DNA from: Deltaproteobacteria bacterium
GTDB taxonomy: Bacteria > Myxococcota_A > UBA9160 > UBA6930
Length of the DNA: 64,000 nucleotides
NCBI GenBank assembly: GCA_016875395.1
Contig: VGRF01000025.1
Coordinates: 1-64,000 of the forward strand
Direction of reading: 5' to 3'
Position numbers and translations under genes: made by a program. The notes under the pieces are model-generated. The model was given only the letters and a program-made list of their open reading frames with translations. It was not told where the DNA came from and did not search any database. How positions within the stretch are numbered: position 1 is the stretch's first letter; each line of letters begins with the position of its first letter. This document shows positions 1 through 64,000 of the stretch, piece after piece.

Positions 1-56
1 TCCGCCTCGCGCAGAATCTTCACCATCTGCTCTTCCGTAAACCGACTCTTCTTCAT
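1..56 (-). CDS. IS3-family transposase OrfA, 5' end only
   Basis: The minus strand reads ATG at 56 and runs off the left edge after about 18 codons. The peptide begins MKKSRFTEEQMVKILREA, which is the typical N-terminus of the small helix-turn-helix OrfA (transposase_8 type) of IS3-family elements. OrfA binds the element ends and is usually fused to the OrfB integrase by programmed frameshifting. Only the first part of the HTH domain is visible, so intactness cannot be judged. A short inverted repeat (GGCTTCC near 60, GGAAGCC near 77) sits just upstream of the start. I could not identify a convincing terminal inverted repeat or target duplication. Confidence 0.75.
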   Translation of the reverse strand, partial: MKKSRFTEEQMVKILREA

Positions 57-96
57 GGGGGCTTCCTTTCCGTCGGAAGCCATTCTCTCTCAAGAA

Positions 97-378
97 TCAG
101 TCGGTCCGAGAATCGGCCAGCAGGTCAGCGCGACGTGCAAACGCTTGAACTGCCTGGACGATTGGAATCGCGCTGAGAACACCGAGCGCGAGCAAGCCCC
201 AACCTGGAACGGGGTAGTCCGAGCCGAGGCGGTCGAACACGGCTAGCGCTGTGGCGGCTGACCACTGGGCGACAAACGTCGCGGCACGGCGAACTTGTGG
301 AACCAGCGCGAGGATGACTCCGCCGACGACCGTCGCGATCACACCATTTCTGATTGGATGAGTTTCCCGGTCTGCCAA
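97..378 (-). CDS. small membrane protein of unknown function
   Basis: Ninety-three residues starting MADRETHPIRNGV. Two hydrophobic stretches (about residues 13-28 and 58-76) separated by a polar linker predict a two-pass inner-membrane protein. Local GC is clearly lower than in the rest of the window, and the gene lies next to an IS3 transposase start, so it may belong to an acquired or recently rearranged segment. I do not recognise the family. A competing reading frame overlaps it (125-457), but its arginine- and serine-rich translation looks like a shadow. The stretch from 379 to 594 holds no gene I can support. Confidence 0.5.
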   Translation of the reverse strand: MADRETHPIRNGVIATVVGGVILALVPQVRRAATFVAQWSAATALAVFDRLGSDYPVPGWGLLALGVLSAIPIVQAVQAFARRADLLADSRTD

Positions 379-594
379 TCTGCAATCCGGCTTCGCGTAC
401 CCGCAGGAAGGAATTCACCGTTCCGCGGGCAGTCTGTCCGCTTGATTGGCTCGGCACAACGGGCCGGATCAGACTCGCGGGGCCGGAAACGACTGCCGCC
501 AGCTTTACAGGTACACGCGAAACCGTGCACGGAGCCGGACCACCGTGTGCGTGCGGCGCGTTGGACCAGCCTTAGCTCTTTACCCTTTTCGCTC

Positions 595-630
595 TTGACC
601 TAGATGCGAATCTAGAGCGAAAATCCCTCC
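595..630 (+). promoter_or_regulatory. promoter with LexA-like operator before imuA
   Basis: TTGACC (595-600) and GAAAAT (619-624), 18 bp apart, make a plausible sigma-70 promoter. Over the -10 side lies CGAATCTAGAGCGAAAAT (607-624). Positions 11803-11820, before dnaE2, are identical to it at 17 of 18 bases. The core is a direct repeat GAAT-N7-GAAA, reminiscent of the GAAC-N7-GAAC (GTTC-N7-GTTC) LexA box known from alphaproteobacteria. The element ends 6 nt before the imuA ATG, so the transcript would be leaderless or nearly so. The assignment to LexA is inference, since no lexA gene is in the window. Confidence 0.6.
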
Positions 631-1620
631 ATGCTCTCACCCCCCAAGAGAGCCATCGCGCTCGGCGCGGTGGGCGGCGTCTCTTCGCGCGCGGCGGCTG
701 GCTCGGCGAGCCGGTCCGCCGCGTGCGGGGAGCCCGACGGCGGCGAACCCCTCGAATGCGCTCCTGAGAGCGCGGCGGACCCGGAGGCGAACGATGCGTG
801 GGATCCTCGAACCGGCGATGAGCTCGTCATTCAACGCGGCGAAGTGCGCACCTACGCGCTTCGTGCGCTGGACGGCGCGCGCGAAGCGGCGCGAAGCAGC
901 GCCGAGGCCATCGCTCGGCGACTGCACGGAGAGCGCGAGCAGGAAGCTCGGCTCACCGCCCTACTCCACGACCTGCGCGCCGACGTTCAGGCCGGGGGCG
1001 CCCCTCAGCTAAGCGCGGCGCGGCTCGCGACGGGCCTGCCCGCGGTCGATCAGCTGCTCGGCGGCGGCTTCCCACGCGGGCGGCTCGCCGAGATTGCGGG
1101 GCCGCTTTCCGCGGGCCGCACCTCGCTCGCGCTCGCGCTGCTCGCCGAAACCACGCGGCGCGGCGCGCTCGCGAGCGTGATCGACATCGCCGACGCCTTC
1201 GACCCGAGCTCCGCCCACGCGGCGGGCGTCGATCTCGCGCGCGTGCTCTGGGCACGACCGCTCGCGGTGGCCGAAGCGCTGCGCTGCGCCGAGCACGTGC
1301 TCAGCGCGGGTGGCTTCGAGCTCGTGCTCGTCGACCTCGCCTTCGCCGCCGCGCGCGAAAGCCCGCGCATTCCCGATGCCGCGTGGCCGCGCCTGCGCAA
1401 GCACGCCGCCAGCGCGAGCGCAGGCCTCGTGCTGCTCACGCGCGACCGCCTCGCCGGCGCCTCCGCCGATCTCGCGCTCGAGCTCGCCAGCGCGCGCGCC
1501 TGTTTCGCCGCGCAGCCCGCCTGGCTCGAAACACTCGAAGGCCACGTCCACCTCGTCCGCAACCGCGCCGGCCCGACGAGCGCCGCGCGCATCCGCTTCG
1601 CGCACACCGCCGCCGCGTGA
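631..1620 (+). CDS. imuA: ImuA, RecA-like component of translesion synthesis
   Basis: The 329-residue product has a RecA/SulA-like core from about residue 125. It contains a glycine-rich stretch (QLLGGGFPRGRLAEIAGP) and a degenerate P-loop in which GPLSAGRTSL has arginine in place of the usual lysine. In the ImuA-ImuB-DnaE2 mutasome this protein couples the error-prone polymerase to recombination-type DNA. The first 100 or so residues are low-complexity and may be partly untranslated, but the ATG at 631 lies right behind the shared operator and I prefer it. imuB follows after an 80-nt gap. Identification rests on core sequence plus the neighbours imuB and dinB. Confidence 0.8.
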   Translation: MLSPPKRAIALGAVGGVSSRAAAGSASRSAACGEPDGGEPLECAPESAADPEANDAWDPRTGDELVIQRGEVRTYALRALDGAREAARSSAEAIARRLHGEREQEARLTALLHDLRADVQAGGAPQLSAARLATGLPAVDQLLGGGFPRGRLAEIAGPLSAGRTSLALALLAETTRRGALASVIDIADAFDPSSAHAAGVDLARVLWARPLAVAEALRCAEHVLSAGGFELVLVDLAFAAARESPRIPDAAWPRLRKHAASASAGLVLLTRDRLAGASADLALELASARACFAAQPAWLETLEGHVHLVRNRAGPTSAARIRFAHTAAA

Positions 1621-1700
1621 AGGCGCGCGATCCCTAACAACCCACCGCCAGGAGAAAGCGGCCACGCTTCCAAGCAGTCGCCCCGCCTCACCCCCACCCC

Positions 1701-3677
1701 ATGCGCCCCCCGCGCGACACCGAAATCGAGCGCGCGTTCCCGAGTGCCGAGGAACGCGAGGCGAGCGCTCACGCCGAAACCAAGAAGCGAAGCGCCGCCC
1801 CAACCCAGCAACGCGCACCTGACGACGAAACGCGTGCTCGATGGGAGCCGCAAGCCGCGAGCGCCCAAGCAGGTACGGGCTCGATGCGTGACGCGGCGCG
1901 CAGCGAGCCGGAGTCCGCGGAGGCGAGCGAAGCCAAAGAAAAACCGCGGCCACGTCACGACGAGACTCAGCCCGGCGGTGGTGATTCCACAAAACACCTC
2001 GCTCCCTGCAGGCCACCGGCCGCGGCGCGCATCGCCTGCCTGCTCGTCCCCGCTCTCCCCCTCGCCGCGGAGTTACGCGCGGATCCCGAGCTGCGCGGTC
2101 GCGCGCTCGCGATCGCGTCGGCGCCGGGGCCGCGCGGCGAGGTGATCGCGTGCTCGCCTGAAGCGCTCCGCGCGGGCGTGCGCGTGGGCAGCGGCGTCGT
2201 GCACGCGCGCGCGGCTTGCGCGCAGCTCGCGGTGCGCGTGCTCTCGCCTGCGCGCGAGCGCGCCGCGCGCGAAGCGCTGCTCGACGCCGCGCTCGCCTGC
2301 GCGCCCCGCGCCGAGCTGGCGCCGCCGGCGACCGGCTTTCACGCCGCCGAAGCCGCCGTGTTCGTCGACGCGCGCGGCGTCACCTCGCTCCATCGCAGCG
2401 AGGCCGGCTTCGCGGCCGCGCTCGCCGCGTACGCCGATAAGCTCGGCTTGGCCGCGCACGTCGCCATCGCCAGCACCCGCGGCACCGCGCTGATCGCCGC
2501 GCGCCTGTTGGCGGCGACTCCGGCACACGGCGCCAGCGAGTGCAGAGCGCGCGTCATCGCCGCCGGAGAAGACGCGGAGTTTCTCGCTCCGCTCTCGCTC
2601 GACCTGCTGGGCCCGGAAGATGCGCTCAGCGACGCGCTCTCGCGCTTCGGCCTGCGGCGCGTGGGCGACTTGTTACGGATTCCCGAGCGCGCGCTGGTGA
2701 ACCGCCTCGGCCCCTCGCTCCTGCCGCTACTCGCGCTCGCACGCGGCGAGGACTCGGCGGCGCCGCCGCGCGCGCCGGATGCGGCGCTGTTCGAGGAAGG
2801 CAGCGACCTCGAGGCGCCCGTCGCGCAGCTGGAGCCGCTGCTGTTCGTGCTGCGCGGCCTGCTCGCGCGGCTCGCCGACAGGCTCGCGAGCCGCGGCCTC
2901 GCGTTCGGCGAGATCGGCCTCGCGCTCGCGCTCGACGGCGGCGGGCGCGACGAGCGCACGCTCGGCCTCGCCGCGCCCACGCGCGACGTGCGCGTGCTCT
3001 TGCGCATCGCCGCGCTCGCGCTCGAAGCCACGCCGCCGCGCGCCGCCGTCGACGCGATCTCCGTAACGACTCGCGGCGCCGAGCTGCGCGGCGACCAGCT
3101 CGACTTCTTCGCACCCGCCGGCCCCGCGCCCGCCGCGCTCAGCCGCACGCTCGCCGAGCTCGCTGCGCTGTGCGGAGAGGGTCGCGTCGGCGCCCCCGCA
3201 CTCGCGAACGCGCACCGCCCCGACGCGTTCGCGCTCGCGCCGTTCGTGCTGCCCGCGAGCGCAGCGCGCAGCGAGGCCGCGCCACGACGGCGCGGTGATC
3301 GCGCGCGCGCGGAGTCGCGTGCGCGCCCCATCGCGGAGAACGCCGCGAGCGGCGCGCCGCACTGCAGCGATCTCGCGAGCGCGCCGCAGCCCCGCGCCGA
3401 TCTCGCCGCCCCACGCGCCCCTGCCGTGCGCGCGCTGCGCCCGCCGCTTGCCGCTGCGGTTCGCAGTGCGCGCGGCGCACCGCAGTGGGTGCAGAGCGCA
3501 CTCGCGAACGGCGAGGTGCTGCGCTGCGCCGGCCCGTGGCGCACCACCGGCCAGTGGTGGAGCGAGGAGCGCTACGCATTCGACCACTACGACGTCGCGA
3601 CCGCCGACGGCGCCGTCTTCCGCCTGCGCCGCGACCTGCTGCACGAGCGCTGGGAGATCGATGGGGTGTTCGATTGA
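1701..3677 (+). CDS. imuB: ImuB, Y-family polymerase-like mutasome protein
   Basis: The Y-family-like core starts near residue 110 (RIACLLVPALPLAAELR). The acidic DxD motif of active Y-family polymerases is absent at this point, as expected of ImuB, which acts as an adaptor between the beta clamp and DnaE2 rather than as a polymerase. The C-terminus (GPWRTTGQWWSEERYAFDHY, then RLRRDLLHERWEIDGVFD) is the typical ImuB end. The N-terminal 110 residues are charged, low-complexity and include a copy of a dispersed repeat at 1896-1937. The true start could therefore be the in-frame ATG at 1884, or lie even later at a non-ATG codon. Confidence 0.85.
   Translation: MRPPRDTEIERAFPSAEEREASAHAETKKRSAAPTQQRAPDDETRARWEPQAASAQAGTGSMRDAARSEPESAEASEAKEKPRPRHDETQPGGGDSTKHLAPCRPPAAARIACLLVPALPLAAELRADPELRGRALAIASAPGPRGEVIACSPEALRAGVRVGSGVVHARAACAQLAVRVLSPARERAAREALLDAALACAPRAELAPPATGFHAAEAAVFVDARGVTSLHRSEAGFAAALAAYADKLGLAAHVAIASTRGTALIAARLLAATPAHGASECRARVIAAGEDAEFLAPLSLDLLGPEDALSDALSRFGLRRVGDLLRIPERALVNRLGPSLLPLLALARGEDSAAPPRAPDAALFEEGSDLEAPVAQLEPLLFVLRGLLARLADRLASRGLAFGEIGLALALDGGGRDERTLGLAAPTRDVRVLLRIAALALEATPPRAAVDAISVTTRGAELRGDQLDFFAPAGPAPAALSRTLAELAALCGEGRVGAPALANAHRPDAFALAPFVLPASAARSEAAPRRRGDRARAESRARPIAENAASGAPHCSDLASAPQPRADLAAPRAPAVRALRPPLAAAVRSARGAPQWVQSALANGEVLRCAGPWRTTGQWWSEERYAFDHYDVATADGAVFRLRRDLLHERWEIDGVFD
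1896..1937 (+). repeat. dispersed GC-rich repeat, copy inside the imuB N-terminal extension
   Basis: The core GCGCGCAGCGAGCCGGAGTC is followed by CGCGGAGGCGAGCGAAGCC and closely matches the reverse complement of 57045-57089. The upstream CAAGCAGGTACGGG (from 1866) matches the GCAGGTCGGCC part of other copies. All other copies in the window are intergenic. This suggests that the first 80 or so codons assigned to imuB may in fact be untranslated, or that the repeat has been absorbed into the gene. Confidence 0.5.
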
Positions 3678-3735
3678 GGCCGGTGCGACGACGCCCCCAT
3701 TCCGCGGCCCCTTCTCCGGATCCTACTCTCCCCTC

Positions 3736-4968
3736 GTGACCGCCCACTCCCGCACGATCCTGCACGCCGACATGGACGCCTTCTACGCGTCCATCGAGCA
3801 GCGCGACGACCCCGCGCTGCGCGGGCGCCCGGTGATCGTGGGCGGCACGAGCGCGCGCGGCGTCGTGTCGGCCGCCAGCTACGAGGCGCGCAAGTTCGGC
3901 GTGCGCAGCGCGATGCCGGGCTTCGAAGCGCGCCGGCTGTGCCCCGACGGCGTGTTCCTGCGCGGCGACATGACGAAGTACGCGCGCGAGTCGAAGCGCA
4001 TCTTCGCGATCTTCGAGCGCTTCACGCCCGCCGTGGAGGGGCTTTCGCTCGACGAGGCATTCCTCGATCTCACGGGCACCGAGCGCTTGTTAGGGACGGC
4101 GCGCGCCGTGGGCGAGCGCCTGCGGCGCGAGGTGCGCGCGGAGACCGGGCTCGCGGTTTCGGTGGGCATCGCGCCGGTGAAGATGGTCGCGAAGATCGCG
4201 AGCGATTCGGCCAAGCCCGACGGCCTGCGCGAGGTCGCCCCTGGCGAAGTGCGCGCGTTCCTCGACCCGCTGCCGGTGGGGCGCCTATGGGGCGTCGGCG
4301 CCGTCGCCGAAGCGCGGCTCACGAAGCTCGGCCTGCGCACGATCGGCGATCTCGCGCGGCTCGATCGCGAGCGCGCGCACGCATGGCTCGGCGACTGGGG
4401 AGTGGCGATGGCGCGGCTCGCGCGCGGCGAGGACGTGCGCGACGTCGAGCCCTATCGCGACGCCGTCTCGATGAGCGAGGAGAACACGTTCGCGGGCGAC
4501 GTGAGCGACCGCGCGGTGCTCGACGCCGCGATCCTCGCGCATGCGGACTCGGTGGCGCGCCGCTTGCGCAAGAGCGGCGAGCAAGGCCGCACGGTCGTGC
4601 TGAAGTTGAAGCTCGCGCGTCGCGTCGCCGCGGGCCCACGCGGCTACCCGCTGCTCACGCGCCGCGCCACGCTCCTCCAGCCGACCGACGACGGCGACGT
4701 CATCGCGACCACGGCGCGCCAGTTGTTGCGGGAATCCGGGCTCGCGGAGCCCGTGCGCCTGCTCGGCGTCGGCGTGACGAACCTCGCACCTGCGAACCCC
4801 GAGCAACTCGCGCTCGGCGCGGACGGCGAGGCGCGCACGAAGCGCGCGAGCCTCAACAAGGCGCTCGACGCGCTCGCGGACCGCTTCGGCAAGCACGCCG
4901 TCCACCGCGCCGAACAGGCCGACGTGAGTCGCGCCGCGCTCTCGGATCAGATCAAGCGCGGCGAATGA
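3736..4968 (+). CDS. dinB: DNA polymerase IV (DinB)
   Basis: A complete 410-residue Y-family polymerase. The first catalytic motif is HADMDAFYASIEQ, with Asp12 as metal ligand, and the second is SLDEAFLDLTG, with Asp106 and Glu107. Helix-hairpin-helix and little-finger regions follow at the expected length. The GTG at 3736 places the motif at the usual distance from the N-terminus. It follows imuB by 58 nt on the same strand, so it may be co-transcribed as part of the SOS mutagenesis set. No copy of the imuA/dnaE2 operator-like element is visible before it. The gene ends 2 nt before the inverted-repeat element at 4971. Confidence 0.9.
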   Translation: MTAHSRTILHADMDAFYASIEQRDDPALRGRPVIVGGTSARGVVSAASYEARKFGVRSAMPGFEARRLCPDGVFLRGDMTKYARESKRIFAIFERFTPAVEGLSLDEAFLDLTGTERLLGTARAVGERLRREVRAETGLAVSVGIAPVKMVAKIASDSAKPDGLREVAPGEVRAFLDPLPVGRLWGVGAVAEARLTKLGLRTIGDLARLDRERAHAWLGDWGVAMARLARGEDVRDVEPYRDAVSMSEENTFAGDVSDRAVLDAAILAHADSVARRLRKSGEQGRTVVLKLKLARRVAAGPRGYPLLTRRATLLQPTDDGDVIATTARQLLRESGLAEPVRLLGVGVTNLAPANPEQLALGADGEARTKRASLNKALDALADRFGKHAVHRAEQADVSRAALSDQIKRGE

Positions 4969-4970
4969 GC

Positions 4971-5137
4971 CTAGAACCCATCTCAAAATTCCTCCCGTCG
5001 CCGGGCGCGCGTCTTTGTCCGTCTGGCTTCGTTGCGCTTCGCTCGAAGTATCGACGGATACGCCTTCGCTCGCGCGCCTCGCCAGCCGGCCAAATCCGCG
5101 CGCCGGGCTCGGTCCGGAATTCCGAGATGGGTTCTAG
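4971..5137. repeat. 167-bp element with terminal inverted repeats (MITE-like)
   Basis: The ends at 4971-4992 and 5116-5137 are inverted copies matching at 20 of 22 positions and both terminate in CTAG. A second, inner inverted pair is GC-rich (around 4999-5011 and 5098-5108). The element fills the whole gap between the convergent genes dinB and the serine hydrolase, and its right end contains the stop codon of the latter. It encodes nothing. It could be a non-autonomous transposable element or a long bidirectional terminator structure. No second copy was seen in the window. Confidence 0.6.
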
Positions 5138-7017
5138 TAGCGCGTCGGGTTCGAGAGCAGGCCCCAGTTCCACGCGAACCACGCGAGCGCGAGGAACGCG
5201 AGCGCGGGCAGCGCGCGGCCCAGGCGGCGCCAGCGCGAGAGCGAGGGATCGCGAAGCGCGCGCCAGCCGAGTGGAAGGCACGCGAGCGAGAGCGCCGCCG
5301 CGACCCACAGCAAGCCCACCGCCACGAGCAGGGGCGTGTCGTTCCCGCTCGAGAATCGCCAGAACGCGCTCGCTGCCGAGCCCGAAAACGCGAGGATCGC
5401 GGCGAACGCACCGAGCCAGAGCGCCGCGGTGGCGGTGAAGAGCGCGCGCTGGGTGAGCGGGCGCGGCGGTGCGGGCGCGGCGCGGAACGAACGGCGCGCG
5501 ACGAGGCCCGCGAGTGGCGCCACGAGAGTGACGAGAACCACCGCGAGCGCGGGCAGCAGCACCGAGAGCGAGAAGCGCAGCGTGTCGACGAAGCGCGCCC
5601 GCTCGAACGTCAGGCCTGGGAACCACGGCAGGACGTGCGTGACTCGCCCGGGCTCGTCGCGCGCGAACTCGATCTCGAGCTCGCCGTCCTCGGAGCGGAA
5701 CCGATACGGCGCGACTTCCCGCCACGTGCGCGTGTTGCCCGCCGCGTCCGTCAGCCCTTCGCCTTCGATGCGATGAGCGTCCCGCGCCGTCACGCGCGTT
5801 TGCGAGAGCAGGCCGAGTACGCGCATCAGCGAGCGATCCGAGCGTCGCGTCGTCATGTACGTGCCCGCGACTTCGTGCGCGTGGCCGGGCTCGATCGCGA
5901 CGGCGTGCTCGCGGCGGCGCTCCGCGAAGTAGCGCTTCACGAGCGCGGGCACGAGCGCCTGGCGCAGCAAACGCCCGCCGTTGCCGAGGCTGTTCTGCGC
6001 GACGAACACCCCGAAGCCGTGCTCGGGCGAGACGGCCAGCTCGCTGTGGAAGTACGAGAGGTCGCCGCCGTGCCCTAACAAGCGCACGCCGTGCGGGCGC
6101 GACTCCATGATCGCGAGGCCGAGCGCGTTGCCGGCGACCGTCACCTGCGGCTCCAGCCAGCGCGCAAACGCATCGTGCGAAAGGACGCGCGCGCCGTCGA
6201 GCTCTCCGCGGCCGAGCAGCATGCGCATGAAGCGCGTCATCGCGGCGCCGCTCGCGGTGAGCGCACCTGCGGGCGCATCGTGGATGAACTCGAACGGCCC
6301 CGGCGGCTGCGACGCGACCGCGTAGCCCTGCGACATGCGCGCGGCGAACCGCGCTGGCAGCGGCTGCTCGAAGGTCGCGTCCATCGCGAGCGGCGCGAAC
6401 ACGCGCTCCGCCACGAGCTGCTCGAAAGGGGCGCCGCTCTGGCGCTCCGCGATCGCGCCCGCGAGCGCGACGCCGTAGTTCGAGTACGACGGCCACTTCT
6501 CAGGCTCGAACGTGCGCCCCGGAAGATGCGTGCGCACGAACTGCGCGAGCGGCGGCACGGGCACCGGCGAGCCGAGATTGCGCAAGCGTTGCTCGAATCC
6601 CGCGCGATGCGTGAGCAGCTGGCGCAGCGTGACGGGCTTCCCGAACGCGGGTGGAATCTCGAAGTCGAGGTACGCGTTCGCGTCCGCATCGAGATCGAGC
6701 TCGCCCTTCTCATCGAGCTGCAGCACCGCCAGCGCCGTGAACAGCTTGCTGATCGACGCCATCCGAAAGTACGTGTTCTCGTCCACGGCGATGCGCTTCG
6801 CGATGTCGGCGAAGCCGTAGCCCTTCACGAACGCGACCTCGCCGCCCGCGACGACGCCGACGACCGCGCCCGCGACGTCGTTCTTCGCGAGCTCCGCCTC
6901 CACGATGCCGTCGACGAACGGCTCGAGATCCGCGCGCGACGGAACGGGGCGCGCTTGCGCGAGCCCGTGCGATGCGAGGATCAAGCACGCCGCCGCCGCG
7001 AGGAAGCCGTTCTTCAT
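5134..7017 (-). CDS. serine beta-lactamase-like hydrolase with C-terminal membrane domain
   Basis: The class C beta-lactamase/CubicO fold shows the Ser88-x-x-Lys91 motif (SISK), Tyr178-Ser-Asn180, and a late HGG (GHGGDLSYF). A signal peptide occupies residues 1-20 or so (MKNGFLAAAACLILASHGLA). After about residue 460 come four hydrophobic segments, so the catalytic domain is probably periplasmic and tethered to the inner membrane. Such proteins are usually esterases, peptidases or D-aminohydrolases, not resistance enzymes, and the substrate is unknown. I use the ATG at 7017 because it starts the signal peptide; an upstream in-frame ATG at 7050 exists. The stop lies inside the inverted-repeat element. 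Confidence 0.8.
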   Translation of the reverse strand: MKNGFLAAAACLILASHGLAQARPVPSRADLEPFVDGIVEAELAKNDVAGAVVGVVAGGEVAFVKGYGFADIAKRIAVDENTYFRMASISKLFTALAVLQLDEKGELDLDADANAYLDFEIPPAFGKPVTLRQLLTHRAGFEQRLRNLGSPVPVPPLAQFVRTHLPGRTFEPEKWPSYSNYGVALAGAIAERQSGAPFEQLVAERVFAPLAMDATFEQPLPARFAARMSQGYAVASQPPGPFEFIHDAPAGALTASGAAMTRFMRMLLGRGELDGARVLSHDAFARWLEPQVTVAGNALGLAIMESRPHGVRLLGHGGDLSYFHSELAVSPEHGFGVFVAQNSLGNGGRLLRQALVPALVKRYFAERRREHAVAIEPGHAHEVAGTYMTTRRSDRSLMRVLGLLSQTRVTARDAHRIEGEGLTDAAGNTRTWREVAPYRFRSEDGELEIEFARDEPGRVTHVLPWFPGLTFERARFVDTLRFSLSVLLPALAVVLVTLVAPLAGLVARRSFRAAPAPPRPLTQRALFTATAALWLGAFAAILAFSGSAASAFWRFSSGNDTPLLVAVGLLWVAAALSLACLPLGWRALRDPSLSRWRRLGRALPALAFLALAWFAWNWGLLSNPTRY

Positions 7018-7090
7018 GCGGGAATCCTGCGCGCGCGAAGCCGCTGTCAATCGCGCTCGCGCGCTCGATGCGAGTGGTTACGGTGCCGCG

Positions 7091-8905
7091 ATGACTGCCG
7101 CCGCGATCTCCGAAGAACGCAGCGCCGCCCACGGCGTGCGCTGGAACCTCTCCCATCTCTATGAGGAGCCTGCGCGCGCCGCGATCGACCGCGACCTCGC
7201 GGCTTCGCTCGCTGCCGCGAACGCCTTCGCCGCGCGCTACCGCGGCCGCGTCGCGCAGCTCGGCGCGCGCGAGCTCGCCGAGTCCGTCGACGCGTACGAA
7301 GCCGCGCTGAAGCCGGCGTCGCGCGCGGGCGCGTACGCCTCACTGCAGTTCGCCGCGGACACGCAGACGCCCGCGCACGGCGCCCTCGTGGCGCACGTGC
7401 AGGAGAAGGGCACCGAGGTGCGCAACGCGCTGCGCTTCTTCGAGCTCGAGTGGATCGCGGTCGACGCCGCGCGTGCCGAGTCGTTGTTGGCGGACCCCGC
7501 GCTCGCGAAGCGCCGCCACTATCTGGCCGCCGCGCGCCGCTATCGGCCCCACGTCCTCAGCGAAGCCGAGGAGCGCATCCTCGACGAGACCGCGAACCAG
7601 GGCTCGCGCGCGTGGTCGCGCCTGTTCGACGAAACGGTGGCCAGCCTGCGTTTCACGCCGGTGCTCGCGGGCAAGCCCGAGGAGCGCGGGCTCGAAGAGA
7701 CGCTCGCGCTGCTCTACGACGCACGCCGCGAACGCCGGCAAGCGGGCGCCGCCGCGCTCACCGAGGGCCTCCGGAACAGCTCGCGCGTGATCGCGTTCGC
7801 GCTGAACACGCTCGTCGCGAGCAAGGCCACCGAGGACCGGCTGCGCAAGTACGCCGGTATGATGGACGAGCGGCATCTCGCGAACGAGATCGAGGCCACC
7901 TCGGTCGACGCGCTGATGAGCGCCTGCGAGCGCGCCTTCCCGCTCGTGCAGCGCTACTACCGGCTCAAGGCGAAGCTGTTAGGGATTCCGCAGCTCGCCG
8001 ACTACGACCGCTACGCCCCGCTCTTCGAAGAGAAGCGCGCGCGCAGCTGGGCGGAGGCGCGAGACATCGTCCTGCGCAGCTACCGCGCCTTCTCGCCCGA
8101 GATCGCGAACATCGCTTCACGCTTCTTCGCGGGCGACTGGATCGACGCCGAGGTGCGTCCCGGCAAGAGCGGCGGCGCGTTCTGCGCGACCACGCTGCCC
8201 GAGCTCCACCCTTACGTGCTGATGAGCTTCACGGGCGAGTCGCGCGACGTGATGACCCTCGCGCACGAGCTCGGTCACGGCGTGCACTCTGTGCTTGCCG
8301 AGCCGTGCGGCCTGCTCGAGCAGCAAGCGCCGCTCACCACCGCCGAGACCGCGAGCGTGTTCGGCGAGATGCTCGTGTTCCGCGCGCTGATGAAGGAAGA
8401 GAGCGACCCGAAGGCGCGCCTCGCGCTGCTGTGCGGAAAGCTCGAGGACGCGTTCGCCACGGTGTTCCGCCAGGTCGTGCTCACCCGCTTCGAGGAGAAG
8501 CTCCACGCCGCGCGCCGCAGCGAGGGCGAGCTGCCGGCGGCGCGCATCAACGCGCTCTGGCTCGAAGCCAATGCGCCGATGCACGGCGACGCCGTCGCGC
8601 TGAGCGACGACTACGCCTGGTGGTGGCTCTACATCGGCCACTTCGTGCACTCGCCCTTCTACTGTTACGCCTACGCCTTCGGCGAGCTGCTCGTGCTCGC
8701 CTTGTTGGGGCGCTACGACGCCGAGGGCGCGCCTTTCATCGCGAAGTACCGCGCGCTGCTCGCCGCCGGCGGCAGCGAGACGCCGAGCGTGCTGCTCGCG
8801 CGCGTCGGCCTCGACGTAACGGACGCGAAGTTCTGGGACGGCGGCATCGCGGTGATCGAGGGGATGGTCGCGCAGGCGGAGGCGCTCAGCGCTCAGATCG
8901 GATGA
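7091..8905 (+). CDS. pepF: M3-family oligoendopeptidase F-like metallopeptidase
   Basis: The 604-residue product has the zinc-binding motif His392-Glu-Leu-Gly-His396 in MTLAHELGHGVHS. A downstream glutamate (around TTAETASVFGEM) supplies the third ligand, as in oligoendopeptidase F and other M3B enzymes. These are cytoplasmic zinc peptidases that cut short peptides. The ATG at 7091 gives the N-terminus typical of the family (HGVRWNLSHLYEE). The gene is divergent from the serine hydrolase, sharing a gap of about 70 nt. It is full length and shows nothing broken. Confidence 0.88.
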   Translation: MTAAAISEERSAAHGVRWNLSHLYEEPARAAIDRDLAASLAAANAFAARYRGRVAQLGARELAESVDAYEAALKPASRAGAYASLQFAADTQTPAHGALVAHVQEKGTEVRNALRFFELEWIAVDAARAESLLADPALAKRRHYLAAARRYRPHVLSEAEERILDETANQGSRAWSRLFDETVASLRFTPVLAGKPEERGLEETLALLYDARRERRQAGAAALTEGLRNSSRVIAFALNTLVASKATEDRLRKYAGMMDERHLANEIEATSVDALMSACERAFPLVQRYYRLKAKLLGIPQLADYDRYAPLFEEKRARSWAEARDIVLRSYRAFSPEIANIASRFFAGDWIDAEVRPGKSGGAFCATTLPELHPYVLMSFTGESRDVMTLAHELGHGVHSVLAEPCGLLEQQAPLTTAETASVFGEMLVFRALMKEESDPKARLALLCGKLEDAFATVFRQVVLTRFEEKLHAARRSEGELPAARINALWLEANAPMHGDAVALSDDYAWWWLYIGHFVHSPFYCYAYAFGELLVLALLGRYDAEGAPFIAKYRALLAAGGSETPSVLLARVGLDVTDAKFWDGGIAVIEGMVAQAEALSAQIG

Positions 8906-8983
8906 GCTCCTGCTCCAGCGCCGAGCGAGTCCGCGGAGCTCGGCGCGGGCCAACCCAGCAAGCCCAAGCCGGCCGCGACGCCT

Positions 8984-9385
8984 TCAGCGTGCAGGTCGCT
9001 CGCTGAGCCCGCTCGCCGTGATGAACCTGCAGCGACAGCTTGCGATGCGCCAACCACTCTCTGTTCGCAGCACCTCATCCTCGTAGACCGCGCTGCGCGT
9101 CGCGCTTCCATCGCTCGGGGCGAACAGCAGATTGCGCGCGACGTGCGCTGAGCTCGCGCTCGTCATCTCGATCTGCGGCACGCCGCCGAGGTGCAGGCCG
9201 CTCGGCGCAGCGGTCGACAGTTGGCGCAGGCCCTCGTGGCCGCTCCACTCGCGGCCGTACACGAGGAACCGCGCGTCCGCCGTGAAGAGCGCGACCCACG
9301 CGTCCGCGTCGCAGCGATCGAGCGCGAGGCAGTAGCGCGCGTAGAGGTCGCAGATCGCGGCGTGATCTTCCGGCGTGGGCAGCAT
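8984..9385 (-). CDS. SnoaL-like / NTF2-fold protein
   Basis: This 133-residue protein has the pattern of the SnoaL_4/NTF2-like family: an N-terminal helix (AAICDLYARYCLALDRCDADAWVAL in outline), a beta-sheet core, and conserved Tyr/Asp residues lining a pocket. Members are isomerases, hydratases or scyllo-type dehydratases acting on small hydrophobic substrates, and many have no known activity. The ATG at 9385 has GGAGG six bases upstream; a TTG four codons earlier is less likely. The next gene upstream on the same strand is a small membrane protein 52 nt away. Confidence 0.7.
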   Translation of the reverse strand: MLPTPEDHAAICDLYARYCLALDRCDADAWVALFTADARFLVYGREWSGHEGLRQLSTAAPSGLHLGGVPQIEMTSASSAHVARNLLFAPSDGSATRSAVYEDEVLRTESGWRIASCRCRFITASGLSERPAR

Positions 9386-9437
9386 GCGCGCCTCCAAGCC
9401 GCGCGCAGCATCGCCCCGAGCGCGACGGTGCGCCCGC

Positions 9438-9818
9438 TCAGCTCGCGCGCCGCGAGGCGAGCTCGAGCCCCGCTGCGATCACGAGCGCGCCCGTCACCAC
9501 CCAGTCCGCAGTAACAACCCGCGCGAGCGCGCCGTTCGCGCCGCCCTCGAGCGCGGCGATCGCGATGAATCCGATCGCGCTCGCGAGGCCGACCACGATC
9601 GCGGCAGCGCGCAGCTCGGGACGAAACGCGGCAGCGGCGAGCAGCCCGCCCACCACGCCGAACAGCAGCGCGCGGTGGCGCAGCAAGATCGCCAGCACGG
9701 GATCGCTCACGTCGACGCCGTAGAGCGCGCGCAGGCGCTCGGCCCCGAGCACGCCCACGACGGGCGCGAGCTTGATCGCAGCGGCGAGCAGCAGGAGCAG
9801 TGCGGTGGCGAGGTTCAT
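9438..9818 (-). CDS. small four-helix membrane protein
   Basis: The protein has 126 residues from MNLATALLLLLAAAIKLAP, with four hydrophobic helices and an arginine-rich end. The pattern matches short bacterial membrane proteins sometimes mislabelled phosphopantetheine adenylyltransferase. No nucleotide-binding motif is present, so that name should not be used. An earlier in-frame ATG at 9842 would add eight polar residues. It lies in tandem with the SnoaL-like gene and may share its transcript. Function unknown. Confidence 0.6.
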   Translation of the reverse strand: MNLATALLLLLAAAIKLAPVVGVLGAERLRALYGVDVSDPVLAILLRHRALLFGVVGGLLAAAAFRPELRAAAIVVGLASAIGFIAIAALEGGANGALARVVTADWVVTGALVIAAGLELASRRAS

Positions 9819-9967
9819 CGCGCGAGCTTGACGCAGGGGCATCGCGGGCGGCGATTCCCTTTGCGGTCAAGCGCACGAGATCGGTCGCCCAGCGCGACCC
9901 GCAACGACGCCATCGCAGAATCGACCGGACCCGGATACACACGGAGCCCCTGAACGGAGTGAGCGCG

Positions 9968-11194
9968 ATGATCGAGGCCAACCTGACCCGCTTCGGCCCG
10001 AAGACCTTCGGACGGGGCCATGAAGCCGCGGCGGCCGAGCCGGCGACGTTCCGTGCGATCCCCGGACCGGCGAAGCTCGTCCTTCACAGCCGTGGCCTCG
10101 CGAGCGCGCAGATCCGGATCAACGGCCGCGAGGTCGTGGAGCCTCGGCACCTCAGCACCGGCGGCGAGGTCGCCTTGCCGCTGACCCTCGAGCGCGAGAA
10201 CACCCTCGAGGTGAAGGTTCCCAGCGGCGTTGGTGGGACGCTCGAAGCTCGCGTGACCCAGCTCGCCCGCGCCGATCTCGGGCTCCAGCGCCAGGGCTAC
10301 TTCGGGCTCAACACGAGCGACATGGCGCGCCAGCGAGCCTTCTACGAAACGCTCGGCTTCAAGGGCGAGATCTTCCCGGCGGGACCGGAGACCAGCACCA
10401 CGTTCGCGCGGTCGCTCGGCTTTGCGGACGACTACTTGATCTACGTCGCGCTCACGAGCCTGCAGAATCCGCCCGTTCCGCCCTTCGTCGACACGGTGCA
10501 GTTCCGCGGCGACTCGTATCGCGGCGAGCCGCCCTACGCGAAGGTCAACCACCTCGGCATGGCGTACGCGACCTACGCGACGGCCGACCTCGACGGCTAC
10601 GTGGCGGATCTGCGCGCGAAGGGCGTCGCGTTCGTGTCCGCGCCCGCGACGGCGCCGAACGGCGAGCGCTTCGTGTTCATGAAGGACCAGGACGGCGCGT
10701 TCCTGAAGCTGGTCGAGACCTCTGACGGAGGAGCGAGCCCCAGCCGCGGATTGGTGCGGCTCATGAACACGAACATGAACGTGTCCGACCTGGAGCGATC
10801 GCGAGAGTTCTATCGCTTGCTCGGTTTCAGCGAGTCCGCGCCGAGCTCGCAGGCCGGCTCGGGCGAGTTCGCCGCCGCGCACGGCTTCGACGGGCCGATC
10901 GAGTTCGAGGGCGTCGACATCAGCCTCGGCAAGGACACGGACGGAGCGACGCTCCAGCTACGGCGCTGGAAGCGACCCTACGACGACGCGCCGCCCTACG
11001 CGCCGCCCGTCAATCACCTCGGCATCGACCGCATCAACTTCTACGTGAAGAACCTGACCGATTCGATTCGGACGATGCGAGAGGTGGGCTTCGAGCCGCT
11101 GTGGCCGATCGGCGGCAGCCCCGAGTTCGGCATCGTGTTCTTCTTCGATCCCGACGGAATCAAGGTTCAGCTTGCGGGGCCACGGACGGGCTAG
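9968..11194 (+). CDS. two-domain VOC (glyoxalase/dioxygenase-fold) protein
   Basis: In 408 residues there are two vicinal-oxygen-chelate modules, at about 115-255 (QGYFGLNTSDMARQRAFYETL through GAFLKLVE) and 265-405 (VRLMNTNMNVSDLERSREFY through DGIKVQLAG). They are preceded by a beta-rich domain of about 100 residues containing INGREVV. Histidine and acidic residues in both modules (NHLGMAY, NHLGIDRINFY) could bind a metal. VOC proteins include extradiol dioxygenases, glyoxalases and isomerases, and the reaction here cannot be told. The ATG at 9968 follows a GGAG. The fused N-terminal beta domain is unusual and may bind a carbohydrate or partner. Confidence 0.7.
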   Translation: MIEANLTRFGPKTFGRGHEAAAAEPATFRAIPGPAKLVLHSRGLASAQIRINGREVVEPRHLSTGGEVALPLTLERENTLEVKVPSGVGGTLEARVTQLARADLGLQRQGYFGLNTSDMARQRAFYETLGFKGEIFPAGPETSTTFARSLGFADDYLIYVALTSLQNPPVPPFVDTVQFRGDSYRGEPPYAKVNHLGMAYATYATADLDGYVADLRAKGVAFVSAPATAPNGERFVFMKDQDGAFLKLVETSDGGASPSRGLVRLMNTNMNVSDLERSREFYRLLGFSESAPSSQAGSGEFAAAHGFDGPIEFEGVDISLGKDTDGATLQLRRWKRPYDDAPPYAPPVNHLGIDRINFYVKNLTDSIRTMREVGFEPLWPIGGSPEFGIVFFFDPDGIKVQLAGPRTG

Positions 11195-11375
11195 CCCGGA
11201 TTTCTCACCAGACGCAGCATCCGCGAGGCGTGCCGGCCCTTCTCCCAATGCCGGGCCGGGCACCGCTCAGGTGTTAGGGACTCCCGCTGCGCCGACTCGA
11301 TCGCGCGATGAGGCGCGCGCATTGATCACTGTGCGAGACCATGAGGAGACATTCGTTCTGCGTTGCAGCAAGAGG

Positions 11376-11612
11376 TCAGGACACCTTGATGACTCGCTTC
11401 GCCTCACGGATGAGTTCCTCGATCACTGCTAGGGGGACATCGCCACCAAAGGTCTCCAACACGAACTCTCCGGCGGCGTCCCAAAACACGACACGCGCCA
11501 CGCGCATCTTCTTGCCGCCTTCCACGCGATAGAGATCGAAACCACCCCACCCATCGCGCCGATCTTCGACATAGGTTGTTTCGAACTCGAATCTGCCATG
11601 AACTCGCTTCAT
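11376..11612 (-). CDS. short conserved-looking protein of unknown function
   Basis: The 78-residue product runs from MKRVHGRFEFETTYVEDR to AKRVIKVS. It has alternating hydrophobic strands followed by a C-terminal amphipathic helix (PLAVIEELIREAKRVI), which looks like a folded domain rather than a shadow frame. GGGAGG lies nine bases before the ATG at 11612. Base composition around 11300-11800 is less GC-rich than the surroundings, hinting at a different origin. I do not recognise the family. The 181 bases on its 3' side (11195-11375) hold one copy of the TGTTAGGG word but no gene. Confidence 0.5.
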   Translation of the reverse strand: MKRVHGRFEFETTYVEDRRDGWGGFDLYRVEGGKKMRVARVVFWDAAGEFVLETFGGDVPLAVIEELIREAKRVIKVS

Positions 11613-11790
11613 CGAGGGCCGCCTCCCTTCAGAACGAACGCGCGACCGTGACGATGATTGGTCGCAACTCCGCTGGGACAAGAACCCCAGGCCCGGACTC
11701 AGCCCAAGTTCTTTCCGTTGCTTGAGGATGGCTCGCCGCTCGGTCGGATAGCCCTTCGGTTTCGGGCACTTCCGGATGACGCCGAACGCT

Positions 11791-11828
11791 TTGCGAAATG
11801 CACGAATCTAGAGCGAACATGGGCCGCC
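11791..11828 (+). promoter_or_regulatory. promoter with LexA-like operator before dnaE2
   Basis: TTGCGA (11791-11796) and GAACAT (11815-11820) are 18 bp apart, exactly the spacing seen before imuA. The segment CGAATCTAGAGCGAACAT (11803-11820) differs from the imuA element at one position and carries the direct repeat GAAT-N7-GAAC. The start codon of dnaE2 follows 8 nt later. Two distant genes of the same pathway sharing this element in the same place strongly suggests co-regulation. That the regulator is LexA is inference from the known SOS control of imuAB and dnaE2. Confidence 0.65.
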
Positions 11829-14800
11829 ATGTCCGACTACGTCGAGCTGCGCGCGAAGAGCGCCTTCTCCTTCCTCGAGGCCGCCTCGAATCCCGAGGAC
11901 TTGGCCTCGCGCGCAGCCGAGCTCGGGCACGGAGCGCTCGCGCTCGGCGATCGCGACGGCCTCTCGGGCATGCCGCGCTTCCACACCGCGGCGAAGGCGG
12001 CGGGCATGCGCGCGCTGGTGGGCGCGGAGATCTCGGACGTCGAGGGCCGGCCGCTGCTGCTGCTCGCGACCTCGCGCGCGGGCTATCACCACCTCGCTCG
12101 GCTGCTGACCGTCGCGCAGGGCAACGCGCCGAAAGGCGAGGCGCGCGCGTCGTGGGACGAGATCGCCGCGCACGCGGGCGGGCTGTTCGCGCTGGCGAGC
12201 GCCGAGTCATTAGGGACAGCGCAGATCGTGCGGCCGCCGCCTTCGAGCGCGGCGCGGCGCGAGCGCGCGCAGCAGGTTCTGCGAGCGGAGGCGCGCGAGC
12301 CGCTGAGCAGTGAACGCTGGCTGAAGGAGGCGCAGCGCGTCTTCGCGTCGCGGCTCGCCGTCGACGTCGCGCGCACCAAGGACCGCGCGCAGGAGGCGGC
12401 ATCGCGGCGCGCGGTGGCGCTCGCGGAGGCGCTCGGCGTGCCGGTCGCGGCGAGCGGCGACGTGCGCGCGGCGAAGCCTGCGGGGCGAAAGCTGCTCGAC
12501 GCGCTCTCGTGTCTGCGCTGGCACACCACGCTCGACCGCGCCGGGAAGTTGTTACTGCCCAACAGCGAGCGCGTGCTGCGCTCGCCCGCGGAGATGACGG
12601 CGCGCTTCGCGGATCAACCGCGCTGGCTGCGCGCCACGCGCGCGATCGCCGAGCAGTGCGAGTTCACGCTCGCTGACCTCGGCTACCGCTTCCCCACTTT
12701 CCCCACCGCGCCCGGCGAGTCGCAGGCCGCGCTGCTGCGGCGGCTCACCTACGAAGGCGCGCGCAAGCGTTACGGCGCGAAGCTCTCGTCGCGCGTGCGC
12801 GCGCAGCTCGAGCACGAGCTCGCGGTGATCGAGAAGCTCGACCTCGCGGGCTACTTCCTGATCGTCCAGGACATCGCGCGCTTTGCCCGCGAGCAGAGAA
12901 TCCTCTGCCAAGGCCGCGGCTCCGCTGCGAACAGCGCGGTTTGTTATGCGCTCGAGATCACCGCGGTCGACGCGGTGGGAATGGAGCTGCTGTTCGAGCG
13001 CTTCCTTTCGGAAGAGCGCGGCGAGTGGCCGGACATCGACCTCGACCTTCCGTCCGGCGACCAGCGGGAGCGCGTGATCCAGTACGTCTACGAGCGCTAC
13101 GGCCCGCACGGCGTGGGCATGACGGCGACGGTGATCACGTACCGCACGCGCTCCGCCTTCCGCGAGATGGGCAAGGTGCTCGGCATGAGCGAGGAGGCCT
13201 GCGACAAGATCTCGAAGCACCTCCACCACCTGCACTTCCGCGAAGACCTCGACGACGTGAAATTGTTACTGCGCGGCGCCGGCGTCGACCCCGACGCGCC
13301 GCGCATCCAGCTCTTGCTCGAGCTCGCGGGCCAGGTGCAGGGGCTCCCGCGCCATCTCGGGCAGCACACCGGCGGCCTCGTGATCGCGGCGGGCCGGCTC
13401 GACGAGGTCGTGCCGATCGAGCCCGCGGCGATGCCGGGGCGGCGCGTGATCCAGTGGGACAAGGAGGACTGCGCGGACCTCGGGCTGATCAAGATCGACC
13501 TGTTAGGGCTCGGCATGCTCGACGCCCTGGAGCAGACGCTCCCGATGATTCGCGAGCACGAGGGAGTCGAGATCGACCTCGCGCACCTGCCCGAGAACGA
13601 CCCGAAGACCTACGCGATGATCCAGCGCGCCGACACCGTGGGCGTGTTCCAGATCGAGAGCCGCGCGCAGATGGCGACGCTGCCGCGCATGAAGCCCGCG
13701 AGCTTCTACGACCTCGTGGTGGAGATCGCGATCATCCGCCCCGGCCCGATCGTGGGGCAGATGGTGCACCCGTACCTGAATCGCCGCGCCGGCCGCGAGC
13801 CGGTGGTCTACCCGCACCCGATGCTCGAGCCGATCCTGAAGCGCACGCTCGGCGTGCCGATCTTTCAGGAGCAGTTGTTACGGCTCGCGATGACCGCCTC
13901 GGGCTTCACCGGCGGCGAGGCCGAGGAGCTGCGGCGCGCGATGGGCTTCAAGCGCTCGGCCGAGCGCATGGCGCAGATCGAGCATCGCCTGCGCGCGGGC
14001 ATGAGCGAGCGCGGCATCGTCGGTGACGCGCAAGAAGAAGTCGTCCGCGGCATCACCTCGTTCGCGCTCTACGGCTTCCCCGAGTCGCACTCCGCCTCGT
14101 TCGCGCTGATCGCCTACGCGTCGGCCTACCTGCGCGCGCACCACCCCGCCGCGTTCCTCGCGGGCCTGCTCAACGCGTGGCCGATGGGCTTCTACAGCCC
14201 GGCGACGCTCGTGAAAGACGCCGAGCGCCACCGCGTGCGCGTGCTGCCGGTGGACGTCGCGAGCTCGGCGTGGCTGTGCACGCTCGAGCGCGGCGACACG
14301 CTCGCGACGCGCCTCGGCCTGAAGTTCGTGCGCGGGCTCAGCGCCGAGACCGGCGCGCGCATCGTGGCGGAGCGCGCGGCCGCGCCCTTCGGCTCGCTCG
14401 CGGACTTCGCGCAGCGCGCCGCGCCGAAGCGCAACGAGATCGAGGCGCTCGCCGAGAGCGGCGCGCTCGCGGCGCTCGACTCGCACGCGAGTGAGCGGCG
14501 CGCCGCGCTCTGGCAGGTGACCGCGCTCGAGCGCGAGCGCACCTCGCTGTTCGGTGGCGTCTCGCCTCCCGACGCCGAGCGCGAGGTTCCGCTCGAAGCG
14601 CTCTCGCCGCTCGAGACGACGCTCGCCGACTACCGCACCACCGGATTGACGACGGGTCCGCACGTGATGGCGCACCTGCGCGAGCAGCTGCGCGCGCGCG
14701 GCGTGCTCGCGACCGCGGAGCTGCGCCGCGTGCCCAACGGCAAGCTCGTGCGCACCGCGGGCCACGTGATCGTGCGCCAGCGTCCCGGCTCCGCGAAGGG

Positions 14801-15017
14801 CTTCTGCTTCGTCACGCTCGAAGACGAGACCGGCACGACCAACGGCGTCTTCACGCCCGACCAGTTCGAGAAGCTGCGCGGCCCGCTGCACGCCTCGCCG
14901 CTGATCGAGATCGCGGGGCCGATCCAGAACGTGGACGGCGTGATTCATGTGCGCGTCAGGGAAGTGATCGCGCTAGATGGATCAGAGTTCGTGCCCGAGT
15001 CGCACGACTATCACTGA
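11829..15017 (+). CDS. dnaE2: error-prone DNA polymerase III alpha-like subunit DnaE2
   Basis: The 1,062-residue C-family polymerase starts with a PHP domain (MSDYVELRAKSAFSFLEAAS). The polymerase active site PDIDLDLPSGDQRERVIQYV lies around residue 400, with a third acidic motif near DLGLIKIDLLGLG. A C-terminal OB-fold (RQRPGSAKGFCFVTLEDETG) completes it. Length and the shortened PHP region match DnaE2 rather than replicative DnaE. It performs mutagenic lesion bypass together with ImuA and ImuB, encoded 8 kb upstream. The ATG at 11829 gives the family-typical N-terminus and sits behind the shared operator. The gene is intact. Confidence 0.92.
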   Translation: MSDYVELRAKSAFSFLEAASNPEDLASRAAELGHGALALGDRDGLSGMPRFHTAAKAAGMRALVGAEISDVEGRPLLLLATSRAGYHHLARLLTVAQGNAPKGEARASWDEIAAHAGGLFALASAESLGTAQIVRPPPSSAARRERAQQVLRAEAREPLSSERWLKEAQRVFASRLAVDVARTKDRAQEAASRRAVALAEALGVPVAASGDVRAAKPAGRKLLDALSCLRWHTTLDRAGKLLLPNSERVLRSPAEMTARFADQPRWLRATRAIAEQCEFTLADLGYRFPTFPTAPGESQAALLRRLTYEGARKRYGAKLSSRVRAQLEHELAVIEKLDLAGYFLIVQDIARFAREQRILCQGRGSAANSAVCYALEITAVDAVGMELLFERFLSEERGEWPDIDLDLPSGDQRERVIQYVYERYGPHGVGMTATVITYRTRSAFREMGKVLGMSEEACDKISKHLHHLHFREDLDDVKLLLRGAGVDPDAPRIQLLLELAGQVQGLPRHLGQHTGGLVIAAGRLDEVVPIEPAAMPGRRVIQWDKEDCADLGLIKIDLLGLGMLDALEQTLPMIREHEGVEIDLAHLPENDPKTYAMIQRADTVGVFQIESRAQMATLPRMKPASFYDLVVEIAIIRPGPIVGQMVHPYLNRRAGREPVVYPHPMLEPILKRTLGVPIFQEQLLRLAMTASGFTGGEAEELRRAMGFKRSAERMAQIEHRLRAGMSERGIVGDAQEEVVRGITSFALYGFPESHSASFALIAYASAYLRAHHPAAFLAGLLNAWPMGFYSPATLVKDAERHRVRVLPVDVASSAWLCTLERGDTLATRLGLKFVRGLSAETGARIVAERAAAPFGSLADFAQRAAPKRNEIEALAESGALAALDSHASERRAALWQVTALERERTSLFGGVSPPDAEREVPLEALSPLETTLADYRTTGLTTGPHVMAHLREQLRARGVLATAELRRVPNGKLVRTAGHVIVRQRPGSAKGFCFVTLEDETGTTNGVFTPDQFEKLRGPLHASPLIEIAGPIQNVDGVIHVRVREVIALDGSEFVPESHDYH

Positions 15018-15026
15018 GCGCCGCGT

Positions 15027-15332
15027 TCAGTGCGTCGCGCTCTTCTCCGCCACCGCGCCGGCGCAGAGGCCTGCGACCAGCTTCCACGCGCTGAGCGTGA
15101 GGCCGACCGAGAAGAACACGGCCATGCCGGTGAGGAAGTTGCCGCGCTCGGTGAAGGGCGAGAGCCAGAAGAAGCTCGCGAGGAACGCGAAGAACGCTGT
15201 GGCGCCTGCGCGCGCGAGCGAGCGGCGCGAGGTGCCTCTGGCGTACCCGGTGGCGACTGCGAGCGCGAAGACCAGCAGCGCGATCGCACCCAAGGCGGTG
15301 AGCTTCATCGACATGTGCATGAGTGCCAGCAT
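15027..15332 (-). CDS. small three-helix membrane protein
   Basis: About 101 residues with three hydrophobic helices: LTALGAIALLVFALAVATGY, ATAFFAFLASFFWLSPF, and LTGMAVFFSVGLTLSAWKLV. The end is short and polar. Several in-frame ATGs (15332, 15320, 15314, 15308) make the start uncertain. It converges on dnaE2 with a 9-nt gap. A longer frame through it toward 15947 is arginine-rich and antisense to transketolase, so I do not extend it. Function unknown. Confidence 0.55.
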   Translation of the reverse strand: MLALMHMSMKLTALGAIALLVFALAVATGYARGTSRRSLARAGATAFFAFLASFFWLSPFTERGNFLTGMAVFFSVGLTLSAWKLVAGLCAGAVAEKSATH

Positions 15333-15457
15333 CGGCGGGCCACGTGACGCACTCGAGACTGCACGGGAAGTGCCGGCGGGTTGCACCCGGATCGCCGCGA
15401 TGTCCAAGCCGCGGTTTGACGCCAATGCGGACATCGAGAGGTCACGTCGCTGCGCCC

Positions 15458-17467
15458 CTACCGACCCAGATGCGCCTTCACTCTCGCCGCCACCGAGTCG
15501 CCCACGAAGCCGAAGTGCTTCGCGAGGGCCTGGTAGCTGGCGCTGGCGCCGAAGCGGTCCATGCCGATCACGAGGCCGCTCGGGCCGATCAGGGCGCGCA
15601 GCGCTTCGCCCCGGCCGGCTTCGACCGCGACGAGGGGACCGTCGCCGAGCAGCTCGCGGCGGTAGGCGTCTCCCTGCGCCCGCAACAGCTCGAGGCTCGG
15701 CGCGGAGACGACCCGCGCCGCGATGCCGCTCTCGGCGAGCAGCGCGGCGGCGTCGCAGGCGACGGCGACTTCGGAGCCGGTCGCGACGAGCGTCACGTCG
15801 GGCTTGCCCCTCGGGTCGCGCACTTTGTAGGCGCCGCGCAGCACGTCCTCGTTCGCGAATGCGCACTCGCGCTTCAGCACCGGCACGGCCTGGCGCGTGA
15901 GCGCGAAGGCGACGGGCCCCTGCGCGTTCTTCAGCGCGTACGACCACGCCATCGCGGTCTCGACGCCGTCCGCCGGGCGGAACACGACGAGGCCGGGGAT
16001 CGCGCGCAGCGCGTCGACGTGCTCGATCGGCTGGTGCGTGGGGCCGTCCTCGCCGACGAAGATCGAGTCGTGCGTGAACACGAACACCGAGCGCGCCTTC
16101 ATCAGCGCGGCGAGCCGCACACTCGGGCGCATGTAGTCGCTGAACACGAGGAACGTGCCGCAGTACGGGACGAAGGTGCCGTCGAGCGCAATGCCGTTGG
16201 TGATCGCGCCCATCGCGTGCTCGCGCACACCGAAGTTCACGATCGAGCCGGCGAACGGATCCTCGCCCTGCCCCACCATCCCGCCGTTCGGAATGTTCGT
16301 GTTGTTACTGCCGGCGAGATCGGCGGAGCCGCCGATCAGCAGCTGCGGAGCGGCCGCGGCGATGCGCCCGATCACGGTGCCCGACTGCGCGCGCGTCGCG
16401 GCGCTCTTCGTGTCGAGGCCCGCGACGAGCTGCTCCGTGAGGTCGGCGGGCAGCGCGCGATTGCGCACGCGCTCCCAGCTGGCGGCGAGCTCGGGGTTCG
16501 CGCTGCGCCACGCGGCGAGCTTCTCGTCGGCGCGCATGCGCTCGAAGCGCTTCAGCGCCGCGCGCTCTTTGCAGTAGGCGCGCACCTCGCCGGCCACGTG
16601 GTAGAGCGGCTCGAGCGGGATGCCGAGGTTCGTCTTCGTCGCCTTCACGTTCTCGGCGCCGAACGGGCCGCCGTGCGCCTTCGACTGGCCGGCCCACGGG
16701 CTGCCGTGCCCGATCGTCGTCTTCATCACCACGATCTTCGGCTTGCCCGTCGTGGCGCGCGCGGCTTCGAGGGCGGCGTCGAGCGCGGCGGTGTCGTTGC
16801 CGTCGATCTCCTGCACGTGCCAGCCCTGCGCTTCGAAGCGCCCGCGGACGTTCTCCGAGAACGTGATCGAGGTCGGGCCGTCGATCGTGACCTTGTTGTC
16901 GTCGTAGAGCACGACGAGGTTGTCGAGCTTCAGGTGGCCCGCGAGCGACGCGCTCTCGTAGGAGATGCCCTCCATCAGGTCGCCGTCGGACGCGATCACG
17001 TAGACGAAGTGGTGGCCGGGGCCTTCGCCGCCGCGGCCGAAGCGCGAGCGCGCGAGCTTGCCCGCGAGCGCCATGCCGACGGCGTGGCCGAAGCCCTGCC
17101 CGAGCGGGCCCGTGGTCACCTCGACGCCCGGCGTCTCACCGAACTCGGGGTGGCCGGGCGTCTTCGAGTGCAGCTGCCGGAAGCGCTGGATCTCGCTCAT
17201 CGGCAGGTCGTACTCGAACAGGTTCAGCAGCGAGTAGATCAGCATCGACGCGTGGCCGGCGCTGAGCACGAAGCGGTCGCGCAGCGGCCAGCCAGGGTCG
17301 CTCGGGTCGAAGCGCAGGTGCTTGTCCCAGAGCTGGAAGGCCGGGCCGGCGAGGCCCATCGGCGCGCCGAGGTGGCCGATGCCGGCCGCTTCGACGGCGT
17401 CGATCGTGAGGCCGCGGATGGTGTTCTCGATTCGGGAACGCAGGTCAGGCGTCAGCGCAATCGGCAT
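15458..17467 (-). CDS. tkt: transketolase
   Basis: A complete 669-residue thiamine-diphosphate enzyme of the pentose phosphate and Calvin-type pathways, transferring two-carbon ketol units between sugar phosphates. Visible motifs are HLGAPMGLA near the N-terminus, the ThDP/Mg motif in ASDGDLMEGISYE, VLYDDNKVTIDG, and NFGVREHAMGAITNG in the pyrimidine-binding domain. A GGAG lies about six bases before the ATG at 17467. It stands alone, with no other pentose-phosphate genes nearby. It contains one copy of the TTGTTACTG word in antisense, encoded as Ser-Asn-Asn. Confidence 0.95.
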   Translation of the reverse strand: MPIALTPDLRSRIENTIRGLTIDAVEAAGIGHLGAPMGLAGPAFQLWDKHLRFDPSDPGWPLRDRFVLSAGHASMLIYSLLNLFEYDLPMSEIQRFRQLHSKTPGHPEFGETPGVEVTTGPLGQGFGHAVGMALAGKLARSRFGRGGEGPGHHFVYVIASDGDLMEGISYESASLAGHLKLDNLVVLYDDNKVTIDGPTSITFSENVRGRFEAQGWHVQEIDGNDTAALDAALEAARATTGKPKIVVMKTTIGHGSPWAGQSKAHGGPFGAENVKATKTNLGIPLEPLYHVAGEVRAYCKERAALKRFERMRADEKLAAWRSANPELAASWERVRNRALPADLTEQLVAGLDTKSAATRAQSGTVIGRIAAAAPQLLIGGSADLAGSNNTNIPNGGMVGQGEDPFAGSIVNFGVREHAMGAITNGIALDGTFVPYCGTFLVFSDYMRPSVRLAALMKARSVFVFTHDSIFVGEDGPTHQPIEHVDALRAIPGLVVFRPADGVETAMAWSYALKNAQGPVAFALTRQAVPVLKRECAFANEDVLRGAYKVRDPRGKPDVTLVATGSEVAVACDAAALLAESGIAARVVSAPSLELLRAQGDAYRRELLGDGPLVAVEAGRGEALRALIGPSGLVIGMDRFGASASYQALAKHFGFVGDSVAARVKAHLGR

Positions 17468-17569
17468 CGCTTCTCCGACGGAGGGGAGCGGGTGATGAGG
17501 GCGCGCGCACTGTATCAGCGGAAGCGCGCGGCGAAACGGTGTCGCGCTAGGCGTCTGACCCCGAGCGGC

Positions 17570-17971
17570 TCAGCGCGACTTCGAGCCCCCGCCAAGCAGC
17601 CCGCCTCCGAGACGCATCGCGAGGTCGGTGAGCTCGCGCGGGAGCCACGGCACGGTTGCGGCGGTGGCGAGCGCGTCGACTCCGACGAGGTAGCGGGGGC
17701 GCGGCCGCGCGCTCTCGATCGCGCGCGTGATCGTGCGCGCGACGGCGTCCGGCGGCGGCGCGATGCGCAGCGCATCCTCGACCACGCGCTGCCGCAAGCG
17801 CGGGATCTGGGCGAGCGTGTACGCGATCGACTCGTCGAAGCGCGCGCGATCCGGCAGCGAATCGAGCTCGCACACCAGCGCGATCGTCGAGCGCAGCCGC
17901 GGGTCGCGCTCGGCATGCCAGAGCGCCGCATCGGCGTCGCTCATCCATTCGTCGAACTCGATTTCTTGCAT
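17570..17971 (-). pseudogene. chimeric remnant: WS/DGAT-like head joined to SDR-like tail
   Basis: An open frame of 133 residues. The first 68 or so (DAALWHAERDPRLRSTIALV through PRLRQRVVED) resemble the start of wax-ester synthase/diacylglycerol acyltransferases, but the HHxxxDG catalytic region is missing. The rest (PPPDAVARTITRAIESARPR, then PRYLVGVDAL) resembles the C-terminal tail of short-chain dehydrogenases without any Rossmann domain. An in-frame deletion between two neighbouring genes would produce exactly this. It may still be translated. Both assignments are from pattern recognition and need a search. Confidence 0.5.
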
Positions 17972-18125
17972 CGTGCGTGCTCCGTTCGGGCGCGTGAGTG
18001 TGCCACGGAGGTTGCCGCGGCGTTGCGACGATCCCGGTGGAGAGCACTCGGATGGCGGCGGATGCAGCGGACGGCGCTGCGCGCCGCCGCTGATCCGTTC
18101 AAAAGGGAAGATTCTGCTTGGAGCC

Positions 18126-19544
18126 TCAGCCCGCGTCCGTCTCGGGCGCGTCGCCGAGCACGAGCGATTCCTCGCGCTCCATCTGGATCGCCTTCCAGCG
18201 CCCGCCGCGGAAGCGGCTCACGAACATCACGCCCTTGATCACGTAGTCGGCGACCAGCGCGGCGTAGATCCACTCGATGCTCTTGCCCCAGGCCATGAAC
18301 AGCGCGGCGAAGAGCAGGCGGCCGAAGGTGAGGCCAGCCATCACGGTGAAGAACGGGAAGATCGTGTCGCCCGCGCCGCGCAGCGCCCCGCCCAGCGTGA
18401 ACTCGATCGCCATCAGCGCCTGCACCGAGCCGAGCACCCAGATGAAGATCACCGTGAGGCGCACGACCTCGGCGTCCTTCGGGCTGAGGTAGGTCGCGAG
18501 CGGCTCGGCGAGCGCGATGATCAGCCCGCCGAACACGACCATCGCCGCGATCGCGAGCGACATCGCGCGCCAGCCGCTGCGTTCCGCACCCTCGGGATCG
18601 CTCGCGCCGAGGCGCTGGCCCACGAGCGTCGACGCTGCGATCGAGAACGCCTGGCCGACGAGGAACGAGAACGCGAGCAGGTTCACGCCGAGCTGATACG
18701 CCGCGTTCGCCTCGTTGCCGTAGCGGGCGATGATCCAGATGAAGCCCATGAAGCCGACCTGGAAGCCGAGGCCCTCGAGGCCGGCGGGCACGCCGATGCG
18801 GAAGAGGCGCGCGATGCGGCGCGGGTCGAAGTCGTCGCCGCTCGGTGCGGGGCCGATCACGAGCTTGTGCGCGCGCCACAGCCACCACGAGATCGCGGCG
18901 CCCACGAGTGCGCCGACGGAGCTCGCGATCGCAGCGCCCTTCACGCCGAGCGAGGCCACGCCGAAGCCGCCTCCCACGAGCACCCAGAGCGCGACGATCG
19001 TGAGCGCAGCGCCCGCGATCGAGATCACGAGGGGCGTGCGCGTGTCGCCCGCGGCGCGCAGCGCGGTCGCGATGACCATGCCCACCGCGAACGGCAGCGA
19101 GGAGAGGCTCACCCACTGCACGTAGCCGGCGGCGCGCGCGGTCGTCGGCGCGTCGAGGCCGAACACGCCCACGAGCTGATGCGCGAACGCGATGCACGGC
19201 AGCATCACGAGCAGCGCGAGCGCGCCGCAAAGCCACAGCGACGTGCGCGTCACGCGCTCCGCTTCGGCGCGATCCCCGGCGCCCCACGCGCGCGCGACGA
19301 GCGCCATCGTGCCGGTGGTGACCGCCATCAGCACGACTTGCTGCATGAAGAAGATGCGGCCGCCGACGCCCGTGGCCGAGATCGCCTCCGCGCCGAGCGT
19401 GCGCGACACCACTGCCGCGCCCACGAAGCCCACCGCGGATTGCAGCAGGTTCGTGAGAATCGCCGGCCACGCGAGCGCCCACACACGCCGCGTCGTGCCG
19501 GTGCCGCGCGCCGTCAGAATCGGCGCGGAATCAGGACTCCCCAT
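18126..19544 (-). CDS. MATE-family multidrug/toxin exporter
   Basis: The 472-residue product has about twelve hydrophobic helices in two homologous halves. The family pattern shows as AWPAILTNLLQSAVGFV near the start, ATALRAAGDTRTPL at the end of the first half, and GGALRGAGDTIFPF in the second half. MATE proteins expel cationic or aromatic compounds across the inner membrane using a sodium or proton gradient. The gene is monocistronic. The nearest downstream gene is the chimeric remnant and the nearest upstream gene is the frameshifted PEP-CTERM gene. The 154-nt gap on its 3' side shows no feature. Confidence 0.88.
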   Translation of the reverse strand: MGSPDSAPILTARGTGTTRRVWALAWPAILTNLLQSAVGFVGAAVVSRTLGAEAISATGVGGRIFFMQQVVLMAVTTGTMALVARAWGAGDRAEAERVTRTSLWLCGALALLVMLPCIAFAHQLVGVFGLDAPTTARAAGYVQWVSLSSLPFAVGMVIATALRAAGDTRTPLVISIAGAALTIVALWVLVGGGFGVASLGVKGAAIASSVGALVGAAISWWLWRAHKLVIGPAPSGDDFDPRRIARLFRIGVPAGLEGLGFQVGFMGFIWIIARYGNEANAAYQLGVNLLAFSFLVGQAFSIAASTLVGQRLGASDPEGAERSGWRAMSLAIAAMVVFGGLIIALAEPLATYLSPKDAEVVRLTVIFIWVLGSVQALMAIEFTLGGALRGAGDTIFPFFTVMAGLTFGRLLFAALFMAWGKSIEWIYAALVADYVIKGVMFVSRFRGGRWKAIQMEREESLVLGDAPETDAG

Positions 19545-19587
19545 CGCGTGGGGAAGATGACGCGCGTGCGGGCGCTTCGCTTGCGCC

Positions 19588-20288
19588 TCAACGCACGGCG
19601 CGGCGACGGAACGCGAGCGCGCCCGCGCACGCCGCGAGCAAGAGCACCGCGAGCGCTGGCTCCGGCGCCGCGTAGCCCTGATACGTGACGGACGAGACCG
19701 TGAAGAGCGCGTAGCCGTCTTGTCCGGTCGCGCCGTCCCGCCAGAAGACGGCGCACTGACAGCTGCTGAGCGGCCCGCTCGCGTTCAGCGCGCTTGCCGG
19801 CTGCGCGAGGGCCTGGCCCTGGACGAAGTCCACCAGCGACGCCGGCGCGATCAGGCCGATCGTCGCGTAGTAGTTGCGCTGCACGGGTGAGTAGTTCCAG
19901 ACGATCTTCGTGAGCGTGAGGCTGTCGCCCCCCGCGAAGTCTCCGAGGTCGGCGATCTCCTGGTTCTGGCCCGTGCCCGTGAACGAGGCGTAGCTGCGGC
20001 CGTTCACGCTCCAAGTGGACGAGAGAAAGCTCGTTCCCGAGACGCTCAGCATCTCGAAGCGACCCTGTGCCGGGGCCGCGTTCGAGTCGCTCGGCGCGAG
20101 GTCCGTGTCGAACACGAACGTGACCGTGATGCGAGTCCGGCGGCCGTGTCGGAGCCGGTTCCGAGACCGAACACCGCCCCGTTCGCGTCGCCGCTCGACG
20201 TGACGGTGCCCGTCGCGGTGACTTGCATCAGCGCAGCGTGAGCGGAGAGCGGAAGCGAGAGGGCGAGCAGCAGCAGCGAGCGCAGCAT
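19588..20288 (-). pseudogene. PEP-CTERM protein gene with a frameshift
   Basis: The signal peptide and start (MLRSLLLLALSLPLSAHAAL, then MQVTATGTV) are in one frame. The rest, ending in a PEP-CTERM sorting signal (APEPALAVLLLAACAGALAF then RRR), is in another. The break lies around 20125-20145. A single missing base there would restore a continuous protein aligning with the intact paralogue next door, which has LQVTVTGTI, VFGLGANG and IVFRIDTALAP in the same order. It is either a real inactivating mutation or a sequencing or assembly error. Such proteins are exported and anchored or processed by an exosortase; none is in the window. Confidence 0.65.
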
Positions 20289-20308
20289 GGCGACGGGAAC
20301 CTCAGCTG

Positions 20309-21073
20309 TTAGGCGGCGAACGAGCGACGGACGGCGAGCGCGAGGCCCGCGGCGCCGAGCAGCGCGAGCAGTGCGGGCTCGGGCACCACGGCGTAGGAAA
20401 TCGAGATGCCGGACTGCGCGAGGAACCAGTTGGCGTTCTCGCTCTTGCCGTTCGTGTGGTCTTCCCAGAATCCGGCGCACTGACCGCAGCTCTGCGAGGT
20501 CGCTTGCGCAGCGAACGGACCCCCGAGCTGAGCGAGCGAGTCGCCGTTGAGTGCGTCGGTCGCGAGGATCGCGGTGAGCGTGACGTAGAACAGGCGGGTG
20601 TTCGTCGTCGTCGTTCCGTCGTAGCTGCCGTCGCCGAACGAGATCGAGTCGACGCGGCCTGGCGCTGCGTCCGACAGAAACGCGACGTCAACTTGGTCTC
20701 GGTTCGGCAGGAACGACGTGCGCGAGATGCCGTTCACCGTCCACGTGGCCGTGATGAAGTTGAGGCTCGGGTCGGGCGTGGGGTTTGCATAGCCGTAGCC
20801 GCGCTGAACGCGGTAGTCGCCGAGGGTGGGTGACGCGGAGGCGTCGGCGGGCGCCAGCGCAGTGTCGATCCGGAAGACGATCGTCACCGGCAGGCCCGTC
20901 GGATCGCCGTTCGCGCCCAGCCCGAACACGGAGCCGTCCTGGTCGTAGCCGCCGGCGATCGTGCCGGTCACGGTGACCTGCAGAACGGTGGCGCTGGCAG
21001 AAGCGGAGGACAGGCAGAGCAGCAGAACTAGGGCAAGCAGCAGGCGCAACGTGAGTTCTCCTCGCGCGAACAT
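20309..21073 (-). CDS. PEP-CTERM sorting-domain secreted protein
   Basis: From MFARGELTLRLLLALV the protein has a signal peptide cut near SASAS, a beta-rich domain, two cysteines in SCGQCAGFWEDH, and a C-terminal PEP-CTERM signal (VPEPALLALLGAAGLALAV then RR). The last part directs handling by an exosortase (EpsH/XrtA) and usually occurs in exopolysaccharide-producing Gram-negatives. The frameshifted neighbour at 19588-20288 is a tandem paralogue, sharing a CQC/CGQC-Phe-Trp pair before the sorting signal. An upstream ATG at 21115 would add 14 polar residues and is less likely. Confidence 0.75.
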   Translation of the reverse strand: MFARGELTLRLLLALVLLLCLSSASASATVLQVTVTGTIAGGYDQDGSVFGLGANGDPTGLPVTIVFRIDTALAPADASASPTLGDYRVQRGYGYANPTPDPSLNFITATWTVNGISRTSFLPNRDQVDVAFLSDAAPGRVDSISFGDGSYDGTTTTNTRLFYVTLTAILATDALNGDSLAQLGGPFAAQATSQSCGQCAGFWEDHTNGKSENANWFLAQSGISISYAVVPEPALLALLGAAGLALAVRRSFAA

Positions 21074-21162
21074 CGCGCTCGCGGAGAAGTGGCGGGTTCC
21101 GGGCCGGAAGCTCACGTGGTCACGCAGCGGTCACGTTCAGGTTTCCCTCAGCCCACGGCGCG

Positions 21163-22539
21163 ATGCACACTCGCGCGATGGCGCGAGACGAGTGCGAGAT
21201 CGCCGTGCTCGGCGCGGGGCCTGCGGGTGCAGCCGCAGCCCTCGGCCTCGCGGCGCTCGGCTACGAGGTCGTCGTCGTCTCGCAGCCGCGCGCGCGACCG
21301 GGGCGCGAGAGCTTCTCGGCGCGCGTCGTGGCGGCGCTGCGCGGGTTGGACGTAGCGGAAGCGCTCCCCGCGATCGGCGCGCCCTGCCCGCGCCGCGTGA
21401 GCTGGGCGGGCGAAGAGCGCGAGCTGCCCGGGGAAGCGCAGGTCGACCGCGCCGCGTTCGACGCAGGACTCGTGCGCGCGCTCGAATGCCGCGGCCTGCG
21501 CCTCGTGCGAGATGAAGCGCTGCGCGTCGACGCGCGCGGTGAAGGAGTCCGCATCGGGCTCGCATCCGGCGGTGAGATCAGCGCCGGCTTCGCGCTCGAT
21601 GCGCGCGGCCGAGCGGCGCCGGCGAGCGGCGCGGACCGCGTGCGGGGCCCCGAGACGCTGTGTCTCGTGCAGCACTGGCGCGCGCCCGCGCGCGGCGCGC
21701 AGATCGCCGTCGCCTCGCTCGCGCGCGGCTGGGCTTGGTGCGCGCACGACGGCGCCGGGGCGCTCACGACGCAGCTCGCGATCGATGCGCGCGACGCGCC
21801 GGCGCGCGGCGAGCTGCGCGCGCGCGTCGCGGAAGCGCTCGCTGCGTCTCCCACGTGCCGCGACTTGTTACGGGACGCCGAGCCCGACGGCGCGGCCTAC
21901 GCCCGCAGCGCGACCGCCGTGCTCGACTGCGGCGCCGCGAACGAGCGCACGCTTCGGATCGGCGACGCCGCCGTCGCGGTCGACCCGCTCTCGGGCAACG
22001 GCGTGTTCCAGGCGCTCGCGACGGCGCTCGTCGCGCCCGCGGTCGTGAACACGCTGCTGCGCCGCCCGCACGACGCCGCACTCGCGCGGCGCTTCTCGCT
22101 CGAACGCGCGCGCGACGTGTTCACGCGCTTCGCGCGCGTGTCGCGCGACTTTTACGCGCTCGGCGCAGCGCACCACGGCGGCGCGTTCTGGGAGACGCGC
22201 GCGCGCTGGCCCGACGCCGAGGCGGCGCACGGCGCGGCGAGTGGCACGCTCGAGATCGCGCTACGCCCGGTCGTGCGCGATGGCTTCGTCGAGGAGCGCG
22301 AGGCCGTCATCACACCCGAGCGCCCGCTCGGCACCTGGCATCTCGCGGGCATCGAGCTCGCGCCACTCGTGCGCGCGCTCGCCTCCGACGCCGCCCCTGG
22401 CGCCGAGGCGCGCGCGCTCGCCGCGCTGCCCGAGCCCGCGCGGGAACCGGTGCGCGCGTGGCTGGAGGCGCATCGCGAGGAGATGCGGCGATTCGGGGAA
22501 ATGGGCGCCGGCGGGGCGTTTCGAGACTTCAGGGCCTGA
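21163..22539 (+). CDS. qhpG: flavin-dependent monooxygenase QhpG-like
   Basis: The 458-residue FAD protein has the dinucleotide motif VLGAGPAGAAAALG at residues 15-28 and the second FAD motif IGDAAVAVDPLSGNGV. This arrangement is seen in halogenase- and monooxygenase-like flavoproteins. In quinohemoprotein amine dehydrogenase maturation, QhpG hydroxylates the gamma-subunit tryptophan that becomes part of cysteine tryptophylquinone. The gene is convergent with qhpE, 91 nt away, and completes the maturation set. An ATG five codons in (21178) is an alternative start. The assignment leans on gene context as well as family. Confidence 0.75.
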   Translation: MHTRAMARDECEIAVLGAGPAGAAAALGLAALGYEVVVVSQPRARPGRESFSARVVAALRGLDVAEALPAIGAPCPRRVSWAGEERELPGEAQVDRAAFDAGLVRALECRGLRLVRDEALRVDARGEGVRIGLASGGEISAGFALDARGRAAPASGADRVRGPETLCLVQHWRAPARGAQIAVASLARGWAWCAHDGAGALTTQLAIDARDAPARGELRARVAEALAASPTCRDLLRDAEPDGAAYARSATAVLDCGAANERTLRIGDAAVAVDPLSGNGVFQALATALVAPAVVNTLLRRPHDAALARRFSLERARDVFTRFARVSRDFYALGAAHHGGAFWETRARWPDAEAAHGAASGTLEIALRPVVRDGFVEEREAVITPERPLGTWHLAGIELAPLVRALASDAAPGAEARALAALPEPAREPVRAWLEAHREEMRRFGEMGAGGAFRDFRA

Positions 22540-22630
22540 ACCCAACCCCTCAGCACGGCTCGGCCGCGCACGTGCTCAGGAATGGCTGCCGCGGGTCAGA
22601 CCTCGAGAAGTCGAGCAGACGGAGCGGCGA

Positions 22631-23278
22631 TCACGCGCGGCGCTCCGGGCCCTCGTACGCCGCTGCCTGCCGCAGAGCCTCGACCGCGCGCGCTGGCTCG
22701 ACGCCGCGCGCGAGCAGCGCCGCGAGCGCCGCGCTGACACGCGCGCAGCCGGCGCTCGCGCCGCGCACCTCTCCCGCAGTCGCGTGCGCGCCGAAGTCCG
22801 CCTGCGCAGTGCCGAGCCACGAGATCTCGCCTGGCGCGCAGCGCGCGTCGCCGGTGGCGCGAAGCACGCCCGCGTACGCCGCGGGAAAAGAAGCCGCGCC
22901 GCGCGCCGGCGCGGCGGCGACCACGAACACGCCGCGCGCGAGTGCTCGCGCCACTGCATCCCGTAACACGGCGCGATCCTGACGCAGCCCGGCGCTGACG
23001 TTCGCGACGTGCGCGCCCTGCTCCGCCGCCCAGTCGAGCGCCGCCGCGAGTTGGGCCGCGCTCGTGGTGTGCGTGTCGTCGAAGACGCGTGCGACGATCA
23101 GCTCGACGCCGGGCACCTCGCACAGCACGTCCGCGAGCGCGGGCCCGTGCGCGAGCGCGGCGACAGCGCCGCCCTCCGGAACGACTGCGTCTCCCGCCAG
23201 CCGGAACGTCCGCGCAGCCACCACGCGCGGCTCGTGGCGCGCCGCGGAGCCCGTGTCGATCAGCGCGAGGCGAATCAC
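22631..23278 (-). CDS. qhpE: subtilisin-like protease QhpE (leader peptidase for the gamma subunit)
   Basis: A compact 215-residue subtilase. The catalytic triad is readable as Asp8 in ALIDTG, His44 in LAHGPALADV, and Ser175 in RGASAGCARVSA. QhpE removes the leader from the cross-linked QhpC peptide before export. The GTG start at 23278 overlaps the qhpF stop by four bases (GTGA), consistent with translational coupling in the qhp operon. There is no signal peptide, fitting a cytoplasmic protease. It is shorter than secreted subtilisins because it lacks a prodomain. Confidence 0.85.
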   Translation of the reverse strand: MIRLALIDTGSAARHEPRVVAARTFRLAGDAVVPEGGAVAALAHGPALADVLCEVPGVELIVARVFDDTHTTSAAQLAAALDWAAEQGAHVANVSAGLRQDRAVLRDAVARALARGVFVVAAAPARGAASFPAAYAGVLRATGDARCAPGEISWLGTAQADFGAHATAGEVRGASAGCARVSAALAALLARGVEPARAVEALRQAAAYEGPERRA

Positions 23279-24960
23279 GCGCGCTCGTCGTCGCGCACGA
23301 TCCGGCCGTCGCGCAACATCAGGCGCTGGTCGGCGTCCGCGAGCGGCGCATCGCGGTGCGAGATCACGAGGCGCGTCACGCCGGCGAAGATCGCATCCAG
23401 CTCCGCGAGCACGCGCGCCTCGGTCTCCGCGTCGACCTGAGAAGTGGGCTCGTCGAGGATCACCAGCAGCGGGCGCTGCAGCAGAGCGCGCGCGATCGCG
23501 ATGCGCTGGCGCTCACCGCCCGAGAGCCCCTGCCCGCGCTCGCCGAGCTGCGTCGCGATGCCGCTCGGAAGGCGCGCGATCAGCGCCGCGAGGCCCGCGC
23601 GTTCGAGCGCCTCGCGAACCTCGGCGTCGCTCGCTTCGGGCGCGGCGTAGCGGGCGTTGTCGGCGAGCGAGGCGCGGAAGATCGCGACGTCTTGCGGAAC
23701 GAGCGCGACGCGCCGCCGCCACGCCGCGAGCGAGAGCGAGGCGAGGTCGGCGCCGCCGATCGCGATGCGCCCCGCCTGCGGGCGCTCGTGGCCCAACAAG
23801 AGGTCGACCAGCGTGGTCTTGCCGATCCCCGACGCGCCGCGCAGCGCGGTCTTCTCTCCGAGCGGCAGCAGCGCGCTCGCGTCGCGAAGAATCGGCGCGC
23901 CCTCGTCGTAAGCGAACGTCACGCCCTCGAGCGCGATGTCGCCCGCTGCGAGCGCATCGCTTCCGTCCGGCCGCGCGGGAAGCACCGCGCTGCGCAGCTC
24001 CCACACGCGCTCGAGGCTCACCACGAGGCGCTGCCACGCGAGGGCGATGCCGAGCAGCGCCTGCACGGGCCCGATCGAGAGCGCGAGGTACGCGCCGAAA
24101 GCGACCAGCGCGCCGAGCGCGAGCTCCCCTTCGATCACGAACACGCCGCCGACCAGCAGCACCCCCGCGCGCGCCGCGGCGAGGAGCGCGCGCGGCAGCG
24201 CGGCGGCGGCGAACTCGCTGCGCTGGAGCCGTAACAAGTCCGCCGCGTACGCCGCGTTCAGCCCGCCGAGCCGCGCGCGCTCGCGCAGCTCCGCGGTCGC
24301 GTTCTGGATCGCGCGCACCGCGGGCAGCGTCTCGGCGAGAAAGCTCGACACGTCCGCGCCGCGCGCCCGCAGCACCCGCGTGCGTGCCTCGACGCGCGGG
24401 CGCATTCGCCACAGCCAGAGCGCCTCGATCGGCGCGAGCAAGAGCGGCGCGAGCGCGAGGCGCGCGTCGATGCGCAGCATCAGCGCGAGCGCGCCGGCGA
24501 GCCCGAGCGCGGAAGACAGCGCCGCGAACAGTGTGTCCACGCTGAAGCGCTGCAGCTCCGCGATGTCGCCGTCCAGGCGCGCGAGCAGGTCGCCGGTGCG
24601 CTGGCGGCGATGCCAGCCCGGCGGCAGCGCGAGCAGGTGCGCGTACACGTCCTCGCGCAGCGCGAACAGCACGCGCGAGGAGAGCGCGGTGTGGAAGACG
24701 CGGCTCGCGCCCAAGAGCGCGACCGCCGCGAGCCCCGCCGCCAGCAACAAGGCCGCGTTCACGGTCAGCGCAGCGCGATCGCGGGCGAGCAGGCCGTCGT
24801 CGATGATGCGCTGCGTGAGCCACGGCTGCGCCAGCGCGAGCCCCGTCGTCGCGAGCGCGAGCGCGAGCAGCCCCGCGACTCGCGCGCGCTCGCGCAGCAC
24901 GAACGCATACAGCCAGCGCAGCGCGGGGCAGCGCCCTTCAGCGGTGTGCGGCGTACTCAT
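23275..24960 (-). CDS. qhpF: ABC transporter QhpF (fused permease and ATPase)
   Basis: The 561-residue product carries a six-helix membrane domain (about residues 20-300) followed by an ATPase. The ATPase motifs are Walker A GASGIGKTTLVDLLLG, signature LSGGERQRIAIARAL, Walker B LLVILDEPTSQVD, and an H-loop in LVISHRD. It is the exporter presumed to move the processed gamma subunit to the periplasm. I choose the ATG at 24960 (MSTPHTAEGR); the frame is open to 25026. It lies downstream of qhpB by 117 nt and overlaps qhpE by four bases. Confidence 0.85.
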   Translation of the reverse strand: MSTPHTAEGRCPALRWLYAFVLRERARVAGLLALALATTGLALAQPWLTQRIIDDGLLARDRAALTVNAALLLAAGLAAVALLGASRVFHTALSSRVLFALREDVYAHLLALPPGWHRRQRTGDLLARLDGDIAELQRFSVDTLFAALSSALGLAGALALMLRIDARLALAPLLLAPIEALWLWRMRPRVEARTRVLRARGADVSSFLAETLPAVRAIQNATAELRERARLGGLNAAYAADLLRLQRSEFAAAALPRALLAAARAGVLLVGGVFVIEGELALGALVAFGAYLALSIGPVQALLGIALAWQRLVVSLERVWELRSAVLPARPDGSDALAAGDIALEGVTFAYDEGAPILRDASALLPLGEKTALRGASGIGKTTLVDLLLGHERPQAGRIAIGGADLASLSLAAWRRRVALVPQDVAIFRASLADNARYAAPEASDAEVREALERAGLAALIARLPSGIATQLGERGQGLSGGERQRIAIARALLQRPLLVILDEPTSQVDAETEARVLAELDAIFAGVTRLVISHRDAPLADADQRLMLRDGRIVRDDERA

Positions 24961-25077
24961 CGCGCCGCAGCGTAGTGCCGCGATTGCGCAACTCATCTGC
25001 CGCCATGCAGCCCCGCCGCCGCCCATTCTTCGCCACGACCCGCCCGGCTCGGCGCATCCCGATCGAGGCCGTCCCCG

Positions 25078-26211
25078 CTACCGAGCCTCGCGCCGAAAGA
25101 TCTTCGGCACCCCCGTCGCCATGTCTCCGCCGGGCAGCGTGATGTTGCCGAGCTTCGTGAGCGTGTCGGCGTCGTAGATGGCGATGTCGTTGAAGGTTCC
25201 GGTCAGGTAGAACGTGCTGCCGTCGCTGCCGAAATCGAGCGCGTAGTAGCTGTGCTCGAGGTCGATGCTCTTCTCGATGCGCTGGTTCGGAACGTCGAAG
25301 CGCTGCACCTGCGTGAGCGTCGCGTAGAACTGATCGGGGCGACCGGGGCGCGACATGCCGGTGAAGAGGCCGACCTGCACCGGCGCGAGCACGGCGTCGC
25401 TGGCGATGCCCGTCGCGAGGTCGACGCGCTCGTAGCCCCACACGAGCTCCGCCTGCGCCATGTCGCCGACGGCGCCCGGCTTCCAGCGCGGCGCGGTGAA
25501 CATGCGCACGAGCTCGTTCGAGCTCTCGCCGATGTTCCACACCGTGAGGATGTCGCGCGGCCCTAACACGTCGTCTTTAGGCGCCCGGCTCTGCAGCGCG
25601 ACGCGCGTCTCGCCGGTCGCGGGGTTCATCGCGAAGATGTCGGGGCCCGCGAGGAAGAGCGTGCCGTCGGCGCTCGTCTTCATGATCGTGACTTGGCGCG
25701 GCGCCGCGAACGTGCGCAGCGGCTGCGCCCCGTCGCCCGCGCTCGTGTCGTAGACGGCGATGCGCGTGTCCTGCACTTCGTAGTGATCGAGGAAGAGCTT
25801 CACCGGGGCTTGATGCAGGTAGAGCTGCTTGCCGTCGGGCGAGACCGCGATGCCGCCCGGCGTTGCGACGCGCTCGTTGCCCTGCGACTGCGCCGCGCGG
25901 AACACCAGCGCGCAGTCCGCGAGCCGCACGCCCCACACGTTGCCGCCGAGAGGGCCGCCGAGGACGTACGCGATGCCGTTGTCGGGGCTGAGCGCGAGCG
26001 TCGCCGGGCTCGCATGCCCTGGCAGCGCACAGGTGCGCTCCACTTTGCGCGCGCCGAGGTCGACGAGGTGCAGGTTGTTAGGGCGGTTGGTGACGACCAT
26101 CATGTCGCTGGCGCCCGCGGCGCTCTTGCGCGCGGCGAGCGAGGCGCCCTCCCCGCTCGGCGTCGCGCATGCGAGCGAGCACAGCGCGAGAGCTGTCAGG
26201 ACGCGGCGCAT
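25078..26211 (-). CDS. qhpB: quinohemoprotein amine dehydrogenase beta subunit
   Basis: The 377-residue protein has an N-terminal export signal ([16 protein letters not shown]) and repeated blades of a seven-bladed propeller, with recurring DPRG/SPDG-like turns (ALSPDNGIAYVLGG, IAVSPDGKQLYLH, LDFGSDGSTFYLTG). In the enzyme this periplasmic subunit packs against the alpha subunit and encloses the quinone-bearing gamma subunit. Its ATG overlaps the qhpC stop in a TGATG junction, so the two are translationally coupled. It contains an antisense copy of the TTGTTAGGG word. Confidence 0.88.
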   Translation of the reverse strand: MRRVLTALALCSLACATPSGEGASLAARKSAAGASDMMVVTNRPNNLHLVDLGARKVERTCALPGHASPATLALSPDNGIAYVLGGPLGGNVWGVRLADCALVFRAAQSQGNERVATPGGIAVSPDGKQLYLHQAPVKLFLDHYEVQDTRIAVYDTSAGDGAQPLRTFAAPRQVTIMKTSADGTLFLAGPDIFAMNPATGETRVALQSRAPKDDVLGPRDILTVWNIGESSNELVRMFTAPRWKPGAVGDMAQAELVWGYERVDLATGIASDAVLAPVQVGLFTGMSRPGRPDQFYATLTQVQRFDVPNQRIEKSIDLEHSYYALDFGSDGSTFYLTGTFNDIAIYDADTLTKLGNITLPGGDMATGVPKIFRREAR

Positions 26212-26534
26212 CACTTGTCGTCCGGGAACGTGGGGCCGAGCTTGCGCCAGTCGCGGCCCGCGGAGTCCGCGCCCTTCGCCCAGTCCGGGTAGGAGTTCGC
26301 GATGTCCGGCACCTGCGCCGGCCACCAGCACGGATCCGCGCAGCCGTAGAGATCGGCCTCCATCGGTTGGCAGAGGCCACCGAGGCCGCCGAAGGCGTCC
26401 ACCTCCCAGCCGGGATCCGTGGTGGCGCTGCAGCCGGCGACGGTCTGCATCGCGACGACTTCTTGCAGCGTGCCGGCTTCGGCTGCCGCGCTCGTCTGCG
26501 CCGCCTTCGCGTTGAGGGGCTTCAGGTGCTTCAT
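26211..26534 (-). CDS. qhpC: quinohemoprotein amine dehydrogenase gamma subunit precursor (CTQ-bearing)
   Basis: The 107-residue precursor has all residues needed for the cross-linked cofactor. Cys35/Glu44, Cys55/Asp61 and Cys69/Asp77 have the spacings of the three known Cys-to-acid thioether links (9, 6 and 8 residues). Cys65/Trp71 has the spacing of the cysteine tryptophylquinone pair (6). A constant offset of 28 from the published mature numbering implies a 28-residue leader ending at VVA, cut before MQTVAG. Cross-links would be made by QhpD, the quinone by QhpG, and the leader removed by QhpE. The start overlaps the qhpD stop by four bases. Confidence 0.93.
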
Positions 26535-27994
26535 GCCGTGACTCCTCCCGCTCGCTCGGCGGCGAGCGCGCGCCGCGGAGAGAGCGTTCGTGCAAACCAA
26601 TCGGGCCGCGCAGCGAGGATGCGCGCGTACGCAGCGATGCCGTAATCGATCCAGGCGCGCATGCGGTCGCAGTAATGCAGCGTCGGCGTGGTCGGATCGC
26701 CGTAGTGCGCGTAGCTCTCGTGATAACAGCCGCCGCTGCACAGGTTGCGGATGCGGCAGGTGGCGCAGTCGACGCCCGACTTGTCGAGGCGACGCTCCAG
26801 GAACGCGCCGAGCTCTTCGCGCGCGAGGCCGTGCGTCACGTCGCCGAAAGTGCCGAGCTCCGAGCCGGTGAAGCGGTGGCAGAGGTTGACGCCACCGCTC
26901 GCATCGACCGCGACCATCGAGTAGCCCGCGCCGCACGGCAGCGACTTGCTCGTGCCCGAGTGCAGGTCCGTCATCAGCTGCAGCAAGTTCGAGAAGCCGT
27001 GCTTCTCGCCGCGCAGCGCGGCGGCGACGAGCTCGTCGCCGAGCGCGCGGAATTCCGCGAACACCGCTTCCAGCTCCGCTTCCGTGAGGTTGAAGCGCGC
27101 GTCGTCGCCCGCGGTGACGGGCGCGAAGCCCACCTCGTCGAAGCCGAGCTCGCGCGTGAGGTGCGAGAAGATCTCGCGCACCTCGCTGGTGCCGCGCGCG
27201 AGCGTGACGCGCGCGCCGAGCGGCCGCGCGCGGTAGCGCTCCCGCAACAACCGCACCTTGGCCGCGACCGCGTCGTAGCTGCCGTTTCCGCCGCGCGTCA
27301 CGCGATGGCGATCGTGCACGGCCCGCGGGCCGTCGATCGAGACCGCGACGCCGACGTTGTGCGCGTTCAGCCAATCCACGATGCGCGGCGTTGCGAGGGT
27401 CGCGTTCGTCGTGAGCGAGAAATCGCCGCGCGCGCCCGCTTCCGCGAAGCGCCGCTCGGCCCAGTCGACGACGCGCTCGAGCAGCGGCATCTGCGTGAGC
27501 GGCTCGCCGCCGAAGAACACCACGTTGTATCGCGGTCGCCCGGGCGACTCGCGCAACAACATCTCGATCGACGCCTGCGCCGTCGCGAAGTCCATCACGT
27601 TCGCCTTGGCGACGCTCGTGAGGTCTTCCTTGAAGCAGTAGCCGCACGCGAGGTTGCAGCCGGTGCTGACGTTGAGCACGACCGTCGTGAGCGGGAACGA
27701 GGTCACGCGCTTCGCCGCGGCCGGCGCGAGCGGCTTCGCGCTCGGATCGCGCACCACCTCGCAAGCCGCGAGCTCGGCGACCGCGTCGGCGACGGCGCTC
27801 GCGTCGTGCCGCGCCGCGAGCTTCGCCTGCAGCGCGACAAGCGAGAGCGGCGACGCGGCGAGCAGATCGAGCGCCTCGCGCGCGGGCGCGTCGAGCTCGA
27901 ACAGGCTCGTGGTGGGCACGTGGAACAAGAGCTCGCGCCCGTCCACCGCGACGCGGTGGAGGTTGTGCGGGATCAGCTCGAGCGCGTGCGTCAT
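26531..27994 (-). CDS. qhpD: radical SAM thioether-forming enzyme QhpD
   Basis: In 487 residues, an N-terminal segment (about 1-95) resembles a PqqD-like peptide-recognition domain. The radical SAM motif follows: Cys113-x3-Cys117-x2-Cys120 in [17 protein letters not shown]-terminal SPASM region carries the auxiliary-cluster cysteines ([32 protein letters not shown]). It makes the Cys-to-Asp/Glu thioether bonds in QhpC, which is encoded immediately downstream with an ATGA overlap. The start at 27994 lies 17 nt after the qhpA stop. Confidence 0.93.
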
Positions 27995-28011
27995 CTCGTG
28001 CCTTCGAGCGA

Positions 28012-29406
28012 TTAGGGAATCGGCGAGTGGATCCAGCGCTGCACGGTCACGATCAGGTGCGCGTCGGCGGTCAGCTCGCGCTCGCCGTCCTTCAGCGTCG
28101 CGATCACCTTCAGGTTCCCGACGTTGTTCGTGCCGTACTTGCGCGCCGGATTCGGCCCCGCGTCGCCCGGCGTGAACACGCCCGTCGCGGGATCCATCAC
28201 GCCCGCGAACTCGACGTCGCGCTCCTCGCGCGCCTGCTCGTTCCAGGGCTCGACTCGCCACGTCGCGGGCAGCGCGCCGATGCGCACGTCGTCCGCAGTC
28301 TCGGGCTTCCCGTCCGCGCCGTTGCTCCACGCGACGGCGTCGAAGACCGCGTACTCCTTCGGGATCGGACCGCCGCCGTCGCCGACGCGGGCGACTTGGT
28401 ACGGAGGCTCCACGGTGATGCGATCCATCCGCGCGTTCGCCCCGGGCGCGAGCGTGTGCATGGACGGCGTGCGCTCCGAGATCGCCTCGAGCTGCATGCC
28501 GAGCTCGTGGTGATCGCGCTCGTACATGCGACCCGCGAGCGTGAGAAGCCCATCGCGCTGGCCGGCGGCGAACACCTGCTGCCACTTCACGTCGCCGACC
28601 GTGAGCGTCGCGCGCCACTCGTAGCCGGTGTAAACGGTCGCGCGACCCGAGCCCGCGAGCTTCTCGCCGCTCCGCAGGTACTCGCCGCTGAGCTCGACCG
28701 CGTACTCATCCGCGCCGTTCGGCGTCGCGCGCAAGCGGCCCTCGAACGGGCCCTTGCTCGGCTGGTGCCCACTCACGCTCCAGCTCCCTGACAAGTCCGG
28801 CTTCTTCGCCTTCTTCCACTTCTCCCACGCGGCACTCTCGTACGCGTACTTCTCCGCGAGCATCGGCGCCGTCTCGTTCAGCGCGACGGGGAACCAGTCG
28901 AGATTGCGCCCCCCCGCGGAGTACTCGGTGCTTGGCCACTGCCCGAGGTGGAAGTGCACGAGCTCTCGCCACTCGTCGACGGGGCGCCGCTGCAGGAGTA
29001 CGCGCGCGGCGGAGTGGCAGCGCCCGCACATCATCTTGAAGTCGGCGTCGACGGGCTCGAACTCGTCGAGGCGCTGCTCGAGCGCGTAGCGGAAGCCCTC
29101 GGTCTCGGAGGGCGCGAGACCCTGCGTGTCGGCGAGGTGCTTGATCAGCGTGCGCTTCGCGTCGGCGGAGCCGAGCGGGAGGCTCTGCGACGACACGGTG
29201 ATCCCGTGCAGGTCCTCCATGCGCTGAATCGTCATCGCCCAGCCTTCGGGTGTCTTGCGCTGGTGCGCGATGCGCGAGAGCCCGCCCGAGGCGTCCGACT
29301 GATGACAGCCGCCGCAGGTGTTCCGTAACAACTCCTGCGGCGTCTCCGCGAGCGCGGGCGCAGCGAGCGCCGCTCCGAGGAATGCACCGAGCAGCACTCG
29401 CCTCAT
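28012..29406 (-). CDS. qhpA: quinohemoprotein amine dehydrogenase alpha subunit (di-heme cytochrome c)
   Basis: The 464-residue product has a signal peptide cut after ALA at residue 20. Two c-type heme motifs, Cys31-GG-Cys-His35 and Cys127-GR-Cys-His131, sit in two N-terminal cytochrome domains, followed by beta-barrel domains typical of the alpha subunit. It takes electrons from the CTQ in the gamma subunit and passes them to a periplasmic carrier. It is the first enzyme gene of the run, 16 nt after the TonB-receptor gene. One TAACAA word lies in the heme region in sense orientation. Confidence 0.92.
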
Positions 29407-29422
29407 GTGCGCCCCGCCCCGA

Positions 29423-31810
<2,388 letters not shown>

Positions 31811-31901
31811 GCGTGGCACTCCGTGAAGGAATAGTGCGCGCATCATTGCACCGCGGTTTTCGCAGCGAAAGCGCCTGATCGCGATCAGGCGAGGAGCGCG
31901 G

Positions 31902-32654
31902 TCACCACTTCGCGCCGGGATGCGCGCGCGCGAGCACCTGCATCTCGGCGAGCATGCGCGAGAGGTGCTCGCTGTGGCGCCCGCTGCGCCCGCCGCGCGG
32001 CTGGAACGCGCCCGGATCGGGGCGCGTGAGCGTCGCGCCGCGCAGCAGCCCCTCGATCTCGGCGTGCGCCTCCGCGGCAAACGCGCTCGGATCGGGCGCG
32101 ATGCCGGCCGTAGCGAGCTCGCGCGTCACGGCATCGGCTTCGAGCAGCTCTCCTAGGTATGGGAAGAGCTCCTCGAACGCGGTCTGCATGCGGCGATGGC
32201 TCTCGCTCGTGCCGTCGCCGAGCCGCATCACCCAGGTGCGCGCGTGGCGCGCGTGGTACCCGGCCTCGCGCGCAGCCTTCGCGCCGATCGCGGCGAGCCG
32301 CGGCTCCGCGCTCTTCGCGAGAGCTCGGTAGTTCGGGAGCGCGAACGCGGCGAAGAGCGCCTGCCGCGCGACGGTCCACGCGAAGTCGTGATCCGGCTGC
32401 TCGACGAGCAGCGCGTTCCGGAAGCCTGCGTCGTCGCGGAAGTAGGCGAGCGCATCCGCGTCTCGACCCGCTCCCTCGACTTCCCCCGCGAGCGAGAGCG
32501 CGGCCTGGGCGAGATCGAGGTTGTCGAGCGCGATGTTGCCGAGCGCGAGCTCTTCCTCGAGCACGGGCGCGAAGCCGATCCACTGCGAGAGGCGATGCCC
32601 CAACACCAGCGCGTCGTCGCCGAGGCGGAGCGCGTACTCGAACACGGCGCTCAC
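31902..32654 (-). CDS. paaC: 1,2-phenylacetyl-CoA epoxidase structural subunit PaaC
   Basis: The 250-residue helical protein resembles PaaC, the non-catalytic ferritin-like partner of PaaA (EYALRLGDDALVLGHRLSQW and NIALDNLDLAQAALSLAGEV in outline; LFPYLGELLEAD later). PaaA and PaaC form the epoxidase core that oxidises the ring of phenylacetyl-CoA. The GTG start at 32654 overlaps the paaB stop by four bases. The gene is followed by the TonB receptor 91 nt downstream rather than by paaD and paaE, which are usual in the canonical operon. Confidence 0.9.
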   Translation of the reverse strand: MSAVFEYALRLGDDALVLGHRLSQWIGFAPVLEEELALGNIALDNLDLAQAALSLAGEVEGAGRDADALAYFRDDAGFRNALLVEQPDHDFAWTVARQALFAAFALPNYRALAKSAEPRLAAIGAKAAREAGYHARHARTWVMRLGDGTSESHRRMQTAFEELFPYLGELLEADAVTRELATAGIAPDPSAFAAEAHAEIEGLLRGATLTRPDPGAFQPRGGRSGRHSEHLSRMLAEMQVLARAHPGAKW

Positions 32655-32941
32655 TTGGACTTCTTCGGGTTCGCCGGCCGGTAGAAGCGCGGGTGGCGGT
32701 AGATCTTCGCGGGGCCGGGCTCGAACATCTCCGCGGCGTGCTCGCTCTTCGACGCGACGATGCGCTCGGACTCGACCACCCAGATCGACACGAGCTTGTC
32801 GCGGCGCGCGAAGGTGTCGCGCGCGTTCTGCAGCGCGAGCTCGGCGTCGGCGGCATGCACGGAGCCGACGTGCGTGTGCGGCGCGCCGGTCTTCTCCTGC
32901 ACGAACACTTCCCACAGCGCGAACTGCGTCTCGGCGCTCAT
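32651..32941 (-). CDS. paaB: phenylacetyl-CoA epoxidase subunit PaaB
   Basis: The 96-residue protein shows the PaaB signature: [20 protein letters not shown] followed by [17 protein letters not shown] and an IWVV strand. PaaB bridges PaaAC heterodimers in the epoxidase complex. It overlaps both paaA (ATGA) and paaC (GTGA), so the three subunits are made from one coupled message. Length matches the family. Confidence 0.92.
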
Positions 32942-33903
32942 CGCGCGCCGCCTCGCTCGTGCTCCGCCTGCTTCGCCGCGTGCGCCTCCGCCGCGGCGCG
33001 CACCCAGGCGCCGCGCTCGTGCACCTCGCGCCGCACGCGCACGCGATCGCGCCCGCACGGGCCGCCGCCCGCGAGCACGCGCTTGAACTCGTCCCAGTGG
33101 ATCGGGCCGTGCTGCCAGCGCCCCGTCGCGTCCTTCTTCATCGCCGGGTCCGGGATTGTTAGGCCGATCGCGTCGGCCTGCGGCACGACGAGGTTCACGA
33201 ACCACTCGCGCTGCGCGTCGTTCGACTCCTGCTTCACTCTCCAGCGCATCAGCTGCGCCGAGTGGCGCGACTCGCTGTCGGGCGGACCGAACATCATCAG
33301 CGTCGGCCACCACCAGCGGCCCAGCGAGTCCTGCGCCATCTGCTTCTGCGCCGCGCTCCCCTGCGCGAGCGCCGCGACGATCTCGTAGCCCTGCCGCTCG
33401 TGGAAGCGCTCCTCCGAGCAGATGCGCTGCATGGCGCGCGCGTAGGGGCCGTAGGAGGCGCGCGCGAGCAGCGTCTGATTCACGATCGCGGCTTGGTCGA
33501 CGAGCCAGCCGATCGTGCCCGCGTCGGCCCAGGTGAGCGTCGGGTAGTTGAAGATGCTCGAGTACTTCGCCTCGCCTGATAACAGCGCGGCGACCAGCTC
33601 CTCGCGCGAGACGCCGAGCGTCTCTGCGGCGGCGTAGAGGTAGAGCCCGTGACCGCCTTCGTCTTGGACCTTGGTGAGCATCCCGATCTTGCGCTTCAGC
33701 GAGGGCGCGCGCGTGATCCAGTTGCCCTCGGGCAGCATGCCCACCACCTCCGAGTGCGCGTGCTGCGAGATCATGCGCACGAGCTGGCGGCGATACGCAT
33801 CGGGCATCCAATCGCCGGGCTCGATCTTCTCGCCAGCATCGATGCGCGCGAGGAACGCGGCCTCGCGCTCGGCGTCGCTCGGTGCTGCGTGCGTGGTGGA
33901 CAT
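32938..33903 (-). CDS. paaA: phenylacetyl-CoA epoxidase catalytic subunit PaaA
   Basis: The 321-residue diiron protein carries its iron-binding carboxylate/histidine motifs in [13 protein letters not shown] and [14 protein letters not shown]. Around them are the strongly conserved NYPTLTWAD and [15 protein letters not shown] segments. It epoxidises the aromatic ring of phenylacetyl-CoA using electrons from PaaE, which is not encoded here. The ATG at 33903 is preferred to one three codons upstream. It is divergent from paaG across a palindrome-rich 163-nt gap. Confidence 0.93.
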
Positions 33904-33937
33904 GCGGCGCATCGTAACCGCGTTCCCGGCGCGCAGT

Positions 33938-34005
33938 GGCCATCGGTGCCAGGCACGCTTGGCCACGCAATCCGCGGCGGCCATCCGTGCCAGGCACCGA
34001 TGGCC
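33938..34005. promoter_or_regulatory. paired palindromes in the paaA/paaG divergent promoter region
   Basis: The sequence GGCCATCSGTGCCAGGCAC occurs twice in direct orientation, at 33938-33956 and 33979-33997, 41 bp apart. The second copy extends to a near-perfect 27-bp inverted repeat (33979-34005, one arm mismatch), and the first has a weaker right arm ending in TTGGCC. The spacing is close to four helical turns and the position is between divergent start codons, so they could be operators for both transcripts. They could also be hairpins formed in one of the leaders. The regulator is not encoded here. Confidence 0.45.
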
Positions 34006-34066
34006 GGTCGACGCGGGCGGGGCTCGTCTGCGACGCTGCCTCGATCTCGCAGCGGGAGGAGATGGC

Positions 34067-34858
34067 GTGGCGAACGAGTTCATTCGCGTGGAGCACGACG
34101 CCGGCGTAATGCGCATCGCGCTCGCGCGGCCCGATGTGCTGAACAGCCTGAATCGCGCGATGGCGCGCGAGCTGCAGGCCGCGCTCGACGAGGCGGCCGC
34201 GCGCGCCGATGTGCGGGGGGTGCTGCTCACCGGCTGCGGGCGCGCGTTCTGCGCGGGGCAGGATCTCGCCGAGATCGTGCCGCCGAGTGGCGCGCCGGGG
34301 CCCGCGGTGAGTGAGATCGTGGAGCAAAGCTACAACCCCACGGTTCGCCGCATCCTCGCGCTCGAGAAGCCGGTGGTGTGCGCTGTGAACGGCGCCGCGG
34401 CGGGCGCGGGCGCGAACCTCGCGCTCGCCTGCGACATCGTCGTCGCGGCGAAGAGCGCGTACTTCCTGCAGGCGTTCGTGAACATCGGCCTGATCCCCGA
34501 CAGCGGCGGCACGTTCCTGCTCCCGCGACTCGTCGGCCTCGCGCGCGCGAAGTCGCTGGCGATGCTCGGCGAGCGCATCAGCGCGGAGCAGGCGCTCGCG
34601 ATCGGGCTGATCCACGCCGTCGCCGAGCCCGACGCGCTCGAAGCGGACTCGCTCGCGCTCGCGAGGAAGCTCGCCGCGCTGCCCACGCGCGCGATCGGGC
34701 TCGCGAAGCGCGCGTTTCACGCCGAGGTGTTCCCCGAGCTGGAGGCCGCACTCGCGCGCGAGCGCGACCTGCAGGGCGAGGCATCGAGCACCGCCGACTA
34801 CGCCGAGGGCGTGCGCGCGTTCCTCGCAAAGCGCAAGCCCGTGTTCACGGGGCAGTAG
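34067..34858 (+). CDS. paaG: PaaG-like ring 1,2-epoxyphenylacetyl-CoA isomerase (crotonase family)
   Basis: The 263-residue crotonase matches PaaG from end to end: [38 protein letters not shown], the oxepin-CoA isomerase stretch [17 protein letters not shown], and [18 protein letters not shown] at the end. PaaG opens the epoxide made by PaaABC to oxepin-CoA. GGGAGGA precedes the GTG at 34067 by six bases. Its divergent position next to paaABC supports the assignment. It lacks the crotonase glutamate in the AGAGANLAL segment, as PaaG does, and relies on the later aspartate in IPDSGG. Confidence 0.85.
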
Positions 34859-34896
34859 CGAGCGTGACGCACCCGTGTAGCCCGCCTCGCTGCGCC

Positions 34897-34975
34897 GACC
34901 CGAACGCTCGGCGTCTGACGCTCGGCGTTCGGGTCGCCGGCCCTGCGGGGGACCCGAACGCCTGGCGTCAGACGC
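34897..34975. repeat. triple GACCCGAACGC repeat with inner palindromes
   Basis: GACCCGAACGC occurs at 34897-34907 and 34951-34961, and inverted at 34925-34935. Between and after these lie GCGTCTGACGC (34911-34921) and its reverse complement GCGTCAGACGC (34965-34975). The cluster fills the gap between paaG and the mlaA fusion gene and ends five bases before the GTG of the latter. It can fold into alternative hairpins. It may be a paaG terminator, a leader structure or a remnant of a repeat element. It is too short and irregular for a CRISPR. Confidence 0.5.
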
Positions 34976-34980
34976 CGAGG

Positions 34981-36870
34981 GTGCGAGTCCGTGCCGCCTG
35001 CGTCTCGCTCGCGTTCGCTTTCGCGCTGCTCGCGTCCGGCTGCGCCTCGGTTCCGGCGGATACGGACGCGGCGACGAACTCCGCGGTGCTCGGCAACGAC
35101 GCGCTCTACGCCCCGCCGCACGGCGAGGGCTTCTCGGTGCTCGTGTACACCGAGGATCCGCTCGAGCCCGCGAACCGCCTCAGCCTGCGCGTCACGAAGG
35201 GTGCGCTCGACTACGTCGCGCAGCCGCTCGCGCTCGGCTACCGCGCGCTCGTGCCCGAGTTCGCGCGCGAAGCGCTCTCGCGCTTCTACGGCAACCTCAA
35301 CTACCCCGGCCGCTTCGTCAGCTTGTTGATGCAAAGGCGCCTCAGAGACTCGGGCGAAGAGACCGGGCGCTTCCTCGTCAACTCCACCGCGGGCCTGCTC
35401 GGCCTCTTCGATCCCGCAACGCGCCTCTCGCTCGACTCGTTCCCCGAAGACGTGGGCCAAGCCTTCGGCCGCTGGGGAATCAGGCCCGGCCCCTATCTCT
35501 TCTTGCCCATGCTCGGCCCGAGCAACACCCGCGACGCCGTGGGCCGCATCTTCGACATGGCGCTCGATCCCGCGACGTACTTCACCGGTGCGACGCTCGC
35601 GTTCGGGCTGAACTCCTTCTCGCTGCGCGTCGACGACTACCGCGATCTCTCCGCCGTCGAGGCCGACTGGTACGCGCCGATCCGGACTTATTGGGCAATT
35701 CGGCGGGAGGCCGAGGTCGAGAACTACAGCATCCCGCTGACCGCCTTCGAAGCGAGCGACCCCGAGCCCTCGCTCGGCGTGCTGAAGTTCTCGCCGCGGG
35801 ACCCCTCGTTCGGGCGGCGCGCGAAGGAGCGCGAGCTCGCGCTGCCGAGCACGGGCAAGACGCTGCGCTACTCGCTCTGGCTCCAGCCCGCGCCCGCGCC
35901 GCTCTTGTTCGTGCTGCCGGGCATCGGCTCGCACCGGCGCGGCGGCACGACCGTCGCGCTCGCGGAGATCGCGTACGCGCGCGGCTTCTCGGTCGCCGCG
36001 ATCAGCAGCGCGTTCCAGCCCGAGGTGCAGCTCACCGCACTGCGCGCGCCGTACCCCGGCTTCGCGCCTCACGACGCGGCCGACATTCGCGCCGCGCTCG
36101 AAGCGATTCATGCCGACGTCGCGGCGTGGAAGCCCGGGCGCGTCACGAGCGCGAGCCTCGTCGGCCTCTCGCTCGGCGCCGCGCATGCGCTCCACATCGC
36201 AGCGCGGCCCGAAGGCGCACTCCAGTTCGAGCGCATCGTCGCCGTGAGTCCTCCGGTCGACTTCTTGTTGGCATCGCGCCGCTTCGACGAGTTCTTCGAC
36301 GCGCCGCTGCGCTGGCCCGCGGCCGAGCGCGACCGGCGCGTGCTCGAGATCGGCAAGAAGGCGCTCGCGCTGTTCGACGGCGACGTGAGCGACCCGCGCC
36401 TGCCCTTCGACCGCATCGAGTCCGAGTTCCTGATCGGGCTCAACGGCCGCGACGCCGTGCACAACGCGATGGTCGCGATCCAGACGACGACGGGCCGCGG
36501 CGTGCTGTTGCAACCCGAGCTCGATCCCGAGCGCGGCTGGCTGCTCGAAGAGGTGAACCACAGCTCGTTCGACGCCTACGTGCGCCACCTCGTGGTGCCG
36601 CACTTCCTCGTGAGCGACCCCGACGCGAGCATCGACTCGCTGCTCGAAGCGAGCGGCCTGCGCGGCATCGCGCCAGCGCTCGCCGCGGACCCGCGCGTGT
36701 CCATCTTCACGAACGCCGACGACTTCTTGTTAGGCCCCGGTGACGCGGAATGGCTGCGCACGGCGCTCGGTGAACGCGCCACGGTCTTCCCGAGCGGTGG
36801 GCATCTCGGGAATCTGTGGGTGCCGGAGGTGCAGCGCGCGATCTTCGACGCGCTCTCCTCAGCGCCCTAA
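34981..36870 (+). CDS. mlaA: MlaA/VacJ lipoprotein fused to an alpha/beta hydrolase
   Basis: The 629-residue product begins with a lipoprotein signal (lipobox cysteine at residue 21 in LLASGCAS). The MlaA domain follows at about 45-240 (YTEDPLEPANRLSLRV, RFYGNLNYPGRFVSLL, FLVNSTAGLLGLFDPA, GPYLFLPMLGPS). Residues 290-629 or so form an alpha/beta hydrolase with nucleophile elbow GLSLG (Ser near 395), a late aspartate region (TNADDFLLGPGD) and a terminal histidine (SGGHLGNLW). MlaA extracts mislocalised phospholipids from the outer leaflet; a fused hydrolase could act on the extracted lipid. No mlaBCDEF is nearby. The start is the in-frame GTG at 34981. Confidence 0.82.
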   Translation: MRVRAACVSLAFAFALLASGCASVPADTDAATNSAVLGNDALYAPPHGEGFSVLVYTEDPLEPANRLSLRVTKGALDYVAQPLALGYRALVPEFAREALSRFYGNLNYPGRFVSLLMQRRLRDSGEETGRFLVNSTAGLLGLFDPATRLSLDSFPEDVGQAFGRWGIRPGPYLFLPMLGPSNTRDAVGRIFDMALDPATYFTGATLAFGLNSFSLRVDDYRDLSAVEADWYAPIRTYWAIRREAEVENYSIPLTAFEASDPEPSLGVLKFSPRDPSFGRRAKERELALPSTGKTLRYSLWLQPAPAPLLFVLPGIGSHRRGGTTVALAEIAYARGFSVAAISSAFQPEVQLTALRAPYPGFAPHDAADIRAALEAIHADVAAWKPGRVTSASLVGLSLGAAHALHIAARPEGALQFERIVAVSPPVDFLLASRRFDEFFDAPLRWPAAERDRRVLEIGKKALALFDGDVSDPRLPFDRIESEFLIGLNGRDAVHNAMVAIQTTTGRGVLLQPELDPERGWLLEEVNHSSFDAYVRHLVVPHFLVSDPDASIDSLLEASGLRGIAPALAADPRVSIFTNADDFLLGPGDAEWLRTALGERATVFPSGGHLGNLWVPEVQRAIFDALSSAP

Positions 36871-37899
36871 CACCTCGGCCAGCGCGAGCACGAGCCGCTC
36901 GGTCGCGTCCCAGCCGAGACACGCGTCCGTGATGCTCTTCCCGTACGCGAGCGGCTGCGCGCTCGGCTCCTGCTTCCCGCCCACGAGATGGCTCTCGACC
37001 ATCAGCCCCCGCAGCGCGTTCTGCCCTGCGCGTCGCTGCGCAGCGACCGCGAGCGCGACGTCGCGCTGCTTCTCGGGCGCGCGCTCGCTGTTCGCGTGCG
37101 AGCAGTCGACCATGATCGCGTCCAGCAGCGCGTGCTCCCGTAACAACTCCGCCGCAGCGCTCACCGAAGCCGCGTCCCAGTTCGGCTTTGCGCCGCCGCG
37201 CAAGACGAGGTGCGCGTAGGGGTTCCCCGATGTCTCGAGAATCGCGGGCGCGCCCTCCTTCGTGAGCGAGGGGAAGATGTGCCGCGCGCGCGCAGCGCGG
37301 ATCGCATCGACCGCGACGCGCACGTCGCCATCGGTGCGGTTCTTGATGCCCACCGGCATCGAGAGCCCACTCGCGAGCTCGCGATGCACCTGGCTCTCGG
37401 CCGTGCGCGCGCCGATCGCACCCCACGACACGAGGTCCGCGTAGAACTGCCCGAACGTCGTGTCGAGAAACTCCGTGCCCGCCGGCAGCTCGCGCGCCGC
37501 GATCTCGGCGAGCAGGCCGCGCGCGATCCGCAGCCCCTTGTTGATGTGATACGAGCCGTCGAGATCGGGATCGTTGATGAGTCCCTTCCAGCCGACCACC
37601 GTGCGCGGCTTCTCGAAGTAGACGCGCATCACCACGAGCACGCGCTCGCGCACGCGCTCTGCCAGCGCGCGCAGCTTGTCCGCGTACTCGAGCGCCGCGC
37701 GCACGTCGTGGATCGAGCACGGCCCCACGACGAGCAGCACGCGCGCATCGCGTCCGTCCAGCACCGCTTCCACGGCGCGCCGCGAGCGCACGACGAACTC
37801 GGACGCGCCGGGTGTTAGGGGAATCTCCTCCGCGAGCACCGCGGGCGCGATGAGGGGACGGACGGCGGTGATGCGGAGGTCGTCGGATTTCGGCGTCAT
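36859..37899 (-). CDS. aroG: 3-deoxy-7-phosphoheptulonate (DAHP) synthase, class I
   Basis: The 346-residue enzyme condenses phosphoenolpyruvate and erythrose 4-phosphate in the first shikimate step. Family motifs are VGPCSIHD, MRVYFEKPRTVVGWKGLIND, TFGQFYADLVSWGAIGART, GIKNRTDGD, the metal-ligand segment VDCSHANS, and GLMVESHLVGGKQ. Length and motifs place it with AroF/G/H-type enzymes. Its 3' end overlaps the convergent mlaA fusion by 12 bp. It carries one sense and one antisense copy of the TTGTTA-type word. The specific feedback amino acid cannot be told. Confidence 0.93.
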   Translation of the reverse strand: MTPKSDDLRITAVRPLIAPAVLAEEIPLTPGASEFVVRSRRAVEAVLDGRDARVLLVVGPCSIHDVRAALEYADKLRALAERVRERVLVVMRVYFEKPRTVVGWKGLINDPDLDGSYHINKGLRIARGLLAEIAARELPAGTEFLDTTFGQFYADLVSWGAIGARTAESQVHRELASGLSMPVGIKNRTDGDVRVAVDAIRAARARHIFPSLTKEGAPAILETSGNPYAHLVLRGGAKPNWDAASVSAAAELLREHALLDAIMVDCSHANSERAPEKQRDVALAVAAQRRAGQNALRGLMVESHLVGGKQEPSAQPLAYGKSITDACLGWDATERLVLALAEVLGR

Positions 37900-37926
37900 C
37901 TCGCCGGATATAGCGGCGCGGCCCCG

Positions 37927-38823
37927 TCAGCGCGCGACGCGCACCGCTGCCTCGAGCATCTCGCGCCCGATGGGCTCGAGGCCGAGCTGCGTGCAGAGCA
38001 GGCCGCTCGACACGCGCTCGACGACGCCCCACTCCCAGGCCGCTTCGGCGTCGAGGCCGGTGCGCGCGGCGAGTGCGCGCGCTCGCGCGCGGCCGTCGCC
38101 TTCGAGCGCCGCCGCGTCCTCGCGCAGGAGAATGCCGAGGTCGTACTCCGGCTCGGCGGCGAGGCCATCGGGGTCGATTGCCTTCCAGCTGCCGTCTGCG
38201 GCTTCGAGCACGTTCAGGTCGTGGAGGTCGCCGTGCACGAGCATTGCGCGCGCGTCGTCGTGCGCCGCGATGCGGCGCTCGGCGCAGGCGAGCGCGTGCG
38301 CGACGACGCGTTCGGGCAGCGGCCGCCCTAACAGCTCCCACTTTTCCTGGATGAAGCTCACGAGCCAGCGCCCCTTCTCCGCGCCCGTCATGAAGCGTGC
38401 GCCGCGCACGGGGCGCCACATGCGCTTCAGCAGATCGCACAGCACGTCGTGGCGCTGATCGAGAGACAAGCCCGCGCTCGCGAGAGGTCGGCCGAGGCGC
38501 TCGAGCAAGAGCGCGCCGCGCCGCACGTCGTGGCGGTAAAGCTGCGCGAGCCCTTCGCCGCGAGCGAGCTCGTACGCGGCGACCTCGCTCGCGGGGTCGT
38601 TATCCGCGCGCGGCACTAACAACTTCAGCACCGCCTGCGTGCCGCCCGCGAGCTCCGCCTCGGCGACGTACGCCTCGGTGCCGCCGCGGAAGGAGCTGCC
38701 CGCGCGCATCGACCAGTCGCGTTCGAGCGACGCGATGAGCGCGGGCAAGCCGTCGACCCACGCCTGCGCGCCGTGGATGCGCGCTTTGCTGAGGACTTCG
38801 TCGGGGATGGAGAGCTTGGTCAC
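37927..38823 (-). CDS. aminoglycoside/streptomycin-kinase-like phosphotransferase
   Basis: The 298-residue kinase-fold protein has the catalytic loop VHGDLHDLNVLE and the metal-binding aspartate in AIDPDGLAAEPEYDLGIL, as in APH(6)/streptomycin 6-kinases and related small-molecule kinases. Many chromosomal relatives do not confer resistance, so the substrate is open. It follows aroG's start with a 27-nt gap on the same strand, but there is no obvious functional link. Two TAACA-type words occur in the sense strand. Confidence 0.8.
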   Translation of the reverse strand: MTKLSIPDEVLSKARIHGAQAWVDGLPALIASLERDWSMRAGSSFRGGTEAYVAEAELAGGTQAVLKLLVPRADNDPASEVAAYELARGEGLAQLYRHDVRRGALLLERLGRPLASAGLSLDQRHDVLCDLLKRMWRPVRGARFMTGAEKGRWLVSFIQEKWELLGRPLPERVVAHALACAERRIAAHDDARAMLVHGDLHDLNVLEAADGSWKAIDPDGLAAEPEYDLGILLREDAAALEGDGRARARALAARTGLDAEAAWEWGVVERVSSGLLCTQLGLEPIGREMLEAAVRVAR

Positions 38824-38851
38824 GGCGGCTCAACTTCGCAGGCGCGCTTCA

Positions 38852-38928
38852 TGGTCGGGGTGGTGGGATTCGAACCCACGACGCCGACCTCCCAAAGATC
38901 GGGCTCTACCAAGCTGAGCTACACCCCG
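38852..38928 (-). tRNA. tRNA-Pro (anticodon UGG)
   Basis: Read on the minus strand, the acceptor stem CGGGGTG pairs with CACCCCG, followed by A and an encoded CCA. The D-arm GTAGCTCAGCTTGGTAGAG and T-arm GGGTTCGAATCCC are canonical. The anticodon stem CGATC/GGTCG encloses loop TTTGGGA, giving anticodon TGG, which reads proline codons. Total length is 77 nt. It lies between the kinase gene and the divergent CaiB-family gene. Confidence 0.96.
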
Positions 38929-38993
38929 ACGCCGCGGCAACCTAGCCGCCCGCCGTCGCACTGCGCGAGCGCGCGGCGAGAGCGGAGGCGAAC

Positions 38994-41360
38994 GTGGCCG
39001 ATGAAACGAAGCGGCGGGGTGGCCCACTCTCGGGGTTGCGCGCCCTCGATCTCACCGACGAGCTCGGCTTCCTGTGCGGGAAGATGCTCGCGGACCTCGG
39101 CGTCGACGTCGTGATGATCGAGCCGCCGGGCGGCGCGCCGCTGCGCGACGACACGTTCACCTGGGCAGCGTGGGCCCGTAACAAGCACAGCCTCGTCGCC
39201 GATCTCGCGACGCCCGCGGGCCGCGCCGGCGTGCTCGAGCTGGCGCGCCACGCGGACTTCTTCCTCGAGTCGCGCGCGCCCGGTGCGCTCGCGGCGCTCG
39301 GGCTCGCCTACGACGACCTCGCCGCGCTGAATCCCGCGCTCGTGTTCGTCTCGATCACGCCGTTCGGGCAGAGCGGGCCGAAGTCTTCGTTTCGCGGGAG
39401 CGATCTCGTGATCGCCGCGGCGGCGGGCCCGTTGTTGTTGCAGGGCGACGACGACCGCGCGCCGGTGCGCGTGAGCGCGCCGCAGGCCCTCGCGCACGCG
39501 GGCGCCGAGGCCGCGGTGGGCGCGCTGCTCGCCCACACGGAGCGCGTGCACTCCGGGCGCGGACAGCACGTCGACGTGTCGGCGCAGCAGGCGTACGCGG
39601 CAGCGACGCAGGCGGACATCCTCACCGCGCGCGTCGGCGACAAGAGTGGGAAGCGCGTCGGCGGCGGCCTGCGCATGGGCGATCTGCGCGTGCGCTTCTC
39701 GTATCCCGCGCGCGACGGCAACGTCTCGATCACGCACGCGTTCGGCAGCGCGATGGGGCCGGCGACGCAGCGGCTCATGGAGTGGCTCGGAGAGATGGGC
39801 GAGTGCGACGCCGACCTCGCGGGCATCGACTGGATCGGCTTCGGCGCGCGCGCGCTGCGCGGCGAGGAGAAGCCCGAGACGCTGCTGCGCGCGCAGGCGC
39901 AGATCGCGGCGGCCACCGCGAAGCGCACGAAAGCGGAGTGGCTCGCGCTCGCGATCGAGAAGAAGTTCCACGTCGCTCCCGCCGCCACACCGAGCGATCT
40001 CCTCGCGAGCGAACAGCTCGCCGTGCGCGGGCTCTTCGATGAGGTCGAGGGCGTGCGCGCGCCAGGCCGCTTCGCGGTGTTCTCGCGCACTCCGATCGCA
40101 CCCGCGAGCGCACCGCCTGCGCTGGGCGTGGGCAGCGCGCGCGTGCTGAAGGAGTGGAGCGCGCCGCGCTCGGGCGCTGCACCCGTAACAACTCAGCGTG
40201 CGCTCCCGCTCGCCGGCGTGAAGGTGCTGGATTTCACCTGGGCGATCGCGGGCCCCACCGTGACGCGCACGCTCGGCGATTACGGCGCGACCGTGGTTCG
40301 CATCGAGGGCGCCGCGCACCCCGACGCGTGCCGCACCACGCGCCCCTTCCTCGGCGGCCGCTTCGGCGGCGAGCGCAGCGCGATCTTCCACACCATGAAC
40401 GCGAACAAGCTGCAGCTCGGCCTCGACCTGACGAAGCCCGAGTCGCGCGAAGTGATCTTCGACCTCGCGCGCTGGGCCGACGTCGCGATCGAGTCGTTCT
40501 CGCCCGGCGTGATCGCGCGCATGGGCTTCGGCTACGACGCGCTCGCGAAGCTGAACCCGCGCCTCGTCTACGTCTCCACCTCGCTCGCCGGCCAGAGCGG
40601 CCCGCACGCGAGGCTCGCCGGCTTCGGCAACCTCGGCGCCGCGCTCTCCGGCATCTGGGAGCTGGTGGGCTGGCCCGACCGCGCGCCCGCCGGCCCGTAT
40701 GCCGCGTACACCGACTACGTCGCGCCGCGCTTCTCGCTGTGCGCGATTCTCGCTGCGCTCGAGCACCGGCGGCGCACGGGTGAGGGCCAGTTCATCGATG
40801 TCTCGCAGGCCGAGTCCGCGATCCAGTTCATCGCGCCCGTGATCGCGGAGGCATCGGCGACAGGCCGCAATCGCACGCGCGCGGGCAACGCCGACGAGCG
40901 CTTCGTGCTGCACGGCGTCTTCCCGTGCACCGGTGACGACCGCTGGATCGCGATCGCCGCGCGCACGCACGCGGAGTGGGAAGCCGCCGCGAAAGTCCTC
41001 GGCTGCGATGCAAGCGCGCCGAGCGAGGCCGCGGTGGCCGCCGCGACCGCGAAGCACGACGCCTTCGCCCTAACGAGCGCGCTGCAGGCCGCCGGCGTCG
41101 CGGCGCACGCAGTGCAGTCGAGCATCGACCTCAGCGCCGACCCACAGCTCGAAGCCCGCGGCCACTTCGTCCCCGTCACGCACCCGACCATGGGCGCAAG
41201 CTGGGTCGAGGCAAGCCGCATCCACCTCTCGGAGACGCCGGCGCGCGTGGCAACGGTCGCGCCGAGCCTCGGTGGCGATAACGAATTCGTGCTGCGCGAC
41301 CTACTCGGCTACGACGACGAGCGAATCTCGGCGCTCGCAGTGGCTGAGGCGCTGCAGTAA
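38994..41360 (+). CDS. tandem-domain CaiB/BaiF family III CoA-transferase
   Basis: The 788-residue protein is two family III CoA-transferase domains in one chain. Each keeps the catalytic aspartate that forms the glutamyl/aspartyl-CoA thioester intermediate: Asp194 in GQHVDVSAQQA and Asp602 in GQFIDVSQAES. The second domain starts near residue 400 (LPLAGVKVLDFTWAIAGP). The usual enzyme is an interlinked homodimer, so this is a fused pseudo-dimer. It would move CoA between carboxylic acids in fatty, bile or aromatic acid breakdown. GGAGG precedes the GTG start. Two antisense TTGTTACGGG words lie inside. Confidence 0.88.
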   Translation: MADETKRRGGPLSGLRALDLTDELGFLCGKMLADLGVDVVMIEPPGGAPLRDDTFTWAAWARNKHSLVADLATPAGRAGVLELARHADFFLESRAPGALAALGLAYDDLAALNPALVFVSITPFGQSGPKSSFRGSDLVIAAAAGPLLLQGDDDRAPVRVSAPQALAHAGAEAAVGALLAHTERVHSGRGQHVDVSAQQAYAAATQADILTARVGDKSGKRVGGGLRMGDLRVRFSYPARDGNVSITHAFGSAMGPATQRLMEWLGEMGECDADLAGIDWIGFGARALRGEEKPETLLRAQAQIAAATAKRTKAEWLALAIEKKFHVAPAATPSDLLASEQLAVRGLFDEVEGVRAPGRFAVFSRTPIAPASAPPALGVGSARVLKEWSAPRSGAAPVTTQRALPLAGVKVLDFTWAIAGPTVTRTLGDYGATVVRIEGAAHPDACRTTRPFLGGRFGGERSAIFHTMNANKLQLGLDLTKPESREVIFDLARWADVAIESFSPGVIARMGFGYDALAKLNPRLVYVSTSLAGQSGPHARLAGFGNLGAALSGIWELVGWPDRAPAGPYAAYTDYVAPRFSLCAILAALEHRRRTGEGQFIDVSQAESAIQFIAPVIAEASATGRNRTRAGNADERFVLHGVFPCTGDDRWIAIAARTHAEWEAAAKVLGCDASAPSEAAVAAATAKHDAFALTSALQAAGVAAHAVQSSIDLSADPQLEARGHFVPVTHPTMGASWVEASRIHLSETPARVATVAPSLGGDNEFVLRDLLGYDDERISALAVAEALQ

Positions 41361-41422
41361 CAGCTCGGCGCATTGCCGCGCCTAGGCGAAGCCAGAACGA
41401 CCTCGAAGTCGAACGCTTCTCC

Positions 41423-41460
41423 CAAGCAGGTCGGCCGAGGCCGCAAGCGAAGCGCGCAGC
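41423..41460 (+). repeat. dispersed GC-rich repeat between convergent genes
   Basis: GCAGGTCGGCCGAGGCCGC followed by AAGCGAAGCGCGCAGC matches the reverse complement of 57077-57118 almost base for base. It sits in the 166-nt gap between the convergent CaiB-family and crotonase genes. The rest of the gap has no gene. Confidence 0.6.
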
Positions 41461-41526
41461 AGCGGGCGAGTCCTCGAGCCCGATGCGGAGTAAACGTGGA
41501 GAAACTGCGCCACCACCCGCGTCCCG

Positions 41527-42408
41527 CTAATCCTCCAACGGAGGCTTCCCGATCAGCGCCTTCACGTTCGCCGGCCCCTCAGGCGCGGTGCCGGATTTCG
41601 CGACCACGCCCCAGTGTGCGTGCGCCAGCTGCTGCACCACCATCGCGGCGCGCAGCGCGTTGTAGAAGCCCTGCTCGTTCTGCGTTTGGTTCAGCGATTC
41701 CTTCGCGGTCTTGAGGCCCATCATCGGCTGCTCCGCGATCTCCTGCGCGAGCGCGAGCGTCTCGGCTTCGAGCTTCTCGCGCGGCACGACGCGGTTCACC
41801 ATGCCGATCGCCTTCGCGGCGCGTGCTGTGATGGCGCGGCCGGTGAAGAGCATCTCCTTCGCCTTGCGCATCCCGAACTCCCACGGGTGGCCGAAGTACT
41901 CGACGCCGTTCACGCCGAACCCGACGACGGGGTCCTGGAACGTGGCGTCCTCGCTCGCGACGACGAGATCGAACGGCCACACGAGCATCAGCCCGCCCGC
42001 GATCACCTTGCCCTGCACCTGCGCGATGGTCGGCTTCGGCAGATTCCGCCAGCGCCAGCACAGGTTGAAGTAGACCTCTTCCTCGAACGCCCAGTGGCCC
42101 TCGGGTCCGGGCTGGCGGAAGCCGCGCGAGGTGCCGATCGCGACGTCGCGCAGCTTCCAGTCGCCGTCGTAGCCCATCGGCCCGTGGCCCGAGGAGAAGT
42201 GCTTGCCCGCGGCGGCGATGATGATCGCGCGCACCGCGTCGTCGGCGCAGGCGCGGTCGAGCGCGGCGTTCAAGCCGTAGAGCACGCGCAGGTTCTGCGC
42301 GTTCGCCTTGTCGGGGCGGTTCAGCACGATGCGCACCACGCGCTCGGCCGGCTGCTCGTAGAGCACGTCGCCGAAATCGTCCTCGCTCGCAGTCGTGGCC
42401 TCGCTCAT
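41527..42408 (-). CDS. crotonase-family protein (enoyl-CoA hydratase/isomerase-like)
   Basis: The 293-residue crotonase fold has VRIVLNRPDKANAQN, the oxyanion loops AGKHFSSGHGPMGYDGDW and KVIAGGLMLVWPFDLVVASE, and a DPVVGFGVNGVEYFGHPWEF segment. The two glutamates of classical hydratases are absent (leucine and aspartate occupy those stretches), so it may be an isomerase, hydrolase or lyase rather than a hydratase. The ATG at 42408 follows GGAGTC. It is monocistronic and divergent from the molybdopterin gene. The acyl-CoA substrate is unknown. Confidence 0.8.
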   Translation of the reverse strand: MSEATTASEDDFGDVLYEQPAERVVRIVLNRPDKANAQNLRVLYGLNAALDRACADDAVRAIIIAAAGKHFSSGHGPMGYDGDWKLRDVAIGTSRGFRQPGPEGHWAFEEEVYFNLCWRWRNLPKPTIAQVQGKVIAGGLMLVWPFDLVVASEDATFQDPVVGFGVNGVEYFGHPWEFGMRKAKEMLFTGRAITARAAKAIGMVNRVVPREKLEAETLALAQEIAEQPMMGLKTAKESLNQTQNEQGFYNALRAAMVVQQLAHAHWGVVAKSGTAPEGPANVKALIGKPPLED

Positions 42409-42542
42409 CGCAGACTCCTCTCGCGGACGGCCTCAAATAGCGTGATCGCGCTGCATTCGCGAAGGGCCCCGGTAGATTGCGCCGCCCGTTACCCGAACAC
42501 CGCGCTCCGCGTCGAAATCTCTCTGACAACTCCGAGGCTTGC

Positions 42543-43166
42543 GTGACGAATCGCAGCGATCGCATTCCGCCCGGCCAGACCGAGACCAAGAAGTGGCCCG
42601 TCCTGCATTACGGCGAGGTTCCGAGGTACGCGCCCGGCAAGTGGGACTTCCGCGTGTTCGGCCTCGTCGACGCCGAGCAGCGCTGGTCGCTCGCCGAGCT
42701 GAAGGCGCTGCCGCAGGTGGAGACGACGAGCGACATCCACTGCGTCACGACTTGGTCGCGCCTCGACACCACGTTCCGCGGCGTGCGCGTGCGCGATCTG
42801 CTCGCGGGCGTCGCGCGCAAGCCAGGCGCCGACTTCGTGCTGATCCACGCCGACCCGGGCTACACGACGAACCTGCCGCTCGCGGACCTAATGACTGACG
42901 ACGTGCTGCTCGCGACGCACGAAGGCGGCAAGCCGCTGAGCGACGAGCACGGCGGCCCGGTGCGCCTCGTCGTGCCGAAGCTCTACTTCTGGAAGAGCGC
43001 GAAGTGGGTGCGCGGCCTCGAATTCACCGACATCGACGTGCCCGGCTTCTGGGAGCGCGCCGGTTACCACATGCGCGGCGACCCGTGGCGCGATGAGCGC
43101 TACCGCGACAGCGAGACGAACGCGATGCAGCGGATGAGAGCGGAGGCGAAGAAGCGGGGGCGCTGA
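42543..43166 (+). CDS. sulfite-oxidase-like molybdopterin-binding protein
   Basis: The 207-residue protein holds the oxidoreductase molybdopterin domain. The likely molybdenum-ligating cysteine is in SDIHCVTTWSRLDTTFRGV. The conserved GGPVRLVVPKLYFWKSAKWV and FWERAGYHMRGDPW segments are those of soluble YedY-like oxidoreductases. There is no Tat signal, so it is probably cytoplasmic. I choose the GTG at 42543; the frame is open to an ATG at 42477. Substrate unknown. Confidence 0.82.
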   Translation: MTNRSDRIPPGQTETKKWPVLHYGEVPRYAPGKWDFRVFGLVDAEQRWSLAELKALPQVETTSDIHCVTTWSRLDTTFRGVRVRDLLAGVARKPGADFVLIHADPGYTTNLPLADLMTDDVLLATHEGGKPLSDEHGGPVRLVVPKLYFWKSAKWVRGLEFTDIDVPGFWERAGYHMRGDPWRDERYRDSETNAMQRMRAEAKKRGR

Positions 43167-43232
43167 ATTGGGAACCATCCCGGCGGCCCAGCCTCGAACG
43201 GGCGGCCGCAAGCGACGCCGTTTCCCGGCGTC

Positions 43233-43268
43233 GCGCGCAGCGAGGCGAAGCCGAGCGAAGCCCAACGA
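43233..43268 (+). repeat. dispersed GC-rich repeat between convergent genes
   Basis: GCGCGCAGCGAGGCGAAGCC followed by GAGCGAAGCCCAACGAG is close to the copies at 1896 and 48671. Just before it, GACGCCG and CGGCGTC (43215-43232) form a short hairpin with a TTTCC loop. It lies between the 3' ends of the molybdopterin and esterase genes, a position fitting a terminator role. Confidence 0.55.
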
Positions 43269-43272
43269 GCCG

Positions 43273-43938
43273 TCACGCGAGCTTGATCAGCTGAAACACC
43301 TTCTCCTCGAGCCAGATCACCAGCTCGCGCAGCGCGTCTTGGCTCACTTCGTGCTGCATGTCGAACTCGCGGTACTGCACGTTCACGCCGCGGGCGAGCA
43401 GGCGCGTGCGCGACTCCTGCGCGCGGTCGACGGGAATCATCGGATCCTGCGTGCCGTGGATGACGAGCGCGGGGAAGTTCTGGTGCTCGTCCTGGCGCGG
43501 GATCGCGGCATCCACCTGCTCGGGCAACCAGCTCGAAAGCGCGACGAGGCCGGCGAAGCGACTCGGGCCCCCTAACACCAGGTCGTACGCCATCACGCCG
43601 CCCTGCGAGAAGCCCACCACCACGATCTTGCGGCGGTCGATCGGGTAGCGCTTGCACGCGTCGTCGAGGAATTCGCGCAGCAGCCCGCGCGCGGCGTCGA
43701 AGGCCTGCGGGTCGATCTCGCGCGTGCTCGTGATCGGCCACCAACCGAAGCCGAGCACGCCCCGCGCGATCTCGAAGGCGACCGGCCCCTGCGGCGACAG
43801 CACCAGCGCGCCGCCGCCGTGGAGGATGGGCGCGAGCCCGAGCAGGTCGTGCGCGTTCGCGCCCCAGCCGTGCAGCATGAGGATGGTCGGGTGCGGGCCT
43901 TCGCCCGGCGGGACGTGAGCGGTGTAGAGGAGTTCCAT
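43273..43938 (-). CDS. alpha/beta hydrolase of the phospholipase/carboxylesterase family
   Basis: The 221-residue protein has the oxyanion loop LMLHGWGANAHDLLGLAP, the nucleophile elbow GFSQGGVMAYDL, the acid in IHGTQDPMIPV, and a catalytic histidine in DMQHEVSQDALREL. This is the layout of small carboxylesterases and acyl-protein thioesterases. No signal peptide is present with the ATG at 43938, so it is cytoplasmic. It converges with the molybdopterin gene across a dispersed repeat. Confidence 0.85.
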   Translation of the reverse strand: MELLYTAHVPPGEGPHPTILMLHGWGANAHDLLGLAPILHGGGALVLSPQGPVAFEIARGVLGFGWWPITSTREIDPQAFDAARGLLREFLDDACKRYPIDRRKIVVVGFSQGGVMAYDLVLGGPSRFAGLVALSSWLPEQVDAAIPRQDEHQNFPALVIHGTQDPMIPVDRAQESRTRLLARGVNVQYREFDMQHEVSQDALRELVIWLEEKVFQLIKLA

Positions 43939-43996
43939 GCGGGCACGGTAGGCGCGAGGGCGTCGCGAGTCAGCGGGACGCGCAATTGCACGCACC

Positions 43997-45181
43997 CTAG
44001 GTGCGGAATCTCCGCGCCACGGCGCGCTGCCTCTCCGCGATCTGCGCGCGGCGCTCCTGCGCGCCGAAGGCGGGCGTGCTAGGGGGCAGCGCGGCGCGTA
44101 GGTCTGCGAGCTTCACGACGCGCGACGTCGGCTCGGGCGCGCTCGTCGCGAACACCCACCGGTAGGTGATGAGGCCATCGTGCCGGCCCTCGGTGTCGAG
44201 CCAGTTCTGCACGCCGGGATCGAGCTCTGCGATGACGACGCGGAAGCGGCCGTCGTCGTCCGTTCGAATCTGGTGACCCGTCAGGGAGCTCACGCGGTTC
44301 GCGAAGTCGAGCGATTCGAACCACGGGAACGCGTAGAGCTGGATCGACCAGTAGCGAGCGCGCGGCGCGTCGCACTCGATCACGAGCGCCTCGTCGTCCG
44401 CGAGGTTCCACCAGCCGCCGCCGTAATAGATGTCCCTCGCGCCGCCGGCTTGCGGGCGCGGCTTGCCGAGGCGGTTGTCCGGGAGAAACGAGCGAGCGCG
44501 GCGCATCCACTCGTTCCAGTACACGACGCTGCGCTCGACCCAAGTGGCCGCGCGATCGAGCGCGTGCGCCACCTGCTCAGCCTCGAGCGACGGCGGCGCG
44601 AGGCCCTCACTGCCCGCTCGCTCGATGCGGAAGTGCGCGACCGGGTCGTGCTGCCAGTCGCTCACGTACTGGCGCAGCAGCACGTACTCGGCCTCGGGGT
44701 GCAGCGGCACCCAGTTCCCCAGTTGCGGCGTCGCGCTCACGATCACCTCGAGCGAGCCATCCGCTGCGACTGCGAGCTGCGAGAGATTGCGCTCCTCGAA
44801 CACGCGCAGCTGCCCGAGCTGCATGTCGCCCTCGTTCGTCGACAGGATCAGCTCGCGCAGGCCGCGCACGTTGCCCGTGATTCGATACGTGCCGCCCGCC
44901 TCCACGCGCGCGCGCTGATAGTGATTGTCCGCGTTCGGCCCGCCCCAGCGCGTGACGTCGTCGTCGAAGCGCAGGAATGCGGGGAAGCGCGGGTCCGCGA
45001 AGTCGAGGTACTGCTGCAGCGCGAACACGCTGAGGCGGCCGAGATGGCGGAAACCCTCGGCGCGGTCGCGCGGCGCGCTCGGGAAGTCGTCGCGAAGGAT
45101 GCGCTCGCCCGTCGCCTTCAGGCGATCGCAGAATGCAGCCCAGTCTCGTTGCAGCGAGCTCGCGTCGCCGTGCTCCGCCAT
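43997..45181 (-). CDS. DUF1214 domain protein
   Basis: The 394-residue protein has a C-terminal DUF1214-type region (WWNLADDEALVIECDAPRA, RYWSIQLYAFPWFESLDFAN, PGVQNWLDTEGRHDGLITYR). This fold is shared with proteins often found near lipid, steroid or sulfate-ester metabolism genes, with no established reaction. The N-terminal half is helical. I choose the ATG at 45181 because the frame upstream is low-complexity. It is divergent from the frameshifted sulfotransferase gene, 190 nt away. Confidence 0.75.
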   Translation of the reverse strand: MAEHGDASSLQRDWAAFCDRLKATGERILRDDFPSAPRDRAEGFRHLGRLSVFALQQYLDFADPRFPAFLRFDDDVTRWGGPNADNHYQRARVEAGGTYRITGNVRGLRELILSTNEGDMQLGQLRVFEERNLSQLAVAADGSLEVIVSATPQLGNWVPLHPEAEYVLLRQYVSDWQHDPVAHFRIERAGSEGLAPPSLEAEQVAHALDRAATWVERSVVYWNEWMRRARSFLPDNRLGKPRPQAGGARDIYYGGGWWNLADDEALVIECDAPRARYWSIQLYAFPWFESLDFANRVSSLTGHQIRTDDDGRFRVVIAELDPGVQNWLDTEGRHDGLITYRWVFATSAPEPTSRVVKLADLRAALPPSTPAFGAQERRAQIAERQRAVARRFRT

Positions 45182-45371
45182 GCGCGCCTCCGTGCTCCCG
45201 GAAGCTGACTCAGCTTGTGCGGCCGCCGCATCGAGATCGCCAGACGCTGCGTCCGATCGTGATGAACGGCGTGTGGCGTTCACTTCGACTGCGAGGCCCC
45301 GCGCGTCCGCCGAAACGCGCGGCTTCTCGGGGCGCGCGGGGCTACGAGTGCTGCGCACGCGAGGAGCCCGC

Positions 45372-46500
45372 ATGCCCGCACGGCGCGTCTACATCTTCAA
45401 TCACGTGCAGAAGTGCGCGGGCACCTCGCTCGCGACCGCGATCTTTCGCAGCTTCGCGTGCCGCGAATCGGCGCAGCTCTACATGCTCTCGACCATCGAC
45501 GAGTTCTTCCCGCGCTGGCAGCGCGGCGATTTCCGCGAGGCGGAGTCGATCTACGTCGCGAGCCACTTCGCTGCGGGCGCGCACGCGCTGTTCCCCGAGC
45601 ACGAGCCGATGTATCTGACGATGCTGCGTGAGCCGCTCGCGCGCTTCCTCTCGGCCTACCGCATGGCGATGGACATCGGCACGCTGCCCGACTCGTTCAC
45701 GCCCGAGAACTACTTCGCCGGCGCTTGGCCTAATTACTCGACGCTCGCGATCGGCGACGGCGACCTCGCGGAGGCGAAGCGGCGACTCGAGGACGAGTAC
45801 CCGTTCGTCGGCATCACCGAGGAGTACGAGCGCTCGGCGGCATTGCTCGCGCACACGTTCGAGCTGCCGTTCATCGCGAAGCTGCACGCGAATCCGTCGG
45901 CGACGCGCGCACGAGGACCAGCTGTCGGGCGAGTTCAAGCAGCGCTTCTACGCCGCGAACTCGGACGACGCCGAGCTGTACCGGTTCGCGCGAGCGCTCT
46001 TCGAGCGCCGGTACCGCGCAGCGGAGCCGGCGATGCACGCGAGCTACCGCCCCGCCGTCGCGCTGGAATCGCAGCTCGACGTGATGGAGTTCCTGAAGGC
46101 GTACGTGCACGATGTCGGCGGCGCGGACAGCTTCATCTTCGAGCCGTGGTCGCCGCACGACCGGGCACGCACGCTGTTCTGGGGCGTCGTCTATCGCACG
46201 GGCTTCATCCCGCTCTGCTTCCGACTGCTCGAACAGAAACGCGTGGATGCGCTGCGCGTCGTGCTCGCGAATCTGCGCGCCTTCCACGAGCACGCGCCCT
46301 ATGCCCAGCCAGTGCTCGGCCGCGCCATCGCGTTCTTCGAGAACGCCTGCGCAGGCGGCGCCATCGCACGCGAGATGCCCGTGCTCAGCGTGGACTACGT
46401 CGCGTTCCTCGAGACCGACCGCATGCTCCGCCACGGCCGCGCGCTGCGCGCGAGCGGCGACCTGAAGACGCGCATCGAGCGCGCGCTCCTCGCCGAGTAG
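45372..46500 (+). pseudogene. sulfotransferase-family gene with a frameshift
   Basis: The first frame (45372 to about 45905) encodes the PAPS-binding loop NHVQKCAGTSLATAIF and the 3'-phosphate segment TMLREPLARFLSAYRM of sulfotransferase family 2-like enzymes. The second frame (from about 45905 to 46500) continues as HEDQLSGEFKQRFYAANSDD and ends at 46500. The junction lies near 45898-45912, where one extra base (or two missing) breaks the protein. Combined length would be about 375 residues. It is either a recent mutation or a sequence error. The 140 bases after it contain only the leuC leader. Confidence 0.65.
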
Positions 46501-46640
46501 CGAACGGGGAAGCACGCGCACGCAGCCGCACCGGTCGAGGCGCCGGCGCCAGAGCGGACCCCGCACGCGACACCACCACGCGTTGACTCGCGCCTCCATG
46601 CATCGCCGCGCCCCTCCGTCGCTGCTAACTCCCTTCGCCT

Positions 46641-48044
46641 ATGCCCGCCAAGTCTCTCTTCGACAAAGTTTGGGAAGCGCACACCGTGCGCGAGCTGGCC
46701 GATGGCCAGACGCAGCTGTTCATCGGGCTGCACCTGATCCACGAGGTCACGAGCCCGCAGGCGTTCGCGCAGCTGCGCGAGATGGGACTCGCGGTGCGCT
46801 TCCCGCAGCGCACGTTCGCGACGGTCGACCACATCATTCCCACCGAGTCGCAGCGCCGGCCGCTCGCGGATTCGCTCGCGGAGGAGATGCTCGTTCACCT
46901 CGAGCGCAACTGCGGCGAGTACGGCATCCAGATCTATCTGCCGAGCAGCGGCAAGCAGGGCGTCGTGCACGTGATCGGGCCCGAGCTCGGGCTCACGCAG
47001 CCGGGCATGACGGTCGCCTGCGGCGACTCGCACACCTCGACCCACGGTGCGTTCGGCGCGATCGCGTTCGGCATTGGCACCTCGCAAGTGCGCGACGTGC
47101 TCGCCACGCAGTGCCTCGCGATGGCGAAGCCGAAGCTGCGCCGCATCGAGGTCACGGGCAAGCTCGCGAGCGGCGTCTACGCGAAGGACGTGATCCTGCA
47201 CATCATCCGCCGCCTCGGCGTGAACGGCGGCGTCGGCTTCGCCTACGAGTACGCGGGCGCGGTGATCGAAGCGATGTCGATGGAAGAGCGCCTCACCGTG
47301 TGCAACATGTCGATCGAGGGCGGCGCGCGCGTCGGCTACGTGAACCCCGACGAGATCGCGACGACGTACCTGCGCGGTCGCGAGTTCGCTCCCAAGGGCG
47401 CTGCGTGGGACAAGGCGGTCGCGTTCTGGCGCGGCATGGCCAGCGACGCGGGCGCTCACTACGACGATCGCGTCGAGCTCGCGGGCCGCGAGATCGCGCC
47501 GACCGTCACCTGGGGCATCAACCCTGGGCAGGCACTCGGGGTGAACGAGGCGCTGCCGCTGCTCACGCAGGTGCGCGACGACGAGCGCGCGGGCTTCGCC
47601 GAGGCGTGCGAGTTCATGGGCTTCGCGCCGGGACAGAAGATCGCGGGCACGAAGATCGACGTGGCGTTCATCGGCTCGTGCACGAACGGGCGCATCAGCG
47701 ACCTGCGCGAGGCCGCGCGCGTCGCGCGCTCGGGCAAAGTCGCGAAGGGTGTGCGCGCGCTCGTGGTGCCGGGCTCGCAGCAAGTCGCGAAGCAGGCCGA
47801 GGCCGAGGGGCTGCACGAGGTGTTCCGCAGCGCCGGCTTCGAGTGGCGCCTCGCGGGCTGCTCGATGTGCCTCGCGATGAACCCCGATCAGCTGAAGGGG
47901 CGCGAGATGTGCGCCTCATCGAGCAATCGCAACTTCAAGGGCCGCCAAGGCTCGCCGACCGGCCGCACGCTGCTGATGTCCCCCGCGATGGTGGCGGCAG
48001 CGGCGATCGTGGGTCAGGTCGTGGATGTTCGGGAGCGCCTGTAA
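46641..48044 (+). CDS. leuC: 3-isopropylmalate dehydratase large subunit
   Basis: The 467-residue aconitase-family protein of leucine synthesis. The 4Fe-4S cluster cysteines are in [12 protein letters not shown] and [14 protein letters not shown]. Substrate-side motifs are [16 protein letters not shown] and [20 protein letters not shown]. It isomerises 2-isopropylmalate to 3-isopropylmalate together with LeuD. The stop overlaps the leuD start by one base (TAATG). No leuA or leuB is adjacent. Confidence 0.97.
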
Positions 48045-48643
48045 TGGCCGCGGTAGTCGAGCGAGTTCAAGGCACCGCGTGCGTGCTGCGCGGCGACGAC
48101 ATCGACACGGATCGAATCATCCCCGCGCGCTACCTGCGCTGCGTCACGTTCGACGGCATCGGCCAGTACGCCTTCGAGGACGACCGCAAGCAAGCGAAGG
48201 GCAATCACCCGCTCGACGACAAGCGCTTCGCCGGTGCGGGCATCCTGATCGTGGGCCGGAACTTCGGGTGCGGCTCCTCGCGCGAGCACGCGCCGCAGGC
48301 GCTCATGCGCTTCGGCTTCAACGCCTTCATCGGCGCCTCGTTCGCCGAGATCTTCCACGGCAACTGCACCGCCATGGGCCTGCCCTGCGTGACGCTCGGC
48401 GAGCGCGATCTCGCGACGCTAATGGACAGCGTCGAGCTCGACCCGACCCAACGAGTCGCGATCGATCTGGCCGCGCGCACGGTGACTTCGCGTGCGGGCG
48501 TGATGCAGGCCGAGATCCGCGACGGCACGCGCAAGGCGCTGCTCGAAGGCAGCTGGAACGCGACCGCCGTGCTGATCGAGGCCGGCGACGCGATCGAGCG
48601 CACCGCGCGCACGATCCCGTACGTGGCGGGCTTCCCGAGCTGA
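48044..48643 (+). CDS. leuD: 3-isopropylmalate dehydratase small subunit
   Basis: The 199-residue swivel-domain subunit has the family segments DDIDTDRIIPARYL, GILIVGRNFGCGSSREHAPQ and FGFNAFIGASFAEIFHGN. It completes the LeuCD heterodimer. Translational coupling to leuC is through the TAATG junction. It is followed by a dispersed repeat and a convergent epimerase gene. Confidence 0.97.
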   Translation: MAAVVERVQGTACVLRGDDIDTDRIIPARYLRCVTFDGIGQYAFEDDRKQAKGNHPLDDKRFAGAGILIVGRNFGCGSSREHAPQALMRFGFNAFIGASFAEIFHGNCTAMGLPCVTLGERDLATLMDSVELDPTQRVAIDLAARTVTSRAGVMQAEIRDGTRKALLEGSWNATAVLIEAGDAIERTARTIPYVAGFPS

Positions 48644-48670
48644 CGCGCCGGCGCCGCAAGCCCAAACGGC

Positions 48671-48703
48671 GCGCGCAGCGAGGCACAGCCGAGCGGAGTC
48701 AAT
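48671..48703 (+). repeat. dispersed GC-rich repeat after leuD
   Basis: GCGCGCAGCGAGGCACAGCC followed by GAGCGGAGTCAA matches the copies at 43233 and 57045 (reverse complement) with a few differences. It lies in the 122-nt gap between the convergent leuD and epimerase genes. Confidence 0.5.
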
Positions 48704-48765
48704 GCGCAAGCGCCGAAGGCGAGCTGCGCTTCTGGGCACAAGGCGCGGCGCGCTGAGGCGCGAGC

Positions 48766-49740
48766 TCAGTCCGTCCGCACGTCCTTCGCCCACGCGCGGT
48801 TCGCCTCGTACCACGCGACCGCGGCGGCGACGCCTTCCGCGAGCGAGACGCGCGGCGCCCAGCCGAGCTGCGCGCGCGCGCGCTCGATGCTTGCGGCGGT
48901 GCGCGGGACGTCGGCAGGATGCGCGGGCTTGTGCTCGATCTCGGCGCGGCGCCCGAGCGCGCGCTCGATCGTCGCGATCAGCTCGTTCACCGCGTACGGG
49001 TGATCGCCGCCGAGGTTGATCACGTCGTAGCCGAGCGGGCGCAGCGCGAGCACGGTGCCGCGCGCCACGTCGTCCACGAACGTGAAGTCGCGCGACATCG
49101 TGCCGTCGCCGAACACGGTGATCGGGCGCCCCTCGCGAATGCGCTGCACGAAGCGGAACACACTCATGTCGGGGCGACCCGCGGGCCCGTACACGGTGAA
49201 GTACCGCAGCACGCTCACGTCGAGGCCGTGCAGTGCGTGATACGTGTGCGCGAGTGCCTCGGCGGCTTTCTTGGTCGCGGCGTACGGCGAGAGCGGGAGG
49301 CTCGACTCGTCCGTCTCACGGAACAGCGCGGCGCTCGATTCTCCGTACACGCTCGAGGTCGACGCGAGCACGAACTTCGCGATGGCGCGCTCGCGGCAGA
49401 ACGCGAGCAGGTTCAGCGTGCCCGTCACGTTCGTGTCGACGTAGACCCACGGGTTCTCGACGCTCGTGCGCACGCCGGCGCGCGCCGCGAGGTTGATGCA
49501 CGCGTCGAAGGCGCCCGCGGGCAGCGCGGACGCAAGCGCTGCGCGATTCGCGATGTCGGCGCGCGCGAACGAGAAGCCGGCGCGAGGCGTCAGCGTCGCG
49601 AGCCGGTTCTCCTTCACGCGCGGGTCGTAGGCGTCGTTCAGGTCGTCGAGGCCGACGACTTCGCGGCCCTCGTCCAATAACAGCCCGCACACGCGCGCGC
49701 CGATGAAGCCCGCCGCGCCGGTGACGAGAACGCGCCCCAC
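48766..49740 (-). CDS. NAD-dependent nucleotide-sugar epimerase
   Basis: The 324-residue extended SDR has the glycine motif VTGAAGFIGARVC, the catalytic STSSVYGES and YAATKKAAE (Tyr-x3-Lys), and LRYFTVYGPAGRPDM. The last is characteristic of UDP-glucuronate 4-epimerase-like enzymes that supply galacturonate-type sugars for surface polysaccharide. The start is a GTG at 49740, only three bases after the crotonase stop, so the two may share a transcript. No glycosyltransferases are nearby. Confidence 0.85.
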   Translation of the reverse strand: MGRVLVTGAAGFIGARVCGLLLDEGREVVGLDDLNDAYDPRVKENRLATLTPRAGFSFARADIANRAALASALPAGAFDACINLAARAGVRTSVENPWVYVDTNVTGTLNLLAFCRERAIAKFVLASTSSVYGESSAALFRETDESSLPLSPYAATKKAAEALAHTYHALHGLDVSVLRYFTVYGPAGRPDMSVFRFVQRIREGRPITVFGDGTMSRDFTFVDDVARGTVLALRPLGYDVINLGGDHPYAVNELIATIERALGRRAEIEHKPAHPADVPRTAASIERARAQLGWAPRVSLAEGVAAAVAWYEANRAWAKDVRTD

Positions 49741-49743
49741 GCC

Positions 49744-50523
49744 CTACTTCCCTGAGAACGAAGCAGTGCGTTTGCCGAGGAACGCGTCCATGCCTTCGAG
49801 GCGATCCTCGGTCGCGAAGATCGAGCCGAAGCCCACCTGCTCGAGCGCGTGCGCCACCCGTACGTCCGCGTCCTGCCCTTCCTGCATCACGCGCTTGGCC
49901 GACGCGACCGCGACCGGGCCCTTCTTCGCGATCGTCTCCGCCGTCGCGAGCGCCGCGGCGAGCAGCGGCTCGGCGTCGTCGTAGACGCGGTTGGCGAGGC
50001 CGATGCGGAGAGCGGTGTCGGCGTCGATCGGCTCGCCCGTGAGAATCAGCTCCTTCGCCCACGCGGGCCCGACGCGCCGAACGAGCCGGCTCGTGCCGCC
50101 GAAGCCGGGGATCAGGCCGAGGTTCACCTCGGGCTGACCGAGGCGCGCCTTCTTGCTCGCGTAGATCCAGTCGCACGCGAGCGCGAGCTCGCAGCCGCCG
50201 CCGAGCGCGAAGCCGTTCACCGCGGCGATCGTGGGAATCGCGAGCGCTTCGAGCTTCGCGAAGGTGTCGTGGCCGAGGCGCGAGAAGGCCTCGCCCTGCT
50301 GCGGCGTCATCGTGCGCATCTGCGCGATGTCCGCGCCCGCGGCGAACGCGCGGCCGGCGCCCGTGATCACGAGCGCGCGAGCGCTCCCGTCGCGAGCGAC
50401 CTCGTCGAGGCGCGCGGCGAGATCCGTCAGCAGCGCGGAGGAGAGCGCGTTCAGCGCATCGGGGCGGTTCAGCGTGAGCAGCAGCGCGGCGCCGCGCCGT
50501 TCCGAGAGCACGAGATCGGGCAC
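49744..50523 (-). CDS. enoyl-CoA hydratase
   Basis: The 259-residue crotonase retains both catalytic glutamates, in GFALGGGCELALACD and GQPEVNLGLIPGFGGTSRLV, so true hydratase activity on short or medium enoyl-CoA is likely. The N-terminus is VPDLVLSERRGAALLLTLNR. AGGAGG lies before the GTG at 50523. The upstream frame runs on to 50991 but is arginine-rich. The gene is followed closely by the epimerase gene. Confidence 0.9.
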   Translation of the reverse strand: MPDLVLSERRGAALLLTLNRPDALNALSSALLTDLAARLDEVARDGSARALVITGAGRAFAAGADIAQMRTMTPQQGEAFSRLGHDTFAKLEALAIPTIAAVNGFALGGGCELALACDWIYASKKARLGQPEVNLGLIPGFGGTSRLVRRVGPAWAKELILTGEPIDADTALRIGLANRVYDDAEPLLAAALATAETIAKKGPVAVASAKRVMQEGQDADVRVAHALEQVGFGSIFATEDRLEGMDAFLGKRTASFSGK

Positions 50524-50714
50524 GAGATCCTCCTGCGAAGGGCGGCGCAACGTATCGAGCCTGCCGTGCGAGCGCTGGCTCGGCGGTACAGCCGGGGTCT
50601 GACCCAAGCGCGGCGCGTGCCGGAGCGACCGCTTCGCGTGATAGCCTGCGCGGCCCGCGCGCTCGCGGGACAAAGCGGCCGCACGCGAACGCTTCCGGCC
50701 GCGCAGGAGACACG

Positions 50715-51437
50715 ATGCAACGCTCCAAGCTCGCCCTCGCCGCCGGCATCTTCGGCGCCGTCGGCCTCTTCGATCCCGCGCTCGGCGCGCTGCTCGCGAA
50801 CACCGGTGCGCTCGAGCCGATGGGCGGCTTCCAGCTGTTCCTGCTGGGCCTCGCGTCCGCGGTGGTCGGTGGCCTGCTCGGCCTCGGCGCTCTCTACACG
50901 ACGCGGGCCGCCGCGCAGCGCAGCGGGCGCAATCTCGCATACGTCGGGATCGCGGCGGCGCTGGTCGCAATCGCCGTCGTCTCGATCGCACAGCGCCCCG
51001 GCGCGGTCGTTCCGCCGATCAACGACATCAGCACCGATCTCGCGGATCCACCCGCATTCCCGAACGACCCGTCCGGCCGCAATCGCGACATGAGCTTCCC
51101 CGCCGGCTTCGCCGACCAGATCAAGGCGACTCCCAGCTATCAGGACCTCCAGCCGATTCGCGTCGCGCGCGCCCCCGAAGCGGTGCTGCGCGAGGCGGAG
51201 CAAGCGGCGCGCGCGCTCGACTGGAGCGGCGTCGCGGCCGACCCCGCCGCCGGAGTTGTTACGGGCAGCGAGACGACGAAGCTGTTCCGCTTCGTCGACG
51301 ACGTGGTCGTGCGCGTGCGCAGCGACGGCACGGGCGGCTCGGTCGTCGACGTGCGCAGCAAGTCGCGCGACGGCCAGGGCGACATCGGCGCCAACGCGGC
51401 GCGGATCCGGCGGTTCTTCGAGGTGTTGCCGGACTGA
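50715..51437 (+). CDS. DUF1499 membrane protein
   Basis: The 240-residue protein has two or three N-terminal hydrophobic segments (to about residue 97). A C-terminal DUF1499 domain follows: PPAFPNDPSGRNRDMSFP, PIRVARAPEAVLREAEQ, TKLFRFVDDVVVRVRSDGTG and SVVDVRSKSRDGQGDIGANA. Function of the family is unknown. AGGAG lies 9 bases before the ATG. It contains a TTGTTACGGG word in sense. Confidence 0.78.
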   Translation: MQRSKLALAAGIFGAVGLFDPALGALLANTGALEPMGGFQLFLLGLASAVVGGLLGLGALYTTRAAAQRSGRNLAYVGIAAALVAIAVVSIAQRPGAVVPPINDISTDLADPPAFPNDPSGRNRDMSFPAGFADQIKATPSYQDLQPIRVARAPEAVLREAEQAARALDWSGVAADPAAGVVTGSETTKLFRFVDDVVVRVRSDGTGGSVVDVRSKSRDGQGDIGANAARIRRFFEVLPD

Positions 51438-51584
51438 GCGCGCTCGCTGGCTCGCTTCTCGCGATCGGCACCTTCGTCGCGCTCTGGCGGTGGCGGTGCG
51501 GCGCCCGGAATCTCCCGCAGCGAGGCCCCGCGCAGTCGAGAGCCGTCGGCGCGGCAATCGCTGAGGAAGCAGAGGAGGCGCATC

Positions 51585-51890
51585 GTGGGCGGCGACTGGT
51601 TCCATCCGACGCGACTCTTGGAGTACTGGTTCTTTCTCGTCCCAGGCCTCCTCGCCCTCGGCGTCTTGGCGGCGCTCTGGATCGACCGGCGCGCGTCCAC
51701 GCGGCGGGACGACGAGCTCGTTCGTCTCGCGGGCAGCCGCGAGCAAGCGGAACACCTGCTCTCACTCGAGATGGCGGGGCACGCTGGGCTCTCGCGCGAC
51801 CGCGCCCGCGAGTTGTTGATTCGGCGCCTTCGCGGGGATGCGCCCCGTGGTCCGCGCGTGAAGCGAAGGCGCGTCTTCAACGGCCGCTGA
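51585..51890 (+). CDS. small single-pass membrane protein
   Basis: The 101-residue protein has one strong N-terminal hydrophobic helix (EYWFFLVPGLLALGVLAALW) followed by a charged cytoplasmic tail with helix-forming sequence and a very basic end (RVKRRRVFNGR). GAGGAGG lies a few bases before the GTG start. It converges on the acyl-CoA ligase gene with a 10-nt gap. Family not recognised. Confidence 0.55.
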   Translation: MGGDWFHPTRLLEYWFFLVPGLLALGVLAALWIDRRASTRRDDELVRLAGSREQAEHLLSLEMAGHAGLSRDRARELLIRRLRGDAPRGPRVKRRRVFNGR

Positions 51891-51900
51891 GCGCCGGCGC

Positions 51901-53577
51901 TCAGAACTCGCTGTCGAACCACTCGTTCGCGCGCTTCACGTTCGGATCGCGCTTCTGCTCCGCGGTGCGCAGCTCGACGCGGCGAATCTTGCCGCTGATC
52001 GTCTTCGGCAGCTCCGCGAACTCCAGGCGCCGGATGCGCTTGAACGGGGCGAGCTTGTTGCGGAGAAACGCGAACACGTCGGCCGCGACCTCGCGGCTCG
52101 GCGCGAAGCCGGCGCGCGTCACCACGAACGCCTTCGGCACGGCGAGGCGCAGCGCGTCGGGGCTCGGCACCACGGCGGCCTCGGCGATCGCGGGGTGCTC
52201 GATCAGCACGCTCTCGAGCTCGAACGGCGAGATGCGGTAGTCGCTCGCCTTGAACACGTCGTCTGCCCGACCGACGTACGTGACGTAGCCCTCGTCGTCG
52301 ATGCTCGCCGTGTCGCCCGTGTGGTAGTGACCGAAGCGCATCGCCTCGGCGGTCTTCGCGGCGTCGTCCGTGTACCCGACCATGAGACCGAGCGGGCGCG
52401 GCTCGAGCGCGAGGCAGATCTCGCCCTCGCGCTGCTGCGTGCCGTAGGCGTCGAGCAGACGCACCTGATAACCCGGGAGCACGCGCCCCATCGAGCCGGG
52501 CTTCACGAGTTGTCCGGGCGTGTTCCCGATCTGCGCGGTCGTCTCGGTCTGCCCGAAGCCGTCGCGAATCGTGATGCCCCAAGCGCGCCGCGCCTGCTCG
52601 ATCACCTCGGGATTCAGCGGCTCCCCGGCGCCGCATAGCTCGCGCAGCGAGGTCTTCGTGCTCGCGAGGTCGGGCGACTGGATCAGCATCCGCCACACCG
52701 TCGGCGGCGCGCACAGCGTGGTGACGCGGTGCTTCACGAGCGTCGCCAGCATCGCTTTCGCGTCGAAACGCGCGTAGTTGTAGAGGAACACCGTCGCGCC
52801 CGCGTTCCACGGCGCGAAGAAGCAGCTCCACGCGTGCTTCGCCCAGCCCGGCGAGGAGATGTTGAGGTGGGTGTCGCCCGGCTGGAGCCCGATCCAGTAC
52901 ATCGTCGCGAGGTGCCCGACCGGGTAGCTCTCGTGCGTGTGCAGCACGAGCTTCGGCTTCGAGGTCGTGCCCGAGGTGAAGTAGAGCAGCAGCGGATCGC
53001 TCGCGCGCGTCGGCGCAGCGGGCGTGAAAGTCGTCAGGGACTTCTCCGCGCTCGCGAACGAGTGCCAGCCCGCGGCGTCCCCGCCGACGACGATCCTCGT
53101 GTACGCGCCGGGAACCGCGTCGAACTTCGCGACGTGCGCCGCGCCGACGACGACGTGCTTCACCTGCCCGCGATCGAGGCGGTCGCGCAGATCGTTCGCG
53201 GCGAGCAGCGTCGTCGCGGGGATCATCACCGCGCCGAGCTTGATGCAGGCGAGCATCACCTCCCACAGCGCGATCTCGTTGCCGAGCATCAAGAGCACGC
53301 GGTCGCCCCTCGCGACGCCGAGCCCGCGCAGCCAGTTCGCCACTTGGTTGCTGCGCGCAGAGAGCTCGGCGAAGGAGCGCTTCTCCTCCGCACCCGATTC
53401 CTCCACGACGTGAAGGCCCGTGCGGTCGTTGTTCGCCGCCATCGCGTCGAAGTAGTCCGTCGCCCAGTTGAAGTGCGTGAGCGCGGGCCAGCGGAAGCCG
53501 CGGATTGCGGCTGCGTAATCGGTGCGCTGCGCGAGCAGGAAATCGCGCGCCTCGAGGAACTTCGCGACTTCGCTCAT
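51901..53577 (-). CDS. AMP-forming acyl-CoA synthetase, benzoate-CoA ligase-like
   Basis: The 558-residue ANL-superfamily ligase shows the P-loop LLYFTSGTTSKPKLVLHTH, DGFGQTETTAQIGN, the hinge YVGRADDVFKASDYRISPFE, and the catalytic lysine in LPKTISGKIRRVEL. The lineage resembles acetoacetyl/benzoate-type ligases. It is the last gene of a five-gene cassette headed by a Rieske oxygenase and follows the transporter with a four-base overlap. It would activate an acid imported by that transporter or produced by the oxygenase. Substrate unproven. Confidence 0.85.
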   Translation of the reverse strand: MSEVAKFLEARDFLLAQRTDYAAAIRGFRWPALTHFNWATDYFDAMAANNDRTGLHVVEESGAEEKRSFAELSARSNQVANWLRGLGVARGDRVLLMLGNEIALWEVMLACIKLGAVMIPATTLLAANDLRDRLDRGQVKHVVVGAAHVAKFDAVPGAYTRIVVGGDAAGWHSFASAEKSLTTFTPAAPTRASDPLLLYFTSGTTSKPKLVLHTHESYPVGHLATMYWIGLQPGDTHLNISSPGWAKHAWSCFFAPWNAGATVFLYNYARFDAKAMLATLVKHRVTTLCAPPTVWRMLIQSPDLASTKTSLRELCGAGEPLNPEVIEQARRAWGITIRDGFGQTETTAQIGNTPGQLVKPGSMGRVLPGYQVRLLDAYGTQQREGEICLALEPRPLGLMVGYTDDAAKTAEAMRFGHYHTGDTASIDDEGYVTYVGRADDVFKASDYRISPFELESVLIEHPAIAEAAVVPSPDALRLAVPKAFVVTRAGFAPSREVAADVFAFLRNKLAPFKRIRRLEFAELPKTISGKIRRVELRTAEQKRDPNVKRANEWFDSEF

Positions 53578-55115
53578 TTCGCATCCTCCGCGTGGCCGAA
53601 GTGGAGCTGCTCGGCGAGCGCGTCGTGACCCTGCGCGGCGCTCGGCTCGGGCGCGAGCTTCGAGACGACGAAGCCGACCGCGAACGCGAGCGGGATCGTG
53701 AGCAGCGCGGGGTTGCGCAGCGGGAACCACGCGGCGCTGCCGCCGAGGATGTCGATCTGCACCGTGGGCGAGAGGGCGATCAAGCCGAGCGTGCTGAGCG
53801 TGCCGACCGCCATGCTCGCAACGGCGCCGCGCGTCGTGAAGCCGCGCCAGAAGATCGCGAGCACGAGCGCGGGGAAGTTCGCGCTCGCCGCGATCGCGAA
53901 CGCGAGCGCCACCATGAACGCCACGTTCTGGCCCTTGAACGAGATGCCGAGCACGATCGCGACGAGACCGAGCGCGACCGTCGCGATGCGAGCGACGACG
54001 AGCTCTTCGTCTGCATCCCCGTGGCCGCGCCTCACCACATGCACCCACAAGTCGTGCGAGAGCGCGGCAGCGCCCGAAAGCGTCAGGCCGGCGACAACGG
54101 CGAGGATCGTCGCGAACGCGACCGCGGCGATGAAGCCGAGGAAGGGCGTGCCGCCGAGATGCTGCGCGAGCAGCGGCGCCGCGAGGTTGCCGCCGGCGTC
54201 CGCGGCCCTGATCGCGTCGGGACCGACGAGCACCATCGCGCCGAAGCCGAGCACGAACGTCATCAGGTAGAAGAAGCCGATCAGGCCCGTCGCGTAGAAC
54301 ACGCTGGTTCGCGCCGCGCGCGCGTCGGGCACGGTGTAGAAGCGCATCAGGATGTGCGGCAGGCCCGCGGTTCCGAACATCAGCGCCGCGCCGAGCGAGA
54401 CGGCTTCCAGCGGGTTCGAGACGAGCTTGCCCGGCGCGAGCATCCCCTCGCCGTACTGCGCGGCTGCGGCAGCGAACAGCTGCGCGGGGCTGAACTCGAA
54501 CCTCGCGAGCACGAGCAGCCCGAGCAGCGTCGCACCCCCTAACAACAGCCCGGCCTTCACGATCTGCACCCAGGTCGTCGCGATCATCCCGCCGAACAGC
54601 ACGTACACGATCATCGCCGCTCCGGTGATCGCGACGGCCGTCTCGTAGGAGAGCCCGAACAAGAGCTTGATCAGGTTCCCCGCACCGACCATCTGCGCGA
54701 TCAGGTAGAACGTGACCGTCGCGAGCGTTCCGCACGCGGCGGCTATGCGGACCGGCACTTGGCGCAGCCGCAGCGCGACCACGTCGGCGAAGGTGAAGCG
54801 CCCGAGGTTGCGCAGCGGCTCGGCGATCAGGAACAGCACGATCGGCCAGCCGACGAGCCAACCCGTCGAGTAGATCAGGCCGTCGAAGCCCGTGGTGGAG
54901 ACGAGCCCCGCGATGCCGAGGAAGCTCGCGGCGCTCATGTAGTCGCCCGCGAGCGCGAAGCCGTTCTGTCCCGCCGTGATCGAGCGGCCCGCGGCGTAGA
55001 ACTGCTCGGTGCTGCGCGTCTTGCGCGCGGCCCAGTAGGTGATGCCGAGCGTGGTCGCGATGAACGCGAAGAACCACGCCATCGCGACGCCGCTGGTCTG
55101 CGCGCCCTCAGCCAT
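53574..55115 (-). CDS. sodium:solute symporter (ActP-like)
   Basis: The 513-residue protein has about thirteen hydrophobic helices of the SSS family, with ALAGDYMSAASFLGIAG, GTAGLPHILMRFYTVPDARA and AFATILAVVAGLTLSGAAAL as in ActP acetate permeases. These import small carboxylates with sodium. Pairing with a DUF485 protein immediately upstream (8-base overlap) is the actP-yjcH arrangement. Here the pair is embedded between a ferredoxin and a CoA ligase, so the substrate may be an aromatic or short-chain acid. Confidence 0.9.
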   Translation of the reverse strand: MAEGAQTSGVAMAWFFAFIATTLGITYWAARKTRSTEQFYAAGRSITAGQNGFALAGDYMSAASFLGIAGLVSTTGFDGLIYSTGWLVGWPIVLFLIAEPLRNLGRFTFADVVALRLRQVPVRIAAACGTLATVTFYLIAQMVGAGNLIKLLFGLSYETAVAITGAAMIVYVLFGGMIATTWVQIVKAGLLLGGATLLGLLVLARFEFSPAQLFAAAAAQYGEGMLAPGKLVSNPLEAVSLGAALMFGTAGLPHILMRFYTVPDARAARTSVFYATGLIGFFYLMTFVLGFGAMVLVGPDAIRAADAGGNLAAPLLAQHLGGTPFLGFIAAVAFATILAVVAGLTLSGAAALSHDLWVHVVRRGHGDADEELVVARIATVALGLVAIVLGISFKGQNVAFMVALAFAIAASANFPALVLAIFWRGFTTRGAVASMAVGTLSTLGLIALSPTVQIDILGGSAAWFPLRNPALLTIPLAFAVGFVVSKLAPEPSAAQGHDALAEQLHFGHAEDAK

Positions 55116-55389
55116 CGCGTCGCCCGCGCAGCGCGCGCAGCGCCGGGTCGTAGCGCTTGTTGGCCCAGCGCACGTAGAGCGCGGTGAACAGCCAGGACAG
55201 CACGATCACCGACGCGCCGAGCACGATCCCGAGCGAGAGCCCCGGCGCGAGCAGCGCGCCGAGCCGAGCGGGCGCGAACGCCACGAGCAGGATGAAGCCG
55301 AAGTAGACGAGCACCGTGGCGGCGCTCAGCGCGGTGACGACTCGCGCGCGCGCGGACTCGAGCTTTCGCAGCGAGTCGAGATCGCTCAC
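55108..55389 (-). CDS. DUF485 (YjcH-like) membrane protein
   Basis: The 93-residue protein has two hydrophobic helices (VLVYFGFILLVAFAPARL and SLGIVLGASVIVLSWLFTAL) and a basic end with YVRWANKRYDP, the hallmark of the DUF485 family that accompanies ActP-type symporters. The GTG at 55389 overlaps the ferredoxin stop by four bases, and its end overlaps the symporter start by eight. It probably assists assembly or activity of the symporter. Confidence 0.85.
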   Translation of the reverse strand: MSDLDSLRKLESARARVVTALSAATVLVYFGFILLVAFAPARLGALLAPGLSLGIVLGASVIVLSWLFTALYVRWANKRYDPALRALRGRRDG

Positions 55390-55598
55390 ACCAGCTTCTC
55401 GTTTCCGCGCCTGACTTCGATCGCGAAGTTCGGGCACGCGCGCGCGGCGTCGACGATCGCGTCCAGCGTGTCGCCCGGCGCCGGCGCGATCACGACGCGG
55501 CGCTCCGCGTCGAGCGAGAAGGTCGCGGGCGCGCGGCGCACGCACGCGCGCGCGCCCTTGCACGCGGCGCGCTCGGCGCGGATCTCGAGCGGCTCCAC
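55386..55598 (-). CDS. small [3Fe-4S]-type ferredoxin
   Basis: In 70 residues there are only three cluster cysteines: Cys13 and Cys19 (CKGARAC) and Cys55 (RACPNFAI). This is the pattern of 3Fe-4S ferredoxins that serve cytochromes P450 and Rieske oxygenases. The gene follows the oxygenase gene by six bases, so it is the likely electron donor to it. No reductase gene is in the cassette. The start is GTG at 55598. Confidence 0.85.
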   Translation of the reverse strand: MEPLEIRAERAACKGARACVRRAPATFSLDAERRVVIAPAPGDTLDAIVDAARACPNFAIEVRRGNEKLV

Positions 55599-55604
55599 CC
55601 TTCG

Positions 55605-56972
55605 CTACTCGCCGACGAACTTCTCGAGCAGCGCGTGGAAGTGGCGCGGCTTGGTCTCCTGATAGCCCGCGAGCGTGACGTGGCTGTGCGCCGCGGCGCG
55701 CAGCCCCTCCTGCACGCGGAACAGGTTGCCCGTGTCCTGGTTGAACACCTTCGCGAGGAAGCCGAGCTGCGGCGCCTTCGTCCAGTCGTCGTCTTCACCG
55801 AGCAGCTGGAACTTCGCCGGCGGCGGGCGCTTGCCGCGGAACGGCGCGAGGTAGAACACCTCCATCAGACACGAGTTCGGATCGTTGCCGTTCGGCCGGA
55901 AGCGATACGTGATGCGGTTGTAGGCGCCCCACGGATGGAAGTTCGGGAACAGCGTGTAGTAGAAGCTGTCGTTCATCTCGGCGTCCGTCAGGTCCTCGAC
56001 GCCGGGCACCACGCCCTTCATCTGCATGCGCGTGAGCTGGCCGACGAACTCGCGCGCCGTCATGCCCTCGGGCACGCGCATCAGCGGCTCGCTGTCGATG
56101 TCGCGGGAGAACATCGCGTCGAGCTGATCCTGCTCGGTCGGCTCCCACGTGAGATGCGGGCTCGGCGTCATGTTCGGCGTGATCGCGCGCGAGAACGTGT
56201 CCCACGCGTCGTACTGCGAGTTGCAATCTCCGATGCCGGCCAGCATCTGCGGGTGCGTGAGGATCACGTGGTAGGCCTCCATGAAGGCCTCCTGACACAC
56301 CTTCCAGTTGCACTTCATGAGCTTGCCGACCCACGCCTCGATGTACTTCTTCTCGTGCGGCCAGCGCGTGAAGTGCTTCGGGAGATCGCCGATCCAGGTC
56401 TCGAACGAGACCGCCTCGGGATCGAAGTTGATGAACACGTACCCGCCCCAGCTGCCGACGCGCACTTCTGGCAGGTGGTACTCGGCGCGATTCACGTGCG
56501 GAAAATCCCAGCGCGCGGGAATCGTCTTCAGGCTGCCGTCGAGATTCCACGCCCAGCCGTGGAACGGGCAGCGCAGCTCTTGCGAGCGCCCATCGCAGTC
56601 CTTGATCGCGCGCCCGCGGTGCAGGCACACGTTGCGGTACGCCTTGATCTCGTTCGCGCTCGCGCGCACGAGCACCACTTCCATGTCGGCGATGCGGTAG
56701 ACGGTGTGATCGCCGACCTCGGGGATCTGCTCCTCGCGGCACGCGAACTGCCAAACCTTCTTCCACAGCTTCTCGACTTCGAGCTTGTGGTACTCGGGTG
56801 AGGTGTACCGGCGAATCGGCACCTTCGCGGCCGGCAGCTCGCGCGCCGACTGCCAGCGCAGCACGTCGGGCACTTCTCGCGTGTCGCTGTCCAAGAGCTG
56901 TTGGTAGGAGAGCCCTTCCGAGCGCGGTCCCTCGTTCGCTTTGCGGAACGGGAGTGACAATTCGGTGGCCAT
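55605..56972 (-). CDS. Rieske non-heme iron ring-hydroxylating oxygenase, alpha subunit
   Basis: The 455-residue protein has the Rieske cluster ligands Cys116-x-His118 (CLHRG) and Cys135-x2-His138 (CPFHGW). The mononuclear iron site is in EAFMEAYHVILTHP (His235, His240). No beta-subunit gene is present, so it is an alpha-only type, as in many demethylases and hydroxylases of aromatic or steroid substrates. It heads the oxygenase-ferredoxin-transporter-ligase cassette. The 208-nt gap upstream holds a dispersed repeat. Confidence 0.92.
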   Translation of the reverse strand: MATELSLPFRKANEGPRSEGLSYQQLLDSDTREVPDVLRWQSARELPAAKVPIRRYTSPEYHKLEVEKLWKKVWQFACREEQIPEVGDHTVYRIADMEVVLVRASANEIKAYRNVCLHRGRAIKDCDGRSQELRCPFHGWAWNLDGSLKTIPARWDFPHVNRAEYHLPEVRVGSWGGYVFINFDPEAVSFETWIGDLPKHFTRWPHEKKYIEAWVGKLMKCNWKVCQEAFMEAYHVILTHPQMLAGIGDCNSQYDAWDTFSRAITPNMTPSPHLTWEPTEQDQLDAMFSRDIDSEPLMRVPEGMTAREFVGQLTRMQMKGVVPGVEDLTDAEMNDSFYYTLFPNFHPWGAYNRITYRFRPNGNDPNSCLMEVFYLAPFRGKRPPPAKFQLLGEDDDWTKAPQLGFLAKVFNQDTGNLFRVQEGLRAAAHSHVTLAGYQETKPRHFHALLEKFVGE

Positions 56973-57044
56973 TAGGCTTCTCCTTCATGCGATCGGGTTG
57001 CCGCAACGGGCGCTTCCTACCCGTTCCGTTCTCGTCCGATTTTC

Positions 57045-57118
57045 CTTGTCTACTTCGCTCGGCTCCGCAGACTCCGCCTCGCTGCGCGCTTCGCTTGCGT
57101 CCTCGGCCGACCTGCTCC
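57045..57118 (-). repeat. dispersed GC-rich repeat, longest copy
   Basis: On the minus strand this reads GAGCAGGTCGGCCGAGGACG, CAAGCGAAGCGCGCAGCGAG, GCGGAGTCTGCGGAGCCGAG and CGAAGTAGACAAG in succession. It contains both halves seen separately in the copies at 41423 and 43233/48671. It lies between two minus-strand genes, downstream of the SDR and upstream of the Rieske oxygenase. It could end one transcript or sit in the leader of the next. Confidence 0.6.
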
Positions 57119-57180
57119 GTCTCGCCTCGACGTTTCCTCACGTCGTAGAGTCTGGCGGTCTCGGTCCACCGAGCTCGCTT

Positions 57181-58230
57181 CTAGAAGTGATGCCCCTTCG
57201 TGAAGCCGCCGTCGCACACGAGGTTGGCGCCGGTGATGAGGCTCGCGGCGGGGCTCGCGAGGAACACGACTGCGCGCGCGACTTCTTCCGGCGTGCCCAT
57301 GCGGCCGATCGCGCACTGCGCGAGCGCGCCCTGATAAACCGCGGGCATCGCGTTCTTGATCATCTCCCAGTTGCCGCCCTCGAAGTAGATCGGGCCCGGC
57401 GACACCGTGTTCACGCGGATGCCCTGCTTCGCGAGCGCTTGCGAGAGATCGCCAGCGTGCGCGATCAGCGCGGCCTTCATCGCGTTGTAGGGCTGCGGCA
57501 CGCCGAGGTACTCGAGCGCGGCGGTCGAGCTGATGAACACGACGCTGCCCGCCTCGGACTTCGCGAGGAACGGCAGCGCCGCCTCGACTCCGCGCGCCGC
57601 GCTCATCACGTCGATGTCGAAGGTGGCCTGCCAGGCCTGCTCGCCCATGCCGCCCCCGGCGCTCGCGTTCGAGACGAAGATGTCGAGGCCGCCGAGCGCG
57701 CCCGCGGCCTCGGCCACGAACGCCTTCAGCGCGGCGCCGTCGCTCACGTCGACGGCTCTCGCGCACACCTTCACGCCGCGCGCTTCGAGCTCCTTCTTCG
57801 CAGATTCGAGGCCGCCTTCGCTGCGTGCGCAGATCGCGACGTCCGCGCCGTCGTCGGCGAATTGCCGCGCGATCGAGAGGCCGATGCCGCGGCTCGCGGC
57901 AGTCACGAGAGCCTTCTTGCCGGAGAGTCCGAGATCCATGCCTTTGCCCTTTCCTTGGCCGCCCACGAAGGCGCCGCGCGGCGCGAGGGTTGGAGGAGGA
58001 ACGACTTTGGGCGGGAGCGACAGGCCCGCGCCTTGGTTTGCGTTGCGCATGTCGAGCTGCGCGCCGCCGATCCAGATGATGAAGTGCAGGTCGGGGTCGA
58101 CGCGCTCGCCCGAGACGTGCACGCCCTTGTCCGTGAACACGCCCGAGCGGCCGTCGGGGTCGGTGATTTTGCACTGCCCCTCGCCCGCGCGTTCGTAGAT
58201 CGCCCCCGTCACGGGGTGCCGCATCTTCAC
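57181..58230 (-). CDS. short-chain dehydrogenase with an extra N-terminal domain
   Basis: Residues 98-349 or so are a classical SDR: cofactor motif VTAASRGIGLSIA, catalytic FISSTAALEYLGVPQPYNAM with Tyr-Asn-Ala-Met-Lys, and PGPIYFEGGNWEM. Residues 1-80 form a separate small domain (RHPVTGAIYERAGEGQCKIT, then HFIIWIGGAQLDMRNANQ), joined by a proline- and glycine-rich linker. I do not know a function for it. An ATG at the domain junction (MDLGLSGKKALV) could give a second shorter product. The GTG start overlaps the TetR stop by four bases, suggesting joint expression with the regulator. Confidence 0.82.
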   Translation of the reverse strand: MKMRHPVTGAIYERAGEGQCKITDPDGRSGVFTDKGVHVSGERVDPDLHFIIWIGGAQLDMRNANQGAGLSLPPKVVPPPTLAPRGAFVGGQGKGKGMDLGLSGKKALVTAASRGIGLSIARQFADDGADVAICARSEGGLESAKKELEARGVKVCARAVDVSDGAALKAFVAEAAGALGGLDIFVSNASAGGGMGEQAWQATFDIDVMSAARGVEAALPFLAKSEAGSVVFISSTAALEYLGVPQPYNAMKAALIAHAGDLSQALAKQGIRVNTVSPGPIYFEGGNWEMIKNAMPAVYQGALAQCAIGRMGTPEEVARAVVFLASPAASLITGANLVCDGGFTKGHHF

Positions 58231-58919
58231 GGAGAGCTCCTCGCAGCCTGAGGTTCGTCCGGCGCGCGGCCGATCGCGCCGGACTGCGCCGCCCGTGCGA
58301 CGCCTTCGTAGTGACTACGCGTGGCGCCCGTCGTCGCAGCGGTCATCAGCAACGCAGCCCCGTAGCGCGCGGCGGCGCGCAGACCGTCGTCCGTGATGCC
58401 GCCGACGGCCCACTGCAGCGACGTCATCTGCAGATGGGCACGCAATCTGCCGCGCAGCGGCCGCAGCTCGATCCAGCTCGCGAGCTCGCCGGCGTCGCGC
58501 ATCGCGGCGAGCGCCTCGCCCATCGGCGTCGAGATCGCGCGGTCGACGCGCTGGCGCATCGCGTGCGCGGAGTCCGAGATGAACAGCAGCGTGAGCAGCG
58601 TGCTGTAGTAGCGCGGCATGCGCAGGTACTCGGTCGCGGCTGCGTCGACGATCGCGATCACGCGCTGCGCCGGCGGAAGCTCGCTGCCGCCGCGGAGGCC
58701 CGCTTCGAAGCGCTGCGTCTGCTCCTCGATCGCGGCGAAGAGCACCTCTTCTTTCGAGCCGACGAGGTTGTAGACCGTCGGCACCGTGACACGACTCGCG
58801 CGCGCGAGGTCGCGCATGGTGAGCGCCTCGTAGCCACGCTGGCCGATGATCTCGCGCGCCGCCGCGAGGATGCGCTCGCGACGTTCCGCCATCTGCTGCG
58901 CCAGGAAGTCGACCCGCAC
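58227..58919 (-). CDS. TetR-family transcriptional regulator
   Basis: The 230-residue protein has an N-terminal helix-turn-helix (REIIGQRGYEALTMRDLARA, VTVPTVYNLVGSKEEVLFAA) and a helical ligand-binding domain. AAAGGAG sits six bases before the GTG at 58919, which I prefer over the ATG at 59018. It is coupled to the SDR gene and lies behind a crotonase gene, so it probably controls this small acyl-CoA cluster and perhaps the divergent ligase. An operator was not identified. Confidence 0.88.
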   Translation of the reverse strand: MRVDFLAQQMAERRERILAAAREIIGQRGYEALTMRDLARASRVTVPTVYNLVGSKEEVLFAAIEEQTQRFEAGLRGGSELPPAQRVIAIVDAAATEYLRMPRYYSTLLTLLFISDSAHAMRQRVDRAISTPMGEALAAMRDAGELASWIELRPLRGRLRAHLQMTSLQWAVGGITDDGLRAAARYGAALLMTAATTGATRSHYEGVARAAQSGAIGRAPDEPQAARSSP

Positions 58920-59024
58920 GCTGCGCTCCTTTCGAGAGCGTCCGCACTTTAACCCGATCAAGCAGCGATTTGCATCGCTCTCTCGCGGAGTTGCGGGCGT
59001 GGAATGGCTCGCGTTCAAACGCGC

Positions 59025-59822
59025 TCAGGAGCTCTCGCGAACGCTGCCCTTCCACAGCGGCGGGCGCTTCTGCGCGAAGGCCACGGGGCCCTCCACGCAG
59101 TCCGGCAGCGCGAACAGCCTCTTGTGCAGCTCGGTCTCGCGGCGCTCTACCTCGTCGGCGCCGAGGCCCGGTGCTTCCCAGAGCAGGCGCTTGCTCAGCG
59201 CCACCGAAACCGGCGCTGCGTTCGCGGCGACATCGCGCGCCAGCTCGAGCGCGGCCGGCAACACCTCTGCCGCGGGGAGCACGCGCGTTGCGACGCCGAG
59301 CGCAGCGATTTCGTCGCCCGTGTACGTGCGTCCGGTCAGTAACAACTCGGCCGCGCGCGCGAGGCCGAGCGCGCGCGTCGCGGTCCAGTGCGCATAGGCG
59401 TCGGGCATCGCGCCGCGGCGGACTTGCACCACGCCGTACTTCCCCTCGCGCGCGAGGAAGCGCACGTCGCACTGCAGGGCGAGCGTGAGGCCGAGGCCGA
59501 TCGCGTGGCCGTTCACGGCAGCGATCACGAGCTTGCGCACGCGGAACGCGGGAAACGCGACGGCCGCGGCGCTGAACGCGCTCGCGTCGTCGACGCGAAA
59601 CGTGCTCGCGGCGTCGCTCATGTCGGCGCCCGCGCAGAACGCGCGCCCGGCGCCCGTCACGACCACGGCGCGCACCGCGTCGTCCTCGTCGCAGCGCTGG
59701 TAGGCGGCCGCGAGCGAGCGGCCCATCGCGCCGGAGAACGCGTTCAGCTGCGCGGGGCGATCGAGCGTGAGCGTTGCGACGCCGTGCTCGTCCAGCTCGA
59801 AGCGAAGATCCTCGTACGTCAT
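59025..59822 (-). CDS. crotonase-family protein lacking hydratase glutamates
   Basis: The 265-residue crotonase fold has LTLDRPAQLNAFSGAM, GRAFCAGADMSDAAS and AVNGHAIGLGLTLALQCDVR. At the two positions where hydratases carry glutamate, the sequence gives threonine (GLTLAL) and no acid (GVVQVRRGAMPDAY). An isomerase-type or other crotonase reaction is therefore more likely than hydration. The gene is divergent from the AMP ligase at 59879, sharing a 56-nt gap. One TAACAA word in sense. Confidence 0.82.
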   Translation of the reverse strand: MTYEDLRFELDEHGVATLTLDRPAQLNAFSGAMGRSLAAAYQRCDEDDAVRAVVVTGAGRAFCAGADMSDAASTFRVDDASAFSAAAVAFPAFRVRKLVIAAVNGHAIGLGLTLALQCDVRFLAREGKYGVVQVRRGAMPDAYAHWTATRALGLARAAELLLTGRTYTGDEIAALGVATRVLPAAEVLPAALELARDVAANAAPVSVALSKRLLWEAPGLGADEVERRETELHKRLFALPDCVEGPVAFAQKRPPLWKGSVRESS

Positions 59823-59878
59823 CGCCGCACGATACGCGCGTACGTGAAGCGCGCGCAGCGCGCTGCAACACTGGCCGC

Positions 59879-61525
59879 ATGCCGAATCTCGCCGCGATCC
59901 ACGAAGCCATCGCCGCTGCGGTTCCCGACGCGGAGTGCCTCGTTCACGGCGCGCACCGCCTGCGCTGGCGCGAGATCACGGAGCGCACGCGCCGGCTCGC
60001 CGCGGTGCTGCGCGGCGCGGGGCTCGGCTGCCGGCGCGAGCGCGCGGGCCTGGCGAACCACGAGTCCGGGCAAGACCACGTCGCGCTCTACCTCTACAAC
60101 GGCGCGGAGTATCTCGAGGGCATGGTCGGCGCGATGAAGGCGCGCTGCGCCCCGTTCAACGTGAACTACCGCTACGTGGACGAGGAGCTGCTCTACCTGT
60201 TCGACAACGCGGATGCGAAGGCGGTGATCTTCCACGCCAGCTTCGCGCCGACGCTCGCGCGCATTCGCGCGCAGCTGCCGCAGGTGCGGCTCTGGATTCG
60301 CGTCGACGACGGCTCGGGTGAGAAGCTCGCCGGCGACGTCGAGTACGAGGCCGCGCTCGCCGCGGCGACGCCCGCTGCTCCCGAGCGGCTCAGCGAGGAC
60401 GACCTCTACATCCTCTACACCGGCGGCACGACGGGCATGCCGAAGGGCGTGCTGTGGCGCCACGACGAGATCCTGCGCGCCGCGCTGACGCCGCCCAACA
60501 CCGAGCCCACGATCGACGCGATCGTGGAGCGCGCGCGGCGCGGCGCCGGCAAGGTGCGCGCGCTGCCGACGCCGCCGTTCATGCACGGCGCCGCGCACTG
60601 GGCCGCGTTCACGATGTGGCACACGGGCGGCACGGTCTTCGTGCAGAACGAGGTGCGCCGCTTCGACGCGCACGACGTGCTCGCGACGATCGAGCGCGAG
60701 CGCATCAGCGCGGTGACGATCGTGGGCGACGCGTTTGCGAAGCCGCTGCTCGAAGCGCTGCGCGAGCGCGCCTACGACACGACCTCGCTGCAGACGATCA
60801 CGTCGGGCGGCGCGATCCTCAGCGCGACAGTGAAAGACGAGCTGCTCGCGCGCATCCCGAACGCACGCCTGATCGACGTGCTCGGCTCGTCCGAGAGCGG
60901 CCAGCAGGGCTCGCAGGTCTCGCGCAGCGGGCAGAAGGCGAGCAGCGGCGACTTCGCGCTGACTCCGAACAACGTCGTGCTGTCGGAAGATCTCACGCGC
61001 GTCCTCGCGGCAGGCTCCGTCGAAGCGGGCTGGCTCGCGCGCTCGGGGCCGGTGCCGCTCGGTTACTACAAGGACGCCGAGAAGACGGCGCGCACGTTCC
61101 CTGTGATCGGTGACGTGCGCTACTCGGTGCCCGGCGACCGCGCGATCGCACTCGCGGGCGGCGGCCTGCGCTTGTTAGGGCGCGACTCGGTCACGATCAA
61201 CTCGGGCGGCGAGAAGATCTTCGCCGAAGAAGTCGAGCACGCGCTGAAACATCACCCCGCGGTGTGGGACGTGGTGGTGACCGGCACCCCGCACGCGCGC
61301 TTCGGGCAGCAGGTGACGGCGGTGGTCGCGCTGCGCGCGAACATGCGCGCCAGCGAGGACGAGCTGCGCGCCGCCTGCGAGGCGCACGTCGCGCGTTACA
61401 AGCTGCCGCGCGCGTTCGTGTTCGTGCCCGAGGTGGTGCGCGCGCCGAGCGGCAAGGCGGACTACCGCTGGGCGAAGCAGGTGGCGGAGAAGCAGCTTGC
61501 GACGGGGGGCGGGCGCAGCGAGTGA
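59879..61525 (+). CDS. AMP-forming fatty-acyl-CoA synthetase
   Basis: The 548-residue ANL ligase has the P-loop YILYTGGTTGMPKGVLWRH, substrate-site TITSGGAILSATVKDELL, VLGSSESGQQGSQVS, the hinge LLGRDSVTINSGGEKIFAEE, and the catalytic lysine in RAPSGKADYRWAK. It resembles FadD-like ligases of fatty, steroid side-chain or aromatic acids. The ATG at 59879 is used. Together with the divergent crotonase, SDR and TetR genes it forms a small acyl-CoA module. A TTGTTAGGGC word lies in sense near the hinge. Confidence 0.87.
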   Translation: MPNLAAIHEAIAAAVPDAECLVHGAHRLRWREITERTRRLAAVLRGAGLGCRRERAGLANHESGQDHVALYLYNGAEYLEGMVGAMKARCAPFNVNYRYVDEELLYLFDNADAKAVIFHASFAPTLARIRAQLPQVRLWIRVDDGSGEKLAGDVEYEAALAAATPAAPERLSEDDLYILYTGGTTGMPKGVLWRHDEILRAALTPPNTEPTIDAIVERARRGAGKVRALPTPPFMHGAAHWAAFTMWHTGGTVFVQNEVRRFDAHDVLATIERERISAVTIVGDAFAKPLLEALRERAYDTTSLQTITSGGAILSATVKDELLARIPNARLIDVLGSSESGQQGSQVSRSGQKASSGDFALTPNNVVLSEDLTRVLAAGSVEAGWLARSGPVPLGYYKDAEKTARTFPVIGDVRYSVPGDRAIALAGGGLRLLGRDSVTINSGGEKIFAEEVEHALKHHPAVWDVVVTGTPHARFGQQVTAVVALRANMRASEDELRAACEAHVARYKLPRAFVFVPEVVRAPSGKADYRWAKQVAEKQLATGGGRSE

Positions 61526-61529
61526 GACG

Positions 61530-61580
61530 TTCCGGCCGGGCCGAAGTGTCGCAGGCGTGAGACATTTCGGCCCGGCCGAA
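61530..61580. repeat. REP-like palindrome pair, 3' side of the RAYT gene
   Basis: Two copies of a GC palindrome, TTCCGGCCGGGCCGAA (61530-61545) and TTCGGCCCGGCCGAA (61566-61580), lie 20 bases apart. GAGAC-type and GTGTC-type flanks extend the stems. The same pair structure recurs at 62487-62532 on the other side of the transposase gene. This is the arrangement of REP/BIME units next to their dedicated transposase. They may also act as terminators for the ligase gene. Confidence 0.7.
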
Positions 61581-61622
61581 GTGCCTCATCTGAGCGGCAG
61601 CCTCCGCACCGCGGGCTCGCGC

Positions 61623-62417
61623 TCACTTGGTGGGGCGGGCGAGCGTCCGATGAGCGGATGCGCGCGACATGGCGAGCGCCTTCGAGGCGTCTGTGATCGA
61701 CACGCCGAGCACGCGCGTGGCGCTCTCGAGCAGCGCACGGCGCACGAGGCGGTGCTCGGGTCGACCCAGGTGCTCGCGCGGCACGCCGTTGCGCGCACAC
61801 ATCTCGCGAATCAGATAGTCGAGCTCCGCGAGCAAGTCGGGCTCGAGCGCCGCACCTGCCGCGTCGGGCGCCGTCGCCGCCGCGCGCACCTGCTCCCGCC
61901 ACGCGCGGCCGCCGAGCAGCGTGCGCATGCGCGCGATCGACTCGAAGCGACGCGGCCGGCGCTTGCCGTGTAGGGCAGCGAGCAGGTTCCACGGGTCCTC
62001 GGGCAGCGCATCGACCGTAGAGAGCCCGTGCCGCGCGGCGTTACCGACGACGTACGCGACGAGCAGGATGTGCCCGCCCTCATCGGTGACGCGCTTGGCG
62101 TAGTAGCGCGACTCGAACAGGTATCCGCTGCGCGCGCACTCGCGATTCAAGCGCTGTGCGTAAACGAAGTTGAGCCGATGCATCAGCTTCGCGAGCGGCT
62201 CGTCGCCGGTCTGGAGCACGGCGTGGACGTGATTCGCGATCAGCGTGAGTGCGTCGCACGCGAACCCGAGGTCGCACACGAGCTGCTCGAAGCGGTCGAC
62301 GAAAACGCCGCGATCGTGTTCGCCGCGAAAGATCTCGCGGCGATCGACGCCGCGAATCGTCACGTGGTGGATGGCGCCGCGCTCATCCGTGGGGGCTCGC
62401 CTCGGCATGGGGTTCAT
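61623..62417 (-). CDS. REP-associated tyrosine transposase (RAYT, Y1 HUH family)
   Basis: The 264-residue protein has the HUH motif His63-Val-His65 in IANHVHAVLQT and a candidate catalytic tyrosine, Tyr122, in LLVAYVVGNAARHG. It is the IS200-related single-strand transposase family domesticated to act on REP palindromes. The C-terminal third carries a helix-turn-helix-like DnaA/replication-initiator-like region (SITDASKALAMSRASAHRTL). Paired palindromes flank it on both sides. An ATG three codons in (62408) is an alternative start. The gene appears intact. Confidence 0.85.
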   Translation of the reverse strand: MNPMPRRAPTDERGAIHHVTIRGVDRREIFRGEHDRGVFVDRFEQLVCDLGFACDALTLIANHVHAVLQTGDEPLAKLMHRLNFVYAQRLNRECARSGYLFESRYYAKRVTDEGGHILLVAYVVGNAARHGLSTVDALPEDPWNLLAALHGKRRPRRFESIARMRTLLGGRAWREQVRAAATAPDAAGAALEPDLLAELDYLIREMCARNGVPREHLGRPEHRLVRRALLESATRVLGVSITDASKALAMSRASAHRTLARPTK

Positions 62418-62486
62418 CCCAGCGGGACCGAGGGCCTAGGGGGATGCGGGGAGTAGCCGCGGCAAACCGAGGAGGCAAGCGAACAT

Positions 62487-62532
62487 TTCGGCCGGGCCGA
62501 ATTGTCTCACCGGACATTTCGGCCCGGCCGAA
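62487..62532. repeat. REP-like palindrome pair, 5' side of the RAYT gene
   Basis: TTCGGCCGGGCCGAA (62487-62501) and TTCGGCCCGGCCGAA (62518-62532) are separated by 16 bases. Outer GGAC/GTCC bases extend the second stem to about 27 bp (62512-62538). Both are preceded by ACAT, as is the inner copy at 61566. The 3' end of the terpene-cyclase-like gene begins 12 bases beyond. Confidence 0.7.
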
Positions 62533-62544
62533 ACGTCCGCCCCC

Positions 62545-63324
62545 TCAGCTCAGCCGCAGCAGCGCCTCGACCGCCTCGAGCGTCGCCTCGACGCGATCCG
62601 CCTCGGGCTCGGCGGGCCAGCCGCCGTCGCGCTGCTGCGCGGCGAGCAGCGCGAGCACGACTTCGCGCGCTTCGAGCTGCGCGCCGGGCAGCGCCCTCGC
62701 GCGCGCGCGCAGCAGCACGCGCGCGAGCTGCAGCGTGCTGAAGTGCGCGCTGCGCCAACCCTTCTCGAGCTCGCGGCCGCACCAGACCATCGCCTCGTCG
62801 GCGAGCTCGCTGTCGATGCTGGCGAGCGCGTGCGCGTACGCGAGCAGCGGCGCGTACTCGCCGCTCTGGAACAAGTCCGGCGAGTAGCAGCGCGCGAGGA
62901 ACTGCTCGGCGCGCCGCAGCAGCGACTCGCGCGCGAAGACCGTGCGCGCGAGCAGGCCGGCGGTCTCGCCGGTCACCGGGACTCGCAGCTGCGCCGGGAG
63001 CGCGAGATCGCCAAAGCCGCCATCGGACTGCTGGCCGCGCGCGAGAAACGTCACCGCGCCTTCCGCGACGCGGTTGTCGGCGAGACCGAGCGCGCCGAGC
63101 CAGGCGAGCGCGCGGCGCGTGGCCGCTTCGGGGCTCGCATCGCTCCCGCGCCAGGGCTCGAGCGCGCCGTCCGCGCGCTGGCGCACCGCGAGCGCCCGTA
63201 ACAACTCGGGCGCGGGCAGCTCGCGCAGCAGCGTCTCGCAGTAGCTGCGCTCGAGCTCCGCGCCGTGCTGCGCGACGAAGCGCGAGGCGCGCGTGAGCGG
63301 CGCGTCGAGCAGCTCGCCCTTCAC
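62545..63324 (-). CDS. prenyltransferase/squalene-cyclase-like repeat protein
   Basis: The 259-residue helical protein has three QW-like repeats: AVRQRADGALEPW, ARGQQSDGGFGD and AAQQRDGGWPAEP. These are the signature turns of alpha/alpha-barrel proteins of the prenyltransferase and terpene-cyclase superfamily. It is much shorter than a cyclase and lacks a DxDD acid motif, so it is unlikely to cyclise squalene, and its role is unknown. The GTG start overlaps the methyltransferase stop by four bases. One TAACAA word lies in sense. Confidence 0.65.
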   Translation of the reverse strand: MKGELLDAPLTRASRFVAQHGAELERSYCETLLRELPAPELLRALAVRQRADGALEPWRGSDASPEAATRRALAWLGALGLADNRVAEGAVTFLARGQQSDGGFGDLALPAQLRVPVTGETAGLLARTVFARESLLRRAEQFLARCYSPDLFQSGEYAPLLAYAHALASIDSELADEAMVWCGRELEKGWRSAHFSTLQLARVLLRARARALPGAQLEAREVVLALLAAQQRDGGWPAEPEADRVEATLEAVEALLRLS

Positions 63325-64000
63325 GGCGCGAGCTCGAGCAACAACCCCGTCAGGTAGTGGCCCTCGGGGTGATAGAGCGAGACGGGGTGATCGGGCGGCG
63401 CACCGAGCTCGGCGGTGATGCGCGCATCGCGGCCGGCGTCGAGAGCGGCGCCGAACGCGATCTTGCGGAACAAGTCGGGGCCAACGTGGTGCGAGCACGA
63501 GAAGGCGAGCACGCGCCCGCCGGGCGGCGCGTGGCGTAGCAAGTGCAGCAGCATGTCTTTGTAGGCGCGCGCCGCGCGCTGCACGTCGGCCTTGCGGCGC
63601 GCGAGCGGCGGCGGGTCCGCGATCGCGAGCTCGAAGCCGCGCGCCTGCTTGCGCGCGAACTCGAAGCCGTCCGCCTCGACGATCTCGGCCCGCTCGCGCG
63701 CTCCGGCGTGAACCAGATTTCGCTGCGCCAGCGCGAGGGCGTCCGCCGACGAATCGACCAGCGCTACGTGGACCGCCCCACCCTGCAGCGCTGCCACGGC
63801 CATCCCGCCCGTGTACGAGAACAGATCGAGCACGCGCTTCCCCGCCGCGAGCGCCTGCACGAGATCGCGCGCTTCGCGCTGATCGAGGTAGAAGCCCGTC
63901 TTCTGCCCGTGCGCGACGTCGGCGAAGTACTCGCGCCCGCGCTCGCGCACGAGCACCGGCTCGCTAGGCGGCTCGCCCCAGAGCGTGCGCGGCTCTGCCT
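63321..64000 (-). CDS. rlmI: class I rRNA methyltransferase, RlmI-like (5' part beyond window)
   Basis: The visible 226 residues contain GQKTGFYLDQREARDLV, the SAM-binding VLDLFSYTGGMAVAAL, the acidic LVDSS, the ADPPPLARRK catalytic motif in which NPP-like DPP is followed by a later cysteine (FSCSHHV), and the C-terminal HPEGHYLTGLLLEL. This is the YccW/RlmI (23S rRNA m5C1962) family layout. The N-terminal PUA domain and start codon lie past position 64000. It is coupled to the downstream repeat protein through a GTGA overlap. Confidence 0.85.
   Translation of the reverse strand, partial: AEPRTLWGEPPSEPVLVRERGREYFADVAHGQKTGFYLDQREARDLVQALAAGKRVLDLFSYTGGMAVAALQGGAVHVALVDSSADALALAQRNLVHAGARERAEIVEADGFEFARKQARGFELAIADPPPLARRKADVQRAARAYKDMLLHLLRHAPPGGRVLAFSCSHHVGPDLFRKIAFGAALDAGRDARITAELGAPPDHPVSLYHPEGHYLTGLLLELAP

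Follow-up and report, generated by a model that had tools for sequence, protein, structure and literature searches.

A predicted lipoprotein joining an MlaA domain and an MlaY-type serine hydrolase in one chain

The fusion gene and its surroundings

The window, i.e. the whole 64,000-nucleotide stretch of DNA analysed here, contains a frame of 629 codons plus stop that is open throughout and encodes a lipoprotein signal, an MlaA domain and an alpha/beta hydrolase domain (Table 1), as the initial annotation had described. The GTG codon at 34981 is the sole in-frame start that retains the signal peptide. As is typical of the MlaA/VacJ family, the protein carries a lipobox (LLASG-C21), from which an outer-membrane location is predicted; Cys21 is conserved in 13 of 14 aligned members of the window's class. 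Membership of the family is further evident from the PF04333 score of 165.6 bits (cut-off 25). The catalytic serine, formerly placed near residue 395, is Ser397 within GLSLG, and the Asp and His of the triad are residues 581 and 608.

Table 1. Features of the MlaA-hydrolase fusion gene in the window.
Feature	Position	Strand	Details and basis
MlaA-hydrolase fusion gene	34981..36870	+	629 aa, GTG start
Lipoprotein signal peptide	34981..35043	+	lipobox LLASG-C; lipidated Cys21 (predicted) at 35041-35043
MlaA domain, residues 58-244	35152..35712	+	Pfam PF04333, E 1.4e-48; Foldseek 5nuo, TM 0.82
Linker, residues 245-281	35713..35823	+	alignment; site of the MlaC-binding tail in canonical MlaA
MlaY-type alpha/beta hydrolase domain, residues about 282-626	35824..36858	+	AlphaFold2 model; MlaY homology
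Catalytic Ser397 (GLSLG)	36169..36171	+	corresponds to MlaY Ser187; invariant, 84/84; alignment
Helical cap/lid insertion, residues about 428-570	36262..36690	+	secondary structure of AlphaFold2 models
Catalytic Asp581	36721..36723	+	corresponds to MlaY Asp388; invariant, 84/84; alignment
Catalytic His608 (GGHLG)	36802..36804	+	corresponds to MlaY His415; invariant, 84/84; alignment

Structure prediction, which the initial annotation had proposed, recovered both folds. AlphaFold2 modelled the whole 629-aa chain with a pLDDT of 82.8 and a pTM of 0.81, and the hydrolase domain alone (47 aligned sequences) with a pLDDT of 92.1 and a pTM of 0.92. In these models the helical lid is placed between core strands of the hydrolase. 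The models carry no inter-domain error, and the hydrolase may face the MlaA channel. Foldseek matched one half of the protein to MlaA structures (5nuo) and the other half to alpha/beta hydrolases. PDB sequence searches with hydrolase profiles returned weak matches only, and the family assignment of the hydrolase therefore rests on MlaY (see below).

Phenylacetate-pathway-type genes and an enoyl-CoA hydratase gene lie upstream of the fusion, and a convergent DAHP-synthase-like gene (36859-37899, reverse strand) follows downstream; both were identified by eye. The fusion gene and the DAHP-synthase-like gene share 12 bases at their 3' ends (36859-36870). A palindromic repeat (34889-34997) spans the interval that separates the fusion from the enoyl-CoA hydratase gene and extends into the first codons of the fusion. 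Its two arms of 53 nt are 81% complementary and enclose a further inverted repeat, and its core, absent from the rest of the window, is present in three copies at this site (chance 0.06). On sequence grounds it is a candidate REP-like element or terminator. No MlaC or MlaFED gene adjoins the fusion as in the canonical MlaA neighbourhood, and its neighbours in the window say nothing about lipids.

Relatives of the fusion and origin of its two halves

Five genomes of the window's class encode the hydrolase and an MlaA as two genes; the hydrolase gene comes first, and its stop codon overlaps or abuts the start codon of the MlaA gene. A tblastn search with one of these split-pair hydrolases led to a Pseudomonas aeruginosa gene annotated as alpha/beta fold hydrolase, which lies directly before a VacJ family lipoprotein gene (VacJ/MlaA). 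Its product contains S187, D388 and H415. These residues match exactly the active site that has been reported for MlaY (PMC11977310). The window hydrolase aligned with this protein at 28% identity over 352 aa (BLASTP, E 2e-40), hhalign gave a probability of 100 (E 8e-41), and S397/D581/H608 of the fusion align with S187/D388/H415. By these comparisons, the hydrolase half is a homologue of the P. aeruginosa phospholipase MlaY.

In P. aeruginosa, MlaZ, a second protein of the MlaA family, is reported to deliver phospholipids to MlaY for degradation (PMC11131202, PMC12569750), and E. coli without pldA is reportedly rescued by MlaY and MlaZ in combination (PMC11977310). The fusion resembles this pair (PA3239-PA3238) in that an MlaA-family protein is co-encoded with a homologous serine hydrolase of the same catalytic triad, here in the same reading frame, and in that extraction followed by degradation is presumed. 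Since the hydrolase is homologous to MlaY, the window protein probably works as the MlaZ-MlaY pathway does but in a single chain, and this is how it is best read from its sequence. There are clear differences: MlaZ and MlaY are two proteins, and in Pseudomonas the hydrolase gene precedes the MlaA gene, whereas the MlaA part comes first in the fusion. In the Pseudomonas record (L228:4950-7118) the lipobox is found on MlaY (LALGC) and none on MlaZ, while the anchor of the fusion is at the MlaA end. The initial annotation had suggested that a tethered domain might degrade lipid extracted by MlaA, and this idea gains support from the homology to MlaY, which works with an MlaA-family protein. The MlaYZ precedent was absent there, and the concept is thus less new than was assumed: the extract-and-degrade pathway is already known, and what is new is the separate MlaA lineage (see below), the reversed order and the pattern of MlaC or hydrolase as partner of MlaA.

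A split hydrolase-MlaA pair was also seen in a record labelled Fusobacterium vincentii plasmid (L231:2899-4972), which extends the pair to Fusobacteriota; at 2.1 Mb and 29% GC, this record is probably a chromosome.

The fusion is widespread. A full-length relative with 40% identity is encoded in another genome of the same family, 12 further full-length fusions were found within the window's class, and full-length homologues in independent assemblies share 35-49% identity. When a profile of the hydrolase half alone was run against one genome per species, 237 relatives were obtained, and all 80 of these that were listed carry an MlaA domain in the same frame. Scans of genome and viral contigs with exact peptide patterns from the window protein alone gave no match, because only exact patterns from a single sequence were used. 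The deduplicated set comprises 84 distinct fusions including that of the window, from Myxococcota-type deltaproteobacteria, Verrucomicrobiota, Planctomycetota, Lentisphaerota and Sumerlaeota. The Ser397/Asp581/His608 triad is invariant in all 84, and the concern raised at the outset that catalytic residues might be missing is removed. A simple lipobox pattern is present in about half of the 84, although this pattern is crude and misses some real lipoboxes; many Verrucomicrobiota fusions have an apparently ordinary signal peptide instead. Two relatives with frames of 1326 and 1515 aa were considered as larger fusions and rejected. In both, the MlaA part is immediately preceded by an ordinary signal and lipobox start, and no extra Pfam domain was found in the 925-aa part of relative L072 that was scanned, so that the long frames are read as GC-rich upstream read-through.

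MlaA-domain trees place the fusions in a single clade with four Verrucomicrobiota pairs of separate genes that have MlaA first and the hydrolase second. A second clade, nested within the canonical MlaA radiation, holds Pseudomonas MlaZ, a Skermanella relative and the five reversed pairs; this grouping apart from the fusion clade received an SH-aLRT support of 99. Forcing all hydrolase-linked MlaAs into one clade cost 22 log-likelihood units and was rejected in an AU test on a set without Pseudomonas MlaZ (p 0.009). The MlaA half did not behave as an orthologue of MlaZ. Judged from these sequences, it is a lineage separate from MlaZ with reversed gene order, which is new here. The separate clades and the AU rejection imply either that the pairing of MlaA and hydrolase had at least two origins or that it is ancestral and the canonical lineage lost it; the unrooted tree is compatible with both.

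MlaC or hydrolase as the partner of MlaA, and the proposed function

MlaA is an outer-membrane channel that extracts misplaced phospholipids, and MlaC is the usual lipid carrier. Canonical MlaA (PF04333; MlaA-MlaC-MlaFEDB) has the lipoprotein signal, the MlaA domain and the fold in common with the fusion. The fusion, in contrast, has a hydrolase at the site of the MlaC-binding tail and no MlaC beside it. An even sample of 195 Verrucomicrobiota genomes contained 76 MlaA genes, of which 22 lie by an MlaC gene (within 500 bp), 50 are fused and 4 have a neighbouring hydrolase gene; none has both partners and none has neither. Only one Verrucomicrobiota genome (G575) encodes MlaC as well as the hydrolase, and it has two MlaAs, one of each kind. 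Among MlaA-bearing genomes of this phylum, MlaC and hydrolase exclude one another with a Fisher p of 1.5e-17, a value that ignores shared ancestry. The 42 MlaA genes of Planctomycetota showed a similar pattern: MlaC lies within 3 kb of 25, another 15 are fused, none has both partners and 2 have neither. MlaC is absent from 23 of 24 fusion genomes of Verrucomicrobiota, Planctomycetota and allied phyla, and in the exception (G400) an extra short MlaA adjoins MlaC. Luteolibacter pohnpeiensis and Lentisphaera marina are cultured carriers of the fusion in which one MlaA and no MlaC were found. The incompleteness of MAGs can hide MlaC, though hardly in so regular a pattern.

In E. coli the C-terminal tail of MlaA recruits MlaC (PMC10245069, PMC10719372). 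In the alignment, the hydrolase of the fusion occupies the position of this tail. The acidic tail motif, EDDLYDIDEL in the canonical MlaA of this genome, was not found in hydrolase-linked MlaAs; it is a weak criterion alone, as some MlaC-linked MlaAs also lack it. The mutual exclusion and the position of the hydrolase fit a replacement of MlaC by the hydrolase as lipid acceptor. Outside the window's class, the fusion may thus replace MlaC as the partner of MlaA. It is the co-occurrence data from other phyla, and not the window's own genome, that point to such independence from MlaC.

In the window's class, MlaC is kept in 18 of the 19 genomes that have an MlaA-hydrolase pair. The window's genome encodes three MlaAs, namely the fusion, one within an mlaE-D-A-C cluster on contig 12 and, on contig 24, one adjoining another MlaC gene, and both MlaC and MlaE are encoded twice. 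MlaE was present in all 43 tested genomes with a pair. The claim that the fusion is independent of the MlaFEDB transporter, made because none of its genes is nearby, is therefore not upheld. Given the canonical cluster and the second MlaA/MlaC, a degradative route would probably run in parallel to transport here, as in P. aeruginosa. PF02253 (PldA) had no match in the fusion protein or in this genome, and PldA was absent from 42 of the 43 genomes with a pair, although it may be rare in these phyla regardless of the fusion. PldA (OMPLA) would share with the fusion the presumed outcome, breakdown of mislocalised outer-leaflet phospholipid, but its fold is a beta barrel unrelated to the fusion hydrolase.

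We consider it likely that the fusion serves outer-membrane lipid asymmetry by both extracting and degrading phospholipid in a single chain. The lipid anchor and the MlaA domain would be seated in the outer membrane, where stray outer-leaflet phospholipids would be drawn down through the MlaA channel. The channel would pass the lipid not to MlaC but to the C-terminal MlaY-type serine hydrolase at its periplasmic mouth, where Ser397/Asp581/His608 beneath the helical lid would remove the acyl chains. Lipid transfer would then take place within one molecule.

Esterases and thioesterases also occur among alpha/beta hydrolases of this fold, so the substrate of the fusion could differ. The hydrolase might be an accessory esterase or acyltransferase for a non-phospholipid or modified-lipid substrate, serving in acyl transfer to an envelope acceptor, in lysophospholipid clean-up or on another acyl ester, with the MlaA half only supplying lipid or anchoring. 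Consistent with this, the fold matches many esterases and thioesterases, RhlA and PlaF are among the Foldseek matches, no curated family model matched the window hydrolase above cut-off, and Pfam barely detected an Esterase domain in this half (E 0.1). PlaF (PDB 6i8w), a membrane phospholipase A and the sixth Foldseek match, is likewise an alpha/beta hydrolase and has phospholipase activity, but it shares 15% identity (TM 0.46 to query), lacks an MlaA domain and is no closer to the fusion hydrolase than several esterases. The homology and common triad with MlaY, a reported phospholipid degrader, and the constant pairing with MlaA make an accessory enzyme rather unlikely.

Still less probable is that the MlaA half continues to serve MlaC, transport and degradation then sharing one channel and the hydrolase taking only part of the lipid flux. 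The two copies each of MlaC and MlaE in this genome and the retention of MlaC in the window's class would suit such an arrangement. However, MlaC adjoins other, separate MlaA genes in this genome, it is missing from nearly all fusion genomes of other phyla, no sampled MlaA gene in two phyla has both partners, and the acidic tail motif, albeit not universal, is not found in hydrolase-linked MlaAs. The chance of an assembly or frameshift artefact, the concern of the initial annotation, or of a lost stop codon is negligible: despite a GC content of about 72% and long spurious frames around the gene, at least 83 other distinct full-length loci in independent assemblies of several phyla share the fusion.

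The single-chain extract-and-degrade reading bears on how outer-membrane asymmetry is kept in bacteria without MlaC. One gene that unites extraction and degradation, and that replaces MlaC almost without exception in two phyla, is a directly testable alternative. More broadly, and with slightly less than even confidence, we suggest that MlaA has two exclusive acceptors across diderms, MlaC or an MlaY-type phospholipase, that the second arose at least twice, and that the fusion is the main MlaC-free and PldA-free means of clearing misplaced outer-membrane phospholipid in MlaA-bearing Verrucomicrobiota and many MlaA-bearing Planctomycetota. The fusion would also be natural (Rosetta-stone) evidence for direct lipid hand-over from MlaZ to MlaY in Pseudomonas, and structural studies of how lipid leaves MlaA could be done on it with a single protein. 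MlaA, MlaB and MlaC were described as sparse outside Proteobacteria in a 2023 survey of Mla components, which turned to long MlaD bridges; the words 'fusion' and 'hydrolase' do not occur in its main text. No mention of a natural MlaA-hydrolase fusion was found in the literature searched, which did not include the original MlaYZ paper.

Genes beside the fusion at related loci

The fusion is the only gene common to most of the loci. No neighbour is kept across relatives, and a conserved operon was therefore rejected. TamB functions in phospholipid transport to the outer membrane. In one relative (G005, L060:697-4470) a TamB gene, Pfam-confirmed on L005, lies directly upstream of the fusion and abuts its start, and in another (G049, L069:2-1912) a TamB-like homologue is found upstream. 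In Skermanella rosea (L230:5032-7167) the split hydrolase-MlaA pair is followed by TamB. This association with the fusion or the split pair is suggestive, the cases being too few to build on. At up to nine Verrucomicrobiota loci (L093, L102, L105, L116, L118, L120, L124, L139 and others) a PRC-barrel-like or response-regulator-like gene, identified by eye, was seen near the fusion, suggesting a stress-gene neighbourhood.
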